From the NCBI RefSeq assembly GCF_028713515.1, contig NZ_JAQTOD010000001.1, forward strand, positions 372,001-436,000: a stretch of DNA of 64,000 nt, in the 5' to 3' direction. Positions 1 through 64,000 of the stretch are shown here, in pieces (position 1 is the stretch's first letter; each line of letters starts with the position of its first letter). The notes beneath the pieces were generated by a model that saw nothing but the letters and a program-made list of their open reading frames with translations, did not search any database and was not told where the DNA came from. The position numbers were made by a program, and so were the translations under genes. Source of the DNA: Sulfurimonas sp. (GTDB lineage Bacteria > Campylobacterota > Campylobacteria > Campylobacterales > Sulfurimonadaceae).

Positions 1-2
1 TG

Positions 3-1388
3 AAAGCAATAGTCCGTGCTGGAGTTGGTGTTGATAATGTAGATATTCCTGGCTGCTCAAAAGAAGGTATTATTGTTATGAATGTACCAACTGCAAACAC
101 AATTGCTGCGGTTGAACTTACAATGGCGCATATGTTATCTTGTGTAAGAATGTTTCCATATTCACATAACCACTTAAAGCAAGAGAGAGTTTGGAAAAGA
201 GAGAAGTGGTATGGTTATGAACTAAAAGGTAAAAAACTTGGAGTAATTGGCTTTGGCAATATTGGTTCTCGTGTTGCAAAAAGAGCTGCTGCGTTTGAGA
301 TGGATATAGTCGCTTACGACCCATACATAAACCCTTCAAAAGTAACTGATTTAAATATGACATATACTAAAAATTTTGATGATATTTTAGCTTGTGATGT
401 TATAACAATCCATACTCCTAAAAATCAAGAAACTATAAATATAATCAATAGTGCTGAGATTTCTAAAATGAAAGATGGTGTTGTTTTGATTAACTGTGCT
501 AGAGGTGGTCTTTACAATGAAGAAGCACTCTATACAGGGCTTACAAATGGTAAAATTAGATTTGCAGGAATTGATGTTTTTGTGAAAGAGCCAGCAATAA
601 ATAATCCACTTTTAGACCTTGATAATGTTACGGTTTCTCCACACCTAGGAGCGAACACTTATGAATCTCAATACAATATTGGTGTTCAAGCTGCTGCAAA
701 TGCGATACAAGCTGCAAAGGGAATATCGTATCCCAATGCTATGAATCTTCCAATTGATGAATCAAAAATTCCACCTTTTGTTAAACCGTTTTTAGAGATG
801 GGGCAAAAGATTGGTTTTTTAGAGTCTCAGCTTAACAAATCTCAAATAATCGCAATAAAAGTTAGTGGTCAAGGCGAAATAGCAAAATTTGTAGATTCTC
901 TCTCTACATTTGTGGCGGTTGGTGCTATGAGTCAAATGAGTGACGATACGATTAACTATGTGAATGCTGATTTTGTTGCAAAAGAAAAGGGCATAAAAGT
1001 AGAGTTTGAAGCATTAAATGACTCAGTTGTTTATAAAAATTTAATTACAATAAAGCTTACAACTGCTGAGGGCGGGACGACTACGATAGGTGCTACAATT
1101 TTTGACGATAATGTTTTTAGAATTGTCTCTATTGATTGTTTTGATATCGAAGTAGCACTAAAAGGTGACATGATAATACTTAAAAACCAAGATGTACCAG
1201 GCGTTATTGGGCAAATTGGAACAACTTTGGCAAAGTACAATGTAAATATCGCAGATTTTTCACTTGCAAGAAATGATAAAAAGCAAGCCCTAGCTGTTAT
1301 TTTAGTTGATAGTATTATTAGTGACGATACGCTGGATGAGCTGTTGAAAATTGATGCTTGTATAAGTGTTAGATACGCTCGCTTATAA
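3..1388 (+). CDS. serA: D-3-phosphoglycerate dehydrogenase, 5' end missing
   Basis: Oxidises 3-phosphoglycerate to 3-phosphohydroxypyruvate with NAD+, the first step of serine biosynthesis in the cytoplasm. The reading frame is open from the first complete codon at base 3, so the gene starts outside the window. Visible are the conserved AGVGVDNVD stretch before the first internal Met, the Rossmann motif GFGNIGSRVAKRA, the substrate-binding NCARGG, the catalytic region KEPAINNPLL, and SPHLGANT with the catalytic His. An intervening domain and a C-terminal ACT domain (DVPGVIGQIGTTLAKYNVNI) follow, as in the long SerA class in which ACT domains mediate serine feedback. It ends at TAA just before a hairpin. 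Identification is firm; only the N terminus is absent. Confidence 0.96.
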   Translation, partial: KAIVRAGVGVDNVDIPGCSKEGIIVMNVPTANTIAAVELTMAHMLSCVRMFPYSHNHLKQERVWKREKWYGYELKGKKLGVIGFGNIGSRVAKRAAAFEMDIVAYDPYINPSKVTDLNMTYTKNFDDILACDVITIHTPKNQETINIINSAEISKMKDGVVLINCARGGLYNEEALYTGLTNGKIRFAGIDVFVKEPAINNPLLDLDNVTVSPHLGANTYESQYNIGVQAAANAIQAAKGISYPNAMNLPIDESKIPPFVKPFLEMGQKIGFLESQLNKSQIIAIKVSGQGEIAKFVDSLSTFVAVGAMSQMSDDTINYVNADFVAKEKGIKVEFEALNDSVVYKNLITIKLTTAEGGTTTIGATIFDDNVFRIVSIDCFDIEVALKGDMIILKNQDVPGVIGQIGTTLAKYNVNIADFSLARNDKKQALAVILVDSIISDDTLDELLKIDACISVRYARL

Positions 1389-1398
1389 TATGATTTCT

Positions 1399-1430
1399 TT
1401 CACAAATCTTTAGATTTGTGAAGATTATTT
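1399..1430 (+). terminator. Terminator-like hairpin after serA
   Basis: A perfect 10-bp stem (1399-1408 with 1413-1422, loop TTTA) is followed by a T-rich stretch. It sits 10 bases after the serA stop and fits a weak intrinsic terminator on the plus strand. Confidence 0.6.
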
Positions 1431-1435
1431 CTACA

Positions 1436-1475
1436 TAAAAATTCTATATGTAGTTGTTATAATATAACAACTACA
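1436..1475 (-). terminator. Terminator-like hairpin for the efflux operon
   Basis: A perfect 12-bp stem (1449-1460 with 1464-1475, 3-base loop) lies 10 bases past the stop of the RND C-terminal gene. Read on the minus strand it runs into a T-rich stretch ending near 1436, so it probably ends the efflux operon. The two hairpins isolate convergent transcription units. Confidence 0.6.
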
Positions 1476-1485
1476 GTTTCCCACT

Positions 1486-3168
1486 TTAGTCTAAACCAAA
1501 ATGTCTTTTTAGATCAGCGTTAAACATAAGTATAGGAACAATTATCAAAGATGCAACAACTGCAGCAATAGTTCCAAAGATAAGTGAAACGCCAAGTCCA
1601 CCAAAAACAGCGTCTCCAGCTAGAAGAGTTGAAGCTAGAATGATGGCAGCGGCTGTTAGAAAGATTGGTTTAGCACGAGTTGCTGTTGCACATGCTATGG
1701 CTTCCGCTTTAGCCATTTTTTTATCTCTCATAAGTGATTTTGTAAAGTCTATCAACAGAAGAGAGTTTCTTGAGCTGATTCCTATTAGGGCGATAAATCC
1801 AATAAGTGAAGTAGCGGTTAAAAAGAATGTATCAGCTGTAAATATATTCATTATGAAGTGACCAACTATTACTCCTATAATTGACAAGAATGAGCCTAAA
1901 AGTATGATTCCGCTTAGAGTATAGCTCTTATAATAAATTACCATAAGTAAAAATATAAGTACGAGTGCCGCGATAAATGCAGCTCCTAGTTCAACAAAAG
2001 TATCAAGTGTTACTTTCATCTCTCCATCCCAAACAATCTTATAAATTTCTCCTGTCTTTTTATCTATAAGCTCAAGATCAAACAGACCTATCTTTTGTAT
2101 ATTGTACTCACTACTAAATTTACTAAGTATCTCATTTCTTGCATCCATGAGAGGATAAACTTGTGAAACCATATCTGTCTCCGCCATGACATTTGTAATT
2201 TGGTGCAAATCTTTACTCATAATCATAGGATTGGATTTTTTAGGCACAATTTTTACTAGTTCTGTGATGGAGACCATCATCCCTCTTTGGTTCATGAGCT
2301 TCAAAGAAGAGAGTTTAGCCTTAAGCGACTCTAAATCTTTAGAGGAGAATTTTTTTGACTCTTTGCTAAGAGATAGGTAAATTGGAACTTGATCATTGAT
2401 AACATCAGAGTTCTTTACAGCTATTTGCATACCCTCAAATGCTAAATACAATACATCATTCAGTTGTTTTACACTTACTCCAGAGAGAGAGACTTTAGTG
2501 CTGTCAACCTCTACTTCAAATGTGTTGTAGATTTCATCTTGCATAACTTCTACATCAACTAAACCACTGGTTTTTTTAAATATACTCTCGACTTTGTTTG
2601 ATAGCTTCCTTATCCCGTCTGTGTTGCTCCCGTATATTTCAGCAACAAGGGCTGCAAGCACCGGAGGACCAGCTGGAGGTTCAACGAAAGTTATTGTGCT
2701 GTTTTTATATATAGAGGCACAACTATTTTGTATATCTTTTCTCATTCTCTGAACCATTAAGTATGACGGCTCTGTTCTGTGATGTTTTTTTGCAAGGTTA
2801 ACAACAATCTCAGCGACATTTTCAGAATTTTTAAAGTGTGAACCTTTTATGAGTCCTGCAAAATCAAGCGGAGCTCCCATACCTAAAAAGATTTCAAAAT
2901 CTTCTATCTCTTTCTCTTTTTTTATGTATCCAGAGACGCACTCAGTTACCTCTTTTGTCTGCTCTATTGAACTTCCCTCGGCGAGTGTTGTATATATTGT
3001 AAATGTATCGTTGTTTTTGCCTGGAAGCATTTTTGCCAAAACCATTTTACTTGGTGCTATCATCAGTATTGATAAGATAAAAGCTACAAGAGTTGCTAAG
3101 AGAATTAAGTTTCTTTTTGCTGGACTTTGAATACCGCCAAGAACAGTGTGTTCAAATTTTTCAAACAT
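1486..3168 (-). CDS. RND efflux permease, C-terminal half
   Basis: The 560-residue protein corresponds to the second half of an AcrB-type inner-membrane proton-driven pump. It has a membrane segment near residues 18-38, a large periplasmic porter region, then a block of membrane segments from about 390 onward including GFIALIGISSRNSLLLIDF, which matches the conserved TM11 region of RND pumps. The start ATG overlaps the stop of the upstream half as TAATG and is preceded by GAGGAG eight bases away, so translation is coupled. The two halves total about 1,087 residues, the size of one normal permease. Either the protomer assembles from two chains, or a -1 slip on the A6 tract before the stop fuses them. 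Confidence 0.9.
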   Translation of the reverse strand: MFEKFEHTVLGGIQSPAKRNLILLATLVAFILSILMIAPSKMVLAKMLPGKNNDTFTIYTTLAEGSSIEQTKEVTECVSGYIKKEKEIEDFEIFLGMGAPLDFAGLIKGSHFKNSENVAEIVVNLAKKHHRTEPSYLMVQRMRKDIQNSCASIYKNSTITFVEPPAGPPVLAALVAEIYGSNTDGIRKLSNKVESIFKKTSGLVDVEVMQDEIYNTFEVEVDSTKVSLSGVSVKQLNDVLYLAFEGMQIAVKNSDVINDQVPIYLSLSKESKKFSSKDLESLKAKLSSLKLMNQRGMMVSITELVKIVPKKSNPMIMSKDLHQITNVMAETDMVSQVYPLMDARNEILSKFSSEYNIQKIGLFDLELIDKKTGEIYKIVWDGEMKVTLDTFVELGAAFIAALVLIFLLMVIYYKSYTLSGIILLGSFLSIIGVIVGHFIMNIFTADTFFLTATSLIGFIALIGISSRNSLLLIDFTKSLMRDKKMAKAEAIACATATRAKPIFLTAAAIILASTLLAGDAVFGGLGVSLIFGTIAAVVASLIIVPILMFNADLKRHFGLD

Positions 3169-4751
3169 TATTTTTTCTCCTCGCTATAAAATTTTGGTTT
3201 TTTCAATATTCTAACTGCTAAATATGGTGTAAATATGTAAGCAATAAAAAGCGATGCAATAAGTGCCACAGGAACATTTGCTGGGATTGGTTTCATAAAC
3301 TGTCCCATCATTTGTCCAACAAATGCCATAGGAACCATTGTCATGATAATTGCCAGAGTTGCGATATTGGTAGGTGCTCCAATCTCATCTGTGGCTTCAA
3401 TCATGATATCATCCACACTTTTATGCTCAGACTCTTTAGAGTGATAATGTCTATGAATATTTTCTATAACAATAATGGCTGCATCCACTAAGAGTCCAAG
3501 CGAGAGCAAAAATGCAAAGAGGGTAATCCTGTTTATAGTCTGCCCGCTCAAATACGCCACAAATAGAGTAATAGCCAAAATAGCTGGGACAGTAAATGTA
3601 ACTATAAGAGACTCTCTCCAGCCAAGCACTAAAACAAGTAAAATTGCAATAATTACAATGGAGAGCAAGAGATGAAAAACTAGTTCATTAACTGCTTCAT
3701 CGGCTCTTTGCCCATCATTTCTTGTAATTACATAGTTTATTCCGTCTTTATGCAGAAGTTTTTCATAATGTTTAAGTTCTGTTTTAACGGCATCTGCGAT
3801 TAAAACAGCATTCGTTCCTTGGAGTTTTGACACCGTTAGAGTTACTTGATTTGCAAGAGGGGAAAAAGTTCCTTTTTCGTCTTTTTTACTGATAGTTGCT
3901 GACTTAAAGTTTTGTATGTCATAAGAGTTTGTGACTTTTGCAATCTGTTTTAAATAAATTGGCGAACCCATATATTGAGCAACGATTATGTTGCCAATAT
4001 CGTCGGCACTCTCAATGGCATTTTTTACACCAAGCATTACAATTTCATTTGATGAAGTTCTATTTTTTACAGCTGGAACGCTGTATGATAGAGACTCAAC
4101 TCCTTGAACTATTTGTCCCATAGAGATGTTATATCCAGAGAGTTTCTGCAAATCTACTTCAATGTTAAATTGATGTTTATTTCCACCTTTTAGCTCTGTA
4201 ACAGCAACATTTTTAAGTCCATTTATATGGTGTTGTATATTTTTTACTTTATCATACAAATCTGTCTTGCTCATATTTTCATTTTTTGAATAAAAAGCAA
4301 CAGATACAACTGGAATATCCACATCGATATCTAATGGTTTTATGATTGGATTCATAGCACCTTTTGGAAACATTCCAGCATTTTGCATGATTTTGTCATA
4401 CACTTTTAAGTTTGAACCCTCTTTGGCTTCACCTATAAAAAATGCAGCGTTGACTATCCCTACATTATCCATGGCCATGCCAGATATGTGCTCAACTCCT
4501 TTGACCTCTTTTAGCTTTCTCTCGAGCGGTCTAACTATTACTTTCTCAATCTCTGCGGCACTTGCTCCAGGGAGTGCAACGATAACAGTGGAACCACTTA
4601 CTACCATTTGAGGATTCTCTTCACGAGGCATAATACTAAGTGATAGATACCCAATAGCTAGAACGAAAATACCAAGGATAATAGTCAGCGGATTTCTGAT
4701 AAATCCAGATGCTAGTTTTCCTGCAATATCTGTTGGTTTATAACTACTCAT
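3168..4751 (-). CDS. RND efflux permease, N-terminal half
   Basis: The 527-residue protein is the first half of an RND (AcrB-like) permease: TM1 near residues 22-44, the porter domain with ALPGASAAEIEK and RPLERKLKEVKGV (typical of RND porter domains), and TM2-TM6 from about residue 355. The TM4 region reads GLLVDAAIIVIEN, with a single Asp where AcrB has two, a known variation that may affect proton coupling. It ends with a charged tail just after TM6, exactly the midpoint of a normal permease. It lies nine bases after the membrane-fusion gene in a tolC-MFP-RND operon. Substrate cannot be told from sequence. Confidence 0.9.
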   Translation of the reverse strand: MSSYKPTDIAGKLASGFIRNPLTIILGIFVLAIGYLSLSIMPREENPQMVVSGSTVIVALPGASAAEIEKVIVRPLERKLKEVKGVEHISGMAMDNVGIVNAAFFIGEAKEGSNLKVYDKIMQNAGMFPKGAMNPIIKPLDIDVDIPVVSVAFYSKNENMSKTDLYDKVKNIQHHINGLKNVAVTELKGGNKHQFNIEVDLQKLSGYNISMGQIVQGVESLSYSVPAVKNRTSSNEIVMLGVKNAIESADDIGNIIVAQYMGSPIYLKQIAKVTNSYDIQNFKSATISKKDEKGTFSPLANQVTLTVSKLQGTNAVLIADAVKTELKHYEKLLHKDGINYVITRNDGQRADEAVNELVFHLLLSIVIIAILLVLVLGWRESLIVTFTVPAILAITLFVAYLSGQTINRITLFAFLLSLGLLVDAAIIVIENIHRHYHSKESEHKSVDDIMIEATDEIGAPTNIATLAIIMTMVPMAFVGQMMGQFMKPIPANVPVALIASLFIAYIFTPYLAVRILKKPKFYSEEKK

Positions 4752-4760
4752 CTTCAGGCC

Positions 4761-5594
4761 TTACTCAACAACAACGGTAGCATACATACCTGGATAGATT
4801 GATTTGTATATATTTTTAAAAGAGATTTTTATCTTAAATGAGTGTGTCATAGGGTTTGAGCTAGGGATAATCGCGCTAATTATTCCTGTTGTTTTAATGT
4901 TTTTTGACGGTATGTTTACAATTACTTTTTTGCCCTCTTTTATGCTTGAAAGATTGTCTTCTGAAATTTCAGCAGAAATTTTAAGGTTACTTAAATCCGA
5001 TAGTTCAAATGCAGGCATACCAGGCATAGCCATTTCGCCAACATTGATGTTTTTACTTACAATAACACCATCATTAGGAGCTGTAACATTTAAGTAACGA
5101 TATTGATTTTTTACTTCAAGCAATCTAGCTTGTGCCTGTTCCACCTGTTTTGTAGAAATAGTTATCATATCTGTTAAGTTTTTTTCAGCTAACTCTAAAT
5201 TTTCAACTTCAAATTTTGAAACCATATCTTTTTCTAAAAGTCTTTTGTGACGCTCAAGGTTTAGTTTTATATTTGTATGTTGATTTTTATACATCTGAAG
5301 TGATAACTCCGCTTGTGAAATACCAAGTTGCACTTGTGTTAGTGCAGAATCAATCTCTTTTGAATCAATCGTATAAAGAAGTGACCCTTTTTTAACAAAA
5401 TCACCCTCTGATACTTTTACATTTGTCACAAAGCCCATAAAGCGACTTGTTATCATTTTCCTATTATCACTTATTACTGCCCCTGAGAGCGTTATGCTCT
5501 CTGCCATAAGCGAAGCTGTCATAAGCCCGAGTATTATGATTTTTCTACTGAAACCATTCAGTAGTTTTACGCTTTGTGGTTTATTGTTTATCAT
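4761..5594 (-). CDS. Membrane fusion (periplasmic adaptor) protein of RND system
   Basis: The 277-residue HlyD/AcrA-like adaptor links the RND pump to the outer-membrane channel. An N-terminal hydrophobic segment (about residues 18-34, ending in MAES) looks like a signal peptide. It is followed by a lipoyl-like half (VKVSEGDFVKKGSLLYTIDSK), a helical hairpin of about 80 residues, the second lipoyl half (VTAPNDGVIVSKNINVGE), and a beta-barrel domain. It is short for the family because the distal membrane-proximal domain is reduced. Its start overlaps the tolC stop by four bases (ATGA), and the permease follows after nine bases. Confidence 0.9.
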   Translation of the reverse strand: MINNKPQSVKLLNGFSRKIIILGLMTASLMAESITLSGAVISDNRKMITSRFMGFVTNVKVSEGDFVKKGSLLYTIDSKEIDSALTQVQLGISQAELSLQMYKNQHTNIKLNLERHKRLLEKDMVSKFEVENLELAEKNLTDMITISTKQVEQAQARLLEVKNQYRYLNVTAPNDGVIVSKNINVGEMAMPGMPAFELSDLSNLKISAEISEDNLSSIKEGKKVIVNIPSKNIKTTGIISAIIPSSNPMTHSFKIKISFKNIYKSIYPGMYATVVVE

Positions 5595-6961
5595 TTATTT
5601 TCTCCATTTGCTAATTTTTCAAGTGCAAAAACTCTCTCGTTTCGCTTATTTTTTGTCTCTTCTAGTTGTAGAATTTTTTGAATCTGTTCTGATTGTTTTA
5701 TTACCACATCACTCATTGAAGAGAGTTTTTCTTTATATCTTGTCTCGTAATTTTTATAAATTTCATCAGCAAGTAACAACTCTTTTTCTAACGATTCTAT
5801 ATCTTTATTGAAGCTGTCTATCTCTGTTCTTATCTTCTCAATTTTGAGCTCAATACCACTATTTGCAAGTTCAACTTGCGTTTTTGTCTTTAAATATTCT
5901 GCTTTTGACTTTTCAATATTTGCACTATCTATGCCACCGTTAAATATATTCCAAGTAGCTCTAGCGCCAACTGTATAAGAAGAATGATCGCCTGCATTTC
6001 CTAGAAAGTTATTATCAGCAGTTGCTACTTCCGCAAATGCCCCAACCATTGGATACAGAGATGATTTTGAAACGCTAATCATACTTTTTTTGATAGACAA
6101 AGCACTATTTGCCATTTGAATGTCTAGGTTTTTATTTAATATCTCACTATTAGTCATAGATGGCATTTTTATCTCTAGCGCTGATGTTTGAATAGATGAT
6201 ATTTTTTGATTTAGTAAAAAACTTATGTAATGATAAAGTAATTTCTCGTTTAACTCCAATTGTGAAATCAGTCTCTCAACATTACCTTTTTTGGCCCTAA
6301 CTTCTAACAAATCAATTTTTTTTGCATAGCCGCTGCTAATCATCTCATTTGTTATATTCTCAAGAGTGTTTATGTTTTGAAGAATAACTTTCAGATTTGA
6401 AATAGACTCTTCAAGTAGCGCCATATCATAAAAACTTTTTCTTGTTTCATATATTTTTTCACTTATAACTTGTGATTTTTCAAGCTTCTTGATTTTTTTA
6501 ATAGAGTTCATAACTTCTTCGTAACTCGTTATTTTAAACCCAGTAAAAACAGGAATTTCATACTTTAGTTTGCTTTGAAAAAAGTTTCTTGAATCTGGAT
6601 AGTTTAAATCATGTGGCTGAACATTAAGTATGTTTGTTGTTCCTGGCGGAGGTGTTAAAAAATCAGAAAAACCAAAATCCCCAAAAGTTGCCTCTCTTGA
6701 AGTAAGTTTAAAGCCAAAAACATTCCCAGCATCGTTTGAGTTTGCAAAATCTTGTATAAAATCAAGCTTACCCAAGTGGCTCCCTGAAACACTTTTGGCA
6801 TCATGAGTAGCAACTTCTATGTCTAAGGTAGCACTCTTAATCTCTAGATTTTGATTTTTTAATATCTCTACTGCTTCATCTAATGAAAGAGATTGTGAAG
6901 CAGCTAAAAGAGAGGCGCTAGTGCATAGTGTTATGAAAAGAGAAGTAAATTTATTTTTCAA
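5591..6961 (-). CDS. TolC-family outer membrane efflux protein
   Basis: The 456-residue protein has an N-terminal signal peptide (about residues 1-20, ending LLAA) and the two internally related long helical regions of the TolC family, for example SLSLDEAVEILKNQNLEIKS near the start. It forms the trimeric outer-membrane exit duct for the pump encoded downstream. The start is TTG at 6959-6961, preceded by AAGGA five bases away on the minus strand; no nearer ATG fits. It is the first gene of the efflux operon, so the promoter should lie in 6962-7060, where a TATAAT-like -10 is visible. Confidence 0.92.
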   Translation of the reverse strand: MKNKFTSLFITLCTSASLLAASQSLSLDEAVEILKNQNLEIKSATLDIEVATHDAKSVSGSHLGKLDFIQDFANSNDAGNVFGFKLTSREATFGDFGFSDFLTPPPGTTNILNVQPHDLNYPDSRNFFQSKLKYEIPVFTGFKITSYEEVMNSIKKIKKLEKSQVISEKIYETRKSFYDMALLEESISNLKVILQNINTLENITNEMISSGYAKKIDLLEVRAKKGNVERLISQLELNEKLLYHYISFLLNQKISSIQTSALEIKMPSMTNSEILNKNLDIQMANSALSIKKSMISVSKSSLYPMVGAFAEVATADNNFLGNAGDHSSYTVGARATWNIFNGGIDSANIEKSKAEYLKTKTQVELANSGIELKIEKIRTEIDSFNKDIESLEKELLLADEIYKNYETRYKEKLSSMSDVVIKQSEQIQKILQLEETKNKRNERVFALEKLANGENK

Positions 6962-6994
6962 AATTATCCTTTTTTATTAGTAAATTAAGGTGTA

Positions 6995-7000
6995 ATTATA
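6995..7000 (-). promoter_or_regulatory. Probable -10 element of the tolC-MFP-RND operon
   Basis: Read on the minus strand this is TATAAT preceded by a TG-like context and lying about 35 bases upstream of the TTG start. No consensus -35 is seen, which is common in Campylobacterota sigma-70 promoters. The assignment rests on motif and position only. Confidence 0.45.
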
Positions 7001-7160
7001 ACATATATATAGTTTTGTTATATCATAAAGATATTAACTTTTATTTTTTTACTACTACTTTTCTAAAACAGGCATTTTATAGATGAAAATCAATTATATT
7101 GTATTGACTCTTATATTAAACCTAAGCATAGATTTGCCAAGGAGCAATAAGTACTTGATA

Positions 7161-8117
7161 CTAGAGTGATTTTATGGCAAGTAGAAGATATTTTATATTG
7201 AATTTATTGACCATTGATGGATCTTTTAGCATCATATTTAACGCATCAAATGTTTTGAACTCTTTTCTGTGTGGTCTGCTATTTGTTAGGGCATCAAAAA
7301 CATCACAGATTCCTAAAATAGAAGCAAAGTTTGATATTCTATCTTTTTTAAACCTTCTTGGATAACCACTACCATCATATCGTTCATGATGGTGCAAGAC
7401 CCCATCTATTATAAGCAGATCATCTATACCGTTTTGTAAAAGTATATTTATACTATATTGAGAGTGTTGATGGATTTGTTGCGTCTCTTTGTCACTCAAT
7501 CTGGTCGTTTTATTTAAAGTATCATTAGAGATATTTTTATAACCAACATCATGCAAAAGCGCAGCTGTTCCTATCCTTATAAGATTATTATCATCAAAAT
7601 CAAGTAGTGCTGCGAGCTTTATTGTATACATTGCTACATGCAGTGAGTGATTTGATAGTTTGTCGCCAACCGATAGATAGGGCATTATATCGCGAATAAA
7701 TTCTTGTTTATCTTTAATTAGGAAAATAGTTGATTTTACGATGGATTTAACACTCTCTAAATCAATTTTATTCTCTTTGCTACTAAGAAAATTATCAAAA
7801 ATTTGATTATTGAACTCATATAAAATATCAATAATTTTTTTTAAATCATCTCTGTTCTCGTCAATTAAATCTCTCAAATTATCATGAGCAATGGCTTTGT
7901 TGGCAATCTCTTTTTTTAATATATATATGTACTTATATCCAGTTATCTCTGCATAAAGTTCTTCTGTAACTTGAGTGCCAACTTCAATCACCATATAGAA
8001 ATCTTCATCTTTTTTTATAAAAAGCTCTAGCTCTGTAGCGGTACCAATCTTCAAATCTTTTATGTTGTAGTAATCATAATCTGAGATAATAATTAAGTTG
8101 TGTCTTATAAGTTTCAT
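7161..8117 (-). CDS. HD-GYP domain protein (probable cyclic-di-GMP phosphodiesterase)
   Basis: The 318-residue cytoplasmic protein has an unassigned N-terminal region (1-120) and an HD-GYP domain: H160, the HD pair at 189-190 (LHDVGY), HHERYDGSGYP at 243-253, and the downstream CDVFDAL. HD-GYP enzymes hydrolyse cyclic-di-GMP to GMP. The residue after HDxG is Tyr rather than the usual Lys (HDIGK), a frequent but functionally meaningful deviation. No membrane segments or receiver domain are visible. It stands alone between the efflux operon and the divergent coaX cluster, so its input signal is unknown. Confidence 0.88.
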   Translation of the reverse strand: MKLIRHNLIIISDYDYYNIKDLKIGTATELELFIKKDEDFYMVIEVGTQVTEELYAEITGYKYIYILKKEIANKAIAHDNLRDLIDENRDDLKKIIDILYEFNNQIFDNFLSSKENKIDLESVKSIVKSTIFLIKDKQEFIRDIMPYLSVGDKLSNHSLHVAMYTIKLAALLDFDDNNLIRIGTAALLHDVGYKNISNDTLNKTTRLSDKETQQIHQHSQYSINILLQNGIDDLLIIDGVLHHHERYDGSGYPRRFKKDRISNFASILGICDVFDALTNSRPHRKEFKTFDALNMMLKDPSMVNKFNIKYLLLAIKSL

Positions 8118-8233
8118 AAGTATAATTGTACTCGACCAACCTTTTATATCTAATTATTGTTGATTGCTAAAGTATAAATTAGATAAAATAAAATTCTAAA
8201 ATTTAAAAATACTCTATTAAGGCAATATATAAA

Positions 8234-8554
8234 ATGCAAATTGTTGTGGATTCCTTAAGAAAACAGGGAAAAATTTATAAAAAAATGATTGAAATTGCTC
8301 CTAAGGATTTAGGTGTAAGAAATAGAATAAAAATTTATAAAGCAACGGACATTACAGGCTATTTTTGGGCTATTTTTGCCGTTAGTCAAAAGAGTAAACT
8401 ACTTATGAAAGATTTACATAAATTTGAAGAGATATATACAAAATTAACACTTTATTGCGGACATAATTTTAAACACAAAATAATTTTTATAGATGCTCCA
8501 CTTTGCACAAAAGCCAAAGAGGCATTTTTGGCTCAAGGTTGGAAGATAAAATAA
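8234..8554 (+). CDS. Conserved hypothetical protein before coaX
   Basis: The 106-residue soluble protein is not recognised. It is rich in Lys and Ile, has a central aromatic GYFWAIFAVSQKSK, and has no signal peptide or membrane segment. Its stop overlaps the coaX start as TAATG, so the two are translationally coupled and in one operon with hisG, a methyltransferase gene and thiS. The overlap suggests a real gene, possibly a small adaptor or regulator, but no function can be given. Confidence 0.75.
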   Translation: MQIVVDSLRKQGKIYKKMIEIAPKDLGVRNRIKIYKATDITGYFWAIFAVSQKSKLLMKDLHKFEEIYTKLTLYCGHNFKHKIIFIDAPLCTKAKEAFLAQGWKIK

Positions 8555-9171
8555 TGCTTCTTTGCGATATTGGAAATACCTCTGTACATTTTTTTGATGG
8601 AAGCAGAGATTACAAAGAGAGCGTTACTTCATTTGGCCCATCTGTAATTACAGAAAAAATTTACTATATTTGTGTAAATTCCAATTTAAAAAGCAGAGTA
8701 AAATTTTTAGAAAATTGGATTGATTTGTCACTGTATATAGATACATTAAAATACTACAAGGGTATGGGGATAGATAGAGTTGCGGCGTGTGAGGCAATCC
8801 AAAATGGCATAGTTGTAGATGCTGGAAGCGCTATTACTGTAGATCTTGTAAAAGATGGGATTTTTCAGGGCGGATTTATATATCCTGGGGTTAAAGCTAT
8901 GGGTGAGGCTTACAAAAATATATCAAGTGCGCTTGAGTGCTCATTTAATTTTGAGCTTGATTTAGATAAAATGCCAAAAAACTCGCAAGACGCTATAAGT
9001 TATGGATTTATAAAAACACTTTTTGTTGAAGTGATGTCGCACAATATGGAGATTTACCTGACTGGTGGATATGCAAAAGAGTTTAGTAAAATATTTAAAA
9101 GCGCATCTGTTGATGAGTTATTGATATTTAAAGGTATGAAAAATATTATGAAAAAGGCTAATTTATGCTAA
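8554..9171 (+). CDS. coaX: Type III pantothenate kinase
   Basis: Phosphorylates pantothenate, the first step of coenzyme A synthesis. The 205-residue protein opens with LLCDIGNTSVHFFDG (phosphate-binding DxGNT), has GMGIDRVAAC and VVDAGSAITVDLV (the second ASKHA phosphate motif), and GGFIYPGVKAM, all hallmarks of the CoaX family. I chose the ATG at 8554, overlapping the previous stop as TAATG. An in-frame ATG 51 bases upstream would add residues not found in the family and would run through the preceding gene. It overlaps hisG by seven bases. Confidence 0.93.
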   Translation: MLLCDIGNTSVHFFDGSRDYKESVTSFGPSVITEKIYYICVNSNLKSRVKFLENWIDLSLYIDTLKYYKGMGIDRVAACEAIQNGIVVDAGSAITVDLVKDGIFQGGFIYPGVKAMGEAYKNISSALECSFNFELDLDKMPKNSQDAISYGFIKTLFVEVMSHNMEIYLTGGYAKEFSKIFKSASVDELLIFKGMKNIMKKANLC

Positions 9172-9791
9172 GAGTTGCACTTCCAAAGGGTCGTATTGCA
9201 AAAGAGACTTTAGAGATTTTTGAGACTATTTTTGGTGATAGTTTTGCTTTCGATGATAGAAAATTAATACTAGATACTCCAAATTTTCGTTTTTTGCTTG
9301 TGAGAAATCAAGATGTAGCTACTTATGTCTTTCATCAAGCAGCAGATATTGGTGTGGTTGGGCTCGACACGCTGGAAGAGCAGGGACTTGATGTTATTCG
9401 CCTTTTAGACCTAAAGCGTGGCGTTTGTAAAGTTGCTATTGGTATGAAAAAGGGTGAAAAACTTGATCTTAATAAATCTGAAATAAAAGTAGCAACAAAA
9501 ATGGTAAATATCACGAAGCGCTACTTTGAAGAGCGTGCTGTTTCTGTAGATATTATAAAGCTTTATGGTTCAATAGAGCTTGCACCGCTAATTGGACTCG
9601 CTGATATGATAGTTGATGTTGTAGAAACTGGTGCTACTATGGAGCAGAATGGCTTAGAGGTTGTGGAGGATATTATGAGATCTTCAACTTATCTGATTGC
9701 CAATAAAAATAGCTATATTGCAAAAAAAGATGAAATTTTAGACATATATAAAAAGATAGAAACAGTTATAAAAGCAGAGCAAAAAGAATAA
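9165..9791 (+). CDS. hisG: ATP phosphoribosyltransferase, short form
   Basis: Condenses ATP and PRPP in the first committed step of histidine synthesis. At 208 residues it is the short HisG form: it starts MLRVALPKGRIAKETLE, contains ADIGVVGLDTLEEQ, and ADMIVDVVETGATMEQNGL binds PRPP. It lacks the C-terminal regulatory domain of the long form, and family knowledge says short HisG needs a HisZ partner, which is not in this window. It overlaps both coaX (7 bases) and the methyltransferase gene (1 base). Confidence 0.95.
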   Translation: MLRVALPKGRIAKETLEIFETIFGDSFAFDDRKLILDTPNFRFLLVRNQDVATYVFHQAADIGVVGLDTLEEQGLDVIRLLDLKRGVCKVAIGMKKGEKLDLNKSEIKVATKMVNITKRYFEERAVSVDIIKLYGSIELAPLIGLADMIVDVVETGATMEQNGLEVVEDIMRSSTYLIANKNSYIAKKDEILDIYKKIETVIKAEQKE

Positions 9792-10474
9792 TGACAAATT
9801 TAGACCTTTATGCAAAAACCGAACATCTTTTAGGCATAGAAGAGGCGACTGAGGCTCTTTATGATCTTTATCGCTCAGAATTAGACGAGTATGGCATAAA
9901 AACACTTTTAGATGTTGGATGTGGTCGTGGCGGTTTTATGAAGCGTATGATTAGCGATGGTGTTAAATGCAAAGGGATTGATTTAAGTGCTGTTATGGTT
10001 GAAGAGTGCAAGGAACATGGCTTTGATGCTGAGTGTTTGGATGTAAGCAAAGTTGATGGAAAATATGATGCAGTTGTCGCGATATTTGATGTACTAAACT
10101 TTTTAAATGAAGCGGAGTTGTTGAAGTTCTTAGATGCAGTTGCAGATAAACTAAATGAGAGTGGAGTTTTTATGGCGGATATAAACACCCTTTATGGCTT
10201 TCGTGATGTCGCTGAAGGCACAATGAGTAGTGAAAATGATAAAGAATTTTTAGTAGTAGATGCTCTGTTTGAAAACGATGAGCTTCATACAAAATTTACT
10301 TTTTTTGAGAAAAATCAAGATGCTTCGTACACAAAATATCAAGACACAATTATTCAGTATTATCATAAAATCAAAGTCTTCGAGAAGTTATCGGCGTTGA
10401 AGCTTGTAGAAAAGCAGACTTTTTCTCTCTACGATACAAAAGATAAAACACTATTGATTTTTAAAAAAAATTGA
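9791..10474 (+). CDS. Class I SAM-dependent methyltransferase
   Basis: The 227-residue protein has the Rossmann motif I LLDVGCGRGGFMKRM at about residues 39-53, motif II GIDLSAVMVEECKE, and motif III around DAVVAIFDVLNFL. The C-terminal part is beta-rich, as in small-molecule methyltransferases. It sits between hisG and thiS with a one-base overlap. The substrate is unknown; nothing nearby fixes it. Confidence 0.85.
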   Translation: MTNLDLYAKTEHLLGIEEATEALYDLYRSELDEYGIKTLLDVGCGRGGFMKRMISDGVKCKGIDLSAVMVEECKEHGFDAECLDVSKVDGKYDAVVAIFDVLNFLNEAELLKFLDAVADKLNESGVFMADINTLYGFRDVAEGTMSSENDKEFLVVDALFENDELHTKFTFFEKNQDASYTKYQDTIIQYYHKIKVFEKLSALKLVEKQTFSLYDTKDKTLLIFKKN

Positions 10475-10493
10475 TTCCATTTAAAGAAGAGAT

Positions 10494-10694
10494 ATGAAGC
10501 TAATAATTAATGGTGAACAAAAAGAGTTTGAGGATGAACTAACTTTGGGCGAAGTCCTAAGAGAGTTAGGGCTTGTTGATAAAGTTATGGCGGCGGCTGT
10601 TAATATGGAGATCGTAAAGCAAAAAGAGTGGGATAGTTACCCAATGAGAAGTGATGATAAATTAGAACTGCTAGATTTTGTTGGAGGCGGTTGA
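10494..10694 (+). CDS. thiS: Sulfur carrier protein ThiS
   Basis: The 66-residue beta-grasp protein ends in FVGGG with the terminal Gly-Gly that is adenylated and thiocarboxylated to donate sulfur to the thiazole ring of thiamine. The start [12 protein letters not shown] and the body [11 protein letters not shown] are typical of ThiS. It is preceded by an AAGAG Shine-Dalgarno. Its last 24 bases overlap the 3' end of acpS on the other strand. Confidence 0.9.
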
Positions 10695-11036
10695 TTCTAT
10701 TGCCACAACGGCTATTGCATACTCTCCATCGTGAGTTATTGATAAACTAATATCTTTAATTTTAAAATTTTCTACAACTCTTTGTGATAGAGATATCTTT
10801 GGAGCACCTTTTTCTGTTTTGTAAATTTTAATATCATAAAAACCACATTCAGAACCAATCCCAACTCCAAGAGCTTTGGAGCACGCCTCTTTTGCTGCCC
10901 AAAATCCAGATACTGTTTTATGATTTTTGATTAAAGTTATTTCGTCGCTTGAGAGAAATTTTTGAAGAAATTTTTGCCCAAATCGCTCTAAAGAACGATT
11001 TATGCGAGAGGTTTTTACAAGATCTATCCCAATCAT
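10671..11036 (-). CDS. acpS: Holo-[acyl-carrier-protein] synthase
   Basis: Transfers phosphopantetheine from CoA to acyl carrier protein. The 121-residue protein carries the two family signatures: [12 protein letters not shown] at the N terminus (Mg-binding Asp) and [19 protein letters not shown] (the WAAKEA motif), followed by [17 protein letters not shown]. It lies immediately after fliL, with the fliL stop and acpS start adjacent, and ends inside thiS on the opposite strand. Confidence 0.93.
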
Positions 11037-11612
11037 CTACTGGATAACGAATTCCGTAAAATATATACCTTTTATGCTTCCATCTACAATCATAGAATTA
11101 AGCGTTTCAATGATTTGATCTGAGACTTGCTGTTTACCTTTTTTTGAAGAGATCTCTTCAAGTGTTTTTGATGATAAAATTCTAATGATTCTATCTCTTA
11201 AAACTGCAGTTTTTGTCTCTAGCTCTTTATCAAGCTCCTTGCCATCTAGCTCTAATGAGATAGCTGCTTTGAGATATCTTCTGCCATCTTCGCTTTTTAA
11301 GTTTACAGTAAATGTCTCTAGTGGATACAGAGTGCCTATTTGACTTAGTTTTCTTGATTCCACATCTTCTGAGCTTATTTTTGGTTTGCTTGGTGCAGGG
11401 TTTTCTGATCCATGAGATGCACTCTGCTCTGTAGCTGGATGAGTACCTTTGGTGTTTACATCTTCTCCATCATGACTCATTAAAAGAACTGCTACAACGG
11501 CACCTGCCACTATTATTAACACCAATACAGCTATGATAATTATCATCAGCATATTTGATTTTTTTACTGTTTTTTCTGATGCTTCTTTACTTTCTTTTTT
11601 TTCTTCTGCCAT
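11037..11612 (-). CDS. fliL: Flagellar basal body-associated protein FliL
   Basis: The 191-residue protein has a short charged cytoplasmic N terminus, one transmembrane helix (about residues 21-46), a low-complexity periplasmic linker, and the FliL domain (YPLETFTVNLKSEDGRRYLK to the C-terminal IKGIYFTEFVIQ). FliL associates with the stator around the flagellar motor. It forms a pair with acpS, an arrangement I recall from other Campylobacterota. Confidence 0.92.
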   Translation of the reverse strand: MAEEKKESKEASEKTVKKSNMLMIIIIAVLVLIIVAGAVVAVLLMSHDGEDVNTKGTHPATEQSASHGSENPAPSKPKISSEDVESRKLSQIGTLYPLETFTVNLKSEDGRRYLKAAISLELDGKELDKELETKTAVLRDRIIRILSSKTLEEISSKKGKQQVSDQIIETLNSMIVDGSIKGIYFTEFVIQ

Positions 11613-11656
11613 TTTTTTTCCTTATCTTGTGTTTTTAATATATCAGAAATATTTTT

Positions 11657-11917
11657 TTAGTTGCATTTGTCAATGTTAAGAGTTTTCATTATCTCTTCAA
11701 AGATGGCACCAGCTTCACGGTTTGGATCATTATGATATTCTATTACAAGAACTTCTCTCCCGTTAGATATGCTACATGTATACATCTCTGGTTTTAAAGT
11801 ATGCTTTGCAACAATGGAGTCAATTGTAGAGCAGACAAGCTTACTCTCCTCTTCCCCTCTATATGCTATGGATAATTTGACAAACTTTTCTTCACTTCTA
11901 AACTCAGCATCTATCAT
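11657..11917 (-). CDS. Hypothetical protein upstream of fliL
   Basis: The 86-residue soluble protein is not recognised. Two short beta-rich stretches (KFVKLSIAYRG, REVLVIEYHND) flank a helical region, and the last residues include a lone Cys. It is 44 bases upstream of fliL on the same strand and likely co-transcribed. It resembles small conserved Campylobacterota proteins without assigned function. Confidence 0.7.
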   Translation of the reverse strand: MIDAEFRSEEKFVKLSIAYRGEEESKLVCSTIDSIVAKHTLKPEMYTCSISNGREVLVIEYHNDPNREAGAIFEEIMKTLNIDKCN

Positions 11918-11980
11918 CTCTATTCCCTTTACTCATTAATATTGAAAATTATACAATTAATATATAAAATATCCCGTAAT

Positions 11981-12066
11981 GAGTTGCTATTTGCGCTAGG
12001 TTTGATTAGTTAAGTAATCAAACAAATATAATTTATGGTTGACGCAACACCTAGCAATATTTTTTA
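11981..12066 (+). ncRNA. Structured intergenic element, possible small RNA
   Basis: The spacer 11918-12302 holds no ORF of note. In it a perfect 9-bp hairpin (12000-12008 with 12015-12023, loop GTTAAG) is nested beside a longer-range pairing, GCTAGGT at 11995-12001 with ACCTAGC at 12049-12055, which is followed directly by AATATTTTTT. A stem followed by a T-run looks like an intrinsic terminator, so a short plus-strand transcript could end near 12066. An AT-rich stretch upstream could hold a promoter. No known RNA family is recognised, and the call is an inference from folding potential. Confidence 0.3.
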
Positions 12067-12204
12067 AAATGAAATGCTCCTCTACCTCGTTGAATATTTA
12101 ACAAGCAAAGTATATTGTATATCATAAATAATGTATAGTTATTTACTTGTGATTAAGATATTTATTTATGTGATTTAACTACCTTATATACAGTATTTTA
12201 TCAT

Positions 12205-12274
12205 AAGTATAGTAATTTAGTCATGAACAACACAACAATATCGCTTGACATTGTTGTGTTAATTTACTATACTT
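12205..12274 (+). promoter_or_regulatory. Sulfur-operon promoter inside nested inverted repeats
   Basis: A near-perfect sigma-70 promoter is present: TTGACA (12245-12250), 17-base spacer, TATACT (12268-12273). It is wrapped in two nested inverted repeats: inner arms AACACAACAAT (12229-12239) and its complement (12250-12260), and outer arms AAGTATAGTAA (12205-12215) and its complement (12264-12274). The inner right arm starts at the last base of the -35 and fills most of the spacer; the outer right arm covers the -10. This is the layout expected of a repressor operator, or of a site that extrudes or folds. The start codon of the first gene is 30 bases downstream. Confidence 0.75.
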
Positions 12275-12302
12275 TCGCTCAATTATATAAATGGGAGACG
12301 AA

Positions 12303-12749
12303 ATGAGACAAATTAAAAATAAAAGATTGAACATAGTTGATGAAAATCAGACTCGCATACATGCTACGCTGGTAATTTTTTTAATAGGTATTTATCTATT
12401 TATTGGGGATATCTCTATTATTTATATCTTAATTTATGATTTTTTTGTGCGTATCTATGTAGCACCTTTTCTTAGTCCCTTGTACATAATATCCTTGCAG
12501 GTAGTAAGGTTGATTGGGTTAAAGCAAAAACCTGCAGATGAGCTAGCCAAAGAGTTTGCGTCGCATATTGGACTGACAATACTGTTTATTATTTTATTTG
12601 CAGAATATTTTAGAGAGACTCATATCTCTTTTTTGTTGATTGTGGTTTTTGGTATTTGGAAAGCAGTTGAGATAATAGATAGCGAGTGTGTAGCGTGTAA
12701 GTTTTATGAGTTGCTAAAACATAAAGGTATCGAGGTGGTGTCATTATGA
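12303..12749 (+). CDS. DUF4395 membrane protein, first gene of sulfur operon
   Basis: The protein has about 148 residues, three to four hydrophobic segments, and the C-terminal SECVACKFYELLK that matches the conserved CxxCK motif of DUF4395 proteins. Such proteins are often found next to thioredoxin-like or sulfur-metabolism genes; their role is unknown, and the two Cys suggest thiol chemistry at the membrane. I start it at 12303 because GGGAG lies five bases before that ATG. The in-frame ATG at 12291 has no ribosome binding site. Its stop overlaps cysK (ATGA). Confidence 0.8.
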   Translation: MRQIKNKRLNIVDENQTRIHATLVIFLIGIYLFIGDISIIYILIYDFFVRIYVAPFLSPLYIISLQVVRLIGLKQKPADELAKEFASHIGLTILFIILFAEYFRETHISFLLIVVFGIWKAVEIIDSECVACKFYELLKHKGIEVVSL

Positions 12750-13669
12750 GATACGCAAAAGATGTAACGGAGCTTATCGGAAATACTCCTTTGGTTAAAC
12801 TAAAAACTGCTAGTGAGTATGCACTTATATTAGGTAAGTGTGAGTTTATGAATCCAACACACTCCATAAAAGACAGAATTGGAAATAATATGATTCAAGA
12901 GGCGTTAAAACAGGGACTCATTACTGAAAACACAACAGTTATTGAAGCAACTAGCGGAAATACAGGAATTGCAATAGCGAGCGTATGCGCAAGTTTGGGG
13001 TTGAAGCTTATTTTAACTATGCCCGACTCAATGAGTCTTGAGAGAATTCAGCTTTTAAGGGCATTGGGAGCTAAAGTTGTTTTAACGGAAGCCAAATATG
13101 GAATGGTTGGTGCGGTTGACATGGCTGAAAAAATTGCTGCAGAGCTAGATTGCAGCTTGATTCTTAGGCAGTTTTCTAATATGGCAAATCCTGATATACA
13201 TAGAAAAACAACAGGACTAGAGATACTAAAAGATACGGATGGAAAAATTGATATTTTAGTTGTGGGCGTTGGAACTGGTGGCTCGATAACCGGAATAGGA
13301 AGCGAGTTAAGGGCATATAATCCAAATATTGAAATAATTGCAGTGGAGCCAGAAAACTCAGCTGTGCTCTCAGGAGAGGAAGTTGGTTCGCATAAAATAC
13401 AGGGAATTGGTGCAGGATTTATTCCAGAAGTGTTGAACAGTGCTATTTATGATGAGATAATAAAAGTGAGCGATAAAGATGCAATCAATACCTCAAGAGA
13501 GCTAGCAAAAAATGAGGGGCTTTTAGTTGGTATATCTTCAGGTGCTAATGTGTTTGTATCTGCGCTGGTCGCCAAAAGAGCCGAAAACAGATTTAAGACA
13601 ATTGTTACCATCCTGTGTGATACTGGAGAGAGATATTTAAGCTCTGGATTATATGACAATAAAGGATAA
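12746..13669 (+). CDS. cysK: Cysteine synthase (O-acetylserine sulfhydrylase)
   Basis: Makes cysteine from O-acetylserine and sulfide using PLP. The 307-residue protein shows the PLP-lysine motif NPTHSIKDRIG, the substrate loop EATSGNTGIAIA, the phosphate-binding VGVGTGGSITGIG, and the C-terminal LVGISSGANV and CDTGERYLSSGLY. The Lys motif has THS where the family usually has GGS, so substrate preference could differ somewhat (CysM-like). It overlaps the DUF4395 gene by four bases and is followed after six bases by the DUF2061 gene, so it uses sulfide made by the downstream enzymes. Confidence 0.93.
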   Translation: MRYAKDVTELIGNTPLVKLKTASEYALILGKCEFMNPTHSIKDRIGNNMIQEALKQGLITENTTVIEATSGNTGIAIASVCASLGLKLILTMPDSMSLERIQLLRALGAKVVLTEAKYGMVGAVDMAEKIAAELDCSLILRQFSNMANPDIHRKTTGLEILKDTDGKIDILVVGVGTGGSITGIGSELRAYNPNIEIIAVEPENSAVLSGEEVGSHKIQGIGAGFIPEVLNSAIYDEIIKVSDKDAINTSRELAKNEGLLVGISSGANVFVSALVAKRAENRFKTIVTILCDTGERYLSSGLYDNKG

Positions 13670-13674
13670 TCAAA

Positions 13675-13905
13675 ATGCAAGAAAAAGCATATAGGTCCAT
13701 TGTAAAAACTGTTTCATGGAGAGCGGTTGGAACGCTTGATACGATGGTTATATCTTATCTTGTTACAGGCAGTCTTAAAATGGCTGCATCAATCGGCTCT
13801 ATTGAGCTCTTTACAAAAATGATTTTGTACTATTATCATGAGAGAGTATGGAATAAAATAGGTCTTGGAAGATACAAGGCAACGAGCAATGATTACAGTA
13901 TTTAG
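13675..13905 (+). CDS. DUF2061 small membrane protein
   Basis: The 76-residue protein starts with the family signature KAYRSIVKTVSWRAVGTLDT, followed by two hydrophobic stretches and YYYHERVWNKIGLGR, diagnostic of DUF2061. Members are repeatedly found in assimilatory sulfate operons between cysteine genes; their function is unknown. The stop is 10 bases before the cysH start. Confidence 0.88.
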   Translation: MQEKAYRSIVKTVSWRAVGTLDTMVISYLVTGSLKMAASIGSIELFTKMILYYYHERVWNKIGLGRYKATSNDYSI

Positions 13906-13915
13906 GGAACATATT

Positions 13916-14626
13916 ATGAAAGAAAATATAACAACATTTATTAAACAATTTGAAGGATATTCAGCCAGAGAAACTCTAGAGATGTTTTTAAAAACCTATA
14001 AGGGTCAAGTCTCCTTTTCAACAAGTTTTGGAGCCGAGGATCAAGTGCTTACAGATATGATATTTAAGATTGATAAAGAGGTGAGTATATTTACTCTTGA
14101 TACAGGAAGGCTTCCGCAATCGACATATGATGTTATGGGTAGCACAAACTTAAAATATAACAGAAAAATAACTGTCTATTTTCCAGAGAGCAAAGATGTA
14201 GAAAAGCTATATTATGAGCAGGGAGCCAATGGATTTTACGAATCAGTTCAAAACAGAAAAGAGTGCTGTTATGCTAGAAAAATAGCACCTCTAAAGAGAG
14301 CTTTAAATGGTGTTGATATTTGGATTACAGGACTTAGAGCCGAACAGAGTGTTACGCGTGAAGAGATGCGTCTTTTTGAGTGGGATGAAGGAAATGCTCT
14401 CATTAAATTTAACCCTTTAGTTTCGTGGAGCGAGAAGGATGTTTGGGAATATATCAAAAACAACAAAGTTCCATATAACGCTCTGCATGATAAAGGGTAT
14501 CCGAGTATAGGATGCGAACCTTGCACAAGAGCTGTAAAAGAGGGCGAAGATATACGAAGTGGAAGATGGTGGTGGGAAAACTCACGGCACAAAGAGTGCG
14601 GACTGCACATAAAGGATAAAAAGTGA
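13916..14626 (+). CDS. cysH: Adenylylsulfate (APS) reductase, assimilatory
   Basis: Reduces APS to sulfite using thioredoxin. The 236-residue protein has the PP-loop-like [13 protein letters not shown] (32-44), LDTGRLPQ, the Cys pair ECCYARK (C117-C118), GCEPC (C200, C203), and the catalytic C-terminal ECGLH (C228). The CC...CxxC set binds the [4Fe-4S] cluster that marks APS rather than PAPS reductases, consistent with no cysC kinase in the operon. The start at 13916 follows AGGGA by seven bases; the longer in-frame start at 13865 lies inside the preceding gene. Confidence 0.93.
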
Positions 14627-15534
14627 TAGATACAAAGAGATTGACACATTTAAAACAGCTAGAAGCGGAATCGATTCATATACTCAGAGAGGTGGTAGCG
14701 GAATTTGACAATCCCGTGATGATGTACTCTGTGGGCAAAGATTCCGCCGTGATGCTCCATCTCGCACTCAAAGCTTTTTTTCCGGCAAAACTGCCGTTTC
14801 CGCTTCTGCATGTAGATACAAGATGGAAGTTTAAGGAGATGATAGAGTTTCGTGACAAAAGAGCCAAAGAGGAGGGTTTTGAGCTTCTAGTTCATACCAA
14901 CCCCGAGGGTATAGAGAAGGATATAAATCCATTTGTTCACGGCTCAGCAGTTCATACTGACATCATGAAAACGCAGGCTCTTAAACAGGCTCTAAACAAG
15001 TACAAGTTTGATGCGGTATTTGGGGGAGCAAGACGAGATGAGGAGAAGTCTAGAGCAAAAGAGAGAATCTACTCATTTAGGGATAAAAACCACAGATGGG
15101 ACCCAAGAAATCAGAGACCAGAACTATGGAGTTTGTATAATGCAAGAGTCCATAAAGGTGAGAGCATAAGGGTTTTTCCGCTATCAAACTGGACGGAACT
15201 TGATGTTTGGCAGTATATTTATTTAGAGGGGATTTCTATTGTTCCTCTTTATTTTGCAAAAAAAAGAGCAATCGTTGAAAAAGACGGAGTCAAGATAATG
15301 GTGGATGATGAGAGAGTGCCAATTGAAGATGGCGAGGTCATCAAAGAGGAGATTGTTCGCTTTAGAACTTTGGGGTGTTATCCTCTAACTGGAGCGGTTG
15401 AGTCAAATGCAAAAACTTTGCCGGAGATTATTCAAGAGATGCTTTTAACGAAGACTAGCGAGAGACAAGGACGAGTTATAGACAATGATTCTAGTGGTTC
15501 AATGGAGAAGAAAAAAATAGAGGGGTATTTTTAA
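14623..15534 (+). CDS. cysD: Sulfate adenylyltransferase subunit 2
   Basis: Catalytic subunit that makes APS from ATP and sulfate with CysN. The 303-residue protein has the PP-loop [42 protein letters not shown], and [12 protein letters not shown] near the C terminus, all conserved in CysD. The start is GTG, overlapping the cysH stop by three bases. cysN follows after one base. Confidence 0.95.
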
Positions 15535-15535
15535 C

Positions 15536-16942
15536 ATGTCAGTTTTAGAGACAAAAATAGCAGAGGATATTGAGAGCTATCTCAAAGAACATGAGAATAA
15601 AGAGCTTCTTAGATTTATTACGAGCGGAAGTGTTGATGATGGTAAAAGTACGCTAATTGGGAGGCTTTTGCATGACTCAAAGATGATTTTTGAAGATCAG
15701 CTAGCAGCCATAAAAAAAGATAGCAAAAAAAGCGGTACAACTGAGGGAGAATTTGACCTCTCGCTTTTGGTTGATGGTTTACAGAGTGAACGAGAGCAGG
15801 GGATTACTATAGATGTTGCGTACAGATATTTTACAACTGATAAGCGAAAATTTATCATCGCAGATACCCCTGGGCATGAACAATACACTAGAAATATGGC
15901 AACGGGTGCGAGCACGGCGGATTTGGCGATTATTTTAATAGATGCAAGATACGGGATTCAAACTCAAACTAAAAGACACTCTTTTATAGCAAAATTGCTT
16001 GGGATTAAACATATAGTAGTTGCCGTAAATAAGATGGATTTGGTCGGTTTTAGTCAAGATGTATATGAGAAGATATCAAGAGACTATCTCTCTTTTGCAA
16101 AAGAGCTTGGGCTTAGTGATGACATAACGCTTATCCCTCTCTCGGCACTTAATGGTGACAATGTAGTTGATAGGAGTGAAAAATCTCCATGGTACAAAGG
16201 CGAGACACTTTTGCATCTGCTAGAAAACATAGAGATAGGAAGTGATAGAGATTTAGTTCACTTTAGAATGCCGGTTCAGTATGTAAACAGACCAAACCTT
16301 GATTTTAGAGGCTTTTGCGGAACTATCTCTTCGGGTGTTGTAAGTGTCGGCGACAATATTACGGTTTTGCCTTCAAAAAAGAGCTCAAGGGTAAAAGATA
16401 TAGTGACCTATGATGGGAATTTAAATTACGCATACGCTCAGCAGGTAGTTACGATTATTTTGGAAGATGAGATAGATGTAAGCCGAGGTGATATCATAGT
16501 AAAAAGCGATGAACAGCCAGATAGCAGTGATACATTTGATGTAAATATTGTCTGGATGAGTGAAGAGCCACTGCTAAAGCATAAACAGTATTTTATAAAA
16601 AGGGCTTCATCTTTGAGTGTTGGAAGCATAGATAAGTTTTACTACAAAACAGATGTAAACACTCTTGAACAACAGAGTGCAAACCTGCTAAATCTTAATG
16701 AAATAGGACATGCAAAACTTGATTTGCAGAGTGCTTTGGCTTATGACTCGTATAGCAAAAACAAGGTAATGGGAAGTTTTATAGTCATTGACAGAGTTAC
16801 AAATAATACTGTTGGAGCTGGAATGATTGTGCAAAAATCAGAATATAACGCAAAGGTTTCACAGTTTAGTGAGTTTGAAGTTGAGTTAAATGCACTGGTG
16901 AGAAAACATTTTCCTCATTGGCAAAGCAGAGAGGTTTTTTAG
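15536..16942 (+). CDS. cysN: Sulfate adenylyltransferase subunit 1 (GTPase)
   Basis: GTP hydrolysis by CysN drives APS formation by CysD. The 468-residue protein has EF-Tu-like GTPase motifs: [16 protein letters not shown] (G1), [13 protein letters not shown] (G3), VNKMDL (G4) and the later SAL (G5), then beta-barrel domains. No APS kinase (CysC) domain is fused to the C terminus, in keeping with direct APS reduction by the upstream CysH. Confidence 0.95.
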
Positions 16943-16950
16943 GAGTTAAA

Positions 16951-18513
16951 ATGATAAAAGAGACAAAAGCTCAAAGAGTTGAGCGGATAAAAAAAGCCAA
17001 AGATGGGCTTGATGTTTTAAACGATATATATCGTTATGCTAAGAGTGACGAAGAGATTGATATGGAAGATATAGACCGTTTTAAATGGTATGGACTCTAT
17101 ACTCAAAATAGAAACCTTCAGGATAAAGATGACTTAACACAATATTTTATGTTAAGAGTAAAGCTTTTTGAAGGTGAGCTCGATTTAAAACAGATAGAGG
17201 CTGTTGCTTATATCTCAGATAATTATGCAAGAAAAACTGCAGATTTTACGACAAGACAAGATATACAGTTTCATTTCATAAAAATAAAAGATTTACCGGA
17301 GATTTTTGCAAAATTAACAAAAGTTAATCTGCGAACAGTTTTTGCAGCTGGTGATGTTCCAAGAAATGTTGTTACTTGCCCTGTGGATGGAATAAACAAA
17401 GAGCAGATATACGGTGTAAAAACTATAGCTAAAAATATTAACAGATATTTTGATGCAAATCCTAGGTTGTCAAATCTTCCTAGAAAATATAAAGTAAGTA
17501 TTAGCGGATGCAATAAGTACTGCACTTCTCACGAGATACATGATTTGAGTTTTAATGCAAGAGAAACTGAAGATGGTGAGATATTTTTTGATGTAAGTGT
17601 CGGTGGTGGTCTTGCTTCAAGCAGGCGCATAGCTTCTTATATAGGTTATGTTAGACCACCGCAAGTTCTGGCGGTTACTAAAGCCGTAACTGAGATATAT
17701 AAAAAATATGGAAATAGAGACGACAGAAACAGAGCGAGATTGGGACATCTGCTTGATTTATGGGGAGTTGAAAAATTTATTGAAATTTTACATAAAAATA
17801 TAGATTTTGTTTTAAAAAAAGAGGATTTACAGGAGTGCACTCCATACGAAAAAAGAGAACACTTTGGGATACACAATAGCATAGAGGATGGTAGAAGCTA
17901 TATCGGTTGTTCTGTTGTCGGTGGAAGAATCGGAGCTGATGGACTGTATGGGCTTTTAGAGTTGTTAAAAAAATACAATGCTACATATATAAAATTAACA
18001 ACAACACAAAATTTTGTAATTGCAGATGTTCCTACCGTAAATGCTCCAAAAATGGTAAAAAAGCTTAAAAAGATAGGGATTGAAGCCTATCCTTCACCAT
18101 TTAGGGCAAGAACCCTCTCTTGTACCGGTATGAATTTTTGTAAATTTGCAATTTCTGAGACAAAAGAGTTGGCTGAAAAACTAATAATTTATCTGGAAAA
18201 AAGATTTCCAAAGTTTAATGAGCCAATCTCTTTTAGCGTTAATGGATGTCCCAACTCATGTGCGCATCCAAATATTGTTGATGTTGGACTGCTTGGATGT
18301 AAAGTTGAGGAGAATGGAAAATTTGTATCTGGATTTGAGCTTATTTTGGGAGGTTATCTTGAGGGTGAAAAAAGTAACTTCGGGAGAAAAACCGGCATTA
18401 AATTTATTCCAGATGATGCCCTTAGGATAGTTGAAGAGTTAATAAAAGATTACATTAAAAGTGATTATAAAAACTTTCATAGTTACGCCATAGGAAGAAC
18501 AACTCATGGTTAA
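16951..18513 (+). CDS. Siroheme sulfite/nitrite reductase
   Basis: Six-electron reductase with siroheme and [4Fe-4S]; in this operon it should reduce sulfite to sulfide for CysK. The roughly 520-residue protein shows the duplicated ferredoxin-like/siroheme halves (FTTRQDIQFHFIKIKDL; then LTTTQNFVIADV) and the cluster ligands C391, C397 (SCTGMNFC) and C433, C437 (NGCPNSC). The start at 16951 has AGGAG five bases upstream; the in-frame ATG at 16918 is inside cysN. Sequence alone does not separate nitrite from sulfite reductases, but the context strongly favours sulfite. Confidence 0.88.
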   Translation: MIKETKAQRVERIKKAKDGLDVLNDIYRYAKSDEEIDMEDIDRFKWYGLYTQNRNLQDKDDLTQYFMLRVKLFEGELDLKQIEAVAYISDNYARKTADFTTRQDIQFHFIKIKDLPEIFAKLTKVNLRTVFAAGDVPRNVVTCPVDGINKEQIYGVKTIAKNINRYFDANPRLSNLPRKYKVSISGCNKYCTSHEIHDLSFNARETEDGEIFFDVSVGGGLASSRRIASYIGYVRPPQVLAVTKAVTEIYKKYGNRDDRNRARLGHLLDLWGVEKFIEILHKNIDFVLKKEDLQECTPYEKREHFGIHNSIEDGRSYIGCSVVGGRIGADGLYGLLELLKKYNATYIKLTTTQNFVIADVPTVNAPKMVKKLKKIGIEAYPSPFRARTLSCTGMNFCKFAISETKELAEKLIIYLEKRFPKFNEPISFSVNGCPNSCAHPNIVDVGLLGCKVEENGKFVSGFELILGGYLEGEKSNFGRKTGIKFIPDDALRIVEELIKDYIKSDYKNFHSYAIGRTTHG

Positions 18514-19828
18514 AGATATATTTCGCCCACTTCTTAAAAACAAAGAGGAGATTCAGGATGAACTTCTTTGTCATACAATTGGTTTACATAAAAAACACTA
18601 TTTTGATTATACGGCTTCTGGTTTAGCATATGACCTTGTCGAAGAGCGTCTTATGGAAGTACTGCAGACCTATGCAAATACGCACTCCAAAGAGGCAAAA
18701 ATGGCGGCTACGACGAGTGAATATTATGTTCAGGCAAGAGAAAATCTATATCAGAGCCTAGAGCTTAGTGAAGAGTTTATAATCATACCAAACGGTTGTG
18801 GTGCAACGGCAGCCATAAAACGATTTCAAGAGTTAGTAGGTATCTATATTCCACCAGCGACCATCAAGAGATATAAAATAGATATAGACAAAAAAGATAT
18901 GCCATTGGTTGTTGTGGGACCGTATGAGCACCACTCAAATGAGGTTAGTTATAGAGAGGCGTTTTGCGAGGTTGTACGGATTGGACTTGATGAGAATGGT
19001 TTGATAAATTTTAAGGAATTTGAAGAGATTTTAAAAGAAAATATAGACAGAGATATAATAGGCTCTTTTTGTGTGGCATCTAATGTAACAGGCATCATAA
19101 CCCCATATAAAAAAATATCAAAGTTGCTGAGAAAATATAATGCTGTTGTGTGTTTTGATGCAGCTGCATCCTCGCCATATATAAACATAGATTGCAATCT
19201 ATTTGATGCACTCTTCTTGTCCCCTCATAAACTTTTAGGGGGTCCTGGTTCATGTGGGCTGTTAATAATAAATAAAAATATCATTGACTCCTCGCTGCCA
19301 CCAACATTTGCAGGAGGAGGAACAGTCTCGTATGTCAGCAAGACAAAGCACTCTTATGATAGTGATTTGCAGACAAGAGAAGATGCAGGCACTCCTGGTA
19401 TTTTGCAGCTAATCAGAGCCTCTTTAGCGTATCAGCTTAGAAATGAGATAGGTTTTGATTTTATAGATAAGCAAAAAAGTAAACTATTAAAACTATTTAT
19501 AAACGAACTTCAAAAGATACCGAGCTGTGAAATATATGGTAATAAAAAAGAGAAAAATATAGGCATCGTCTCTTTCAATATTGGCAATCTAAACCCATAC
19601 GACATATGTAAAATCCTCTCTAAAATATATGGCATTCAGACAAGAGCTGGCTGTTCATGCGCAGGACCTTATGGGCATGATTTGCTTGGGCTAAAAGACC
19701 AGATTGTATTGGCAGATAAACCAGGATGGGTTAGGATAAGCATACATTTTTCACAAAAAAGGGGGGATATCCTCAATCTTCTTGAAGCAATCAAAAAAAG
19801 TGTTGAGGTTTTAAGAAATCAAAATTAG
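18506..19828 (+). CDS. Class V aminotransferase (cysteine desulfurase-like)
   Basis: The 440-residue PLP enzyme has the Schiff-base lysine K242 in LFLSPHKLLGGPGSCG, the upstream VCFDAAASSPYI (Asp that pairs with the pyridine ring), and a Cys in the loop RAGCSCAGPYG (C383/C385) at the position of the desulfurase nucleophile. It overlaps the reductase gene by eight bases and is the last gene before a terminator. As the end of a cysteine operon it could mobilise cysteine sulfur for the Fe-S clusters of CysH and sulfite reductase. That role is inferred; other class V reactions remain possible. Confidence 0.8.
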   Translation: MVKDIFRPLLKNKEEIQDELLCHTIGLHKKHYFDYTASGLAYDLVEERLMEVLQTYANTHSKEAKMAATTSEYYVQARENLYQSLELSEEFIIIPNGCGATAAIKRFQELVGIYIPPATIKRYKIDIDKKDMPLVVVGPYEHHSNEVSYREAFCEVVRIGLDENGLINFKEFEEILKENIDRDIIGSFCVASNVTGIITPYKKISKLLRKYNAVVCFDAAASSPYINIDCNLFDALFLSPHKLLGGPGSCGLLIINKNIIDSSLPPTFAGGGTVSYVSKTKHSYDSDLQTREDAGTPGILQLIRASLAYQLRNEIGFDFIDKQKSKLLKLFINELQKIPSCEIYGNKKEKNIGIVSFNIGNLNPYDICKILSKIYGIQTRAGCSCAGPYGHDLLGLKDQIVLADKPGWVRISIHFSQKRGDILNLLEAIKKSVEVLRNQN

Positions 19829-19851
19829 ATTTTAGCTATTACAAAAAACTA

Positions 19852-19890
19852 CTTTACTAAAAGTTGATAATTTTGGTAAAGTTTATAGTA
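19852..19890 (+). terminator. Terminator of the sulfur operon
   Basis: An 11-bp stem (19852-19862 with 19871-19881, one U-G pair, 8-base loop) lies 24 bases after the last stop of the operon and runs into a weak T/A-rich tail. It also separates the operon from the ybgC start that follows. Confidence 0.55.
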
Positions 19891-19945
19891 AAAAAATATA
19901 AGATATTAAGAAGTAAAAAAAATCGTATAAAGTAGGGTATGAAAG

Positions 19946-19987
19946 TTGAAAATAAGAGTCTATTATGAAGACATTTTTTGCATCTTT
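19946..19987 (+). pseudogene. Displaced native 5' end of ybgC
   Basis: From TTG at 19946, with AGGG eight bases upstream, the frame reads L/M-K-I-R-V-Y-Y-E-D and then becomes unrelated and stops at 19987. The intact ybgC at 52516 begins M-Q-I-R-V-Y-Y-E-D-T-D. The fragment is therefore the original beginning of ybgC, cut from its body by the integrative element. The spacing to the sulfur-operon terminator fits a normal native upstream region. Confidence 0.8.
19949..19972 (+). repeat. attL-like direct repeat
   Basis: Left copy of the 24-bp imperfect repeat; the exact core GAGTCTATTA is at 19956-19965. It encodes residues 2-9 of the native YbgC. The rest of 19973-20347 is AT-rich with no supported gene and may hold integrase arm sites. 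Confidence 0.75.
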
Positions 19988-20286
19988 TAAATTATAAAAT
20001 CTCTATTTCAAGGGATTGTTATCAAGTTTTATTCTTCTCTAAAATTGATTGTTTTGATAAAATAGTCAAGTTTTTAGACAAGGAATATTGAAAAAATATA
20101 CATTGAAATTTTACTTTTGAAGTTAACAGTTTAAAATCTTTTCATAGAGAATAAAATTCTTCTCATCGTGTACTCATTATTGTTGATCTTTCGCAGTTTG
20201 GCAAGTTATGCAGTTTTGCATTAATAATCCCTATCTATAGTTATCTAATTTATTTTGTTTCAATAAATGTACTATATGTAAAGTTT

Positions 20287-20328
20287 AAGTTTACATATTT
20301 ATATATTTATAAAACATTAAGTAAACTT
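20287..20328. promoter_or_regulatory. Inverted repeat in the abiE promoter region
   Basis: AAGTTTAC (20287-20294) is repeated inverted at 20321-20328, 26 bases apart, ending 19 bases before the AbiEi start. AbiEi antitoxins are known to autoregulate by binding inverted repeats in their own promoter, so this is a candidate operator. The AT-rich context makes chance pairing possible. Confidence 0.4.
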
Positions 20329-20347
20329 TGTTTTAGAATAATGTAAA

Positions 20348-21133
20348 ATGTCAACTATGACTATACAAAACAATACAAAATTAAAACAACTATATGAATT
20401 GTTACCAAGCGGAGTTGTAGTATCTGCTTCATGGCTTGAAAAAAACGGTATATCAAGACAATTAAGATATGAATATGTCAATAGCGGTTGGCTTCATACT
20501 TTAGGAAAAAGTGCTTATATACAAAATCCAAAAAACTACACATGGCAAGGTCTAGTTGTTGGAATTCAAAGTTTTATGGAGCTTCTCTATCATATTGGTG
20601 GATTGAAAGCATTAGAACTTCAAGGGTTTGCACACTATCTGCTTTTTGGAGATGAGAATAAAATGACCTTGTATGGAGAAAATAATTTTCCTGCATGGCT
20701 TAAGAATATTGATATTTCAAATAAAGTAGTACTTTACAAAAAACCATATTTTGATTCAATAGGTTTGAAAAAAATCTCATCCAATATTCAAGAATATGAG
20801 ATAACTATTTCAACGCCTGAGAGAGCAATATTTGAGTTACTTTATCTAGTAGAAGTTGATGGGATGAGTTTTGAGTTTGTAGCAGAGATATTCGAAGGAT
20901 TAACAACCCTTAGACCAAATCTCATCAACGAGCTTTTAGCTAAATGTGAAAGTAAAAAAGTCCTAAGATTATTTTGTTTTTTGATGGATTTTTATAATCA
21001 TCAATGGAAAAAGTTTGTAAAAATAGATGATATAGAGTTTGGCAGTGGAAAAATGCAGATAGTAAAAGGTGGAATAATGGATAAAAAATATCTTATCACG
21101 ATACCGAAAGGTTTTACAAATGAATCAAAATAG
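20348..21133 (+). CDS. AbiEi-type antitoxin of type IV toxin-antitoxin system
   Basis: The 261-residue protein has an N-terminal winged-helix-like region (LLPSGVVVSASWLEKNGISRQLRYEYVNSGWLH...) and a C-terminal region typical of AbiEi antitoxins, including ISTPERAIFELLYLV. AbiEi counters the AbiEii nucleotidyltransferase without direct complex formation and represses its own operon. It overlaps the toxin gene by 14 bases, the usual arrangement. Domain boundaries are approximate. Confidence 0.83.
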   Translation: MSTMTIQNNTKLKQLYELLPSGVVVSASWLEKNGISRQLRYEYVNSGWLHTLGKSAYIQNPKNYTWQGLVVGIQSFMELLYHIGGLKALELQGFAHYLLFGDENKMTLYGENNFPAWLKNIDISNKVVLYKKPYFDSIGLKKISSNIQEYEITISTPERAIFELLYLVEVDGMSFEFVAEIFEGLTTLRPNLINELLAKCESKKVLRLFCFLMDFYNHQWKKFVKIDDIEFGSGKMQIVKGGIMDKKYLITIPKGFTNESK

Positions 21134-22037
21134 TATCTATTTTAAACAAGTAGAATTGCTTATAGAAGTTTTGCCACATGTTACTATGGATGATTTTTTT
21201 GCACTTAAGGGTGGTACAGCTATAAATTTGTTTATAAGAGATTTTCCAAGACTCTCAGTTGATATCGATTTAATGTATTTGCCAGTTGAACCAAGGGATG
21301 AGAGTTTAAAAAATATTTCAATGATTTTTGAAGAGATTGCACAAAAAATTGAAAAACAAATCAAATTTTCAAAAGTAAACAGGTTGTATCAAAGAAATAA
21401 TAGTGAACTTTCAAAACTTCAAGTTGAAAGGAAAGGGGTTAGAATCAAAATTGAAGCTTCTCCTGTCACAAGAGGTACAGTAAAAGAGCCTCAGATGATG
21501 CAAAATACATTGAAAGTCCAAGAGATATTCGGTTTTGCTATGACAAGTGTTGTACATTTTGATGATTTATATGCTGGTAAAATATGTGCAGCACTTGATC
21601 GACAACATCCGAGAGATTTTTTTGATGTTAGAGGACTTTTAGATAATGAAGGAATAAGTGAGAGTTTGATGGATGTGTTTATTGTTTATCTTATAAGCTC
21701 AAATCAGCCGATTTCAAAGATTTTGGAACCAAATTTAATTGATATTAGTAAAATCTATGAAGAGCAGTTTGTTGGTATGACTATTGAACCAGTAGATTTA
21801 AAAGTACTTGAAGATACAAGAGAAGAGCTTATCTCAACAATAAACCAAAAATTGACACACAAGCACAAAGAATTTTTAATTGGATTTAAAAAGGGAAGTC
21901 CTAACTGGAAGCTTTTACCATATGAAAATATAATTGAACTTCCATCAATTAAATGGAAGCAACTTAATTTGGATAAGATGGGGAAGGCAGATAGATTAAT
22001 AGCAATTGAAAAATTAGAGAAAGTTTTGCATAAATAG
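21120..22037 (+). CDS. AbiEii-type nucleotidyltransferase toxin
   Basis: The 305-residue DUF1814 protein has the nucleotidyltransferase motif FALKGGTAINLFIRDFPRLSVDIDLMYL (GG...DxD), later VHFDDLYAGKICAALDRQHPRDFFDV, and a helical C-terminal region. AbiEii toxins add nucleotides to target RNAs and cause growth arrest after phage infection. It is the second gene of the AbiE pair, coupled by overlap to its antitoxin, near the left end of the element. Confidence 0.87.
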   Translation: MNQNSIYFKQVELLIEVLPHVTMDDFFALKGGTAINLFIRDFPRLSVDIDLMYLPVEPRDESLKNISMIFEEIAQKIEKQIKFSKVNRLYQRNNSELSKLQVERKGVRIKIEASPVTRGTVKEPQMMQNTLKVQEIFGFAMTSVVHFDDLYAGKICAALDRQHPRDFFDVRGLLDNEGISESLMDVFIVYLISSNQPISKILEPNLIDISKIYEEQFVGMTIEPVDLKVLEDTREELISTINQKLTHKHKEFLIGFKKGSPNWKLLPYENIIELPSIKWKQLNLDKMGKADRLIAIEKLEKVLHK

Positions 22038-22113
22038 CAATCAAATATAACACTCAAATTAATCTTTTATAGATATCTATCTGTGTTCTTCTTCGAGATA
22101 GCATTAACTACTT

Positions 22114-22872
22114 TTATTTTATCTCTCTGACCTCATTTAATATTTTCTCTAAGACCTTAAGCTGTGTATCATCCTTGTAAAGAATCTCATTTATGGAATT
22201 TTCACGATTTATCGCATCAAATATAGAAGTATTCTTTAGCTCCTGTGTATATTTTACAATGCGCTCAGCCTCTTGTAAAATATTTTGAGCTAGATAGCAC
22301 ATTTCGGCACGTCTATAATAAAGCTCTAAAAAAGAGAATTTTTCACTCTCTTTGTAATTAGGTATGGGAAGGTTGGCAAGCATCGCCGAACTGAGAATGC
22401 GCCTCTCTTTGGATTCGCATGTTATCTGATTGCCTAGGTATTCTTTTACTATTGGCAGTTGAAGATATGCCTGCACAAATAACGCCAGCTCTTTTGCTTT
22501 GTGTTTATTATGAAATTGAATTCGTATCATAGAATTATTTCCAACAATAACTCTTCTATAATGATTGCCAACAATGCCGACCTTAAAGAGAGTTCCTCTG
22601 TGTGTAAGAACTAAATCATTCTCTTGTAGCGCTTGTGAACGGATAGAGGTGGCATTTGCAGGACCTAAATCTTTAGACTGTGGCGGAACTTGAATTACCC
22701 CGAGTAGATCCAAGTCGTTTAGTGAAATCTCATCATACTCAATAAATGTTCTTTTTTTCTCATCACCTATGCGTACCTTAGAGATATTCGCAATTTTACA
22801 TGTCAAATCTGCGAGTTTAACTATTTCAAATCCTGGAACAAGCTCTTGAAGGAACTCTGAAAAACTCTTCAA
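22114..22872 (-). CDS. Half-size type I restriction specificity (HsdS-like) protein
   Basis: The 252-residue protein looks like one target-recognition domain plus a coiled-coil helix: VKLADLTCKIANISK at the start, QENDLVLTHRGTLFKVGIVG, SKERRILSSAMLANLPIPNY (the LxxIPIP end of a TRD), then a long helix with repeated Glu/Lys. Normal HsdS has two such units in about 400 residues. No hsdM or hsdR is adjacent; the complete locus is 11 kb away. It may dimerise like natural half-S proteins, or be a remnant. Strand is opposite to its neighbours. Confidence 0.65.
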   Translation of the reverse strand: MKSFSEFLQELVPGFEIVKLADLTCKIANISKVRIGDEKKRTFIEYDEISLNDLDLLGVIQVPPQSKDLGPANATSIRSQALQENDLVLTHRGTLFKVGIVGNHYRRVIVGNNSMIRIQFHNKHKAKELALFVQAYLQLPIVKEYLGNQITCESKERRILSSAMLANLPIPNYKESEKFSFLELYYRRAEMCYLAQNILQEAERIVKYTQELKNTSIFDAINRENSINEILYKDDTQLKVLEKILNEVREIK

Positions 22873-23049
22873 ACAACACCCCTTTTTTAAAAGTGACTAA
22901 TTATATCATAATTTGGTAGTTAAATAAAAAATTAAGAATAAGAGAGCTACAATTCTACTAGCCACAAATATTTTAAATTGGTAGTTAAATTTAAAGTCTC
23001 AAGAGTGGTTGTATTAATAACTTCAAAAAAACTCTAAAAAGGAATTTCA

Positions 23050-23478
23050 ATGCCAAAGATACTCTACAGCAATGTCAATATCTTAATACGTGAGCGCAAC
23101 AGAGAGATACTTGTCAATCCCGTAGACGAACGTTTTTACTATATAGGGCATAGAGAGATGCATAGTGTTTTTTTCGATGCAACGCTCTCCTTGAACGAGG
23201 ATGGCATCTATACTATAGAGGGAAGACAGACAATCTATAGTGAACACAGCGCTATGGGAAGTGATTATGAAAAGCTTCTTTGCAAACACCCAAAAGAGCT
23301 TATAAAAAAGAGTTCGCTCTTCTGGCTCTTTGGAACATACACGGTTTCGGGAGTGCATAAGAGAGAAGTGCACTCTAAATATATCTGCAGATACAAGGAG
23401 TACTGCATCATCCAAAGAGAGAAGATTCTCTCACATGAGTTTGCGGAAGATAAAAGTGAGTTAAAAAATGATGCCTGA
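23050..23478 (+). CDS. Hypothetical protein of the small-protein cluster
   Basis: The 142-residue soluble protein is not recognised. It is beta-rich, with many Tyr, His and Arg residues, and two Cys near residues 77 and 112. A good Shine-Dalgarno (AAAGGAA) precedes it. It begins a same-strand run of four or five small genes, several with one membrane helix, so it may be the soluble partner of a small membrane complex. Confidence 0.65.
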   Translation: MPKILYSNVNILIRERNREILVNPVDERFYYIGHREMHSVFFDATLSLNEDGIYTIEGRQTIYSEHSAMGSDYEKLLCKHPKELIKKSSLFWLFGTYTVSGVHKREVHSKYICRYKEYCIIQREKILSHEFAEDKSELKNDA

Positions 23479-23551
23479 GCAACTCCAAACTGCACTTCTT
23501 GTTTTTAGCACTTTGATGTTTTTAAAAACGCTTCCATACAAGAGACTATAA
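23468..23551 (+). CDS. Possible 27-residue hydrophobic peptide
   Basis: A short ORF overlaps the preceding stop by 11 bases and encodes a peptide with a hydrophobic centre (TALLVFSTLMFL) and a basic end (PYKRL). It fits the spacing of the small-protein run, but it is too short to be sure of. Confidence 0.3.
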   Translation: MMPEQLQTALLVFSTLMFLKTLPYKRL

Positions 23552-23572
23552 AAAACCAAAAAAGGTGCAAGA

Positions 23573-23848
23573 ATGAAAAAAAAAGTTGAGAAGATAATTG
23601 TAGCAGCAGTAGCAATAGGAGTTTTTCTTCTTATGCTATTAGGGTTTTTTAAAGTGTTCGGGTACATCTTAGAACTAGATAATGACGATAAGAAAAAAGC
23701 TTTTTTGCAGAGCAATCAAGAGTTTATATGCAGAGACGGCTATGATAGTTTTTTGGTAAGCAACAAAAACGGATGGAGTATAGAAAAAGATGAGTTTGTC
23801 AAAGAAGACAAGATAGTTTCCATATCTAGGTGTAATGAAAGAGAGTAG
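23573..23848 (+). CDS. Small single-helix membrane protein, copy 1
   Basis: The 91-residue protein has one N-terminal transmembrane helix (about residues 8-34) and a roughly 50-residue domain after it containing two Cys (FICRDG and SRCNE), a central LVSNKNGW and a KxExxKED pattern. The same layout and motifs occur in the gene at 24038, so the two are tandem paralogues. The topology would place the domain outside the inner membrane if the N terminus is cytoplasmic, letting the Cys pair form a disulfide. Family not recognised. Confidence 0.72.
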   Translation: MKKKVEKIIVAAVAIGVFLLMLLGFFKVFGYILELDNDDKKKAFLQSNQEFICRDGYDSFLVSNKNGWSIEKDEFVKEDKIVSISRCNERE

Positions 23849-23850
23849 CA

Positions 23851-24021
23851 ATGGTTTTAAATCAAGATACACTGATACTTATAAGAGAGTTTCTTCCGCC
23901 TTCAAATGAGCCGCCGCTGCTTCTATATCTAGGGATTGGTATATTTATAGGTGTAGTAGTCGTAATAGTAAAGTATGAGCGATACCGCAAGATTAGAGAG
24001 CTTTTTATGAAGCTGTTTTAA
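23851..24021 (+). CDS. 56-residue membrane protein between the paralogues
   Basis: ATG at 23851 follows the previous stop by two bases; the ORF ends at TAA 24019-24021. The product has a Pro-rich start (FLPPSNEPPLLLY), one transmembrane helix (about residues 24-40, IGIFIGVVVVIV) and a basic amphipathic tail. Tight spacing on both sides supports a real gene. Not recognised. Confidence 0.6.
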   Translation: MVLNQDTLILIREFLPPSNEPPLLLYLGIGIFIGVVVVIVKYERYRKIRELFMKLF

Positions 24022-24037
24022 CAAAGGAGACAAAGAA

Positions 24038-24322
24038 ATGAAGCGTTTTTTAGAGAGTTTGGTGATCATAGTTATCGTTGGAAGCATATTTATGGGAATC
24101 GCATATCTGCTAAAACTAGGCATTAATTATATGAACTCATTCGATATGGATGAAAAAGTAGAGGCGTTTGAAAATCAAAAGACGCTCCTTTGCTCAACCG
24201 GCATTACTAATAACCAAAAGATGCTTGTAAGTAAAAACAGCAACTGGGAGATGTATAAAAATGAGTACTTTAAAAGAGATGATATGCTCTTGGAGATAAG
24301 ACTTTGTGTGGTGGAAGAGTAG
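24038..24322 (+). CDS. Small single-helix membrane protein, copy 2
   Basis: The 94-residue paralogue of the protein at 23573 has an N-terminal membrane helix (about residues 8-30), then a two-Cys domain with LLCSTG, MLVSKNSNW, KNEYFKRDD and IRLC. Residues shared with copy 1 are C..G....LVS..N.W...K.E..K.D....I..C. An AAAGGAG Shine-Dalgarno precedes it. Diverged tandem copies suggest a functional pair rather than recent duplication. Confidence 0.75.
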   Translation: MKRFLESLVIIVIVGSIFMGIAYLLKLGINYMNSFDMDEKVEAFENQKTLLCSTGITNNQKMLVSKNSNWEMYKNEYFKRDDMLLEIRLCVVEE

Positions 24323-24364
24323 TTGTCTTGCACAAAATATTGTACATGTCAAAGAAAGTCTTTA

Positions 24365-24610
24365 ATGGAAAATTATCTGATTTTAAAAAACTATAGGATG
24401 CTTATTAAAAAAGATGAGCTAAATAGAGTATTTCTATCTTATGCTATAAACAGTGGAAATGAGATTATAGAACATACGGAGGGGATTTTAAAAGTTGTAA
24501 ACTGCGAAATCGCTGATGCGATGTATAAATATTTTGATACTGATTTAATATCTTATGGAGTGGAGGTTTTTGATGAGAATACAGAGTTTGTGAATCAGTC
24601 TGAATGTTAG
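24365..24610 (+). CDS. Hypothetical protein ending the small-protein run
   Basis: About 81 residues from ATG 24365; an upstream TTG at 24323 in the same frame is possible but lacks a clear ribosome binding site. Soluble, mixed alpha/beta, no recognised motif. It follows copy 2 directly and may be co-transcribed. Confidence 0.5.
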   Translation: MENYLILKNYRMLIKKDELNRVFLSYAINSGNEIIEHTEGILKVVNCEIADAMYKYFDTDLISYGVEVFDENTEFVNQSEC

Positions 24611-24672
24611 AAAAAGAAGAGCAAAATAGAAAAATATTTGTTTAAAATGTACGCATTTAGGAAAATTATTTT

Positions 24673-24924
24673 CTATTCCGGTATTAACTCATGTAAAGAT
24701 ATGTCTAAAATACGAGATATTTTAAAAAGCTGCTCTAAACTAAAATGTTTGTCGTATTTGTAGAGCTCGGCTTTTGCAATGTGTCCAACAGAGTTATGAC
24801 CTATAGCTAGCGCTAACTGCATTTGAGAAATCTTTTTTTCTTTTCTTGCATTTTTGACATTTTTCCCAATATCTCGATAGAAATTTTCTAGTTCTGCTGG
24901 AGTCAAATCATTCAAAATATGCAT
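24673..24924 (-). CDS. XRE-family helix-turn-helix repressor
   Basis: The 83-residue protein is essentially one Cro/CI-type HTH domain: IGKNVKNARKEKKISQMQLALAIGHNSVGHIAKAE, then SLEQLFKISRILDISLHELI. It faces the plus-strand genes at 25039 and has two CTATAG-centred palindromes in the shared intergenic region, so it probably represses itself and the divergent operon. Confidence 0.85.
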   Translation of the reverse strand: MHILNDLTPAELENFYRDIGKNVKNARKEKKISQMQLALAIGHNSVGHIAKAELYKYDKHFSLEQLFKISRILDISLHELIPE

Positions 24925-24929
24925 AATGT

Positions 24930-24994
24930 CCTATAGGTAAAGTATGTATAAGTTTATAGTTGTTAGAATTGTTTTGAAATGTTCTATAGAACAT
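24930..24994. promoter_or_regulatory. Two palindromic operators for the XRE repressor
   Basis: ATGTTCTATAGAACAT at 24979-24994 is a perfect 16-bp palindrome. A related shorter site centred on CCTATAGG lies at 24930-24937, immediately upstream of the repressor start. Both share the CTATAG centre, and both lie between divergent genes, as expected for HTH dimer operators. Confidence 0.65.
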
Positions 24995-25038
24995 AATAAG
25001 ACTGTTGCTTTTTATAAAAATAAAACAAAGGGTTCAAA

Positions 25039-25281
25039 ATGGCACTTTCAGAAGAAGATAGATTGTGGATTGAGAAAAAAAGAAAAGATATTGAAAGAGA
25101 AGAGCGAGAGCTAAAGAGAAGAGGCATTATCCCTTATACAGAAGAAGAGCTTGAAGAGATTAATGCTAAAAAAGCAGAAATGCGTGAACAAGCCGAACTT
25201 ACTGCGGAAGCTATTAAGACGGAGTTAATTTCGATTAGCCACTCCCTCAATCCTGCATTCAAATTAATTTTAAAAAAATAG
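25039..25281 (+). CDS. Short charged coiled-coil protein
   Basis: The 80-residue protein is dominated by Glu, Lys and Arg (for example KKRKDIEREERELKRRG) and is predicted by eye to be mostly helical. It is 12 bases upstream of the secreted-protein gene and presumably co-transcribed under the divergent XRE repressor. No function recognised. Confidence 0.65.
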   Translation: MALSEEDRLWIEKKRKDIEREERELKRRGIIPYTEEELEEINAKKAEMREQAELTAEAIKTELISISHSLNPAFKLILKK

Positions 25282-25293
25282 GAGAAATGTTAA

Positions 25294-26769
25294 ATGAGTT
25301 TATTGAAAAAAGGTATAAGTTTGCTTTTTGTCTGTGCATCTGTTCTTAGTGCTTCAGACGAAGCAGTTGATTTAAAAGACTATATGATTAAGAAACATCC
25401 AGATAGTCGTGCTTTACTTGGTATTTTTGCAGAAAATGAAAATACTACGATTTTTCAAACAAAAGATGAGAATGTCATGCTTGGGTATGATCAAAAAGGC
25501 GATAAATCTATGAAAACATTTATAGAGGATTCTGTTGGTTATTGCAACAGCATTGGTGGCAAAAATGTTTTTGGCGATGTTGTTATTGATTATATGGGAC
25601 ATTTTGATGGACAACGTGGTGAAGCTATAAACAATATGCTTGGTGCGTTATTTCATGCTGCCACAGATGATGATGTTATTAAAAGCATTAAAGCACAAGA
25701 GAGAGGAACATATAGCGGATTTTATGAGTGTAAATCAGATAAAGACGGCTTTCGTATACTTGATGTTATTGATAGTGTAGATATGACGCAAAAAAAGGCT
25801 ATGCAAGGCTATAGGGCTTCTTTTTTTAGATACTACTATGTAGAGCATGACAAACAACAAAAACTTGGATACATAAAAAAATGGATAAACGCAAACGAAG
25901 AAAGCAAAAAATATCATAGCAGGCTCTCTTTTAAAGATATGCTCTCAGATGGAGTAGGCAAACACAACTATGGTTTATTTGATACAGTAAATAGACTATG
26001 TAGTTTTAACGATGGGGAAGTGTTTATCTCTAGTCAATCTACCGATGGTAATACAATGGAGTTGAATAACTATATTGCCAAAAAATTAAAAGGAATAATT
26101 GATAATAATAATTCAAGAAAATTCCGCCCATCATATGTCATAGATGATAAAGAGTACATTTGGTGCAAAAATACTTCCAATAATGATAACTTCAAGCTGA
26201 TTCATGATCGTAGTGAGTTAAAGCTAGTGGAAAAAGAGGCAGGATTGTTTTTAAGTGAAAATAATATCAATCCAACAATTACAAGCGAGTTGATAGCTCC
26301 TAAAAATACAACACAAGAGTTAAGTTCTGCCGATAACATAGCTGCAAAGCAAGCAGGAAAATTAGAAACGGATTTAGCACTAAATACGATCAAATATAAA
26401 CAAGATATTTTTAAAACTTCTACGTTGGTGAACTATGACACTTCTTATAATGGCATAGTTGATGATTGTGCTTTATCTAGCGTAATAGCTGTTTCAAATA
26501 CTTCAAAACGTATTTTAAACTTTAAAAAATGTGCTAATAAAGATTTGGAATATATTGGCGAAAGCCAACAAGCAGACATGGAGGTTGCGCATCGTGAATT
26601 ACAAAAAATTGAACAAAATTTAATTCAAAACTGCAAAGCTAACGGACAGGCAATCACATTATTTGAAGAATCAGGAATGATTGCAAAGTGCACTCAAAAT
26701 CCTAATGGTAGAGGCACAAAGATTGTTATATCAAAGGATGATGAGATGCTATTAAAAGCTGTGAGGTAA
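25294..26769 (+). CDS. Secreted Cys-rich hypothetical protein
   Basis: The 491-residue protein has a clear signal peptide (about residues 1-20, ending SVLSA). The mature part carries eight Cys that fall into four sequential pairs (GYCNS/YECKS, RLCSF/IWCKN, DDCAL/KKCAN, NCKAN/AKCTQ), suggesting four disulfide-bonded modules in the periplasm or outside the cell. No enzymatic motif is recognised. It follows an 80-residue charged protein and ends before a strong terminator. Possibly an accessory surface or exclusion factor of the element, but that is only a guess. Confidence 0.72.
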   Translation: MSLLKKGISLLFVCASVLSASDEAVDLKDYMIKKHPDSRALLGIFAENENTTIFQTKDENVMLGYDQKGDKSMKTFIEDSVGYCNSIGGKNVFGDVVIDYMGHFDGQRGEAINNMLGALFHAATDDDVIKSIKAQERGTYSGFYECKSDKDGFRILDVIDSVDMTQKKAMQGYRASFFRYYYVEHDKQQKLGYIKKWINANEESKKYHSRLSFKDMLSDGVGKHNYGLFDTVNRLCSFNDGEVFISSQSTDGNTMELNNYIAKKLKGIIDNNNSRKFRPSYVIDDKEYIWCKNTSNNDNFKLIHDRSELKLVEKEAGLFLSENNINPTITSELIAPKNTTQELSSADNIAAKQAGKLETDLALNTIKYKQDIFKTSTLVNYDTSYNGIVDDCALSSVIAVSNTSKRILNFKKCANKDLEYIGESQQADMEVAHRELQKIEQNLIQNCKANGQAITLFEESGMIAKCTQNPNGRGTKIVISKDDEMLLKAVR

Positions 26770-26801
26770 GCGCCATTACATTCACATTGCCCTCTTTTAA
26801 A

Positions 26802-26842
26802 TATTACAGGCGACTAGTAAGCGCCTGTAATACACTATTTTT
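26802..26842 (+). terminator. Terminator after the secreted-protein gene
   Basis: An 11-bp GC-containing stem (26802-26812 with 26822-26832, 9-base loop) is followed by a T-run at 26838-26842. A clear intrinsic terminator. Confidence 0.8.
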
Positions 26843-27483
26843 CACTCATCAATCCTATCATCAGGATGCTTTTTCTTTTTAAGGATCTTATTTTCAAATA
26901 TAGACTTTGTTGTATCCATTATGTGAGCCGAGGACATATACTTAAATAATGGAAAAATATTAAATCAGTAATACTAAACTACTAATAAAACATTGTAATA
27001 ACAACTTTTTAAAAATAGCTTTTCAATATTTAGTATTAATTCAACAATCTATCAATAGATAAAAAATACAACAATAATGCTAAGGTTTTGTGAGATTGTT
27101 CAGCGTTTTGTGTCAGTAACCGATACTCATTAAAATTATATTATAGTTGGGCAATTTAGTTTGAAACTTAGAGATGTTCCAAAACCTACAGGTTGTTGAA
27201 CTTAAGTAATTCTTTTATTATAAGAAGTTACTATGGCTCCGGATACTGGAAATTCTAAAACAACATAATAAAAACTACAAATGACCGCAAACAATGACTT
27301 TGTAGCTCTATCAAAATTTTCAATTTCTTCATTTTTAGTCGTTTTTGGGCACAATTAGGGCACAGTAATCATTTATTCAAATAATCTTGATACCAAGAAG
27401 ACAATTTCAAAAAAAAATCACATTGTTTTACTTTTTAAAGCTATTTTATGTAAGATGTATAGATGTATAGAAGGAAGCAATAA
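26843..27483. other. Gene-poor stretch with mobile-element debris
   Basis: There is no convincing intact gene. Three traces are visible: a 31-residue minus ORF (26842-26937, ending HPDDRIDE); a solo sequence at 27098-27116 resembling the terminal repeat of the IS256-family element at 44250; and a 50-codon open minus-strand stretch (27202-27354) coding KNEEIENFDRATKSLFAV without a start. Together they suggest decayed insertion elements. The rest is AT-rich DNA. Confidence 0.5.
27098..27116 (+). repeat. Solo IS256-like terminal repeat remnant
   Basis: GTTCAGCGTTTTGTGTCAG matches the left end of the IS at 44250 (GTTCAGAATTCTGTGTCA) in 15 of 18 positions. No matching opposite end or transposase is adjacent, so it looks like the scar of a lost or decayed relative. 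Confidence 0.4.
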
Positions 27484-28479
27484 ATGAAAGAAATAGAAAA
27501 TAATATTGAATATATTGGAAGTCTTCTTTTTTCAAGAGAGGTTGGTATTGAAAAATTCATGGAAATAACTAAATCCTTATCAACAAGAATGATTGAATTG
27601 TCAATAGAAGTTTCTAGGGAAATAAATTTACTACTAAACCCAGATTCTTCTTATTTAAAGAATTATCCACTTCGTAATAACATAAAAACCTCACTAGAAT
27701 ATTATAATATATTTGAAAAAGGTACATTTTTTAACGATGAATTAGACAAACAGATGTTTTTAAATATTGATATATACAAAATAAAGCCATTATTTCTTTC
27801 TAATGTATTTTTTTATTCTTTACTTGAGCTGTATAAAAAAGAAGACAATATAAAAATAAAAAAAGCAATTAAATCTTTAATTTCACTTCTCTATAAAAAA
27901 TTCCTTACTTTTGATATTTGGCATATCGTTATAGAACCTAAGCCTTTAGATAAAGAAGAAGTTTCAGCTCGAACTCGTTCTTCCGCAACAACGAGGATAT
28001 CATGCATATTGTCTGATTCTTATAAATATTATTGGATAAGAATTGATTTACCTCACATAGGACAAGATAAATTTCATTTAAATATTGAAGAACTGTCTCA
28101 ATTTGGCGATTCTATAGGTTCTTTGACAAATTCTGAAATGCATACCCCAATAGATGAACTAAACATAGAACCTGGAATAAATCCATTTAACGAAATAGAA
28201 AATTATTTGATAACTGCTATCCCATATGGTAATTATTTAGTATCAACTATAAAAGATGATTTTAATATAAAAAAAGAATTATTGCGATATCACTTGTTAT
28301 CATTGATTTCAATTAAACTTTATAAAAATAAATCTTCCGAATGGCCCAAAGGAGAATTAAACCAAATGATTCAACAACTGCTTGAAGAATACCCATATCA
28401 TGAAGAATATAGTGAGAGCGATTATAATACAGCTGAGATATGGCATTTGCTTGGGGAAGAAATTCTTAAGGATGCTTAA
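27484..28479 (+). CDS. Hypothetical protein
   Basis: The 331-residue soluble protein is not recognised. It is largely helical at the N terminus (residues 1-150), with a central patch SARTRSSATTRISC and an acidic C terminus (LLEEYPYHEEYSESDYN). It has a strong ribosome binding site (GAAGGA). It stands alone upstream of the WYL-regulated operon, on the opposite strand to the WYL gene. Low-GC codon use matches the island. Confidence 0.6.
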   Translation: MKEIENNIEYIGSLLFSREVGIEKFMEITKSLSTRMIELSIEVSREINLLLNPDSSYLKNYPLRNNIKTSLEYYNIFEKGTFFNDELDKQMFLNIDIYKIKPLFLSNVFFYSLLELYKKEDNIKIKKAIKSLISLLYKKFLTFDIWHIVIEPKPLDKEEVSARTRSSATTRISCILSDSYKYYWIRIDLPHIGQDKFHLNIEELSQFGDSIGSLTNSEMHTPIDELNIEPGINPFNEIENYLITAIPYGNYLVSTIKDDFNIKKELLRYHLLSLISIKLYKNKSSEWPKGELNQMIQQLLEEYPYHEEYSESDYNTAEIWHLLGEEILKDA

Positions 28480-28679
28480 ATATAAAAAATTTACTGTCTG
28501 CTTGGAATGCGCTCACTTTCATAGACACTGTTTATAGAAAATAGATCTATTTTTTAAGGTTTACACAGTTAGATTTACACTCTCATTCTAAACTAATAAT
28601 ACCACCTAAAGCCGGTCTACTTTTCCGGATTATTGTAATTTTATTGTGATTTTGGTTGCAAATTTGTCGTAAAAGATAT

Positions 28680-29705
28680 TTAAACAATATCCTCTATTCT
28701 TCGATTGTGTGCATTTGCAAACTTTTTAATTTCATCAAAAATTTGTGTAGCTAATTTTTCATCATTTCGAACTCTAATATGTGGAATATATTTCAAAATA
28801 GTTGGGATAACATCTTGGTAATATTTATTACTAGACTTTATCTCATAAACTATATATTTAATATCTTTATCATACTTTTCATCTTTTATTAATTCATATT
28901 CGTCAGTTTTTCTCCATCCGCTAAAATACGGTGCTCTTTTGATATAATCTTCCAACCAATTAACGACTAATAATTCTATAGTTTCACTACCATCATCAAC
29001 ACTAAAAAAAGCGTTCATAGCATTCTTTAACTCTTTCTCTGTTTTATAAAAATCATACTTATATGTGTCATCTAGTATTTCAAGATCTCTTATATTTGCT
29101 ATCGTAAATGTTTTTACTTTATTCGTCATTTCTGGCTTTTTCTTTATTTCAATCCAATATTCTGAATAATCTTCATATCCCAAGATATACCAATAGTATT
29201 CAAGATTAATAATCTTGTATGGATACATAACTATGTATCCGTCATTGTTCTTAAATTTTATTTTTCTTTTCTCTTCTATAGCATATTTTAATCGAGCAAA
29301 AACTATTTCCAAATCATCATCTATCTTTTCTAATACATCTTGTTTAAAAACTGATGTTTTAGTTCTCTTTACATAATTATCAACAATAATATCAACCCAA
29401 GGGGCAAGTTTTTCCCCAAAAGATTTTCTATTCCGTAAAATACCTGTTAATACCACAGTTTCTTCTGGCGTAAGTAACATTTTTTCAAGAAACGATGGTT
29501 CAGTGCGTACCCACTTACCTGTGCCTTTGTCAGGTTCAAAGAAATGTTCATAAAATGTTTCTCGGACATCTTTAAGTCTTTCCTTAAATGATGATTCTGA
29601 CACATTATATTCTTTTGAAATGTCACTAGTAGATATAGCTTCATTATTGGATAATCTTCTTATTACATCAGGTATAACTTCTTCAGCTTTCTTCTTTTTT
29701 GTCAT
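28680..29705 (-). CDS. WYL-domain transcriptional regulator (CapW/BrxR-like)
   Basis: The 341-residue protein has an N-terminal HTH (ISTSDISKEYNVSESSFKERLKDVRE), a central WYL domain (residues about 130-230, with YPYKIINLEYYWYILGYED) and a C-terminal WCX-like extension. Proteins of this kind (CapW, BrxR) repress anti-phage operons and release them on a nucleotide or nucleic-acid ligand. It is transcribed away from the DUF1508/E2-E1/JAB operon, and inverted repeats lie between them. Control of that operon is inferred from this layout. Confidence 0.87.
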   Translation of the reverse strand: MTKKKKAEEVIPDVIRRLSNNEAISTSDISKEYNVSESSFKERLKDVRETFYEHFFEPDKGTGKWVRTEPSFLEKMLLTPEETVVLTGILRNRKSFGEKLAPWVDIIVDNYVKRTKTSVFKQDVLEKIDDDLEIVFARLKYAIEEKRKIKFKNNDGYIVMYPYKIINLEYYWYILGYEDYSEYWIEIKKKPEMTNKVKTFTIANIRDLEILDDTYKYDFYKTEKELKNAMNAFFSVDDGSETIELLVVNWLEDYIKRAPYFSGWRKTDEYELIKDEKYDKDIKYIVYEIKSSNKYYQDVIPTILKYIPHIRVRNDEKLATQIFDEIKKFANAHNRRIEDIV

Positions 29706-29804
29706 AGTCTACATCCATAATATTAGTTTATTTTAAAGAGTGACATTGTATTTTGCAACATTTTAAAGATTCATACAATAATTTTGCTATCTTTAACAAT
29801 CTTG

Positions 29805-29872
29805 TATTCTACAGTATTATGGGCATTAAAACAATATAGCCGAAAATTATCGGCCCTGCTCAATGTAGAATA
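29805..29872. promoter_or_regulatory. Inverted repeats between the WYL gene and the E2-E1 operon
   Basis: TATTCTACA (29805-29813) and its exact complement TGTAGAATA (29864-29872) flank a quasi-palindrome GCCGAAAATTATCGGC (29839-29854). The group lies in the divergent promoter region, so these are candidate WYL-protein operators. The central one is unusually GC-rich for this spacer. Confidence 0.55.
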
Positions 29873-29955
29873 TAGGTGTGGAATAGTAAGTTCACAAAGT
29901 AAAGTAGGTGCACTTTTATGTGTTAACAATATGTTCTAATTTAAAAGGAGTCGAA

Positions 29956-30387
29956 ATGGCTGAGGACAAAAAAAATGGATACTATGTTTTAACAAAAAAT
30001 ATAAATGCCACGCAACCGTATCGCTATGTGCTTAAAGCACCAAATCATGAAACTATATTAAGTAGTGAAAATTATACAACAAGTAGAAATGCTAGAAATG
30101 GTATAGAGTCAACAAGAGTTAATGGAATAGTTGAAGAACATTTTGAAAAACGTACTTCTAAAGCAGATGAACCATACTTTGTATTAAAAGCAACGAATGG
30201 CGAAATTATAGGTGTTAGCGAAATGTATAGTAGTACTAACGCTTGCGAGCATGGTATCAAAGCAGTTATCAAATATGCAGCACAAGCAAGTTTAGTGGAT
30301 GAAACAGGTTCAGATGGTGATAATGGTAGTGAAGGACCAGTAATTACCAACAACCCTGTAAGAAGTAAAAGCAATAAGTATGCCTAA
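29956..30387 (+). CDS. Tandem DUF1508 protein with flexible tail, first gene of E2-E1/JAB operon
   Basis: The 143-residue protein has two DUF1508 (YegP-like) repeats: residues about 9-55 (YRYVLKAPNHETILSSENY) and 73-108 (YFVLKATNGEIIGVSEMY). A roughly 35-residue Gly/Ser/Asp-rich tail follows, ending SKSNKYA. The start at 29956 has AAGGAG five bases upstream; a longer in-frame start at 29908 has none. Its stop overlaps the E2-E1 gene by eight bases. In type II CBASS the protein whose C terminus is conjugated is encoded just before the E2-E1 gene. This protein occupies that position and has a suitable disordered tail, so it is the candidate substrate. That role is inferred. Confidence 0.8.
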   Translation: MAEDKKNGYYVLTKNINATQPYRYVLKAPNHETILSSENYTTSRNARNGIESTRVNGIVEEHFEKRTSKADEPYFVLKATNGEIIGVSEMYSSTNACEHGIKAVIKYAAQASLVDETGSDGDNGSEGPVITNNPVRSKSNKYA

Positions 30388-32068
30388 CAAGAAACTTACT
30401 GTATTTCAGAAGTCAATAGAAGGATACCTTCTTGAAGAAGGATTCTCAAGAGTTGAGCCAGCATTAGCTGGACAACTTCTTATGAGAGGTAAAATCGTAA
30501 CAAAAAATAAAGAGTTTGATACATTAATAGAGGTTCCAAGTGATGTCCCTGCAAGCCATCCAAAGTTTTATACTATTAATAATGATATGGTGTTTTATCA
30601 TCCACATATTGAAAGACCTAAAAAGGAAGATATTGGAACTTTAACGGGAATGTGTTTTCAAAAAGAAAATGAAAAGCTTTATTGCAATAACTCCCAGGAG
30701 CTAATTCATCATGCATATAATAAATATGAGAAATTATGTATTGATTTATCTGATGATGTATTTGATAAAAAAAGAGACTTCTTAGAAGAATTTGATAGTT
30801 ATTGGCCACGAAGCATCAATCTAGATATATTTATGCATATTGATACTAAACCAAAAGATAGAAGTATGTTGTCATTAGTAATATTAAAATCCGATGATGA
30901 ACAACAGCAGGCTATTCTCTATGATGATATTCATGTAATTGATAAATATGTAGAGTTTTCTAAGTACGATGTAGTGAATAAGCTTATATGCCCATATATT
31001 GATATTGGAAGTCATTTTTCTTTGCCATTTCCATCTACTTATAAAGATCTAATGAGATTGTTTTACAAAAGTGGACATGTAAAGTTCTTAAAAAAGTTAC
31101 AAAGCAACCAAAATATTTGGAGCGTATTGATTATAGGACTTGATTTACCCAATGGAGAAAAACATTATGCTGCTGTTAGTTTATTAGATATTAAAGACGA
31201 AAAGTTAATTGAGAAAAAAAGTAAATATCAAGTTTTCTTTACAAAGAGGTATGAGAATATCCATTTTAAAGGAATAAATATTAAATCTATATTGAGGAAA
31301 TGGTTGATGCAAAGAGGTGGTAATGATAGCACAAGACATATTGCAGAAAATAATTTTACTGTTGCAATTTTAGGATGCGGCTCAGTTGGTAGTAACTTGG
31401 CTTATAAGTTATGTAAAAGTGGGATAAGTAATATTATCTTGGTTGATCCACATGAATTAAAAAGTAGTAATATCGGTCGTCATTTTCTAGGAATTAGTGA
31501 AGTGGGAAAAAAGAAGGTTGTTGCTATGCAAACAGTCTTACAGTCGCAGTTTATTGATATGGATGTAAAAGCAATAGACAAAAGTGCTCAACAGTGTATA
31601 GATGAGTTCTCAAGTGCTGATTTAATAATTGGAACCATTGGAAGTGATGAACCTTCAGTTGAACCATATCTTGCAGAATTAACTATACGAGATGAGCTAT
31701 CACCGATGTTTATATGTTGGCTTGAGGCAAATGCTGTCGCTGGTCATGGATTTTATGTAGATCAAAAAATAGTATCGAACTCATATGAACAAAAGACAGA
31801 AGACATGAGTATCTTAATTCAAGATTTTGCTTCTGGTTTAATACAGAATGAAGTAGGTTGTAATTCAGATTATATGCCATATTCACATTTATCCGCTGAT
31901 GAACATATAAATAAGATGGCTCAATTTGTAGTTGATATAGCTTTGGATAAGAGACTAAGTAGAGCCATTAGTTCATATGGGAATGTAACACAATATAAAA
32001 ACGAATTGCTTTATCAAGCTCAATCAAATAGTGTTAAATATTGGAATGATGATGACTTTGAAATTTAA
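30380..32068 (+). CDS. E2-E1 fusion conjugation enzyme (Cap2-like)
   Basis: The 562-residue protein fuses an E2-like domain (residues about 1-150), a linker domain and a ThiF/E1 adenylation domain. The E2 part has HP at 60-61, HPHI at 74-77 and GTLTGMC with a candidate catalytic C92, matching the HPNI...GxxC order of ubiquitin E2s. The E1 part has GCGSVGSN (332-339) for ATP, D356, N364 and R367, and C446 in FICWLEA as candidate catalytic Cys, with C494 near PYS as in Cap2 relatives. Cap2 enzymes link a CD-NTase C terminus to target proteins. No CD-NTase is encoded nearby. The gene overlaps both neighbours, so the three proteins are made together. Confidence 0.86.
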   Translation: MPNKKLTVFQKSIEGYLLEEGFSRVEPALAGQLLMRGKIVTKNKEFDTLIEVPSDVPASHPKFYTINNDMVFYHPHIERPKKEDIGTLTGMCFQKENEKLYCNNSQELIHHAYNKYEKLCIDLSDDVFDKKRDFLEEFDSYWPRSINLDIFMHIDTKPKDRSMLSLVILKSDDEQQQAILYDDIHVIDKYVEFSKYDVVNKLICPYIDIGSHFSLPFPSTYKDLMRLFYKSGHVKFLKKLQSNQNIWSVLIIGLDLPNGEKHYAAVSLLDIKDEKLIEKKSKYQVFFTKRYENIHFKGINIKSILRKWLMQRGGNDSTRHIAENNFTVAILGCGSVGSNLAYKLCKSGISNIILVDPHELKSSNIGRHFLGISEVGKKKVVAMQTVLQSQFIDMDVKAIDKSAQQCIDEFSSADLIIGTIGSDEPSVEPYLAELTIRDELSPMFICWLEANAVAGHGFYVDQKIVSNSYEQKTEDMSILIQDFASGLIQNEVGCNSDYMPYSHLSADEHINKMAQFVVDIALDKRLSRAISSYGNVTQYKNELLYQAQSNSVKYWNDDDFEI

Positions 32069-32540
32069 TACAAACAACTTGGATATTAATATCAATCAAA
32101 GTTTCCTAGATGTCTTACCTAAATACTCACAAACTTTAAAAACACCAGAAAGAGGAGGAGTAATTATGGGCGAGCTATACCCAAACAAAAACTTAGTAGT
32201 AATAACTAATATTATTGAATCACCATCAAAGTTAAAACGTAATAATAGATATGAAATGGATGTAAAATATATTCAAAAAGAGATTAACAAAATCTGGAAA
32301 AAAAGCAAAGGTACTGTTACTTACCTTGGTGACTGGCACACACATCCAGAAATTAATCCAAAACCATCACTAATAGACTATTACACTTTTTCAAAAAATT
32401 ATTTTAATTCATCAATTGATCAAAACTTTTTAATCTATATTATTTTGGGGCTCAAAGTTAAAAATGATATTTTAATTTGGATAGGAGTATGTAATGGCAT
32501 TAAGACAAAAAGAAAGTTTGGAATGTCCCCTATAAACTAG
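32052..32540 (+). CDS. JAB/MPN isopeptidase (Cap3-like)
   Basis: The 162-residue protein has the JAMM zinc-protease signature: E33 in PERGGVIMGE, then H96 and H98 (GDWHTHPE), S106 and D109 (KPSLIDYY). Cap3 proteins of type II CBASS cut the bond made by Cap2. Three consecutive ATGs at 32046, 32049 and 32052 are possible starts; the last is best spaced from a GGA. It overlaps the E2-E1 gene by 17 bases. Presence of a deconjugase supports a reversible protein-modification system. Confidence 0.88.
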   Translation: MTLKFNTNNLDININQSFLDVLPKYSQTLKTPERGGVIMGELYPNKNLVVITNIIESPSKLKRNNRYEMDVKYIQKEINKIWKKSKGTVTYLGDWHTHPEINPKPSLIDYYTFSKNYFNSSIDQNFLIYIILGLKVKNDILIWIGVCNGIKTKRKFGMSPIN

Positions 32541-32924
32541 ACAGTTTTATGTATTCAATTATCTCTTATATTTGGAACACAATTCAACAACAATGTGTTT
32601 TCCGTGTTCCACAAAGTGTTCAAAAAGTAAAAACTGCAAAGTTTCATAAACCTTAAGGGATTATGGAGCAAAACAAGTGACTTTCAAATCAGACATTTAA
32701 AGCTTCATCTAATCTTTCTTTAAAAAATATAGCCTGCTGTAAAAGTGTTAAATTTCAATTCCAAATAGACATTCTCCAAGATGCACATAATCAAAATAAT
32801 GCTTTATTTTACCTTTTAATGTTCATTAGATAATATTTTATTTTTACTAATAAAAGTATATACAAACAGTAAAAATATAAAACTATTTATGTTACAATTG
32901 CTTTAATAGGTAAATGAGGTAAAA
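32541..32924. other. Gene-free spacer before the recombinase gene
   Basis: No convincing gene. A minus-strand open stretch (about 32559-32665, reading ...LLFEHFVEHGKHIVVELCSKYKR) lacks a start and may be the tail of a decayed gene. The right half is strongly AT-rich and probably carries the recombinase promoter. Confidence 0.45.
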
Positions 32925-33548
32925 ATGGCAAAAACTATTGGGTATATTCGAGTTAGTACCGACCAACAAGATTTACAAAATCAACAACACTCAATTTTAA
33001 ATTATGTAAATAAAAACGCACTTGGCAAAGTTGATTTTATCGAAGTGAAGATGAGCAGTCGCAAAAAAGATGAAGATAGAAAGATAAATGAACTTTTTGA
33101 AACTTTAAAAGCCGGTGATCATCTGATAGTATCTGAACTTAGTCGTATAGGAAGAAGTGTAGTAAATGTTGTCACAATTGTAAATCAACTCATAGCACTT
33201 GGCGTAAATCTTCATATCCTCAAAGAACAACTTTTTATAAAACCTAATGAAGAAAATCCTTTTACAGACTTTCAGATTAATATATTTTCAGCTTTTGCAC
33301 AACTTGAAAGAGATCTCATAAGCAAAAGAACAAAAGAAGCACTGCAGGCTAGAAAAGCTAATGGGATAAAACTTGGAAAGCCAGTAGGAACTATTCAAGG
33401 AAGCATTTACGATAAAGACAGAGATAAAATCAAAGAGCTTCATAACCTTGGGGTAACTCTTACAAATATTTCAAAAAAACATTTAGGCTATGGAACTATT
33501 AAAAGTCTTAGCGAATATGTAAAAAATAAACTAGATAAGGAGAAATAA
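32925..33548 (+). CDS. Serine recombinase (resolvase/invertase family)
   Basis: The 207-residue protein has the resolvase catalytic domain: IGYIRVSTDQQDLQNQ with R9 and nucleophile S11, then SELSRIGRSVVNVV, AQLERDLISKRTKEAL, and a short C-terminal DNA-binding region. It could invert or resolve DNA segments or move the island's modules. It lies directly between the E2-E1/JAB operon and the restriction locus. A 22-codon ORF with a strong ribosome binding site follows it, but that is not called as a gene. Confidence 0.88.
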   Translation: MAKTIGYIRVSTDQQDLQNQQHSILNYVNKNALGKVDFIEVKMSSRKKDEDRKINELFETLKAGDHLIVSELSRIGRSVVNVVTIVNQLIALGVNLHILKEQLFIKPNEENPFTDFQINIFSAFAQLERDLISKRTKEALQARKANGIKLGKPVGTIQGSIYDKDRDKIKELHNLGVTLTNISKKHLGYGTIKSLSEYVKNKLDKEK

Positions 33549-33715
33549 AAATGAAGCAAAAAGTACCTAGGGTGATGTTAGAAGAATTTACAAAATACCC
33601 TAAGAGACAAGGTTTTTGAAACTACAAACAATATCACTTGTTTACATGCCATGTTATGATCATATCAGGCAAATTTTAATAGAATATAATTACAAAGATA
33701 AAAAGGAATTTAATA

Positions 33716-35269
33716 ATGACAAGTACCCAACAGCGTGCTGAACTACAAAATCAAATTTGGAAAATCGCAAATGATGTAAGAGGGAGCGTTGATGGATGGG
33801 ATTTTAAGCAATATATTTTAGGTACTTTGTTTTATAGATTTATTAGTGAGAACTTTGCTAACTATATAGAGGGTGGTGATGAGAGTGTTAATTACGCTTC
33901 ACTGCCTGATAGCGTGATTACTCCTGAAATCAAAGATGATGCTATCAAAACAAAAGGTTACTTTATCTATCCAAGCCAACTATTTGTAAATGTTGCTAAA
34001 AATGCCAATGAAAATCCAAATCTCAATACAGATATAAGTGCGGTTTTTTCTGCTATTGAAAGTTCGGCAAATGGGTATCCATCAGAGTCAGACATCAAAG
34101 GACTTTTTGCAGATTTCGATACTACAAGCAACAGACTTGGAAATACAGTCAAAGATAAAAACAGTCGTTTAAGTTCAGTTTTAAAAGGTGTAGCAGGTCT
34201 TAACTTTGGTAAATTTGAAGATAATCACATAGACCTTTTTGGTGATGCTTATGAGTTTCTTATCTCAAATTATGCAGCAAATGCAGGTAAATCAGGAGGA
34301 GAGTTTTTTACTCCTCAAAGTGTATCAAAGCTTATTGCACAACTTGCAATGCACAAACAAGAGAAAGTTAATAAAATCTATGATCCTGCTGCTGGTTCTG
34401 GTTCACTACTTCTACAAGCTAAAAAGCACTTTGATGCACACATAGTTGAAGATGGTTTTTTTGGACAAGAGATAAACCACACTACTTATAACTTAGCTCG
34501 TATGAATATGTTTTTGCATAATATCAACTATGATAAATTTAACATAGCACTTGGTAATACTCTAATAGACCCACATTTTGGAGATGATAAGCCATTTGAT
34601 GCAATAGTTTCTAATCCTCCATATTCTGTAAACTGGATAGGTAGTGATGACCCTACACTCATCAACGATGATAGATTTGCTCCCGCTGGTGTATTAGCAC
34701 CTAAATCAAAAGCAGATTTTGCTTTTGTGTTGCATTGCCTTAGTTATCTTTCACCAAAAGGAAGAGCGGCAATAGTTTGTTTCCCTGGTATTTTCTATCG
34801 TGGTGGAGCAGAAGCTAAGATAAGAAAATATCTCGTAGATGGAAACTATGTAGAGAGTGTGATTTCCCTTGCTCCAAATCTATTTTTTGGAACATCAATA
34901 GCAGTTAATATTTTAGTTCTTTCAAAACATAAAACAGATAATAAAACACAATTTATAGATGCAAGTGAGCTTTATAAGAAACAAACAAATAACAACATCT
35001 TAACTTATGAGGGTGAAAATAATCATATCGAACAGATTATGAAAGTGTTTGATAGTAAAGCTGACATTGCTCATTTTGCTAAGTGTGTGGATAATGATGA
35101 AATTGCCCTAAATGATTATAACCTTTCCGTTAGCTCGTATGTAGAAGCAAAAGATACAAGAGAAATAGTAGATATAAATAAGCTAAATACTGAACTAAAA
35201 ACAACTGTATCAAAAATAGATAACCTTAGAAGTGAAATAGATAAAATTGTAGCGGAGATTGAAGCGTGA
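33716..35269 (+). CDS. hsdM: Type I restriction-modification methyltransferase subunit
   Basis: The 517-residue N6-adenine methyltransferase has an N-terminal helical HsdM domain ([25 protein letters not shown]), [20 protein letters not shown] motif [13 protein letters not shown] and catalytic motif [10 protein letters not shown]. It works with two HsdM and one HsdS to protect host DNA. The locus order M-S-PrrC-R and close similarity of the parts fit the type IC class. It overlaps the hsdS start by four bases. Confidence 0.95.
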
Positions 35270-36489
35270 GTGAGAAAATCTCTATAAAAGAACTGCTTGA
35301 GGGTGTAGAGGTTGAGTGGAAGCCTTTGGGTAATGTTGCTGAGTATGAACAGCCTACGAAATATTTAGTTAAAACAAAAAACTATAGCGATGAGTTCAAA
35401 ACACCTGTTTTAACAGCAGGTAAAACTTTTATTCTTGGTTATACAGATGAAACAAAAGGGATTTTTAAAGCATCTGAGACTCCCGTAATTATCTTCGATG
35501 ATTTTACAACTGCCAATAAATGGGTAGATTTTGATTTTAAAGCAAAGTCGTCAGCGATGAAGATGATAACATTAAAAAATGAATCAGAAGTTTTACTAAA
35601 ATATATTTATTATTGGTTAAATACTTTACCTAGTGACTTGACAGATGGAGACCATAAGCGTCGGTGGATTAGCGATTTTTCTAACAAACTAATACCAATA
35701 CCTGAACCAGAGGTTCAAAGTGAAATTGTCCGAATTTTGGACAATTTCACAGAGCTTACAGCAGAGCTTACAGCAGAGCTTACAGCAGAGCTTCGTGCAC
35801 GAAAAAAACAATATAGTTATTATAGAGATAAATTATTGACTTTTGAAGATGGAGAAGTTGAGTTTAAGCCATTAGGAGAAATTGGGGAATTGGTTCGTGG
35901 AAATGGATTACCTAAAAGTGATTTTACAGAAACGGGAGTACCTGCGATTCATTATGGACAAATATATACTTATTACGGCACTTCAACAACTGAAACAAAA
36001 TCTTTTGTTTCTACTGAAACAGCAAAAAAACTTAGAAAAGTTAATAAGGGTGATGTTGTTATCACAAATACAAGTGAAAACTTAGAAGATGTTGGAAAAG
36101 CATTGTCTTATCTTGGTGAATTAGAAGCTGTAACGGGTGGACATGCAACTATTTTTAAACCTAGTAATCAAATTTTAGGTAAATATTTTACTTACTATAC
36201 TCAAACATCAATGTTTTTTTCTCAAAAAATGAAATATGCAAAAGGTGCTAAGGTTATTGATGTATCTGCTACAGATTTAGCAAAATTTCAAATTCCAATC
36301 CCATATGCTGATAATTCTCAAAAATCTTTAGAAGAACAGATGCGAATAGTAAATATCCTCGATAAATTTGACACTATTACAAACTCAATAAGTGAGGGGT
36401 TACCAAAAGAGATAGCATTAAGACAAAAGCAATATGAGTATTACAGAGATTTGCTTTTGACATTTCCAAAAAAAGAAGTAGGGGTATAA
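35266..36489 (+). CDS. hsdS: Type I restriction specificity subunit with TAEL repeats
   Basis: The 407-residue protein has two target-recognition domains (about residues 14-160 and 200-375) joined by a conserved helix, with a second conserved helix at the end ([17 protein letters not shown]). The central spacer contains TEL followed by three TAEL units and [15 protein letters not shown]. In the type IC enzyme EcoR124I, the number of TAEL repeats sets the length of the gap in the recognised DNA site. The start is GTG, overlapping the hsdM stop. PrrC follows after one base. Confidence 0.93.
35758..35793 (+). repeat. Three perfect 12-bp repeats in hsdS
   Basis: ACAGCAGAGCTT occurs three times in tandem, coding TAEL three times. 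Perfect short tandem repeats that are multiples of three can gain or lose units by slippage without frameshift, changing specificity. Confidence 0.9.
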
Positions 36490-36490
36490 C

Positions 36491-37708
36491 ATGGGAAGTG
36501 ACTTAAAACAAATTGCAGAGAAACTTAAAGATGCAGTTCATAAAGTTGATAAACAAGAAGAAAGGTCTTATAGTCTTAAAGCCCAATTAATTTATGCTTT
36601 CAATGGTACTGGGAAAACAAGACTTTCAAAAGAATTTAAAGAATTAATTGCTCCTAAAATAGAAGATAGTGAAGAGGGAGAAGCACTTACAAAAATTATT
36701 TATTACAATGCTTTTACTGAAGATTTATTTTATTGGGATAATGATTTGAAAAATGATGATAAAATAAAATTAAAAATACATAATAATGCATTTACTAAAT
36801 GGGTTCTAAAAACTCAAGGAAATGCAAATAATATAATAAAAAACTTTCAACGATATATCAATGATGACAAATTAACACCACAATTCAACGAAGAATATAC
36901 AATAAGAGATGAAAATGACAAAGAGGTTATTATACCAGCTTACTCGGAGGTAACTTTTTCATATGAAAGAGGAGATAATACTAGCTCTAAAAATATTAAA
37001 ATATCTAAAGGGGAAGAAAGTATTTTTATTTGGAGTATCTTTTACTCATTCATTAAGCAAATTATTTTAGAGTTAAATATTTCTGAAGTTAGTGAACGTT
37101 CTACTAATGACTTTGATAATATGGAATATATTTTTATAGATGACCCTGTAAGTTCTTTAGATGAAAACCACTTAATTGATTTAGCTATTGACTTGTCAAC
37201 TTTAATTAAGGATGATACCTCAAATATTAAATTTATTATAACTACACATAATCCTCTTTTTTATAATGTTCTTCATCATGAATTAGATGGGAAAGAATAT
37301 AAAAAGTATATTTTAAATAGATTAGAAGATAGAAGTTATATATTAAAAAAACAGCAAAATGATTCTCCATTTGCTTATCATCATTATCTTATAAAAGAAA
37401 TTGAAAAAGCAATTGAAACAAAAGATATTCGTAAATATCATTTTAATTATGTCCGAAATATATTAGAAAAAACTGCTACATTTTTTGGTAAAAATGGCTG
37501 GGGAAAATTATTGCCTATGGATCCTGATAATAATGATGAAAATGTTTATGCAAGAGTTATTAATCTTTATAGTCATTCTAAACTCTCTAATGATGAAATT
37601 ATTGACGTTGAAGAGCGTCATAAACCAACTTTAAAATTTTTACTTTCTCATATCAAGAAATTATATGAACCTGACTTAACGGATAGTTCAAGTAAAAAGG
37701 ATAGTTAA
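36491..37708 (+). CDS. prrC: PrrC-type tRNA anticodon nuclease
   Basis: Latent nuclease that cleaves tRNA-Lys at the anticodon when a phage disables the neighbouring restriction enzyme. The 405-residue protein has an ABC-type ATPase half: Walker A AFNGTGKT (36-43), ISKGEES signature (171-177), Walker [16 protein letters not shown] (213-227) and the TTHNP switch. The C-terminal half has R322, E326 (RNILE) and H362 (YSHS), at nearly the positions of the R320-E324-H356 catalytic triad of E. coli PrrC. Its place between hsdS and hsdR is the arrangement of the E. coli prr locus. Its stop overlaps the hsdR start as TAATG. Confidence 0.9.
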
Positions 37709-40700
37709 TGCTGGAAACTAAAACAATAGCAGAATCAAATAATTTTATCGTTTTAGATAAATATACAAAGATTGACCAAGAGGGTAGCTCTTATCAAAGT
37801 GAAATTGATTTGGAAAATGAGCTTATAAAAGATTTAGATGCTCAAGGTGTCAAATATGAAAGTGATATAAACACTCCTGAAAAATTATTGGAAAATGTGA
37901 GAATACAACTTCAAGAACTCAACCGTGTAGAATTTAAAGATGGCGAATGGAGTCGTTTCGTAGAGGAGTATTTAGATAAACCAAGTGATAATATTATAGA
38001 AAAGACTCGTAAAATTCACGATAACTATATCTATGATTTTGTATTTGATGATGGGCGAATCAAAAACATCTATCTTCTTGATAAAAAGAATATCACTAGA
38101 AATAAAGTACAAGTAATCAAACAGTTTTCTCAAAAAGGAACACAAGCCAATCGATATGATGTGACTATATTAGTAAATGGTTTGCCTTTGGTTCAAATAG
38201 AGCTAAAAAAACGAGGTGTTGCCATAAGAGAAGCTTTTAATCAACTACATAGATACTCAAAAGAGAGCTTTAATGCTGAAAACTCTTTGTATAAATATTT
38301 ACAGATTTTTATCATATCAAATGGAACAGATAGCAGATACTTTGCAAATACTACAAAAAGAGATAAAAATAGCTTTGATTTTACGATGAACTGGGCAAAG
38401 TCTGATAATACACTTATCAAAGATTTGAAAGACTTTACCGCTACATTTTTGCAAAAAAATACCCTGCTTGATGTGCTTATTCACTATAGTGTTTTTGATG
38501 TTAGCAATACTTTGCTTATTATGAGACCATATCAGATAGCAGCAACTGAGAGGCTTATTCGGAAAGTAAGAAGTTCTTACGAAGCAAAAAGATGGAGTAG
38601 CTTAGAAAGTGGTGGATATATCTGGCACACAACTGGAAGCGGTAAAACTCTTACAAGCTTTAAAGCGGCAAGGTTAGCAACTGAGCTTGATTTTATAGAT
38701 AAAGTGTTTTTTGTAGTAGATAGAAAAGACCTTGATTATCAGACGATGAAAGAGTATCAACGATTTTCACCTGATAGTGTAAATGGCTCAGATAGTACAG
38801 CAGGGCTTAAGCGTAATATCGAAAAAGATGATAATAAGATTATTGTTACAACTATCCAAAAGCTAAATAACTTGATGAAAAGTGAAAATGATTTAGAGAT
38901 ATACACCAAACAAGTTGTTTTTATATTTGATGAGGCTCATCGAAGCCAGTTTGGTGAAGCACAAAAAAATCTAAAGAAGAAGTTTAAAAAGTTTTATCAA
39001 TTTGGTTTTACTGGAACTCCTATTTTTGCAGGAGTTAATGCTTTAGGTGCGGAAGATACTGCAAGTGTATTTGGTCTTGAGTTGCACTCGTATGTGATTA
39101 TCGATGCTATACGAGATGAAAAAGTATTGAAGTTTAAAGTGGATTATAATGATGTAAGACCTCAATTTAAAGATTTTGAGGGTGAAACTGATGAGAAAAA
39201 ACTAAGTGCTTTTGAGAACAAACAAGCATTATTGCATCCTGTAAGAATTAATGAAATCACTCAGTATATTTTAAACAACTTCAATCAAAAAACACATCGT
39301 TTGCAAGTTGGGGCTAAAGGCTTTAATGCGATGTTTGCTGTTAGTAGTGTAGATGCTGCAAAGCTTTATTATGAAGCTTTTAAAAACTTGCAAAAAGGTA
39401 AAGAGAGACCTCTGAAAATTGCTACTATTTTTTCATTCGCTGCAAATGAGACACAAGATGCAATAGGAGATATTGCTGATGAAAATTTTGAACCAACTGC
39501 AATGGATGCAAGTGCAAAAGAGTTTTTGAGTGCTGCAATTGATGATTATAATAAAATGTTTGGAACTACTTATGGAGTAGAAAGTAAAGAGTTTGCAAAC
39601 TATTATAAAGACCTTGCAAAAAGAGTTAAAGGAAAAGATAGTAGCGGAGCCTCTCTAAAGCCAAATGAAAAAGTTGATTTACTTATCGTTGTAGGTATGT
39701 TTTTAACTGGATTTGATGCACCGACTTTAAATACTTTGTTTGTAGATAAAAATCTAAGATACCATGGTTTGATGCAGGCATATTCACGAACTAATAGAAT
39801 CTATGATGCTACTAAGACTTTTGGAAATATTGTAACCTTTAGAGATTTAGAACAAGCAACCATCGAAGCGATTAGGACATTTGGAGATGATAATACAAAA
39901 AATATAGTTTTAGAAAAAAGCTATGATGAATATATGCAAGGTTTTACAGATACATCTTCAGGTGAAGCTAGAAGAGGTTATCTTGATATTATTGAAGAAC
40001 TACAACAAAAATTCCCTAATCCAGATGTTATAGAGAGAGAAAAAGAGAAAAAAGATTTTGCAAAGCTATTTGGTGAATACTTAAAAGCTGAAAATGTTTT
40101 ACAAAACTATGATGAGTTTGCTGGATTAAAGCTACTTCAAGATTTGGATATGAGTGATTTAGAAGCTGTTGAAGAATTTAAAACAAAGCATTACTTGAGT
40201 GATGAAGACTTGAGTAAAATGCAAGAGATTAAGATACCAAGTGAGCGAATTATTCAAGACTATAAATCAACATACAATGATATTAGAGAGTGGATTAGAA
40301 GAGAGAAAGACTCTAAAAATAAAGAAGATTCTACTATCGATTGGAATGATATAGTATTTGAGATTGATTTACTTAAATCTCAAGAGATTAATCTTGATTA
40401 TATTTTAGAGCTAATCTTTGAACACAATAAAAAAGTTAAAGACAAAGTAGCGTTGGTAGAAGAGGTGCGAAGAGTAATTAGAGCTAGTTTAGGTAATCGT
40501 GCAAAAGAGATTTTGATAGTTGATTTTATCAATCAAACAAATTTAGATGAGATTGGTGATAAAGCTAGTGTAATTGATGAGTTTTTTAAATTTGCACAAG
40601 TTGAGCAACAAAAAGAAGCAAATGAGTTAATTAGTGAAGAAAATTTGAATGAAGAAGCTGCTAAGCGTTATATTACTGCATCATTGAAACGGGAATATGC

Positions 40701-40842
40701 TACTGAAAATGGAACTGAACTAAATGCGATTCTTCCTAAAATGAGTCCACTTAATCCGCAGTATTTAACTAAAAAACAAAATGTTTTCCAAAAAATTGCA
40801 GCTTTTGTTGAGAAGTTTAAAGGTGTTGGTGGAAAGGTTTAA
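37708..40842 (+). CDS. hsdR: Type I restriction endonuclease/translocase subunit
   Basis: The 1,044-residue protein has an N-terminal PD-(D/E)xK nuclease ([19 protein letters not shown]), a superfamily 2 helicase motor with [15 protein letters not shown] (motif I) and [15 protein letters not shown] (motif II), then [14 protein letters not shown] and SRTNRIYD (motifs V-VI), and a C-terminal helical region that docks on HsdM/HsdS. It is the last gene of the hsd-prr operon and full length. Confidence 0.96.
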
Positions 40843-40889
40843 TTGAAAAATTTCAACAACATTAAATTAAATGATACTAAAGAAATATA

Positions 40890-43244
40890 ATGGAAGAATT
40901 AAAAAAAGCGATAATAGATAATTTATATAAATCAAACTTCTATGAAGCATTAATAAATATCCAAAAATTAGAAACTAGTTTTCCAGATGCTCAAGAAACT
41001 TTATTTTTATATTATTATTTATATGATTTAATGAGCTGGGTTAGCCATCATAAAAAACATAATTCTAAGAGTACAATACAAAATAATAAAGACAAATATT
41101 TCAATCAAATACTGCAAATTAACCAAAATAATAGATCGATAACTTATTTTCAATTATATTTATTTTTAGAAGAAAATTTTAGAACTTTTGAACATTTCTC
41201 ATGGTTTAGTAGATATGGTAAATCTAAATACTTATTAGATCAAGCATTAAAAGAAAATCAAGATAATCTTGAAACACAATTTTATAGTCTTTTTTGTGAA
41301 GAAAAAACAAAAGAATGTTTTGAATTTTTGAGTAAAAACATACTAGATACTCAAATCGTACAAAAGTTTCTTAATAATCTTTGGTTTAAAGATGAATTTT
41401 TAGATGATTCTCAACAGCTCAAACAACTATATGGTCTTGGTTCAGAACATACTGATTTATTCTACTATACACAAAAAAAAGATTACAACTGGTTATATGA
41501 TTATTTTAATGAAGATGAAGAAAGAAAATATAAAACCAACTCTATTTCTTATGGAGAAGTTTGTTTTGAAACTAAAAAGTATGATGAAGCAATCAAATAC
41601 TACGAAAATAAAGATGACAAAAGCAATAATGACTATTTTATATTAGGTGAATGTTATGAGCAACAGGATGAAAAAGAAAAGGCAATAAATTGCTACAAAA
41701 ACTATTATACTAATTTTAGTTCAGGAAATTGGCAAGTTGGTATTAAAAAGCTTTTTAAACTTCAAGCTTATGATGAAATAAAATATGTACTGAAAACTGA
41801 AAAGTCTAATCTTCATAAAGAGTATAAAATATTTTATGAGGCAAAGCTATTAAGCATTGAAAAAAAATATATAGATAGTATAAATACTCTCAATGGTATT
41901 TTTGACAAACTACATAATCATCATGAAGAATTGAAAAAAGATATTTATTTTTTGTATATTTCAAATTATTATAAAGAAACGATGAAGGCGATAGAACAAT
42001 CCTATCATGAGATTATTGAATCAAATGATTTTGAACTAAGTGGACCAAGATTTCTTTTCGGTTTTGATTATCATCACTTGTCTTTATATCGTGATTTTGA
42101 AAAATATATTAAAAAGTTAAATATTGAATTTGATAATAAGTATTACAAACTTACAGAACAGTGTAGAAAAAGGATAAATAATAGATTTATAGAAGTACAT
42201 AAAAAGTTATATAGTGAAATACAAATAAGAAAAATAAACATTACTGAAGATAGAGAGCTTTATTACTTATCAGCTTTTGAGGATTTAGATTCTATAAATA
42301 AAAGAATCAGTATTTTTAAGAATAGAATTAAAAATGAAGCAGAAAATCCAAGATATTATTTAGAACTTGGTAAGTTACATTATAAAAAAGTAAATCTAAC
42401 AAAATATAATTTCAAAAAAGCAATTAAATATCTTGAAAAATCAATTGAATTGGCAGAAAAATATTTTGTAAATCTTTACGGTGAAGCTGAATTATTATTA
42501 GTGAAAATAAAAGAATCCAAAGAAGATAAAAAAGCTTTATTTGACAAAAGTATAAAGGATTTTATATTTTACAATTCGTATCAAAAAGATTCTAGAACAA
42601 TGTTTTTTGCACAAACTTTATATAAATATCAAAGTTTTTCTATAAATGGATTATCTGGCTTGTCAGAGAATTATTTGTATTTTGCAAATCCTGATCAACT
42701 AAATGATCCCTTTGATGTTGCATCAGAATCTTTGGAAAAACAATTTAAAAACTTGAAGTTAAACAAGAATGATTTTAAATTATGTTCTTTGTCTCAAATA
42801 AATGACAATAAACTAATGTGGTCACATTACACGCAAGAGCATACAGGGATATGTGTAGGGTATAAATTTTTATATTTGCCATATTATGTCGGAAAAGATG
42901 AAGTGAAGTATAAAAATACTAACTTAGACGAAAAAGAAATATTTGATAATATCATCGAATATTGGACTGTAAAATCAGAAGATTGGGAATATGAAAAAGA
43001 AGTGAGATTATTACATTATGGTGAGAAACAAAAAATATTCTATACTTTTGATATTAATGAAGCTCTTGAAAAAAATATAATTGCATTACAAATTGAGTCT
43101 ATAACTTTTGGTTTAAAATTCCAGAATAAAACTATTTTAAAACCAATAATTTTAGAAATAGAAAAAAAACAAAATAGAAAAATTAATTTTTTTAAAGCAA
43201 AAATATCTGAGCAGAAATTAATTATAGAAAAAGTTGAAATATAA
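40890..43244 (+). CDS. TPR-repeat protein with C-terminal DUF2971 domain
   Basis: The 784-residue protein has an N-terminal and central array of TPR-like helical repeats (for example AIKYYENKDDKSNNDYFILGECYEQ, AIKYLEKSIELAEKYF) and a C-terminal DUF2971 domain from about residue 570: LYFANPDQLNDPFDVASES, KLCSLSQINDNKLMWSHYT, HTGICVGYKF, and WEYEKEVRLL. DUF2971 proteins are often found in defence islands but the biochemical role is not established. It lies 48 bases after hsdR and before mrr, so it may be part of the defence block. Confidence 0.78.
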   Translation: MEELKKAIIDNLYKSNFYEALINIQKLETSFPDAQETLFLYYYLYDLMSWVSHHKKHNSKSTIQNNKDKYFNQILQINQNNRSITYFQLYLFLEENFRTFEHFSWFSRYGKSKYLLDQALKENQDNLETQFYSLFCEEKTKECFEFLSKNILDTQIVQKFLNNLWFKDEFLDDSQQLKQLYGLGSEHTDLFYYTQKKDYNWLYDYFNEDEERKYKTNSISYGEVCFETKKYDEAIKYYENKDDKSNNDYFILGECYEQQDEKEKAINCYKNYYTNFSSGNWQVGIKKLFKLQAYDEIKYVLKTEKSNLHKEYKIFYEAKLLSIEKKYIDSINTLNGIFDKLHNHHEELKKDIYFLYISNYYKETMKAIEQSYHEIIESNDFELSGPRFLFGFDYHHLSLYRDFEKYIKKLNIEFDNKYYKLTEQCRKRINNRFIEVHKKLYSEIQIRKINITEDRELYYLSAFEDLDSINKRISIFKNRIKNEAENPRYYLELGKLHYKKVNLTKYNFKKAIKYLEKSIELAEKYFVNLYGEAELLLVKIKESKEDKKALFDKSIKDFIFYNSYQKDSRTMFFAQTLYKYQSFSINGLSGLSENYLYFANPDQLNDPFDVASESLEKQFKNLKLNKNDFKLCSLSQINDNKLMWSHYTQEHTGICVGYKFLYLPYYVGKDEVKYKNTNLDEKEIFDNIIEYWTVKSEDWEYEKEVRLLHYGEKQKIFYTFDINEALEKNIIALQIESITFGLKFQNKTILKPIILEIEKKQNRKINFFKAKISEQKLIIEKVEI

Positions 43245-43290
43245 TTGCTATGTAAACAGAATAAATTAGATATTAAAGTGAGGATTAACT

Positions 43291-44238
43291 ATGCCAATAC
43301 CAACACATGATGAGATAAGAGTACCAGCACTGAAACTTTTAAAAGAAAAAGGAATTTTGAAGCTAAAAGAGTTTGAAGCACCACTTGCCCAAGAGTTTAA
43401 TCTCGTGCATGATGAGCTTATACAAATGTATGATAGTGGTAATGGTCCAATATTTTACGACAGAATATCCTGGGCGTTAAGTTATTTAAACATGGCGGGA
43501 CTAACAAAAAAGCCTAAAAGAGGTCATTATGAAATTACTGAAGATGGAATAAAAATACTGGCTACTCCAGATATAATAAATAATTACATTACTGAAAAAA
43601 TTAAACAACGAAATCAAGAGATAAACAATATTGCTAATGAGAATGTATCAGTAGCTAATATAGATGATTTTAATGATGATCTTACACCATCAGAAACTAT
43701 CGAAATATCTTTTCAAAAAATCAAGAATAAAATTTACAATGATATACTAGATACTATCATAAGCAAAACACCTAGAGAGTTTGAGAAGCTTGTAGTTGCG
43801 CTATTACAAAAAATGGGCTATGGTGGTGAAATACAAAACTCTGGAGAAGTTACACAATACTCAAATGATAACGGCATAGATGGAATCATTAAAGAAGATA
43901 TATTAGGTTTTGGAAGAATTTATATACAAGCAAAGAGATATCAAAGAGATAATAAAATTGGCAGAGAAGACTTAAACAAATTTGTTGGTGCATTAGCCGT
44001 CGCACAATCAAATAAAGGTGTGTTTATCACAACTTCAAGCTTTAATAAAAATGCTATTGAATATGTAAATAAATTAAACAACAATACAACATTAGTGCTT
44101 ATAGACGGTGAGCAGTTAGCGAAGTATATTTATGATTATTCACTTGGTATGCAAACAGAACAAGTCATAGAAATCAAAAAGCTTGATAGTGATTTTTGGG
44201 ATATTATGGAAGATGACAACACATCTGAGAATGGATAA
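43291..44238 (+). CDS. mrr: Mrr-type restriction endonuclease
   Basis: The 315-residue protein has an N-terminal winged-helix Mrr_N domain (IPTHDEIRVPALKLL, WALSYLNMAGLTKKPKRGHYEITEDG) and a C-terminal PD-(D/E)xK Mrr_cat domain with FEKLVVALLQKMGYGG, DGIIKEDILGFGRIYIQAKRY (D...QxKRY) and a further VFITTSSF segment. Mrr is a type IV enzyme acting on modified DNA. It is transcribed with the defence block. The IS follows 11 bases after its stop. Confidence 0.92.
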   Translation: MPIPTHDEIRVPALKLLKEKGILKLKEFEAPLAQEFNLVHDELIQMYDSGNGPIFYDRISWALSYLNMAGLTKKPKRGHYEITEDGIKILATPDIINNYITEKIKQRNQEINNIANENVSVANIDDFNDDLTPSETIEISFQKIKNKIYNDILDTIISKTPREFEKLVVALLQKMGYGGEIQNSGEVTQYSNDNGIDGIIKEDILGFGRIYIQAKRYQRDNKIGREDLNKFVGALAVAQSNKGVFITTSSFNKNAIEYVNKLNNNTTLVLIDGEQLAKYIYDYSLGMQTEQVIEIKKLDSDFWDIMEDDNTSENG

Positions 44239-44241
44239 AAA

Positions 44242-44249
44242 TAATGTCT
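44242..44249. repeat. IS target-site duplication (left)
   Basis: TAATGTCT, identical to 45548-45555 on the other side of the IS. Confidence 0.8.
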
Positions 44250-45547
44250 GGGACCGTTCAGAATTCTGTGTCAATCGGGTAAAATAACAAATACCCAAGG
44301 ACACAGATATGAAGATAGAAATAGATGTAGAGCAATTTGCTCGTGATATAAAAGCAGGTAAAAGTATTGGTGGCTCAGATGGAGCTTTAGGCTCACTCAT
44401 AAAACAGCTCACAGAAGCTGCACTCGCAGCTGAGATAGATTCTCATCTCTCTCAAGACCTCCAAAGAAACCGAAAAAATGGCTATAGTTCAAAGACTATG
44501 AAAAGTGATCATGGAGTATTTGAACTTGATGTTCCAAGAGACCGCAACGGCAGCTTTGAGCCTGAAATCGTAAAGAAGAATCAAACCAGTATTACAAGTG
44601 AAATCGAAGAGAAGATTCTTTCGCTCTTTGCACTGGGCAACAGCTATTCTCAGATAGCCAAACATATTGAAGATTTTTATTGTGTAGGCTTCTCTAAAGC
44701 TACTATAAGTGCCGTAACAGATAAAATCATACCAATGCTTCAAGAGTGGAAAACAAGACCTTTAGAGGCTGTTTATCCATTTGTTTTTTTAGATGCTATT
44801 CACTACAAAGTAAAAGAAGATGGGCGTTATATCTCAAAAGCATTTTACACAGTGCTGGGCGTGCGTGTGGATGGCAAAAAATGTACCTAAACGAGAGCGA
44901 AGGCGCTAAGTTCTGGTTACAGGTACTTACTGACTTACAAAACCGTGGAGTTAAAGATATCCTCATCGCTTCGGTAGATGGACTTAAAGGCTTTCCAGAA
45001 GCCATAAACTCAGTATTTCCAGATACTCAAGTGCAACTCTGCATCGTCCATCAAATACGCAACAGCCTCAAGTATGTTGGTTCTGCCAATCAAAAACAAT
45101 TCGCCAAAGAACTCAAAGCCGTTTATCAGGCTTTCACCAAAGAAGAAGCGGAGTTTGAGCTTGATAAATTGGAAGAAAAATGGGGTAAAAAATATCCTAT
45201 CGTCTTTCAATCTTGGAGAAACAAATGGGATAACTTGTCTCTTTATTTTCAATATCCAGAGGATATACGCAGAGTCATTTATACGACAAATATCATAGAA
45301 TCAGTCCATCGCCAGTTTAGGACTCTAACGAAAACCAAAGGTGCTTTTCCAAATGATGATAGCCTGCTAAAACTACTTTATATGGGGATTCAAAATGCCC
45401 AGCAAAAATGGACAATGCCGATTAGAAACTGGAGCTTAACAATCTCTCAATTAGCCATCCACTTTGACGGACGGCTTGATGACGCATTAAATTTATGATA
45501 CAATTTTAGGAATTACTCGATGCTGACACAGAATCTTGAACACTACC
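44250..45547 (+). mobile_element. IS256-family insertion sequence with target duplications
   Basis: A 1,298-bp element is bounded by imperfect 24-bp terminal inverted repeats (44250-44273 and 45524-45547, 19 of 24 matching, with ATTCTGTGTCA exact) and flanked by perfect 8-bp direct repeats TAATGTCT (44242-44249 and 45548-45555). The target duplication length fits IS256. The transposase gene inside is frameshifted, so this copy is probably not autonomous. The intact duplications show that neither flank has rearranged since insertion. Confidence 0.88.
44309..45498 (+). pseudogene. IS256-family transposase, frameshifted
   Basis: The first frame (44309-44890, 193 residues) carries the N-terminal DNA-binding region and the first catalytic Asp (FVFLDAIHYKV), then stops after RVDGKKCT. 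The second frame (from ATG 44881 to 45498, 205 residues) resumes with YLNESEGAKFWLQVL and carries the second Asp (IASVDGLKGF) and the Glu (NIIESVHRQF). In intact relatives about four or five residues (like DVLGL) lie between GKK and YLNE. Here they are missing, so a small deletion of a length not divisible by three broke the frame near 44880. Confidence 0.88.
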
Positions 45548-45555
45548 TAATGTCT
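45548..45555. repeat. IS target-site duplication (right)
   Basis: TAATGTCT, identical to 44242-44249. Beyond it, 45556-45787 contains no supported gene. Confidence 0.8.
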
Positions 45556-45787
45556 AGATACTTATTAACCAATGATAAGATATTTGATACTAAACGTATA
45601 TGAAGAATTTTTAACGGTCCCGTCCCGTCTCATCGAAGCTAATTTATACTCTAACTTTTCATCAAAACTAAGGCCAATATTTTTTTTACTATTAATATAC
45701 TAAGTATTTTTCTTCTTGTTTTTTACATTTATCTTTCAAATTATTCATTTTTATTGCATATATTCTTTTTCGATTATGTACTGAATT

Positions 45788-46636
45788 TTAATCAAGAGGA
45801 GTGAAGAAATAATTATAATTTAGATTATATCCGTCATCTAAATAAACAATTTCTTCTTGGCCACTTTCTCCAAGTAAAATATTAAAATTGTATATTTTAC
45901 TTAATTGTTTTAGTATCGTGTTTTCACAATCTATGTCGTTTACATTTCGTGCAATCTCTTCTGAATAATCTTTGACTTTGTATGATACAAGTTGACATGG
46001 AACTGATTTATTTCCATAGAGGTTATCTTTACATTTAAGAACAAATCCAGTTGTAAAATACTTTGTTTTGCTACATCTTGTCTCTTTTGTTAAGCTTATA
46101 TCTATAGTATTACCATAAAAATACCGTTGATGTTCAACGACTTGATTATTTTTAGTTATCACATAGTTAAAAGTATAGTTTCCTGCAGATAAAATTTCTT
46201 TTGAAAGTATCATATCGATTTTAATTTTCACAGGCGTGTTGTTTATAACAGTAAACTCAATTTTTCTTTTATCTGTAAACCATTGTACTTTAGCCGGTAG
46301 ATTTTTATCTTCTGCATTAGCTGAATAAATATCTCCAATAAGCTTGTAATATTCGTTTGTGTATAAATCTTTTTTACATAGTGCTTCCGAGAGAATCCCC
46401 TTTACATGAGTATTATTACCATCACCTAAATCAGGCTTTCCTCTGCCAAAAAAAGTACAATTTTTATATTTCACCACAATTGGATTATTTTTATTATCGT
46501 TAAAATCCGTTTTGTACTCTTTAAAAAGAGTTAATCCATCTATTAATAGTTCATTTTTTAATTGAACTTGTTCGATATCATTTGCAAAGAAACATGAAGT
46601 AGTGAGTAGGGCTGCTATTAGTAGTTTATTAAACAT
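45788..46636 (-). CDS. Secreted hypothetical protein
   Basis: The 282-residue protein has an N-terminal signal peptide (about residues 1-18, LLIAALLTTSCFFAND). The mature part has six Cys and appears beta-rich, with many Thr, Asn and Lys residues. A Cys in the signal region (TTSC) could be a lipobox-like site, but the context is not a good lipobox. Not recognised. Opposite in strand to the defence block and followed upstream by another minus-strand gene. Confidence 0.65.
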   Translation of the reverse strand: MFNKLLIAALLTTSCFFANDIEQVQLKNELLIDGLTLFKEYKTDFNDNKNNPIVVKYKNCTFFGRGKPDLGDGNNTHVKGILSEALCKKDLYTNEYYKLIGDIYSANAEDKNLPAKVQWFTDKRKIEFTVINNTPVKIKIDMILSKEILSAGNYTFNYVITKNNQVVEHQRYFYGNTIDISLTKETRCSKTKYFTTGFVLKCKDNLYGNKSVPCQLVSYKVKDYSEEIARNVNDIDCENTILKQLSKIYNFNILLGESGQEEIVYLDDGYNLNYNYFFTPLD

Positions 46637-46735
46637 ATATTACCTTTTTTATTTTTATATTATATTATCATAAAAATAAACATGTTCAAGTTACAAGAAG
46701 AAAGCAAGAACAAAAACATTAATGGAAGCAAAGAT

Positions 46736-47605
46736 TTAAAGTTCATCTGACATGCTCTTTCTTAGTTTCTCAAACTCTTCTGGAGTAAGCTCCATATCTT
46801 CCATTAGCTCTAATAGTGCTTCTTTGGCTTTTATATCTTCTTCGCTATCTTTGTTGATTGGAATGAACTCTTTTCCAATTATTCCCAATGATTTTTTGTA
46901 GTGTTCAGGAACAAGACTTGGATTGTGCTTTAGACATAAGATATAGACAATGCCTTTTAGCAACTCAAAGGTTTCTTTAGTCGGTTTTATGTCAAAACAT
47001 GAAACATATTTGAACAATCTTTCGTAGTCAATTTTGTCTTTAAAAATACCAGTATCCATATTTTGTTTGAACTCTTGTGCAGGAATAGTGTTCTTAAAAG
47101 TGTGATATTTATTACGAAGTTTTTTCATAGCTTCTTTGACAATTGGTCTATATTTTTTTCTGAAATAGTGTGCGGCAGCATAGTTTGCTTTTTGATTATT
47201 TGTATCGGCATTGAGGTTTATGTATGAACGAATGAGAATAGATTTGTTGTTGTATTCATTTGGTTCTATTATTCCCATATTGACTCTTTTGTATTGATTT
47301 TTAGTAGCGGTCACAATGCCTTTTTCAAAAGGAGTCTTGCCATCTTGGTCTGGATCTTTTTGGTTTAGATTGTAAACTTTCTTTTGAACTTTTTGGTATG
47401 CTTTTTTTATGAAGTTGTCTTTGTTTTCAGGTGTGTTATCGTGGATGAGATTGATTATTCTCTCAAAAGCATAGTACTCACTTGGGTTGAACTCAAGCTC
47501 TAAAGCTTCTTCACTGTAGTTTATTATATCATCTCTTATATCATCAAGAAACATTCCTAAATGCTCTTTGTTTAGTATGAAGCTTTCTCTTTTTTCTTTC
47601 AACAT
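46736..47605 (-). CDS. Hypothetical helical protein
   Basis: The 289-residue soluble protein is rich in charged residues and apparently mostly helical, with DPDQDGKTPFEKGIVTATKNQYKR in the middle and an acidic C terminus (ELMEDMELTPEEFEKLRK). No catalytic motif recognised. It may be an element-encoded regulatory or structural protein. Confidence 0.6.
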   Translation of the reverse strand: MLKEKRESFILNKEHLGMFLDDIRDDIINYSEEALELEFNPSEYYAFERIINLIHDNTPENKDNFIKKAYQKVQKKVYNLNQKDPDQDGKTPFEKGIVTATKNQYKRVNMGIIEPNEYNNKSILIRSYINLNADTNNQKANYAAAHYFRKKYRPIVKEAMKKLRNKYHTFKNTIPAQEFKQNMDTGIFKDKIDYERLFKYVSCFDIKPTKETFELLKGIVYILCLKHNPSLVPEHYKKSLGIIGKEFIPINKDSEEDIKAKEALLELMEDMELTPEEFEKLRKSMSDEL

Positions 47606-48080
47606 TTTTCTATCCTGTTAAGTGTGTCAATGTTTTTCTGCAAAAACCGCGCCTTGATTTCCGATACTTATACGAAGTATTTGGAGTGCGTTTCATAGCG
47701 CACTACCAAATTTTTACTATATTTGTACATTTTTGCGCCTAGCTTTCCGATTTACTTATTCAAAAAACCCCTATTTTATGGACATTTAAATTGTTAGGAA
47801 AATGCTAGTGCACTTGTTACTAAATCTTACTCTATAAATATCCATATTTTAGGCACTTTTTATAAAAGCGCACCTATGTTTTGAGTGTTGTATTTTCAAA
47901 ATATCTAAACGCACTTTGGCTTTTGCTACTCAATAATTTTAGCTTTGTAATACTCTGATAGATTGGTAAGTCTATTTCCTACATAAATTTTTCTCCTTTA
48001 AAATAAAAGTTCTAAAGACATTCATATTTTTTGTTTGTGAAAATATGAATATAGATATAAATTTTTAAAGGAGTCAACAA
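47606..48080. other. Spacer with direct repeats and hairpins, possible oriT or replication control site
   Basis: This is a gene-free stretch. GCGCCTTGATTTCCGAT (47649-47665) recurs as GCGCCTAGCTTTCCGAT (47735-47751, three mismatches). Between them are a short hairpin (ATACTT/AAGTAT, 47664-47680) and a longer one (47680-47690 with 47699-47710, one bulge). Such clusters beside mobilisation or replication genes can be transfer or replication origins. It lies upstream of a small TraK-like ORF, but the role is only suggested. Confidence 0.35.
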
Positions 48081-48245
48081 ATGGCAGCAAAAAGTAGAAT
48101 GGAAAAGTATAGAAAGGAAATTAAAAATTTAATTTTAAAAGGAGTATCTATAAGATCAGCTTGGAGATTAATAAATGCTGATTTACCCGAAGAAGGTAAA
48201 ATCAGTTACAACGCTTTTTATCATTTTGTTAGAAATAGTATCTAA
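48081..48245 (+). CDS. 54-residue basic protein, possible TraK/HTH-like
   Basis: ATG at 48081 has AAAGGAG seven bases upstream. The product is basic and helical (EKYRKEIKNLILKGVSIRSAWRL...), ending ISYNAFYHFVRNSI. The spacing of a helix, a G-S turn and a second helix resembles small plasmid/element DNA-binding proteins of the TraK kind. The good ribosome binding site and coding appearance support it; the family assignment is tentative. Confidence 0.55.
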   Translation: MAAKSRMEKYRKEIKNLILKGVSIRSAWRLINADLPEEGKISYNAFYHFVRNSI

Positions 48246-48269
48246 CATATGATATTTAAAAATCTATTT

Positions 48270-49022
48270 TTATCTAGGGAATAAAGTTTTAGTATCAATT
48301 TTTCTATGAGCTAGTACTATCATTGGAGTCATTTTTGATTCAATATTTTTAATTACTTGCTCATAATGAGTAATTAATCTTTTGCAGTCTTCCTCTTCTA
48401 AATACATGCTAATTGATGCTTCAAATTGTTTTTTGATTTGTGAAGTAAATGCAGGATTATTTTTAAATGATAATACACTATATCTTTTAACTAAATCTAT
48501 TAAATATGATTGATAAGGTCGTTCTGACTTATCCAGCTTGAGATTGTTTAACTCTTCATTATTATCTCTTACATATCTGAAAATATAATATAAAAACAGG
48601 AGCGGTCTGAAAGGGATATGCCCTTCTAGTTTAATTGCTTCTAAAAATTTTCTAATAGGTGATTTTTCTTTGTCATCACTTGCAATTCTTTTAATTGTAT
48701 CTTCAAATAAAATTTCATTTAACTTAATATTGAACTCTTCAGGGGTTAAAATCAAATCAATATCTTTAATGAGTTGCTGATTCTGCATAGTGATATTATT
48801 ATCATCTATATCTAAAAAAGCTGGTTCAATATCAGAAAAAATCCAATCAGGATTAACATTAAATATATCAAATAAATTTTTTAACACATAAAAATCAGGT
48901 GTTCTTTCATGTTTCTCATATTTACTTATTGTTGATTGGGTAACATTTAATTTCTCAGCAAATTCTCTTTGATTTAGTTTTTCAGATTCTCTAATAAATT
49001 TAATTTTTTCAAAAATTTCCAT
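48270..49022 (-). CDS. XRE-family repressor with long C-terminal domain
   Basis: The roughly 250-residue protein has an N-terminal HTH (IKFIRESEKLNQREFAEKLNVTQSTISKYEKHERTPDFYVLKNLF) and a long helical C-terminal region of unknown type. I start it at 49022, where GGA precedes the ATG; longer in-frame starts at 49037 and 49103 would run through an 18-bp palindrome that looks like its operator. It is divergent from the 49125 gene and likely controls the integration/replication genes. Confidence 0.78.
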   Translation of the reverse strand: MEIFEKIKFIRESEKLNQREFAEKLNVTQSTISKYEKHERTPDFYVLKNLFDIFNVNPDWIFSDIEPAFLDIDDNNITMQNQQLIKDIDLILTPEEFNIKLNEILFEDTIKRIASDDKEKSPIRKFLEAIKLEGHIPFRPLLFLYYIFRYVRDNNEELNNLKLDKSERPYQSYLIDLVKRYSVLSFKNNPAFTSQIKKQFEASISMYLEEEDCKRLITHYEQVIKNIESKMTPMIVLAHRKIDTKTLFPR

Positions 49023-49038
49023 TTTAGTCCTTGACATA

Positions 49039-49056
49039 ATATTACATATGTAATAT
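49039..49056. promoter_or_regulatory. 18-bp perfect palindrome, likely XRE operator
   Basis: ATATTACATATGTAATAT is a perfect palindrome located between the divergent repressor and the 49125 gene, 17 bases upstream of the chosen repressor start. It is the expected position for autoregulation. Confidence 0.6.
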
Positions 49057-49124
49057 AATATTCCAAATAAACTATTTAAGTTTAATAGTTTTATTTTAGT
49101 CATTATACAAAAAAAGGAGATTTA

Positions 49125-49742
49125 ATGCAACTAATTGAAGTTATAAGACACAGCGGTAAAATAAAAACTGTTGATGATTTATTGAACAACTTTAATTCAA
49201 TTACAGAACTAGCAAGAGATGATATTTATAAAATTGCTAAATCAAAGCGAATTTTATTTGCTGATTTTGATTTTGCATATGGCGAGGGAGTTGAGATGTT
49301 AAGAAGCCAGCTTCAAAAATCACATTTAAAAGGGATAAAAAGATTTTTAGAATGTGAAAATATAGATAATGCAATCACTTGGCTAATCCGACGAATCTTA
49401 GCAAACATGAGAAACATAACTACAAATAAAAAATTTAGACTCTATTGTGCACCAAGTTTCGCACAATTGCACGAAAACATTAAATCAAATAACGACATAA
49501 AAATAGTTCTTGAGCTTATAGAGCTTGAAAAATTTGATAGAGATACCTTAAAAAATGGACTTCAAAAAATGTTGGTAGACTCAATGTTTGATGAAGATTT
49601 TGATCACTTTGATGTGGAATATCTCTGTAAAAAGTTTAAATTTGAGATGTCGGAAATAGTAGGAGCCCAGGTAATGAATTTGCAAAAGTATAAAAAGGAA
49701 CAAACTGAAAGCGGCCACCTCCAGCTTGTTTTTGTATTTTGA
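49125..49742 (+). CDS. Hypothetical element protein
   Basis: The 205-residue soluble protein is preceded by AAGGAG. It is helical with an even charge distribution; YCAPSFAQLHENI and LADFDFAYGEG-type stretches are present but no family is recognised. It opens the same-strand run with the RepA-like ATPase, HTH protein and integrase, so it probably belongs to the element's replication/excision module. Confidence 0.65.
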   Translation: MQLIEVIRHSGKIKTVDDLLNNFNSITELARDDIYKIAKSKRILFADFDFAYGEGVEMLRSQLQKSHLKGIKRFLECENIDNAITWLIRRILANMRNITTNKKFRLYCAPSFAQLHENIKSNNDIKIVLELIELEKFDRDTLKNGLQKMLVDSMFDEDFDHFDVEYLCKKFKFEMSEIVGAQVMNLQKYKKEQTESGHLQLVFVF

Positions 49743-49763
49743 TAATCGTCGCAGGAGACCAAA

Positions 49764-50882
49764 ATGGATGACATACTAACAAAAATAGAAGAAAAAATCA
49801 AAAAGCAGCAAAGGATTCCTGAGCTTATCGAAAAAATTGATTTAATCCTTTTGAACAAATACCACTATCTCAATGATAGTGAAAAAGAGGCGTTGCAAAA
49901 TGAAAGATTAATATTAGAAAATGATCTTTTAAAAGTAAATATAACTTTAGAAGAGAAGCATAAAAACTTTTTTTACACTTATGATGATATTAAATTTGCA
50001 CCCAAAATAAAGTGGCTTATACCAAATCTCATACCAAAAGGAAGCATTGGAGTGCTAATAGGACCAAGTGGTAGCGGTAAAACAACTTTAGTAGTGCATT
50101 TGTGTTCAATTATTCTAGAGAGCTTTAAAGATGTTTATATCATCTATATTGATGGAGATATGAGTGTCAGTAAAATAAAAGAGCTTGGAATTGAATCGTT
50201 GATGCATTGGCATAATAAGAGATTTTTGTATGCTGGAAAAAATTCAGATTACTTTTCAGAAGCCTCGCAAAATTTACTTAGAGATACAGTCATTGAGCAA
50301 AAAAATAATCCTGAGAGAACTTATCTAGTAATTGAAGATTCACTTACGCTAACTGCTAAGAAAAAAAGAGGTTTTATCGATACAGATTATTTATACAAAT
50401 ATGAAAAAATGCTTCGTGATGTAGGTGGCGGATCGTTTTTGGTACACCACACAAACAAGGCTGGAGTATTTGCAGATACCCAACAAATTGAAAATTTTGC
50501 AGATTATACCTACATGATTGAGCGAAATGAATTTAACTCTTGTATCTTGCTTCATCCGCAAAAAGCAAGTCGTTATGACATCAAAGGGAGAGCATATATG
50601 ACTAAAGAGAGAAAAATAGCAGAAGAAGTTGATTATGACACTTTCAATATCAGTCAAAGAGAGTCAAAGTTTGTAATGTACGTAATCGATGCACTTGAAG
50701 ATGGAGAGATGAACCAAAGCGAATTGTTATCGTACCTTGAAAAGGTAAAGTTTTTTAGCGATTATAAAGTGGGACAGAAAAAAGCTATCAAATGGTTGCA
50801 AGTTTGGGGAGATAAAGGAAAATGGATCTATGAGCAAAAACCAAGTGAAAAAAATGCAATCTTCTATCGCCTTGAGAGTTAA
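49764..50882 (+). CDS. RepA-like RecA-fold ATPase
   Basis: The 372-residue protein has Walker A GPSGSGKT (100-107), IIYIDGDMS, Walker B TYLVIEDSLTLT and GGSFLVHHTNKAG (sensor region), matching the RepA/AAA_25 hexameric helicase-like proteins of plasmids and integrative elements. The N-terminal 70 residues are helical; the C-terminal 90 look like a winged-helix region. It probably acts in replication or processing of the excised element. Confidence 0.75.
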   Translation: MDDILTKIEEKIKKQQRIPELIEKIDLILLNKYHYLNDSEKEALQNERLILENDLLKVNITLEEKHKNFFYTYDDIKFAPKIKWLIPNLIPKGSIGVLIGPSGSGKTTLVVHLCSIILESFKDVYIIYIDGDMSVSKIKELGIESLMHWHNKRFLYAGKNSDYFSEASQNLLRDTVIEQKNNPERTYLVIEDSLTLTAKKKRGFIDTDYLYKYEKMLRDVGGGSFLVHHTNKAGVFADTQQIENFADYTYMIERNEFNSCILLHPQKASRYDIKGRAYMTKERKIAEEVDYDTFNISQRESKFVMYVIDALEDGEMNQSELLSYLEKVKFFSDYKVGQKKAIKWLQVWGDKGKWIYEQKPSEKNAIFYRLES

Positions 50883-50982
50883 GCTGAAAAACTTGCAAAA
50901 CTGCCAAAGTGCGAACCAAAGACTGTCGAAGAGTTAAAACTTTTTTAAATTATGAATACATACAAAGAACTGGAGGAAAAAT

Positions 50983-51330
50983 ATGTTTGAAGCACTAGAA
51001 GAAGCATTGGTGAAAATTTTACAAAAACTTGATTTTCAAGAGGAACTTTTGCAACTTACAATATCAAGTCTTAATACAAAAAAACAGGTTGCCAAATTTT
51101 TGGGTGTATCTACATCAACAGTATCAACATACATTAAAGATGGTCGTTTTACAGAGGAAATACACTATTTTAATAATCAGGATGGCAAAGAAGAGTTTAT
51201 TCCAGAGGGAATTATAAAATTCAAACAAGAGTTAAAGCATCGCAAATATGAGGTTAAAAAAGTAGAAAAAACTTTAAATCCTATTGCTTCAAAATTTTTG
51301 AATAATCGAAAGGTTGTTTCAAATGGCTAA
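50983..51330 (+). CDS. Excisionase-like helix-turn-helix protein
   Basis: The 115-residue protein has a MerR/excisionase-type HTH in the middle (SLNTKKQVAKFLGVSTSTVSTYIKDGRF) and a basic C terminus. It overlaps the integrase gene by eight bases, a common arrangement for excisionase and integrase pairs. It may direct excision or regulate the integrase. Confidence 0.72.
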   Translation: MFEALEEALVKILQKLDFQEELLQLTISSLNTKKQVAKFLGVSTSTVSTYIKDGRFTEEIHYFNNQDGKEEFIPEGIIKFKQELKHRKYEVKKVEKTLNPIASKFLNNRKVVSNG

Positions 51331-52504
51331 AAATATAAAATATGTTTATGGTGAACTAAAATTTACAATCAAAGAGCAATTTGGACATTGGTATTTGGAT
51401 TTTTATTTGCTATCTGGAGAAAGACAGCGAGGTACTACAAAGCTAAAAGCAACAGCTGAAAATTTAAAAGTTATAAAAAGGCAAGTAATTCCTGATATTT
51501 ATGAAGGATTGGGAAAAGAGCCTATTGGCATAGAAGAAGAGGTTAAAACTTGGACACTTCAAGATTTTGCTGATGAGTTTTTTGAGTTGCAAAAAACACA
51601 AATTAGAGCCCACACTTTAGAAAGAAATATCATGCACTACAATAATCATATCGCACCATATTTTAGTAAAAGAGAATTGCAAAGCATCGCACCTTTAGAG
51701 ATTGAAAAGTGGCAAAATCAACTTTTACAAAAGTATAAGCACCTAACTGTTCAAAAATTTAGATCTATTTTGTTTTCTATTTATGACAAAGCTCTTCACA
51801 ATGACCTTGTTTTAAAAAATCCACTTGAAAAAGTTACTGCACCTAAAGTTCAGTTAAATAGACCAACAACTGCAATAAATCCTTTTACAGAAACAGAACT
51901 GGCTAAAATAATTGAAAATGCCAATGGTTATATGAAAAACTTTATCCAATTTATGGTGGCAACTGGGATGAGACCAGGAGAAATTGTTGCTTTAAAGTGG
52001 AGTGATATAAATTTTGAAAGAAAAAAAATTGATGTTGAAAGAACACGCATAAGATCTAAACAACCAAAGGAAATTAAAGACGGCAGTACAAAAACAGACT
52101 CAAGCGATAGAGGTATAGATATGCTCACCCTTGCAGAGGAAGCATTATTGAGACAAAAAGAATTAACTGGAAAATATGAATATATCTTTATAAATCAATC
52201 AAAAAAACCATTTTATGCTCACGATATAGTTGGAGTGAACTTTGATAAGATATTAAAGAAAAGTGGGGTTGAAGATAGACCATTGTATAATTTGAGACAT
52301 ACTTTTGCATCACAACTTATATCAAAGGGTGCGGATATTACTTGGGTTTCAAAAATGCTAGGTCATAAAGATGTTTCTATTACATTGAAAATATATACAA
52401 AGTTCATTCAAGAAGACGATGAGACCAGGCTTAAGAAAATAGCTAAAATAGACAAGTTTATGGTCAAGTTTGAAAATAATGATGATGAGAACATAGATAA
52501 ATAG
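51323..52504 (+). CDS. Tyrosine-type site-specific integrase
   Basis: The 393-residue protein has an N-terminal arm-binding region, a SAM-like core-binding domain (about 80-170), and a catalytic domain with R217 (ATGMRPGEI), R325 in LYNLRHTFAS, H348 (MLGHKD) and nucleophile Y358 (IYTKF). The first position of the HxxR box is Tyr, a variant seen in related integrases. The start at 51323 lies nine bases after AAAGG. The gene ends 12 bases before the ybgC start, next to the right att repeat, as expected for the enzyme that inserted the element. Confidence 0.9.
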   Translation: MAKNIKYVYGELKFTIKEQFGHWYLDFYLLSGERQRGTTKLKATAENLKVIKRQVIPDIYEGLGKEPIGIEEEVKTWTLQDFADEFFELQKTQIRAHTLERNIMHYNNHIAPYFSKRELQSIAPLEIEKWQNQLLQKYKHLTVQKFRSILFSIYDKALHNDLVLKNPLEKVTAPKVQLNRPTTAINPFTETELAKIIENANGYMKNFIQFMVATGMRPGEIVALKWSDINFERKKIDVERTRIRSKQPKEIKDGSTKTDSSDRGIDMLTLAEEALLRQKELTGKYEYIFINQSKKPFYAHDIVGVNFDKILKKSGVEDRPLYNLRHTFASQLISKGADITWVSKMLGHKDVSITLKIYTKFIQEDDETRLKKIAKIDKFMVKFENNDDENIDK

Positions 52505-52515
52505 GGGATTATAGA

Positions 52516-52896
52516 GTGCAAATACGAGTCTATTACGAGGATACCGATGTTGGTGGCGTTGTGTATCACTCAAACTATCTTAACTTTTGTGAAAGAGCTA
52601 GGAGTGATATATTTTTTAAAAAAGGTTTGAATCCCATCTTGGAGAGTGGTCATTTTGTGGCAAAAAAGTTAGAGGCAAACTACATAAGTAGTGCGAAGTT
52701 TGGTGATGAGCTTGAAGTTGCAACCGTACTTAAAGAGATGAGAAATGCTTCGTTTGAGCTCTTGCAGGTTGTTTTAAAAGATAATAAAAAAATATTTGAA
52801 TTAAAGATTGTTTTAGCCTATGTATCGCATGAGGCAAAGCCCCAAAAGATTACATCTGGTGTTAAAGAGATGTTACTGAATCTCTTTGATGTCTGA
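52516..52896 (+). CDS. ybgC: YbgC-family acyl-CoA thioesterase, start rebuilt by the element
   Basis: Hotdog-fold thioesterase of 126 residues acting on acyl-CoA near the Tol-Pal system in other bacteria. VYYEDTDVGGVVYHSNYLNFCERAR holds the catalytic Asp region. The start is GTG at 52516 with AGGGG nine bases upstream; both come from the integrative element, since the native start is left behind at 19946. The body is intact. Its last 24 bases overlap the opposing periplasmic-protein gene. Confidence 0.88.
   Translation: MQIRVYYEDTDVGGVVYHSNYLNFCERARSDIFFKKGLNPILESGHFVAKKLEANYISSAKFGDELEVATVLKEMRNASFELLQVVLKDNKKIFELKIVLAYVSHEAKPQKITSGVKEMLLNLFDV
52519..52542 (+). repeat. attR-like direct repeat forming the new ybgC start
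   Basis: Right copy of the 24-bp repeat; exact core GAGTCTATTA at 52526-52535. Four of the five differences from the left copy are synonymous in the ybgC frame. Confidence 0.75.
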
Positions 52897-54051
52897 TATA
52901 AATGGTTTAAAGGTTGTGAAAGATGGCTGTAATAGCTCTATCGGATAGACTATTTGGTTGTTTATGACATCTATGTCGTACTCTCTATCTTCTTTATATA
53001 CGGTATTGTAAATAAAGTCTACGCCAACCGTAGTTGTGTAGTTTATCCAATCATACAATATATCATTATCAAGTAGCGCATTTGTCTCTATAAGAACATC
53101 TCTGCTTTGGGTGATTGAGTTTGCTATTATCATATCTTTTATGTCCTGATACTGCGTCATTGAGAGCAGTAGCGGGTTGTAGTTCGTTTGAGTGGAGAGG
53201 ATATTTACTGCATCTGTATTAAATAGTGTCAATTGAGAGACAATCATTCCACTTTTTACAATCGGAGTGTTTAGTATGACTGAACTGTTATGAATGCTTC
53301 TGTTGTTGCTAAGCTGTTTGTCTAGAGCCGTTGTTTTTTCTGGAACCAGATACTGGGTTGTGGTTGATTTTTTGTATAGCTCACCATTTTTCTTCTCTTG
53401 ATAGAAAGAGAGTTTTTTACCAACACTTGACTCATCATGAAATATAATAAGCGGAGATTTTGCATACTTTAAAAGCATATCGCTTTGTGCCCTGTAGTCG
53501 ATTCCTCCGTAGTATAGATACTTCGAGTTACTTGTTGCATCTTTTTTATTTATAGCTGGAAAATATACTGTAATATCTGGATTGACTTTAGCAACAACAT
53601 CCGCACCTTCTTGTGTCAGCGTAGCAACTACATAACAAAAATCATCATCTTTTATCTTTTTAAATGCTTTTGATATCTCTTCAAAACTCTCATTTTCAAT
53701 TTTGTAAACTTTTAGTTCAAAAGGTCTATTTTTTGATACTAAATACGCCAATGAGGCATTTGTTGTTGATGAAGCATATCTCCCTATTTTTTTATATGGT
53801 AACAGCATTGCTATTTTTAGTGAAGAGCAAACTTTTGACTTAGATTCTAGTAAATTGATATTAAGTTTTTGTTCAGATTCTGTTAGTTTTGTCTCTTGCT
53901 TTGTTTCTGGGAGTTTTTTTTGTTGAGAGATATTTCCCACTCTTTTTATTACAATGTTTGGTTTTGTATCTGCTTTGGCTTTTGTTTCACCTTCTGGAGC
54001 ACCAAAGAGCAGGAATGGAAGCAGAATAAATAGTAGCTGTTTCTTTATCAT
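52873..54051 (-). CDS. Periplasmic protein, possible LpoA/binding-protein fold
   Basis: The 392-residue protein has a signal peptide (residues 1-18, ending LLFGAPE), a Lys/Glu-rich linker (residues 20-70) and a domain starting with LKIAMLLPYKKIGRYASST, which resembles the type 1 periplasmic-binding fold of LpoA/LppC. There is no lipobox Cys. Function not assigned; a cell-wall or sensing role is possible. Convergent with ybgC. Confidence 0.65.
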   Translation of the reverse strand: MIKKQLLFILLPFLLFGAPEGETKAKADTKPNIVIKRVGNISQQKKLPETKQETKLTESEQKLNINLLESKSKVCSSLKIAMLLPYKKIGRYASSTTNASLAYLVSKNRPFELKVYKIENESFEEISKAFKKIKDDDFCYVVATLTQEGADVVAKVNPDITVYFPAINKKDATSNSKYLYYGGIDYRAQSDMLLKYAKSPLIIFHDESSVGKKLSFYQEKKNGELYKKSTTTQYLVPEKTTALDKQLSNNRSIHNSSVILNTPIVKSGMIVSQLTLFNTDAVNILSTQTNYNPLLLSMTQYQDIKDMIIANSITQSRDVLIETNALLDNDILYDWINYTTTVGVDFIYNTVYKEDREYDIDVINNQIVYPIELLQPSFTTFKPFISDIKEIQ

Positions 54052-54284
54052 AGACGACCTTTTATGGTTTTGTTTAAATTCTTAACGCAAGTCTATGCTG
54101 AGAATTTTAAAGCTTTAAATCCATGCTTTGAAAAGTAATTTATGAATAAAGTATGGATATTTTATTATGGATTATTATAGCCATCATGAACTTAGAATCA
54201 ATTTGAGCGTCACATCTAATTGTTTAAAAACTTAACACAAAAATAGGACATCTGTCCATAAACAGTGTTTTTTCTTTTAAAGTT

Positions 54285-55247
54285 CTACTCTTGAATACAA
54301 ATCTCTTTTTTGCCAATATGCACAATTGTTTGATATGTAACGATTAGTATAATTATAGTTGTAACGGTCACCATTACATAGGATAAAATTTCCAAAAATA
54401 GAGATCCTTTTATGTGATACATCAACATGGTGCTTATTGTCATTGCAGCTACTGGAAATACAAAAGCCCACCACGAGATAAAGAACTTTATTTTTATAAA
54501 ATTTTTATACATAAACAGAACCAAAAGTGTAAAAAATAGAGCAAGGTTAAACAGTACAAGAGCAAAAGTATCAACAATTCCAAATATTTTAAAGTAGGAT
54601 ATAAAGCCAACTGCTGGAGGTGCAATCAAGATAAAAAGTGTCGGCATAAACTTTACGGCTAGTTGATTATGAAAAATTATTCTGTTAAGTATTACAGAAA
54701 AGAGGATAACCCAAAAGAAAATTCCAACACTGAAAAAATATACCAAAACATCAATATCAACAAATCCAATGCCACCAACGGGAATCAAAAGATTTCCAAC
54801 AATTGGAATAAACCAAGCAGGGTTTGAGTGGTCTAGTTGTTGATTTTTATTTATCCAAAAAGAGATGGTATACATGGTTAGATAGAAGTGTAAAAGCATT
54901 CCAGGATACCAAAAAATGGCACTTACAAAAGAGAACTCTTCTTTGTATATAATGGCTAGCATCAACATGGAGATTGAAATAGCTGCAAAAAAGTTTATTC
55001 TTACTGGATGAGAAAACTCGTTTATTACAGCCATCTTGTATTTAAGCGCTTTTTTTAGATAGATTGATAAAACAACTAGAAAGATAGCGGTTGTAAAATA
55101 GATTAAAATTTCACCTATCAAAGAGGGAAAGCCAAGCCATAGAGCAGCTTTTTGATATGTTATGGTAAGACCACTTAGTCCCATGATTATGGCAAACATC
55201 ATAACTGGAAAAAATTTTAGTCTATTTAGCTCAATTACACTCTCCAT
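54285..55247 (-). CDS. TDT (TehA/SLAC1) family transporter
   Basis: The 320-residue integral membrane protein has about ten hydrophobic segments. It begins RLKFFPVMMFAIIMGLSGL, typical of the tellurite-resistance/dicarboxylate (TDT) family, and contains HSNPAWFIPIVGNLLIPVGG, the conserved NPAWFIP motif of TehA-like channels. The substrate may be an anion such as sulfite, malate or tellurite; it is not fixed by sequence. It stands alone. Confidence 0.87.
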   Translation of the reverse strand: MESVIELNRLKFFPVMMFAIIMGLSGLTITYQKAALWLGFPSLIGEILIYFTTAIFLVVLSIYLKKALKYKMAVINEFSHPVRINFFAAISISMLMLAIIYKEEFSFVSAIFWYPGMLLHFYLTMYTISFWINKNQQLDHSNPAWFIPIVGNLLIPVGGIGFVDIDVLVYFFSVGIFFWVILFSVILNRIIFHNQLAVKFMPTLFILIAPPAVGFISYFKIFGIVDTFALVLFNLALFFTLLVLFMYKNFIKIKFFISWWAFVFPVAAMTISTMLMYHIKGSLFLEILSYVMVTVTTIIILIVTYQTIVHIGKKEICIQE

Positions 55248-55401
55248 TTAGAATCCTTAATCATTAAAAATTATAATTATTATAAATAATAGTGAAATTT
55301 ATAATAAATGTCAATACTAAAATAAAAATCTTTTCCCTATAGATGGCACTAAGAAATGTCTATTGTTTGTCGATAAAAAATTATAATTTAAGGAGCATAT
55401 T

Positions 55402-55548
55402 ATGAAGATTGAGCACTCAGATATATTACTTTTTTCTATATATTAGAAAAAGACAAAGCCAAAAAAAGAGTGGATTCAGCGGTCTGGATTATGGCTAGTT
55501 GTAGTTAGCCTCGTTTTAATTTACCAAACAGCTCTTTATAGTTTTTAG
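55402..55548 (+). pseudogene. Small membrane peptide gene with in-frame stop
   Basis: With AGGAG six bases upstream, ATG at 55402 reads 14 residues to TAG (55444-55446). The same frame continues with a basic stretch and a hydrophobic helix (SGLWLVVVSLVLIY) to TAG at 55546-55548. The two parts together look like one 47-residue membrane protein broken by a nonsense change. The last 33 bases overlap the opposing glycosylase gene. Confidence 0.35.
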
Positions 55549-56178
55549 ATCATTAAATGCAACCATTTTATCTTTAGGATTTCTAAGAAGATGATTTGGA
55601 TGGTAGATTGGTATGAGTTTATACTCTTTAAAATCTATAACATGTCCTCTGACGCTTTGAAAGTTATTATTCTCAGATGTAACTTTGGCGTATGTTTCTT
55701 CACCTAGTGTTACAACTATTTTTGGCTTTATAAACTCTATCTGTCTAAGAAGATAGTTTTTGCATGAGTCCCATTCCGAAATTGATGGCATATTTGAGCC
55801 TAGTGGTTTGCATTTTACAGCATGGGTAAAATATATATCTTCTATTGATAGACATAAAACATTTTGAATCATATTTTTTAAAACCTCTCCAGATCTGCCA
55901 CAGTAGTATGAGTTTGTATTGTCTTCATTTGCTGAAACGGTATAATCAATTATCATTATCTCAGCGTTAGGATTGCCATATCCGCTCATGCTTTGAGTTC
56001 TTGATTTGCTTAAGTCGCATAGATGACATGTTGAGATCTCTTTGTTTAGTTCATCGATGGTGAGAGCTGTTTTATTGATGCTTTTTTGATTGATAAAAAA
56101 TGAGTCACTATATTCATATCCAACAGCTCTTAATCTATATAAATTTTGAAGTAGAAGTAGATTTTGAAATGATTTCAA
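55516..56178 (-). CDS. Uracil-DNA glycosylase, family 4
   Basis: Removes uracil from DNA. The 220-residue protein carries the four Cys expected for the family 4 [4Fe-4S] cluster (CHLC, VKCKP and DSCKNYLL), the motif around GYGNPNAEIMIIDY, GRSGEVLKNM, and HPNHLLRNP near the C terminus. Motif A differs from the usual GEAPG, reading IIDYTVSANED, so activity may be altered. Identification is otherwise good. Confidence 0.82.
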   Translation of the reverse strand: MKSFQNLLLLQNLYRLRAVGYEYSDSFFINQKSINKTALTIDELNKEISTCHLCDLSKSRTQSMSGYGNPNAEIMIIDYTVSANEDNTNSYYCGRSGEVLKNMIQNVLCLSIEDIYFTHAVKCKPLGSNMPSISEWDSCKNYLLRQIEFIKPKIVVTLGEETYAKVTSENNNFQSVRGHVIDFKEYKLIPIYHPNHLLRNPKDKMVAFNDLKTIKSCLVN

Positions 56179-56290
56179 TAGTAACCTTTTGAAACTGAAG
56201 TAAGATAGGAAGTTTATTTAAAGAGCGATTAAAAGCAACTTTATAATTTTTTGATAGAATGGTGTAACGCGTGTTTATTTGGAGTATTTT

Positions 56291-57859
56291 TTGAGTTTAG
56301 ATAATAGTGAAATAGAGATTAGTGAATTTATATTAAATTCATCAAATGATATAGATAGTGTTATTAAAAGTATCGAAATTTTTCAAAACAAGAGAGTTCT
56401 TGTTCACATAGTCTCTTTTATACACAATACTGTTTTAGTTCAAAATTTAAAAGATGCTATCTCTAAGAAACTGCAAAATTCACAGATAGTACTTCTAAAA
56501 CACGAAAACAGAAATCAAACAAATTTAGTTCTCTACTCATTGGATAGCTTGCTTAATATAGAAGATATTAACCATGACTTGCTTCAAAAACTTTTTGTAC
56601 AGACAAAAAATAAAGACTTAATAATAGAAAAATATAGAGATGAGATTTTTAGCAGATATTTTACGGATCATCTAACAAATCTTCCAAATGTATATAAGCT
56701 AAGAAGTGATTTAGATGATAGGCAAAATTTTGCGTTAGTAATATTTAATATAGATAACTTTCAAATGGTAAATAACTTCTATGGCTATATAATTGGTGAT
56801 TATGTTATCGAGCATGTTGGAAAGTATCTTAAAAAGAATTTACCACAACACACTCTATACAGATATTCTGGTGATGAATTTGCTTTTATAATGGATGAAA
56901 ACATAGGATTCTATGAGTTAAAAGAGTATTTAAGTTCTCTTTATGAAAAATTAAAAAATATTGTTATTGAGTATCAGGATATAAAAATATATATTGATTT
57001 TACTCTTGCATCGTGTGCAAATGCTGACAAAACAAATATTTTCTCAAAAGTATCAATGGCATTAAAGTATGCAAAAGAGAGTGGAAAAGATTTTTGGATA
57101 TATGAAAATCGGATGAATTTTGAGAATGATTATGAGAGAAATTTAATGCTCTCGGGTATCATCAGAGATGCCGTTGTAAACTCAAGAATCATTCCATATT
57201 TTCAAGCTATAGTAGATAGTAGAACTGGTGAAATATCAAAATATGAGTGTCTGGCAAGATTGGTTGATAAAAATGAAAAAATCATATCACCAACGCTATT
57301 TATACCTGTTGCAAAAAAGATAAAGCTCTATAAAGATATAACAAAGATTATGATAGATAAGTCATTTGAGACTTTCGAGAATAATGAGTTTGAATTTAGT
57401 ATTAATCTCTCTATTGAAGATATTGTTTGTTATGAGCTATTTGAATTTATAGTAAAAAAATTAAAAAATTCAAAAGCTTCAAACAGAGTGGTATTTGAGT
57501 TGTTGGAGTCAGATGCTATAGAAGATTTTGTAAGAGTTGAGCGATTTGTATCTGAAGTTAGAAGATATGGGGCTAAGATAGCTATTGATGATTTTGGAAG
57601 TGGATATTCTAATTTTAAATATCTAACTCAGATGAATCCAGATTATATAAAGATTGATGGTACTTTGATTCAAAATATAGATATTGACACAAGTTCACTT
57701 TTTATTGTAGAGACAATTGTTGAATTTGCAAATAAGCTCGGGATAAAAACTATTGCCGAGTATGTCCACTCAAGCACTGTTTTTGATATTGTAAGAAACG
57801 CGGGGGTTAATTATTCGCAAGGGTTTTATATAGATTCACCATCTGTGAGTTTAAAGTAG
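56291..57859 (+). CDS. GGDEF/EAL cyclic-di-GMP protein
   Basis: The roughly 522-residue protein has a helical N-terminal region, a GGDEF domain (DHLTNLPNVYKLRSDL ... YRYSGDEFAF, with SGDEF in place of GGDEF) and an EAL domain with YECLAR, FSINLS, VFELLES, IAIDDFGSGYSNF, YIKIDG and IAEYVHS. The EAL metal and catalytic residues appear conserved, so phosphodiesterase activity is likely, with the GGDEF part possibly regulatory. I start at TTG 56291, six bases after GGAG; an earlier TTG at 56279 is possible. Together with the HD-GYP gene it adds to c-di-GMP turnover. Confidence 0.87.
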   Translation: MSLDNSEIEISEFILNSSNDIDSVIKSIEIFQNKRVLVHIVSFIHNTVLVQNLKDAISKKLQNSQIVLLKHENRNQTNLVLYSLDSLLNIEDINHDLLQKLFVQTKNKDLIIEKYRDEIFSRYFTDHLTNLPNVYKLRSDLDDRQNFALVIFNIDNFQMVNNFYGYIIGDYVIEHVGKYLKKNLPQHTLYRYSGDEFAFIMDENIGFYELKEYLSSLYEKLKNIVIEYQDIKIYIDFTLASCANADKTNIFSKVSMALKYAKESGKDFWIYENRMNFENDYERNLMLSGIIRDAVVNSRIIPYFQAIVDSRTGEISKYECLARLVDKNEKIISPTLFIPVAKKIKLYKDITKIMIDKSFETFENNEFEFSINLSIEDIVCYELFEFIVKKLKNSKASNRVVFELLESDAIEDFVRVERFVSEVRRYGAKIAIDDFGSGYSNFKYLTQMNPDYIKIDGTLIQNIDIDTSSLFIVETIVEFANKLGIKTIAEYVHSSTVFDIVRNAGVNYSQGFYIDSPSVSLK

Positions 57860-57868
57860 TTTTTATTT

Positions 57869-57892
57869 TGCCTTGGAGTTAAATCCAAGGCA
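57869..57892. terminator. Hairpin between convergent genes
   Basis: A perfect 8-bp stem (57869-57876 with 57885-57892, loop of 8) sits between the stops of the GGDEF/EAL gene and the opposing superoxide reductase gene. The flanking T-rich stretch is on the 5' side for the plus strand, so it is not a canonical terminator for either gene, but the position fits. Confidence 0.4.
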
Positions 57893-57900
57893 GGTAGTAA

Positions 57901-58287
57901 TTATTTAGTTACTTCTACAACAACTGGAGTTGATTCCCAGATACCGTGCTTTGTGCAGTATGCTTGAGCAGTTAGTTTTAACTTGCTTCCTGTTGGAATA
58001 ATGTTGAAAGTAACCGTTGCATGAGCTTTCATATTTGCTAGAGTTCCAGCAACAAAATCAGCACGAGCTAAAAGAGTTTCGCCATTGTAAAGAGCTACAT
58101 TTGCTATGTAGTGGTCAAAATCATCTGGATGAGTGTATTCGTTACCCATTTTTACAGTTACGCTAAACATCTCTCCCTCTTTAGCACTGCTCTCACAGTG
58201 AATAAATGGTGAGTGACGGTCAATATAATCTTTTTTACTTTCTCTTTCTACTGTGTCAATATCTACATAACGGTTGATTGTTGGCAT
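57901..58287 (-). CDS. Superoxide reductase (neelaredoxin-type desulfoferrodoxin)
   Basis: Reduces superoxide to hydrogen peroxide at a non-haem iron centre. The 128-residue protein shows the iron ligands H25, H53, H59, C111 and H114 (RHSPF, YTHPDDFDHY, CTKHG), the four-His one-Cys set of the family, and lacks the N-terminal rubredoxin-like domain, so it is class II/neelaredoxin. The usual Glu-Lys before the first His is Asp-Arg here, which keeps charges but is unusual. It is a single-gene unit. Confidence 0.87.
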   Translation of the reverse strand: MPTINRYVDIDTVERESKKDYIDRHSPFIHCESSAKEGEMFSVTVKMGNEYTHPDDFDHYIANVALYNGETLLARADFVAGTLANMKAHATVTFNIIPTGSKLKLTAQAYCTKHGIWESTPVVVEVTK

Positions 58288-58384
58288 TTTTAATCCTTTT
58301 AATGTTTTTAAATTGTGATATTGTAACTATAAAAACTTTTACACAAACATAAACAAGAGCGTATTTATCTTGTTTAAGAAAAGA

Positions 58385-60022
58385 TTAATTTTTTAGTATG
58401 CTCTTTGCGTATGAGAGAGCCTCTTCAAAAGTTTTAAGAATATTTTCTTTACCTATAAGTGTAGCTATGTGGTTTTGTTCTAAATCTTTATAAACTCCAC
58501 AGTTTACTCCTGACATAACTACAATGATTCCGGCATTTTTTAGTGTTCTAATGGTCTCTTTTAGATTATTAAGGGCAGTGGCATCAACAAACGGAACAAG
58601 GCGCATACGAATGATTAGGATTTTGCTTGAAAAACCTATGTCTCTTATTGTTTGCGCATACTGTTTTGCTGATGCAAAAAATAGTGGTCCTCCTATCTCA
58701 TAAACAGCGATACCATTGGGAATATTTGAGTAATTTTCCACATGCTCACTTCGCTCTTCATTTGGAAGTATAGTCTCAATATCTGCCATTCTTTTCATAA
58801 ATAGCAGCGATGCTAAAACAACTCCAACTTCTATGGCAATAGTCAAATCTACTAATACCGTCAAGAAGAAAGTTGCCAAAAGAACAACCACATCAAACGG
58901 AGAAGCCCTTAAAATTGAGACAAAAGAGCGCCATTCGCTCATGTTGTAGGCAACCACGATAAGGATTCCAGCTAAACATGACATCGGGATTAGTTTTGCG
59001 TAATCAGCAAAAAGTAGCATAATTAGAAGAAGTGTTAGTGCGTGAACCATCCCCGCTATGGGTGTTCTTCCACCATTTTTGACATTTGTGGCAGTTCTTG
59101 CAATTGCTCCAGTTGCTGGTATCCCACCAAAAAATGGTGTTATTATGTTTGCTATACCTTGTGCAATTAATTCAGTGTTTGAGCGATGAACTGAGCTTAT
59201 CATGCCATCTGCAACAACCGCCGAGAGTAGAGACTCTATGCCACCCAAAAGCGCTATGGTGAGGGCAGGGGCAATATACATGGAGAGGTTACTAAAATCT
59301 AAATGGGGCAGAGTGAAGCTGATGTTGTTTGGAATTATTCCAAAAAAAGATTCTATTGTTGAGACTGGAATATCAAGAATTGTAACGACTAAGGTTATGG
59401 CAATTATCGCCACAAAAGAGCCTGGAACCTTTGTTGTTAGATGTTTAGAGTAGATAACAATGAGGATGGTTACGATTGTGATTGCAAGTGCGTAAAGATT
59501 TGTATCTTGGATATTTGAGAGATAAACGCCCCATTTTTGCAAGAATTCTGATGGTAATTTGTTTATATTTAGCCCAAGTGCATCTTTGACTTGTGTTGAG
59601 AAAATTACGACCGCGATACCGCTTGTAAAACCAACAATTAGCGGATATGGAAAGTACTTAAGTAGCGCACCAAGCCTTAGTAATCCAAAAATCACTAAGA
59701 TAACTCCAGCCATAATAGTTGAGATTATAAGCCCATCGATGCCATATTTCTCAACTAGCGCGTAAATGATTATGACGAAAGCACCCGTTGGACCGCCAAT
59801 CTGAACTCTGCTTCCGCCTAAAAAAGATATGATAAAACCAGCGATGACTGCTGTCACAAGACCTTTTTCTGGAGAGACTCCACTAGCCACCGCAAAAGCA
59901 ATAGCCAAGGGAAGCGCTACAATACCAACTATGATTCCTGCAAATATATCTGAGACTATCTGCTTTTTTGAGATGCCCTCTTTTAGTAGAGTGAAAAGTT
60001 TTGGCTGAAAGATTTCTTTCAT
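58385..60022 (-). CDS. SulP-family anion permease with STAS domain
   Basis: The 545-residue protein has about 10-14 membrane segments beginning with DIFAGIIVGIVALPLAIAFA (SulP signature), SGVSPEKGLVTAVIAGF, and a C-terminal STAS domain (about residues 430-545; LIIRMRLVPFVDATALNNL). SulP proteins carry sulfate, bicarbonate or other anions. It is not near the sulfur operon, so a bicarbonate role is equally possible. Confidence 0.92.
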   Translation of the reverse strand: MKEIFQPKLFTLLKEGISKKQIVSDIFAGIIVGIVALPLAIAFAVASGVSPEKGLVTAVIAGFIISFLGGSRVQIGGPTGAFVIIIYALVEKYGIDGLIISTIMAGVILVIFGLLRLGALLKYFPYPLIVGFTSGIAVVIFSTQVKDALGLNINKLPSEFLQKWGVYLSNIQDTNLYALAITIVTILIVIYSKHLTTKVPGSFVAIIAITLVVTILDIPVSTIESFFGIIPNNISFTLPHLDFSNLSMYIAPALTIALLGGIESLLSAVVADGMISSVHRSNTELIAQGIANIITPFFGGIPATGAIARTATNVKNGGRTPIAGMVHALTLLLIMLLFADYAKLIPMSCLAGILIVVAYNMSEWRSFVSILRASPFDVVVLLATFFLTVLVDLTIAIEVGVVLASLLFMKRMADIETILPNEERSEHVENYSNIPNGIAVYEIGGPLFFASAKQYAQTIRDIGFSSKILIIRMRLVPFVDATALNNLKETIRTLKNAGIIVVMSGVNCGVYKDLEQNHIATLIGKENILKTFEEALSYAKSILKN

Positions 60023-60130
60023 TTTTGTACCTATTTTTTTTAATTAGAATTGTATCACTCCTGTCTCAAAAAACAGTATTTTTTAACTAAACAGTAGGTA
60101 AAATCGCGTAATTAATATGAAAGAGTGCAA

Positions 60131-62152
60131 ATGTTTAAATCATTACTTATTGAAATCGGCGTAGAAGAACTACCAGCCGTTCCACTTTTAAAAGAGCTAA
60201 AAAATATAGAAAAAAGGTATGTAGATATTTTAGAAAAACAGTCTCTTTTGGGCGAGTTTGAGTTTCACTACACACCACGCCGTTTGGTGCTTTGGCATAG
60301 AGAGTTTAAAACTCTGCAAGATGATAGTGTGGAAGAGTTTTTCGGCGCTCCAGTTGCAGTAGCGTTTAAAGATGGTGAGGCAACACCTGCGGCTCTTGGT
60401 TTTGCTAAAAAGTGTGGCGTTTTGATGAGTGAAATATCCACTACAGTAAAAGATGGTAGAGAGATTATTTACTATAAAAAAGAGTTAAAAGGAGCGCCCT
60501 CAGTAGAGCTTTTGCCAACGATAATAGATGAGTGGATAAAATCACTTGATTTTGGTAAATCTATGAGATGGGGAAGTTTAAAAGAGAGTTTTATCCGTCC
60601 TATTCGTTGGGTAAATGTGATGCTTAATGATGAGCTTGTTGAGATGGAACTCTTTGGTAAAAAATCATCTAAAGTTACTTTTGTGCATCGTATAAGTAAC
60701 TTTGAAGCGGTTAGTGTTAGTGGTGCAAGAGACTATTTTGAGCTTCTTAAAAAAGGTGGAGTAACACTTTTTGCCGATGAGAGAAGAGAGAAGATTTTAA
60801 GTGATTTTGCAAAGCTTGAAGAGAAAAATGGTATAAAAATAGAAATTGATGAGGATTTGCTTGAAGAAGTTGTAGCTATTACAGAGCATCCAACGCCGCT
60901 TCTTGGTTCTTTTGATAAAGAATTTTTAAGATTGCCACCTGAGGTTATTATTACTTCAATGAAAGAGCATCAGAGATATTTTCCAGTTTTTAAAGATGGC
61001 AAACTTATAAATAAATTTGTCGTCGTCTCAAACGCACTAACCGATGATTTCTCAAAAGTTATAGAGGGAAATGAGAGAGTTTTGAGGCCTCGTTTGTCGG
61101 ATGGGCTTTTCTTTTATGATAATGACTTAAAAAAAGGTTTAAGCACCACAGAGCTTGAAAAAGTTGCATTTTTTAATGGTTTGGGCAGTGTGGCTGACAA
61201 GATAGAGAGAGAAAAAAAGATAGCAAATTTGTTGTTTGAGATCTACAAACCAGCCGGTTTTGAAAACTCTTTACTACAAAGAGCTGTATTGCTCGCCAAA
61301 GCTGATTTAACAAGTGAGATGGTTTATGAATTTACAGAGTTGCAGGGCATCATGGGTTGCTACTATGCCTTAGAGCAGGGTGAGAGTGCAGAAGTTGCAC
61401 TTGCCATCAAAGAGCAGTATCTACCAAATGGTGAAGATAGCCCACTTCCATCAACCCTCATGAGTGCGATTGTTGCTATGAGCTTAAAGCTAGACACTCT
61501 TCTTGGACTCTTTAGTGTGAATCAAATCCCAACAGGTTCTCGTGATCCATTCGCCCTTCGTCGTGCCGTAAATGGTTTGGTAAGAATCGTAGAGAAGTAT
61601 GAACTTGAGTTTGATATAGTTAAAACTATGGATTTGTTGTCTAAAAACTACAGTGATTTTGATACAAAAAAATTAGAAATCTTTTTCTTAGAGCGGATAA
61701 AGCAGTTTTATAAAGTAAATCCATCTATCATAGAAGCAGTTTTTGTAACTGGCGAGCGAGAGTTGGTTGCTATGGGTAAAAAGATATACGCACTAAACAC
61801 AATGGTAAACAGCGAAGGCTTCAGTGAGGCATTTTCTACTTTTAAGAGAGTATCAAACATTACAAAAGATATTGATTTGTCGGTAGACTTGAGCGTAGAT
61901 GCAAAATTGTTTGAAGAAGAAGCTGAGCGCAGCTTAGATAGAAGATATAAGGAAGTCGTTAGTGTTAAATACAACTCTTACGAAGAGGAGTTAGATGCAC
62001 TTTTGGGACTTAAGCCTGAGCTCGATACTTTCTTTGAGAGTGTTATGGTAAATGCTGAAAATGAGAGTGTTAAAAACAACAGAAAAGCGCTTGTTGGGTC
62101 AATCTATAAGAGTATTTTAAAGATTGCGGATATTAAAGAGATTACGATTTAA
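60131..62152 (+). CDS. glyS: Glycyl-tRNA synthetase beta subunit
   Basis: The roughly 673-residue subunit of the tetrameric alpha2-beta2 enzyme begins FKSLLIEIGVEELPAVPLLKEL and has FHYTPRRLVLW, MRWGSLKESFIRPIRWV, EHPTPLLGSFD, MKEHQRYFPVF, and the HD-like and anticodon-binding regions at the C terminus. I chose ATG 60131 (AAGAG five bases upstream) over the in-frame GTG at 60125. The alpha subunit GlyQ is not in the window. Confidence 0.95.
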   Translation: MFKSLLIEIGVEELPAVPLLKELKNIEKRYVDILEKQSLLGEFEFHYTPRRLVLWHREFKTLQDDSVEEFFGAPVAVAFKDGEATPAALGFAKKCGVLMSEISTTVKDGREIIYYKKELKGAPSVELLPTIIDEWIKSLDFGKSMRWGSLKESFIRPIRWVNVMLNDELVEMELFGKKSSKVTFVHRISNFEAVSVSGARDYFELLKKGGVTLFADERREKILSDFAKLEEKNGIKIEIDEDLLEEVVAITEHPTPLLGSFDKEFLRLPPEVIITSMKEHQRYFPVFKDGKLINKFVVVSNALTDDFSKVIEGNERVLRPRLSDGLFFYDNDLKKGLSTTELEKVAFFNGLGSVADKIEREKKIANLLFEIYKPAGFENSLLQRAVLLAKADLTSEMVYEFTELQGIMGCYYALEQGESAEVALAIKEQYLPNGEDSPLPSTLMSAIVAMSLKLDTLLGLFSVNQIPTGSRDPFALRRAVNGLVRIVEKYELEFDIVKTMDLLSKNYSDFDTKKLEIFFLERIKQFYKVNPSIIEAVFVTGERELVAMGKKIYALNTMVNSEGFSEAFSTFKRVSNITKDIDLSVDLSVDAKLFEEEAERSLDRRYKEVVSVKYNSYEEELDALLGLKPELDTFFESVMVNAENESVKNNRKALVGSIYKSILKIADIKEITI

Positions 62153-62202
62153 TAGTAATTATTTTTTGTTTCTGGGTTCTAGCTCGGAAGTAAAAAACTT
62201 CT

Positions 62203-62744
62203 CTAGCTTGAGCCTTCTGCAACATATCTAAGCCAGATAAAACCAAGTAATCCGGCAAGTAGAGATGCCGCTAAAATTCCTATCTTTTCCAAAAATAAGC
62301 CAGATTATGATTCTTGAAGAGATGGGTTGAAGCAGAGTCTCGCATGCTGATGAAAAATCGATTGAAACACTGGTGTTGGCGAGTGCAAAAATAGGAATAA
62401 CTACTAAACTCACAGGAAGATGAAGCGAGTGCTCAAGCCTAGCTGATTGGGAACCGAAATCTCTCTTTTTATTTCTAATTTGATTATAAAAAAGAAGATT
62501 GCCATAAGTCCATCATTTATCCAGTGATGAATACTTTTTGAGAACCGTACTATCCTATAAAAATATCTATTTTTATGTGAAAAAAGTGTAGATAAGCATC
62601 TGCAAATGGTGAGTTTACGAGGATTAAAGCAACGACTGTCATAAGCATTAAAATAAGCCCAGTAGTTGTTTGAGCATGAAGAAACCACTCAAAAGGAGTA
62701 GCTATTTTCTCAAAAGCCCTCTGCCAAGGCGCGTATAGTTTCAT
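62203..62744 (-). pseudogene. nhaA: NhaA Na+/H+ antiporter, decayed
   Basis: Three pieces of NhaA appear in order but in different frames: the N terminus ([20 protein letters not shown]) from ATG 62744; then [26 protein letters not shown] (the [11 protein letters not shown] motif, with G to K at the Lys position of GLEIKRE); then VVIPIFALANTSVSIDF; and a C-terminal AGLLGFIWLRYVAEGSS. An intact NhaA is about 390-440 residues, but only about 170 codons remain, so it has frameshifts and a large internal deletion. It lies between glyS and the thioredoxin-like gene. The remaining spacer 62745-62996 shows nothing clear. Confidence 0.85.
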
Positions 62745-62996
62745 AGTAACTCCTCTGTTTTGTGTTTTGATTATGTCTTATATAGTTAAATGGGATAAAA
62801 TCTTAAATATTAATTGCTATCGAGTTCTAGACTCCCTTATCGTTTTTAAATTCTAATTTGTAAATGAGCTTGTATATAATCTGCTTTGTAAGCATTTCAC
62901 CTTTTTATGGGAAGATATTGAGCTTTTTTGATAGAACTTACCTTTCTTTTAATTGTTTATATGCAAAAATAGGGTAGATTGTAGAAAGGGGAAAAG

Positions 62997-63392
62997 ATGA
63001 AAAAACTACTTTTGATAATACTATTGTTTTTATATATACCGCTTAATGCTATTGAAGATTTAAAATCACTCTCGCAACTAAAAGAGAATAGCCTAGTATT
63101 CTTGGTTTTTGAAAAAAAGGGATGTCCTTGGTGTACAAAATATGAAATAGAGTTGCAAGGCAAGATTGTAGAAAAATATAGCAAAAATATAAAATTTTTT
63201 AAAGTTGAGAAGGGAAGTGAAATTTTTTCACAATTGAGAAAAGAGTTTGGATTTAAAATCATAATATATCCTATGACATATATGATTAAGTCAAACGATA
63301 AAAAAGCATCTGAAATAGTTGAAGAGATATATGGGTATCAGACCGAGGAGTATGTAGAAGAACTCCTTTTAAAAACTTTTTTGATTAAATAA
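62997..63392 (+). CDS. Periplasmic thioredoxin-like protein
   Basis: The 131-residue protein has a signal peptide (residues 1-18, LLLIILLFLYIPLNA), and a thioredoxin fold with the redox pair C43-P-W-C46, then a cis-Pro region (IIIYPMTYMI). It resembles SoxW-type thioredoxins of Campylobacterota. It probably reduces periplasmic disulfides; its partner is unknown. Confidence 0.85.
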   Translation: MKKLLLIILLFLYIPLNAIEDLKSLSQLKENSLVFLVFEKKGCPWCTKYEIELQGKIVEKYSKNIKFFKVEKGSEIFSQLRKEFGFKIIIYPMTYMIKSNDKKASEIVEEIYGYQTEEYVEELLLKTFLIK

Positions 63393-63418
63393 AGAAACAA
63401 GAATTAGACTTTGGCTCT

Positions 63419-64000
63419 TTACTGATAACGCAACGCATCAATAGGCACCATTTTAGCGGCTTTTAGGGCAGGGTAGAAGCCGAAGAAAATTCCTACCATT
63501 GCAGCTACTCCAAAGGCGCTTAGGATGGATTGTGAGGTGAAGATAACTGACATTGAGAAAAAACGCTCAGCTATTAGTGCGCCACCAACACCAAGTAGTA
63601 TCCCAATCAAGCTCCCAATTAACGATATCATAAGCGCTTCGAGTAAAAACTGAAGTAAAATATCTCTCTCTTGTGCGCCAATGGCTATTCGGATGCCAAT
63701 TTCTCTTGTTCTTTCAGTTACTGAGACAAGCATGATGTTCATGATTCCTATGCCTCCCACAAGTAGTGAGATTGAGGCTATCGCACCTAGCATTAGTGAC
63801 ATTACTTCAGCAGTATCAGCCGCAGCAGCAGCCATTGCCGCTAAGTTTCTAATAGAGAAATCATCCTCTGCATTATCTCTTATGCGGTGGCGCTGATGCA
63901 GCAGTTCCATCATAGCTTTTTCGGTTTCATCCATCTGTTCTGCTGAGATAGCTTGAACCATTATAAGCCGGACTGTTCCTTTAAATTGTGACCCAAATAA
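63419..64000 (-). CDS. MacB-type ABC transporter permease, N-terminal part cut off
   Basis: The frame is open through base 64000, so only the C-terminal 193 residues are in the window. FSIRNLAAMAAAAADTAEVMSL is followed by three of the four FtsX-like membrane segments and the motif GGIGIMNIMLVSVTERTREIGIRIAIGA, diagnostic of MacB/FtsX permeases; it ends MVPIDALRYQ. MacB fusion proteins carry an ATPase upstream, which would lie beyond the right edge. Confidence 0.9.
   Translation of the reverse strand, partial: LFGSQFKGTVRLIMVQAISAEQMDETEKAMMELLHQRHRIRDNAEDDFSIRNLAAMAAAAADTAEVMSLMLGAIASISLLVGGIGIMNIMLVSVTERTREIGIRIAIGAQERDILLQFLLEALMISLIGSLIGILLGVGGALIAERFFSMSVIFTSQSILSAFGVAAMVGIFFGFYPALKAAKMVPIDALRYQ

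What the first reader, a model, noticed from the sequence alone, without database searches (positions are those of the whole stretch)
28680..32540. Orphan E2-E1/JAB conjugation operon headed by a DUF1508 protein, under WYL control
Sequence shows a WYL regulator divergent from three overlapping genes: a tandem DUF1508 protein with a flexible tail, an E2-E1 fusion with all expected motifs (C92, GCGSVGSN, C446), and a JAB peptidase with an intact JAMM motif. Known type II CBASS uses the same Cap2/Cap3 enzymes to tether a CD-NTase. Here there is no nucleotidyltransferase and no effector, and the first gene is DUF1508. I infer a conjugation system in which the DUF1508 C terminus (ending SKSNKYA) is attached to targets and removed by the JAB enzyme. 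I do not recall this gene set as a described system.
Basis: partly seen in the sequence, partly recalled or inferred. Interest (0 to 1): 0.88.

Follow-up and report, generated by a model that had tools for sequence, protein, structure and literature searches.

The report
YegP protein with ubiquitin-like conjugation operon
A bacterial defence island carries a compact, recurring operon in which a small protein of unknown function (YegP/DUF1508) has gained a flexible tail and sits beside ubiquitin-like attaching and detaching enzymes, so it is probably tagged onto other proteins in place of the signalling enzyme that such enzymes normally attach.

Summary
The operon is real: a WYL regulator divergent from DUF1508 (tandem YegP fold plus tail), a Cap2-like E2-E1 fusion and a Cap3-like JAB peptidase. 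It is not a one-off. The same gene order, with a divergent regulator, recurs in four further Campylobacterota lineages, in different contexts (one on a plasmid, one in an island that splits comM). Three of the five genomes, the window's included, have no detectable CD-NTase anywhere.

All linked DUF1508 proteins extend 21-41 residues past the domain and end in [R/K]YA; none of 32 unlinked DUF1508 proteins does. AlphaFold predicts the tail to be disordered. The nearest E2-E1 relatives are true CBASS Cap2 proteins, whose CD-NTases end in R[Q/M]A. A third known head, the metallo-beta-lactamase of '6A-MBL', ends in AYA. So different heads on one conjugation cassette share one kind of C-terminus.

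Best reading: DUF1508 is the adenylated, conjugated protein, with no cyclase and no constant effector, probably in stress-induced defence. Corrections: DUF1508 starts at 29956; C494, not C446, is the conserved E1 cysteine. Caveats: the YA codons overlap the E2-E1 start codon, conjugation is untested, and searches beyond Campylobacterota were limited. I found no description in the papers and family libraries held.

The parts
28680..29705 (-). WYL-domain transcription regulator, divergent from the operon
   Evidence: divergent WYL genes in L035, L037, L058, L059
29706..29955 (.). shared intergenic regulatory region; no operator could be assigned
   Evidence: promoter-like matches no more than in shuffles
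29956..30387 (+). DUF1508 (tandem YegP fold) protein with C-terminal tail, 143 aa, ends RSKSNKYA; proposed conjugated protein
30310..30384 (+). codons of the disordered tail (residues 119-143)
   Evidence: pLDDT under 50 at 119-143; overhang only in E2-E1-linked DUF1508
30380..32068 (+). Cap2-like E2-E1 fusion; overlaps DUF1508 by 8 nt
30653..30655 (+). codon of C92, invariant E2 cysteine
31859..31861 (+). codon of C494, invariant E1 cysteine (GCNS), likelier catalytic than C446
32049..32540 (+). Cap3-like JAB/JAMM peptidase (longest ORF starts at 32031)

Best explanation
The operon encodes a ubiquitin-like conjugation system in which a YegP/DUF1508 protein replaces the CD-NTase of type II CBASS. 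Proposed steps: the E1 domain adenylates the C-terminal alanine of the flexible DUF1508 tail, takes it as a thioester (probably on C494), passes it to C92 of the fused E2 domain, and E2 attaches it to amino groups of target proteins. The JAB enzyme reverses this or frees stalled enzyme. The WYL regulator probably holds the operon down until stress such as DNA damage or phage infection. With no cyclase and no constant effector gene, the attached DUF1508 protein is probably itself the active part, as the attached protein is in Bil, rather than a sensor that makes a nucleotide signal. Shown here: gene set, recurrence, folds, conserved catalytic residues, tail restricted to linked copies, absence of CD-NTase. 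Inferred: conjugation, targets, anti-phage role, induction.
For: Same ordered set with a divergent regulator in five lineages. Linked DUF1508 tails are 21-41 aa ending [R/K]YA in 6 of 6; 31 of 32 unlinked copies stop within 3 aa of the domain end and none ends RYA. Tail predicted disordered, domain well folded. E2-E1 best fold match is E. cloacae Cap2 bound to CdnD, 482 residues aligned over the whole chain, Z 20.9. The DUF1508-linked E2-E1s form one group beside Campylobacterota CBASS Cap2 proteins, whose CD-NTases end SGRQA, SGRMA or SERQA. CD-NTases end in G/A only when full-length Cap2 is in the operon, and that residue is needed for conjugation (PMC10097602). An MBL head on an Aeromonas plasmid ends AYA. 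No CD-NTase in G000, G430 or G526. The window copy lies between AbiE and a type I R-M/PrrC cluster.
Against: The TAT-GCN codons for YA overlap the E2-E1 ATG in all DUF1508 copies, so part of the Y-A conservation may reflect the start codon. The R/K before it, and the extra 21-41 aa, lie outside that overlap. Only Campylobacterota members were found. No biochemical or phage data exist. All linked E2-E1s appear to share one origin, so the copies are not five independent inventions.
Confidence: 0.75

Rival explanations
1. DUF1508 is not conjugated; it is a stress-response protein or effector that merely shares the operon, and E2-E1/JAB act on another substrate encoded elsewhere.
For: DUF1508 occurs with a divergent WYL-type gene and no E2-E1 in L124 (G798) and in Marinobacter L042; capK-capS precede a YegP gene in 57 cases (PMC13373217).
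Against: In those tail-free copies the DUF1508 ends at its domain; the tail appears only with E2-E1. The genes overlap by 8 nt in every copy. No CD-NTase in three of the genomes.
Confidence: 0.14
2. The module works through an unlinked or neighbouring effector, for example the zinc-dependent phospholipase C next to the Aliarcobacter copies, with DUF1508 conjugation controlling it.
For: Zn_dep_PLPC and a small lipoprotein-like gene follow JAB in L003 and L037.
Against: Neither was found beside the other copies; flanks differ.
Confidence: 0.08
3. A degenerate type II CBASS remnant in which a cyclase was lost and DUF1508 inserted by chance.
For: E2-E1 is nested among CBASS Cap2 proteins; one broken CBASS E2-E1 copy exists in G418.
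Against: The conserved cysteines, ATP-binding loop and reading frames are intact in five lineages at 29-37% E2-E1 identity to the window copy, too divergent for decaying remnants.
Confidence: 0.03

Closest known systems
Type II CBASS (CD-NTase, Cap2, Cap3, effector)
   Same: Fused E2-E1 with Cap2 fold, JAB with JAMM, head gene just upstream with a flexible tail ending in a small residue; nearest E2-E1 relatives are CBASS Cap2 proteins
   Different: No CD-NTase, no effector gene; head is a tandem YegP fold
6A-MBL anti-phage system (Iyer 2006 row 6a; NCBIfam NF058523/NF058524)
   Same: E2-E1 and JAB with a non-cyclase head; the Aeromonas plasmid example also ends in YA
   Different: Head is a metallo-beta-lactamase; E2-E1-JAB usually a single fused protein; the window proteins score far below the 6A-MBL cut-offs
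Bil (bacterial ISG15-like conjugation)
   Same: Small protein proposed to be attached to targets and to be the active part
   Different: Bil uses separate E1 and E2 proteins and a ubiquitin-fold modifier (own knowledge); here E2-E1 is fused and the modifier is YegP
Bub pathways (BubA, BubB, BubCD)
   Same: E1 conjugation logic and frequent WYL (CapW) or CapH+CapP control (PMC13373217); E1 domain matches BubCD fold
   Different: Bub structures have BubC joined to BubD with a separate BubB (titles); here E2 is fused to E1 and JAB is separate
YegP/UPF0339 proteins (PDB 2K8E, 2K49)
   Same: Tandem DUF1508 fold, Z 18.4 and 17.0
   Different: Stand-alone copies lack the tail; no function known

Membership tests
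Type II CBASS | CD-NTase encoded in the operon | tested here: not met
   Head is DUF1508; no cyclase match anywhere in G000, while CBASS controls in the same search were hit
Type II CBASS | Cap2: fused E2-E1 with catalytic cysteines | tested here: met
Type II CBASS | Cap3: JAB isopeptidase with JAMM motif | tested here: met
   below NCBIfam Cap3 equivalog cut-off (72.6 of 200 bits)
Type II CBASS | Nucleotide-activated effector gene in the operon | tested here: not met
   Downstream of JAB lies a resolvase and type I R-M genes
Type II CBASS | Head protein C-terminus is a small residue on a flexible tail | tested here: met
   ends NKYA; tail pLDDT under 50; 6 of 6 linked copies end YA
6A-MBL | MBL-fold head protein | tested here: not met
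   no MBL match in DUF1508; the positive control L095 scores 318 bits
6A-MBL | cap2_3 protein over the family cut-off | tested here: not met
   50.7 and 57.8 bits against cut-off 320
Bil | Ubiquitin-fold (beta-grasp) modifier | tested here: not met
   Domain is positively assigned to the YegP fold, Z 18.4 by structure and 108 bits by Pfam
Bil | Separate E1 and E2 proteins | tested here: not met
   One 562-aa chain aligns to Cap2 over residues 5-557
CapW-type control | WYL regulator that represses the adjacent operon until DNA damage | tested here: inconclusive
   WYL domain and divergent position found; no match to a structure named CapW, no operator found
YegP/DUF1508 | Tandem DUF1508 domain | tested here: met

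The most novel reading that the evidence does not exclude
A third head class for Cap2/Cap3-type conjugation: YegP has been recruited as a protein modifier without a ubiquitin fold and without nucleotide signalling, and its covalent attachment to phage or host proteins is itself the defence act. The E1-readable tail is a portable module that moves between CD-NTase, MBL and YegP heads.
Probability: 0.5. Interest if true: 0.87.

Novelty: new variant of a known kind. Interest (0 to 1): 0.77.

Why it matters
If true, the bacterial Cap2/Cap3 machinery is a general conjugation cassette that accepts unrelated proteins bearing a suitable tail, and YegP, a widespread protein with solved structures and no known function, gets a first testable role. 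It also asks whether covalent attachment alone, without cyclic nucleotides, protects bacteria.

Tried and rejected
Single-protein and profile scans of viral contigs for E2-E1 found none. The DUF1508 profile found 13 viral YegP loci, none with E2-E1 or JAB nearby. The single genome-contig scan chose narrow patterns and gave only two loci, so searches outside Campylobacterota were limited to plasmids, phages (DUF1508 only), viral contigs and one other phylum. L036 is labelled Fusobacteriaceae but is nearly identical to the Aliarcobacter copy on a 4.5-kb MAG contig, and was treated as misbinned, not as evidence of phylum spread. Operator palindromes in the intergenic regions were AT-rich and unconvincing. 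A terminal A or G alone does not separate linked from unlinked YegP: some unlinked copies end in A or G too; the tail does. A second Cap2 paper and a bacterial ubiquitin-like-protein structure paper were not held. No description of the DUF1508 set was found. Extra searches in one more family and an order-wide sample added no new DUF1508-headed locus.

Full report
OBSERVATION. The window holds four intact genes as described: a WYL regulator (28680-29705, minus), DUF1508 (ORF 29908-30387; likely true start ATG 29956 behind AAAAGGAG), an E2-E1 fusion (30380-32068) and a JAB peptidase (about 32049-32540). DUF1508 and E2-E1 overlap by 8 nt. The neighbours are AbiE genes upstream and a resolvase, a type I restriction-modification set with a PrrC-like gene, and an Mrr-type nuclease downstream: a defence island.

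RECURRENCE. Profile searches found the same order, DUF1508 then E2-E1 then JAB, in an Aliarcobacter cryaerophilus plasmid and a related MAG (L003, L037), in G369 (L035), G430 (L058) and G526 (L059). For L059 the third ORF (3436-4176) was seen but its JAB domain was not scanned separately. Each has a divergent regulator; WYL matches were found in L035, L037, L058 and L059, and the L003 gene is a relative of the L037 one without its own Pfam WYL match. Contexts differ: one plasmid, and one island with tyrosine recombinases that splits comM into ChlI and Mg_chelatase halves. In the class sample DUF1508 is rare, 13 of 397 genomes, and full-length Cap2-like E2-E1 rarer, 4 of 397; two of those four have DUF1508 as head and the two others a CD-NTase. 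In family samples the DUF1508-headed form is in 3 of 104 and 2 of 228 genomes.

NO CYCLASE. Two cyclase models found nothing in G000, G430 and G526, but did find the CBASS cyclases in G319 and G031. G369 and G398 have an unlinked cyclase elsewhere. So a cyclase acting in trans cannot be a general requirement, within the completeness of these assemblies.

THE TAIL. AlphaFold places residues 8-118 of DUF1508 in a confident YegP fold (Z 18.4 to E. coli YegP, 2K8E) and leaves 119-143 disordered. Measured against a domain model, E2-E1-linked DUF1508 proteins extend 21-41 residues further and end SNKYA, SNRYA, AGRYA, AGRYA, EKRYA and AKRYA. Of 32 distinct unlinked DUF1508 proteins from Campylobacterota, plasmids and viral contigs, 31 end within 3 residues of the domain; the exception has a 62-residue extension ending RYK. 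Counting five linked lineages, Fisher p is about 2e-6 for the RYA end, though relatedness makes this nominal. The sharpest control is L124 (G798): a close DUF1508 (138 bits) with a divergent regulator of the same type but no E2-E1, and no tail.

THE ENZYMES. E2-E1 is most like E. cloacae Cap2 solved with CdnD02, aligned over residues 5-557 (Foldseek E 2e-19; Z 20.9, 482 residues). Among 13 homologues C92, H76, the GCGS loop and C494 are invariant; C446 is not. JAB keeps E, HxH, S and D. In a tree the DUF1508-linked E2-E1s fall together (84/89 as a clade; 100/100 against the Campylobacterota CBASS group), beside the Campylobacterota CBASS Cap2 proteins and a Macrococcus one.

A SHARED C-TERMINAL CODE. 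The CD-NTases of those neighbouring CBASS operons end SGRQA, SGRMA or SERQA; the Macrococcus one ends NRHYA; the Aeromonas plasmid head, which scores 318 bits as the 6A-MBL enzyme, ends PAYA. Published work shows that the CD-NTase terminal residue is G or A only in operons with full Cap2 and Cap3, and that it is needed for conjugation and thioester formation (PMC10097602). Three unrelated heads in the same slot, each with a tail ending in a small residue, is what a substrate slot predicts. The caveat is that in DUF1508 operons the codons TAT-GCN hold the ATG of E2-E1. Against a pure artefact: the R/K before YA lies outside the overlap and is coded by AGA, CGT and AAG, and the Campylobacterota CBASS heads end in A without that overlap. 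Not every CBASS head in the plasmid sample ends in a small residue: three carry a few residues after a similar motif (L092, L096, L097).

MECHANISM. I commit to conjugation of DUF1508 through its C-terminal alanine (confidence 0.75). That the attached DUF1508 is itself the defence act, rather than a regulator of something else, is less sure (about 0.5). Reasons: no constant effector; tail-free YegP appears on its own beside WYL-type genes (L042, L124) and after capK-capS in 57 published cases (PMC13373217), which suggests that YegP has a stress-linked activity that conjugation then targets or fixes in place.

NOVELTY. NCBIfam of June 2026 has models for Cap3 and 6A-MBL but none that fits this set, and PADLOC only hits the enzyme parts and the WYL gene. 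Full-text searches found no description of YegP or DUF1508 with E2-E1/JAB; many subscription papers are not held. I file it as a new variant of the Cap2/Cap3 conjugation kind, not as CBASS, since the defining cyclase is absent.

Noticed in passing
L124 4361-5787 (G798); L042 2603-4291 (Marinobacter plasmid): Tail-free DUF1508/YegP genes divergent from WYL-type regulators with no E2-E1 nearby; suggests a wider WYL-YegP stress or defence pair.
   Followed up: partly
PDB 7b5h chain AD, residues 616-1161: A chain of the Anabaena contractile injection system baseplate matches the DUF1508 model at Z 7.7 over 103 residues; YegP-like folds may occur in phage-tail-like machines.
   Followed up: no
L095 1674-5080 (Aeromonas salmonicida plasmid): A 6A-MBL-type operon with E2-E1 and JAB as separate genes; the head, annotated 'CobQ', is the MBL enzyme and ends in PAYA.
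   Followed up: partly
L003 7179-8513, L037 7648-8984: A zinc-dependent phospholipase C gene and a small lipoprotein-like gene follow JAB in the Aliarcobacter copies only; possible local effector.
   Followed up: partly
L035 1556-15918 (G369): Island splitting comM, with tyrosine recombinases, a PHP-AAA protein and the DUF1508 operon; no target-site repeat was found.
   Followed up: partly
window 36491-37708: PrrC-like (anticodon nuclease) gene between HsdS- and HsdR-like genes of a type I R-M set.
   Followed up: no
window 40890-43244: 784-aa TPR-DUF2971 protein matching the PADLOC candidate family PDC-S31, next to an Mrr nuclease.
   Followed up: no
L036 (JAGNSM010000159.1): 4.5-kb contig in a Fusobacteriaceae MAG nearly identical to the Aliarcobacter operon; probably misbinned.
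   Followed up: partly
L092, L096, L097: Some CBASS CD-NTases end a few residues beyond an SSA-like motif (SESASEER, SNSAKEV, SAFDYEF), perhaps needing trimming by Cap3.
   Followed up: no
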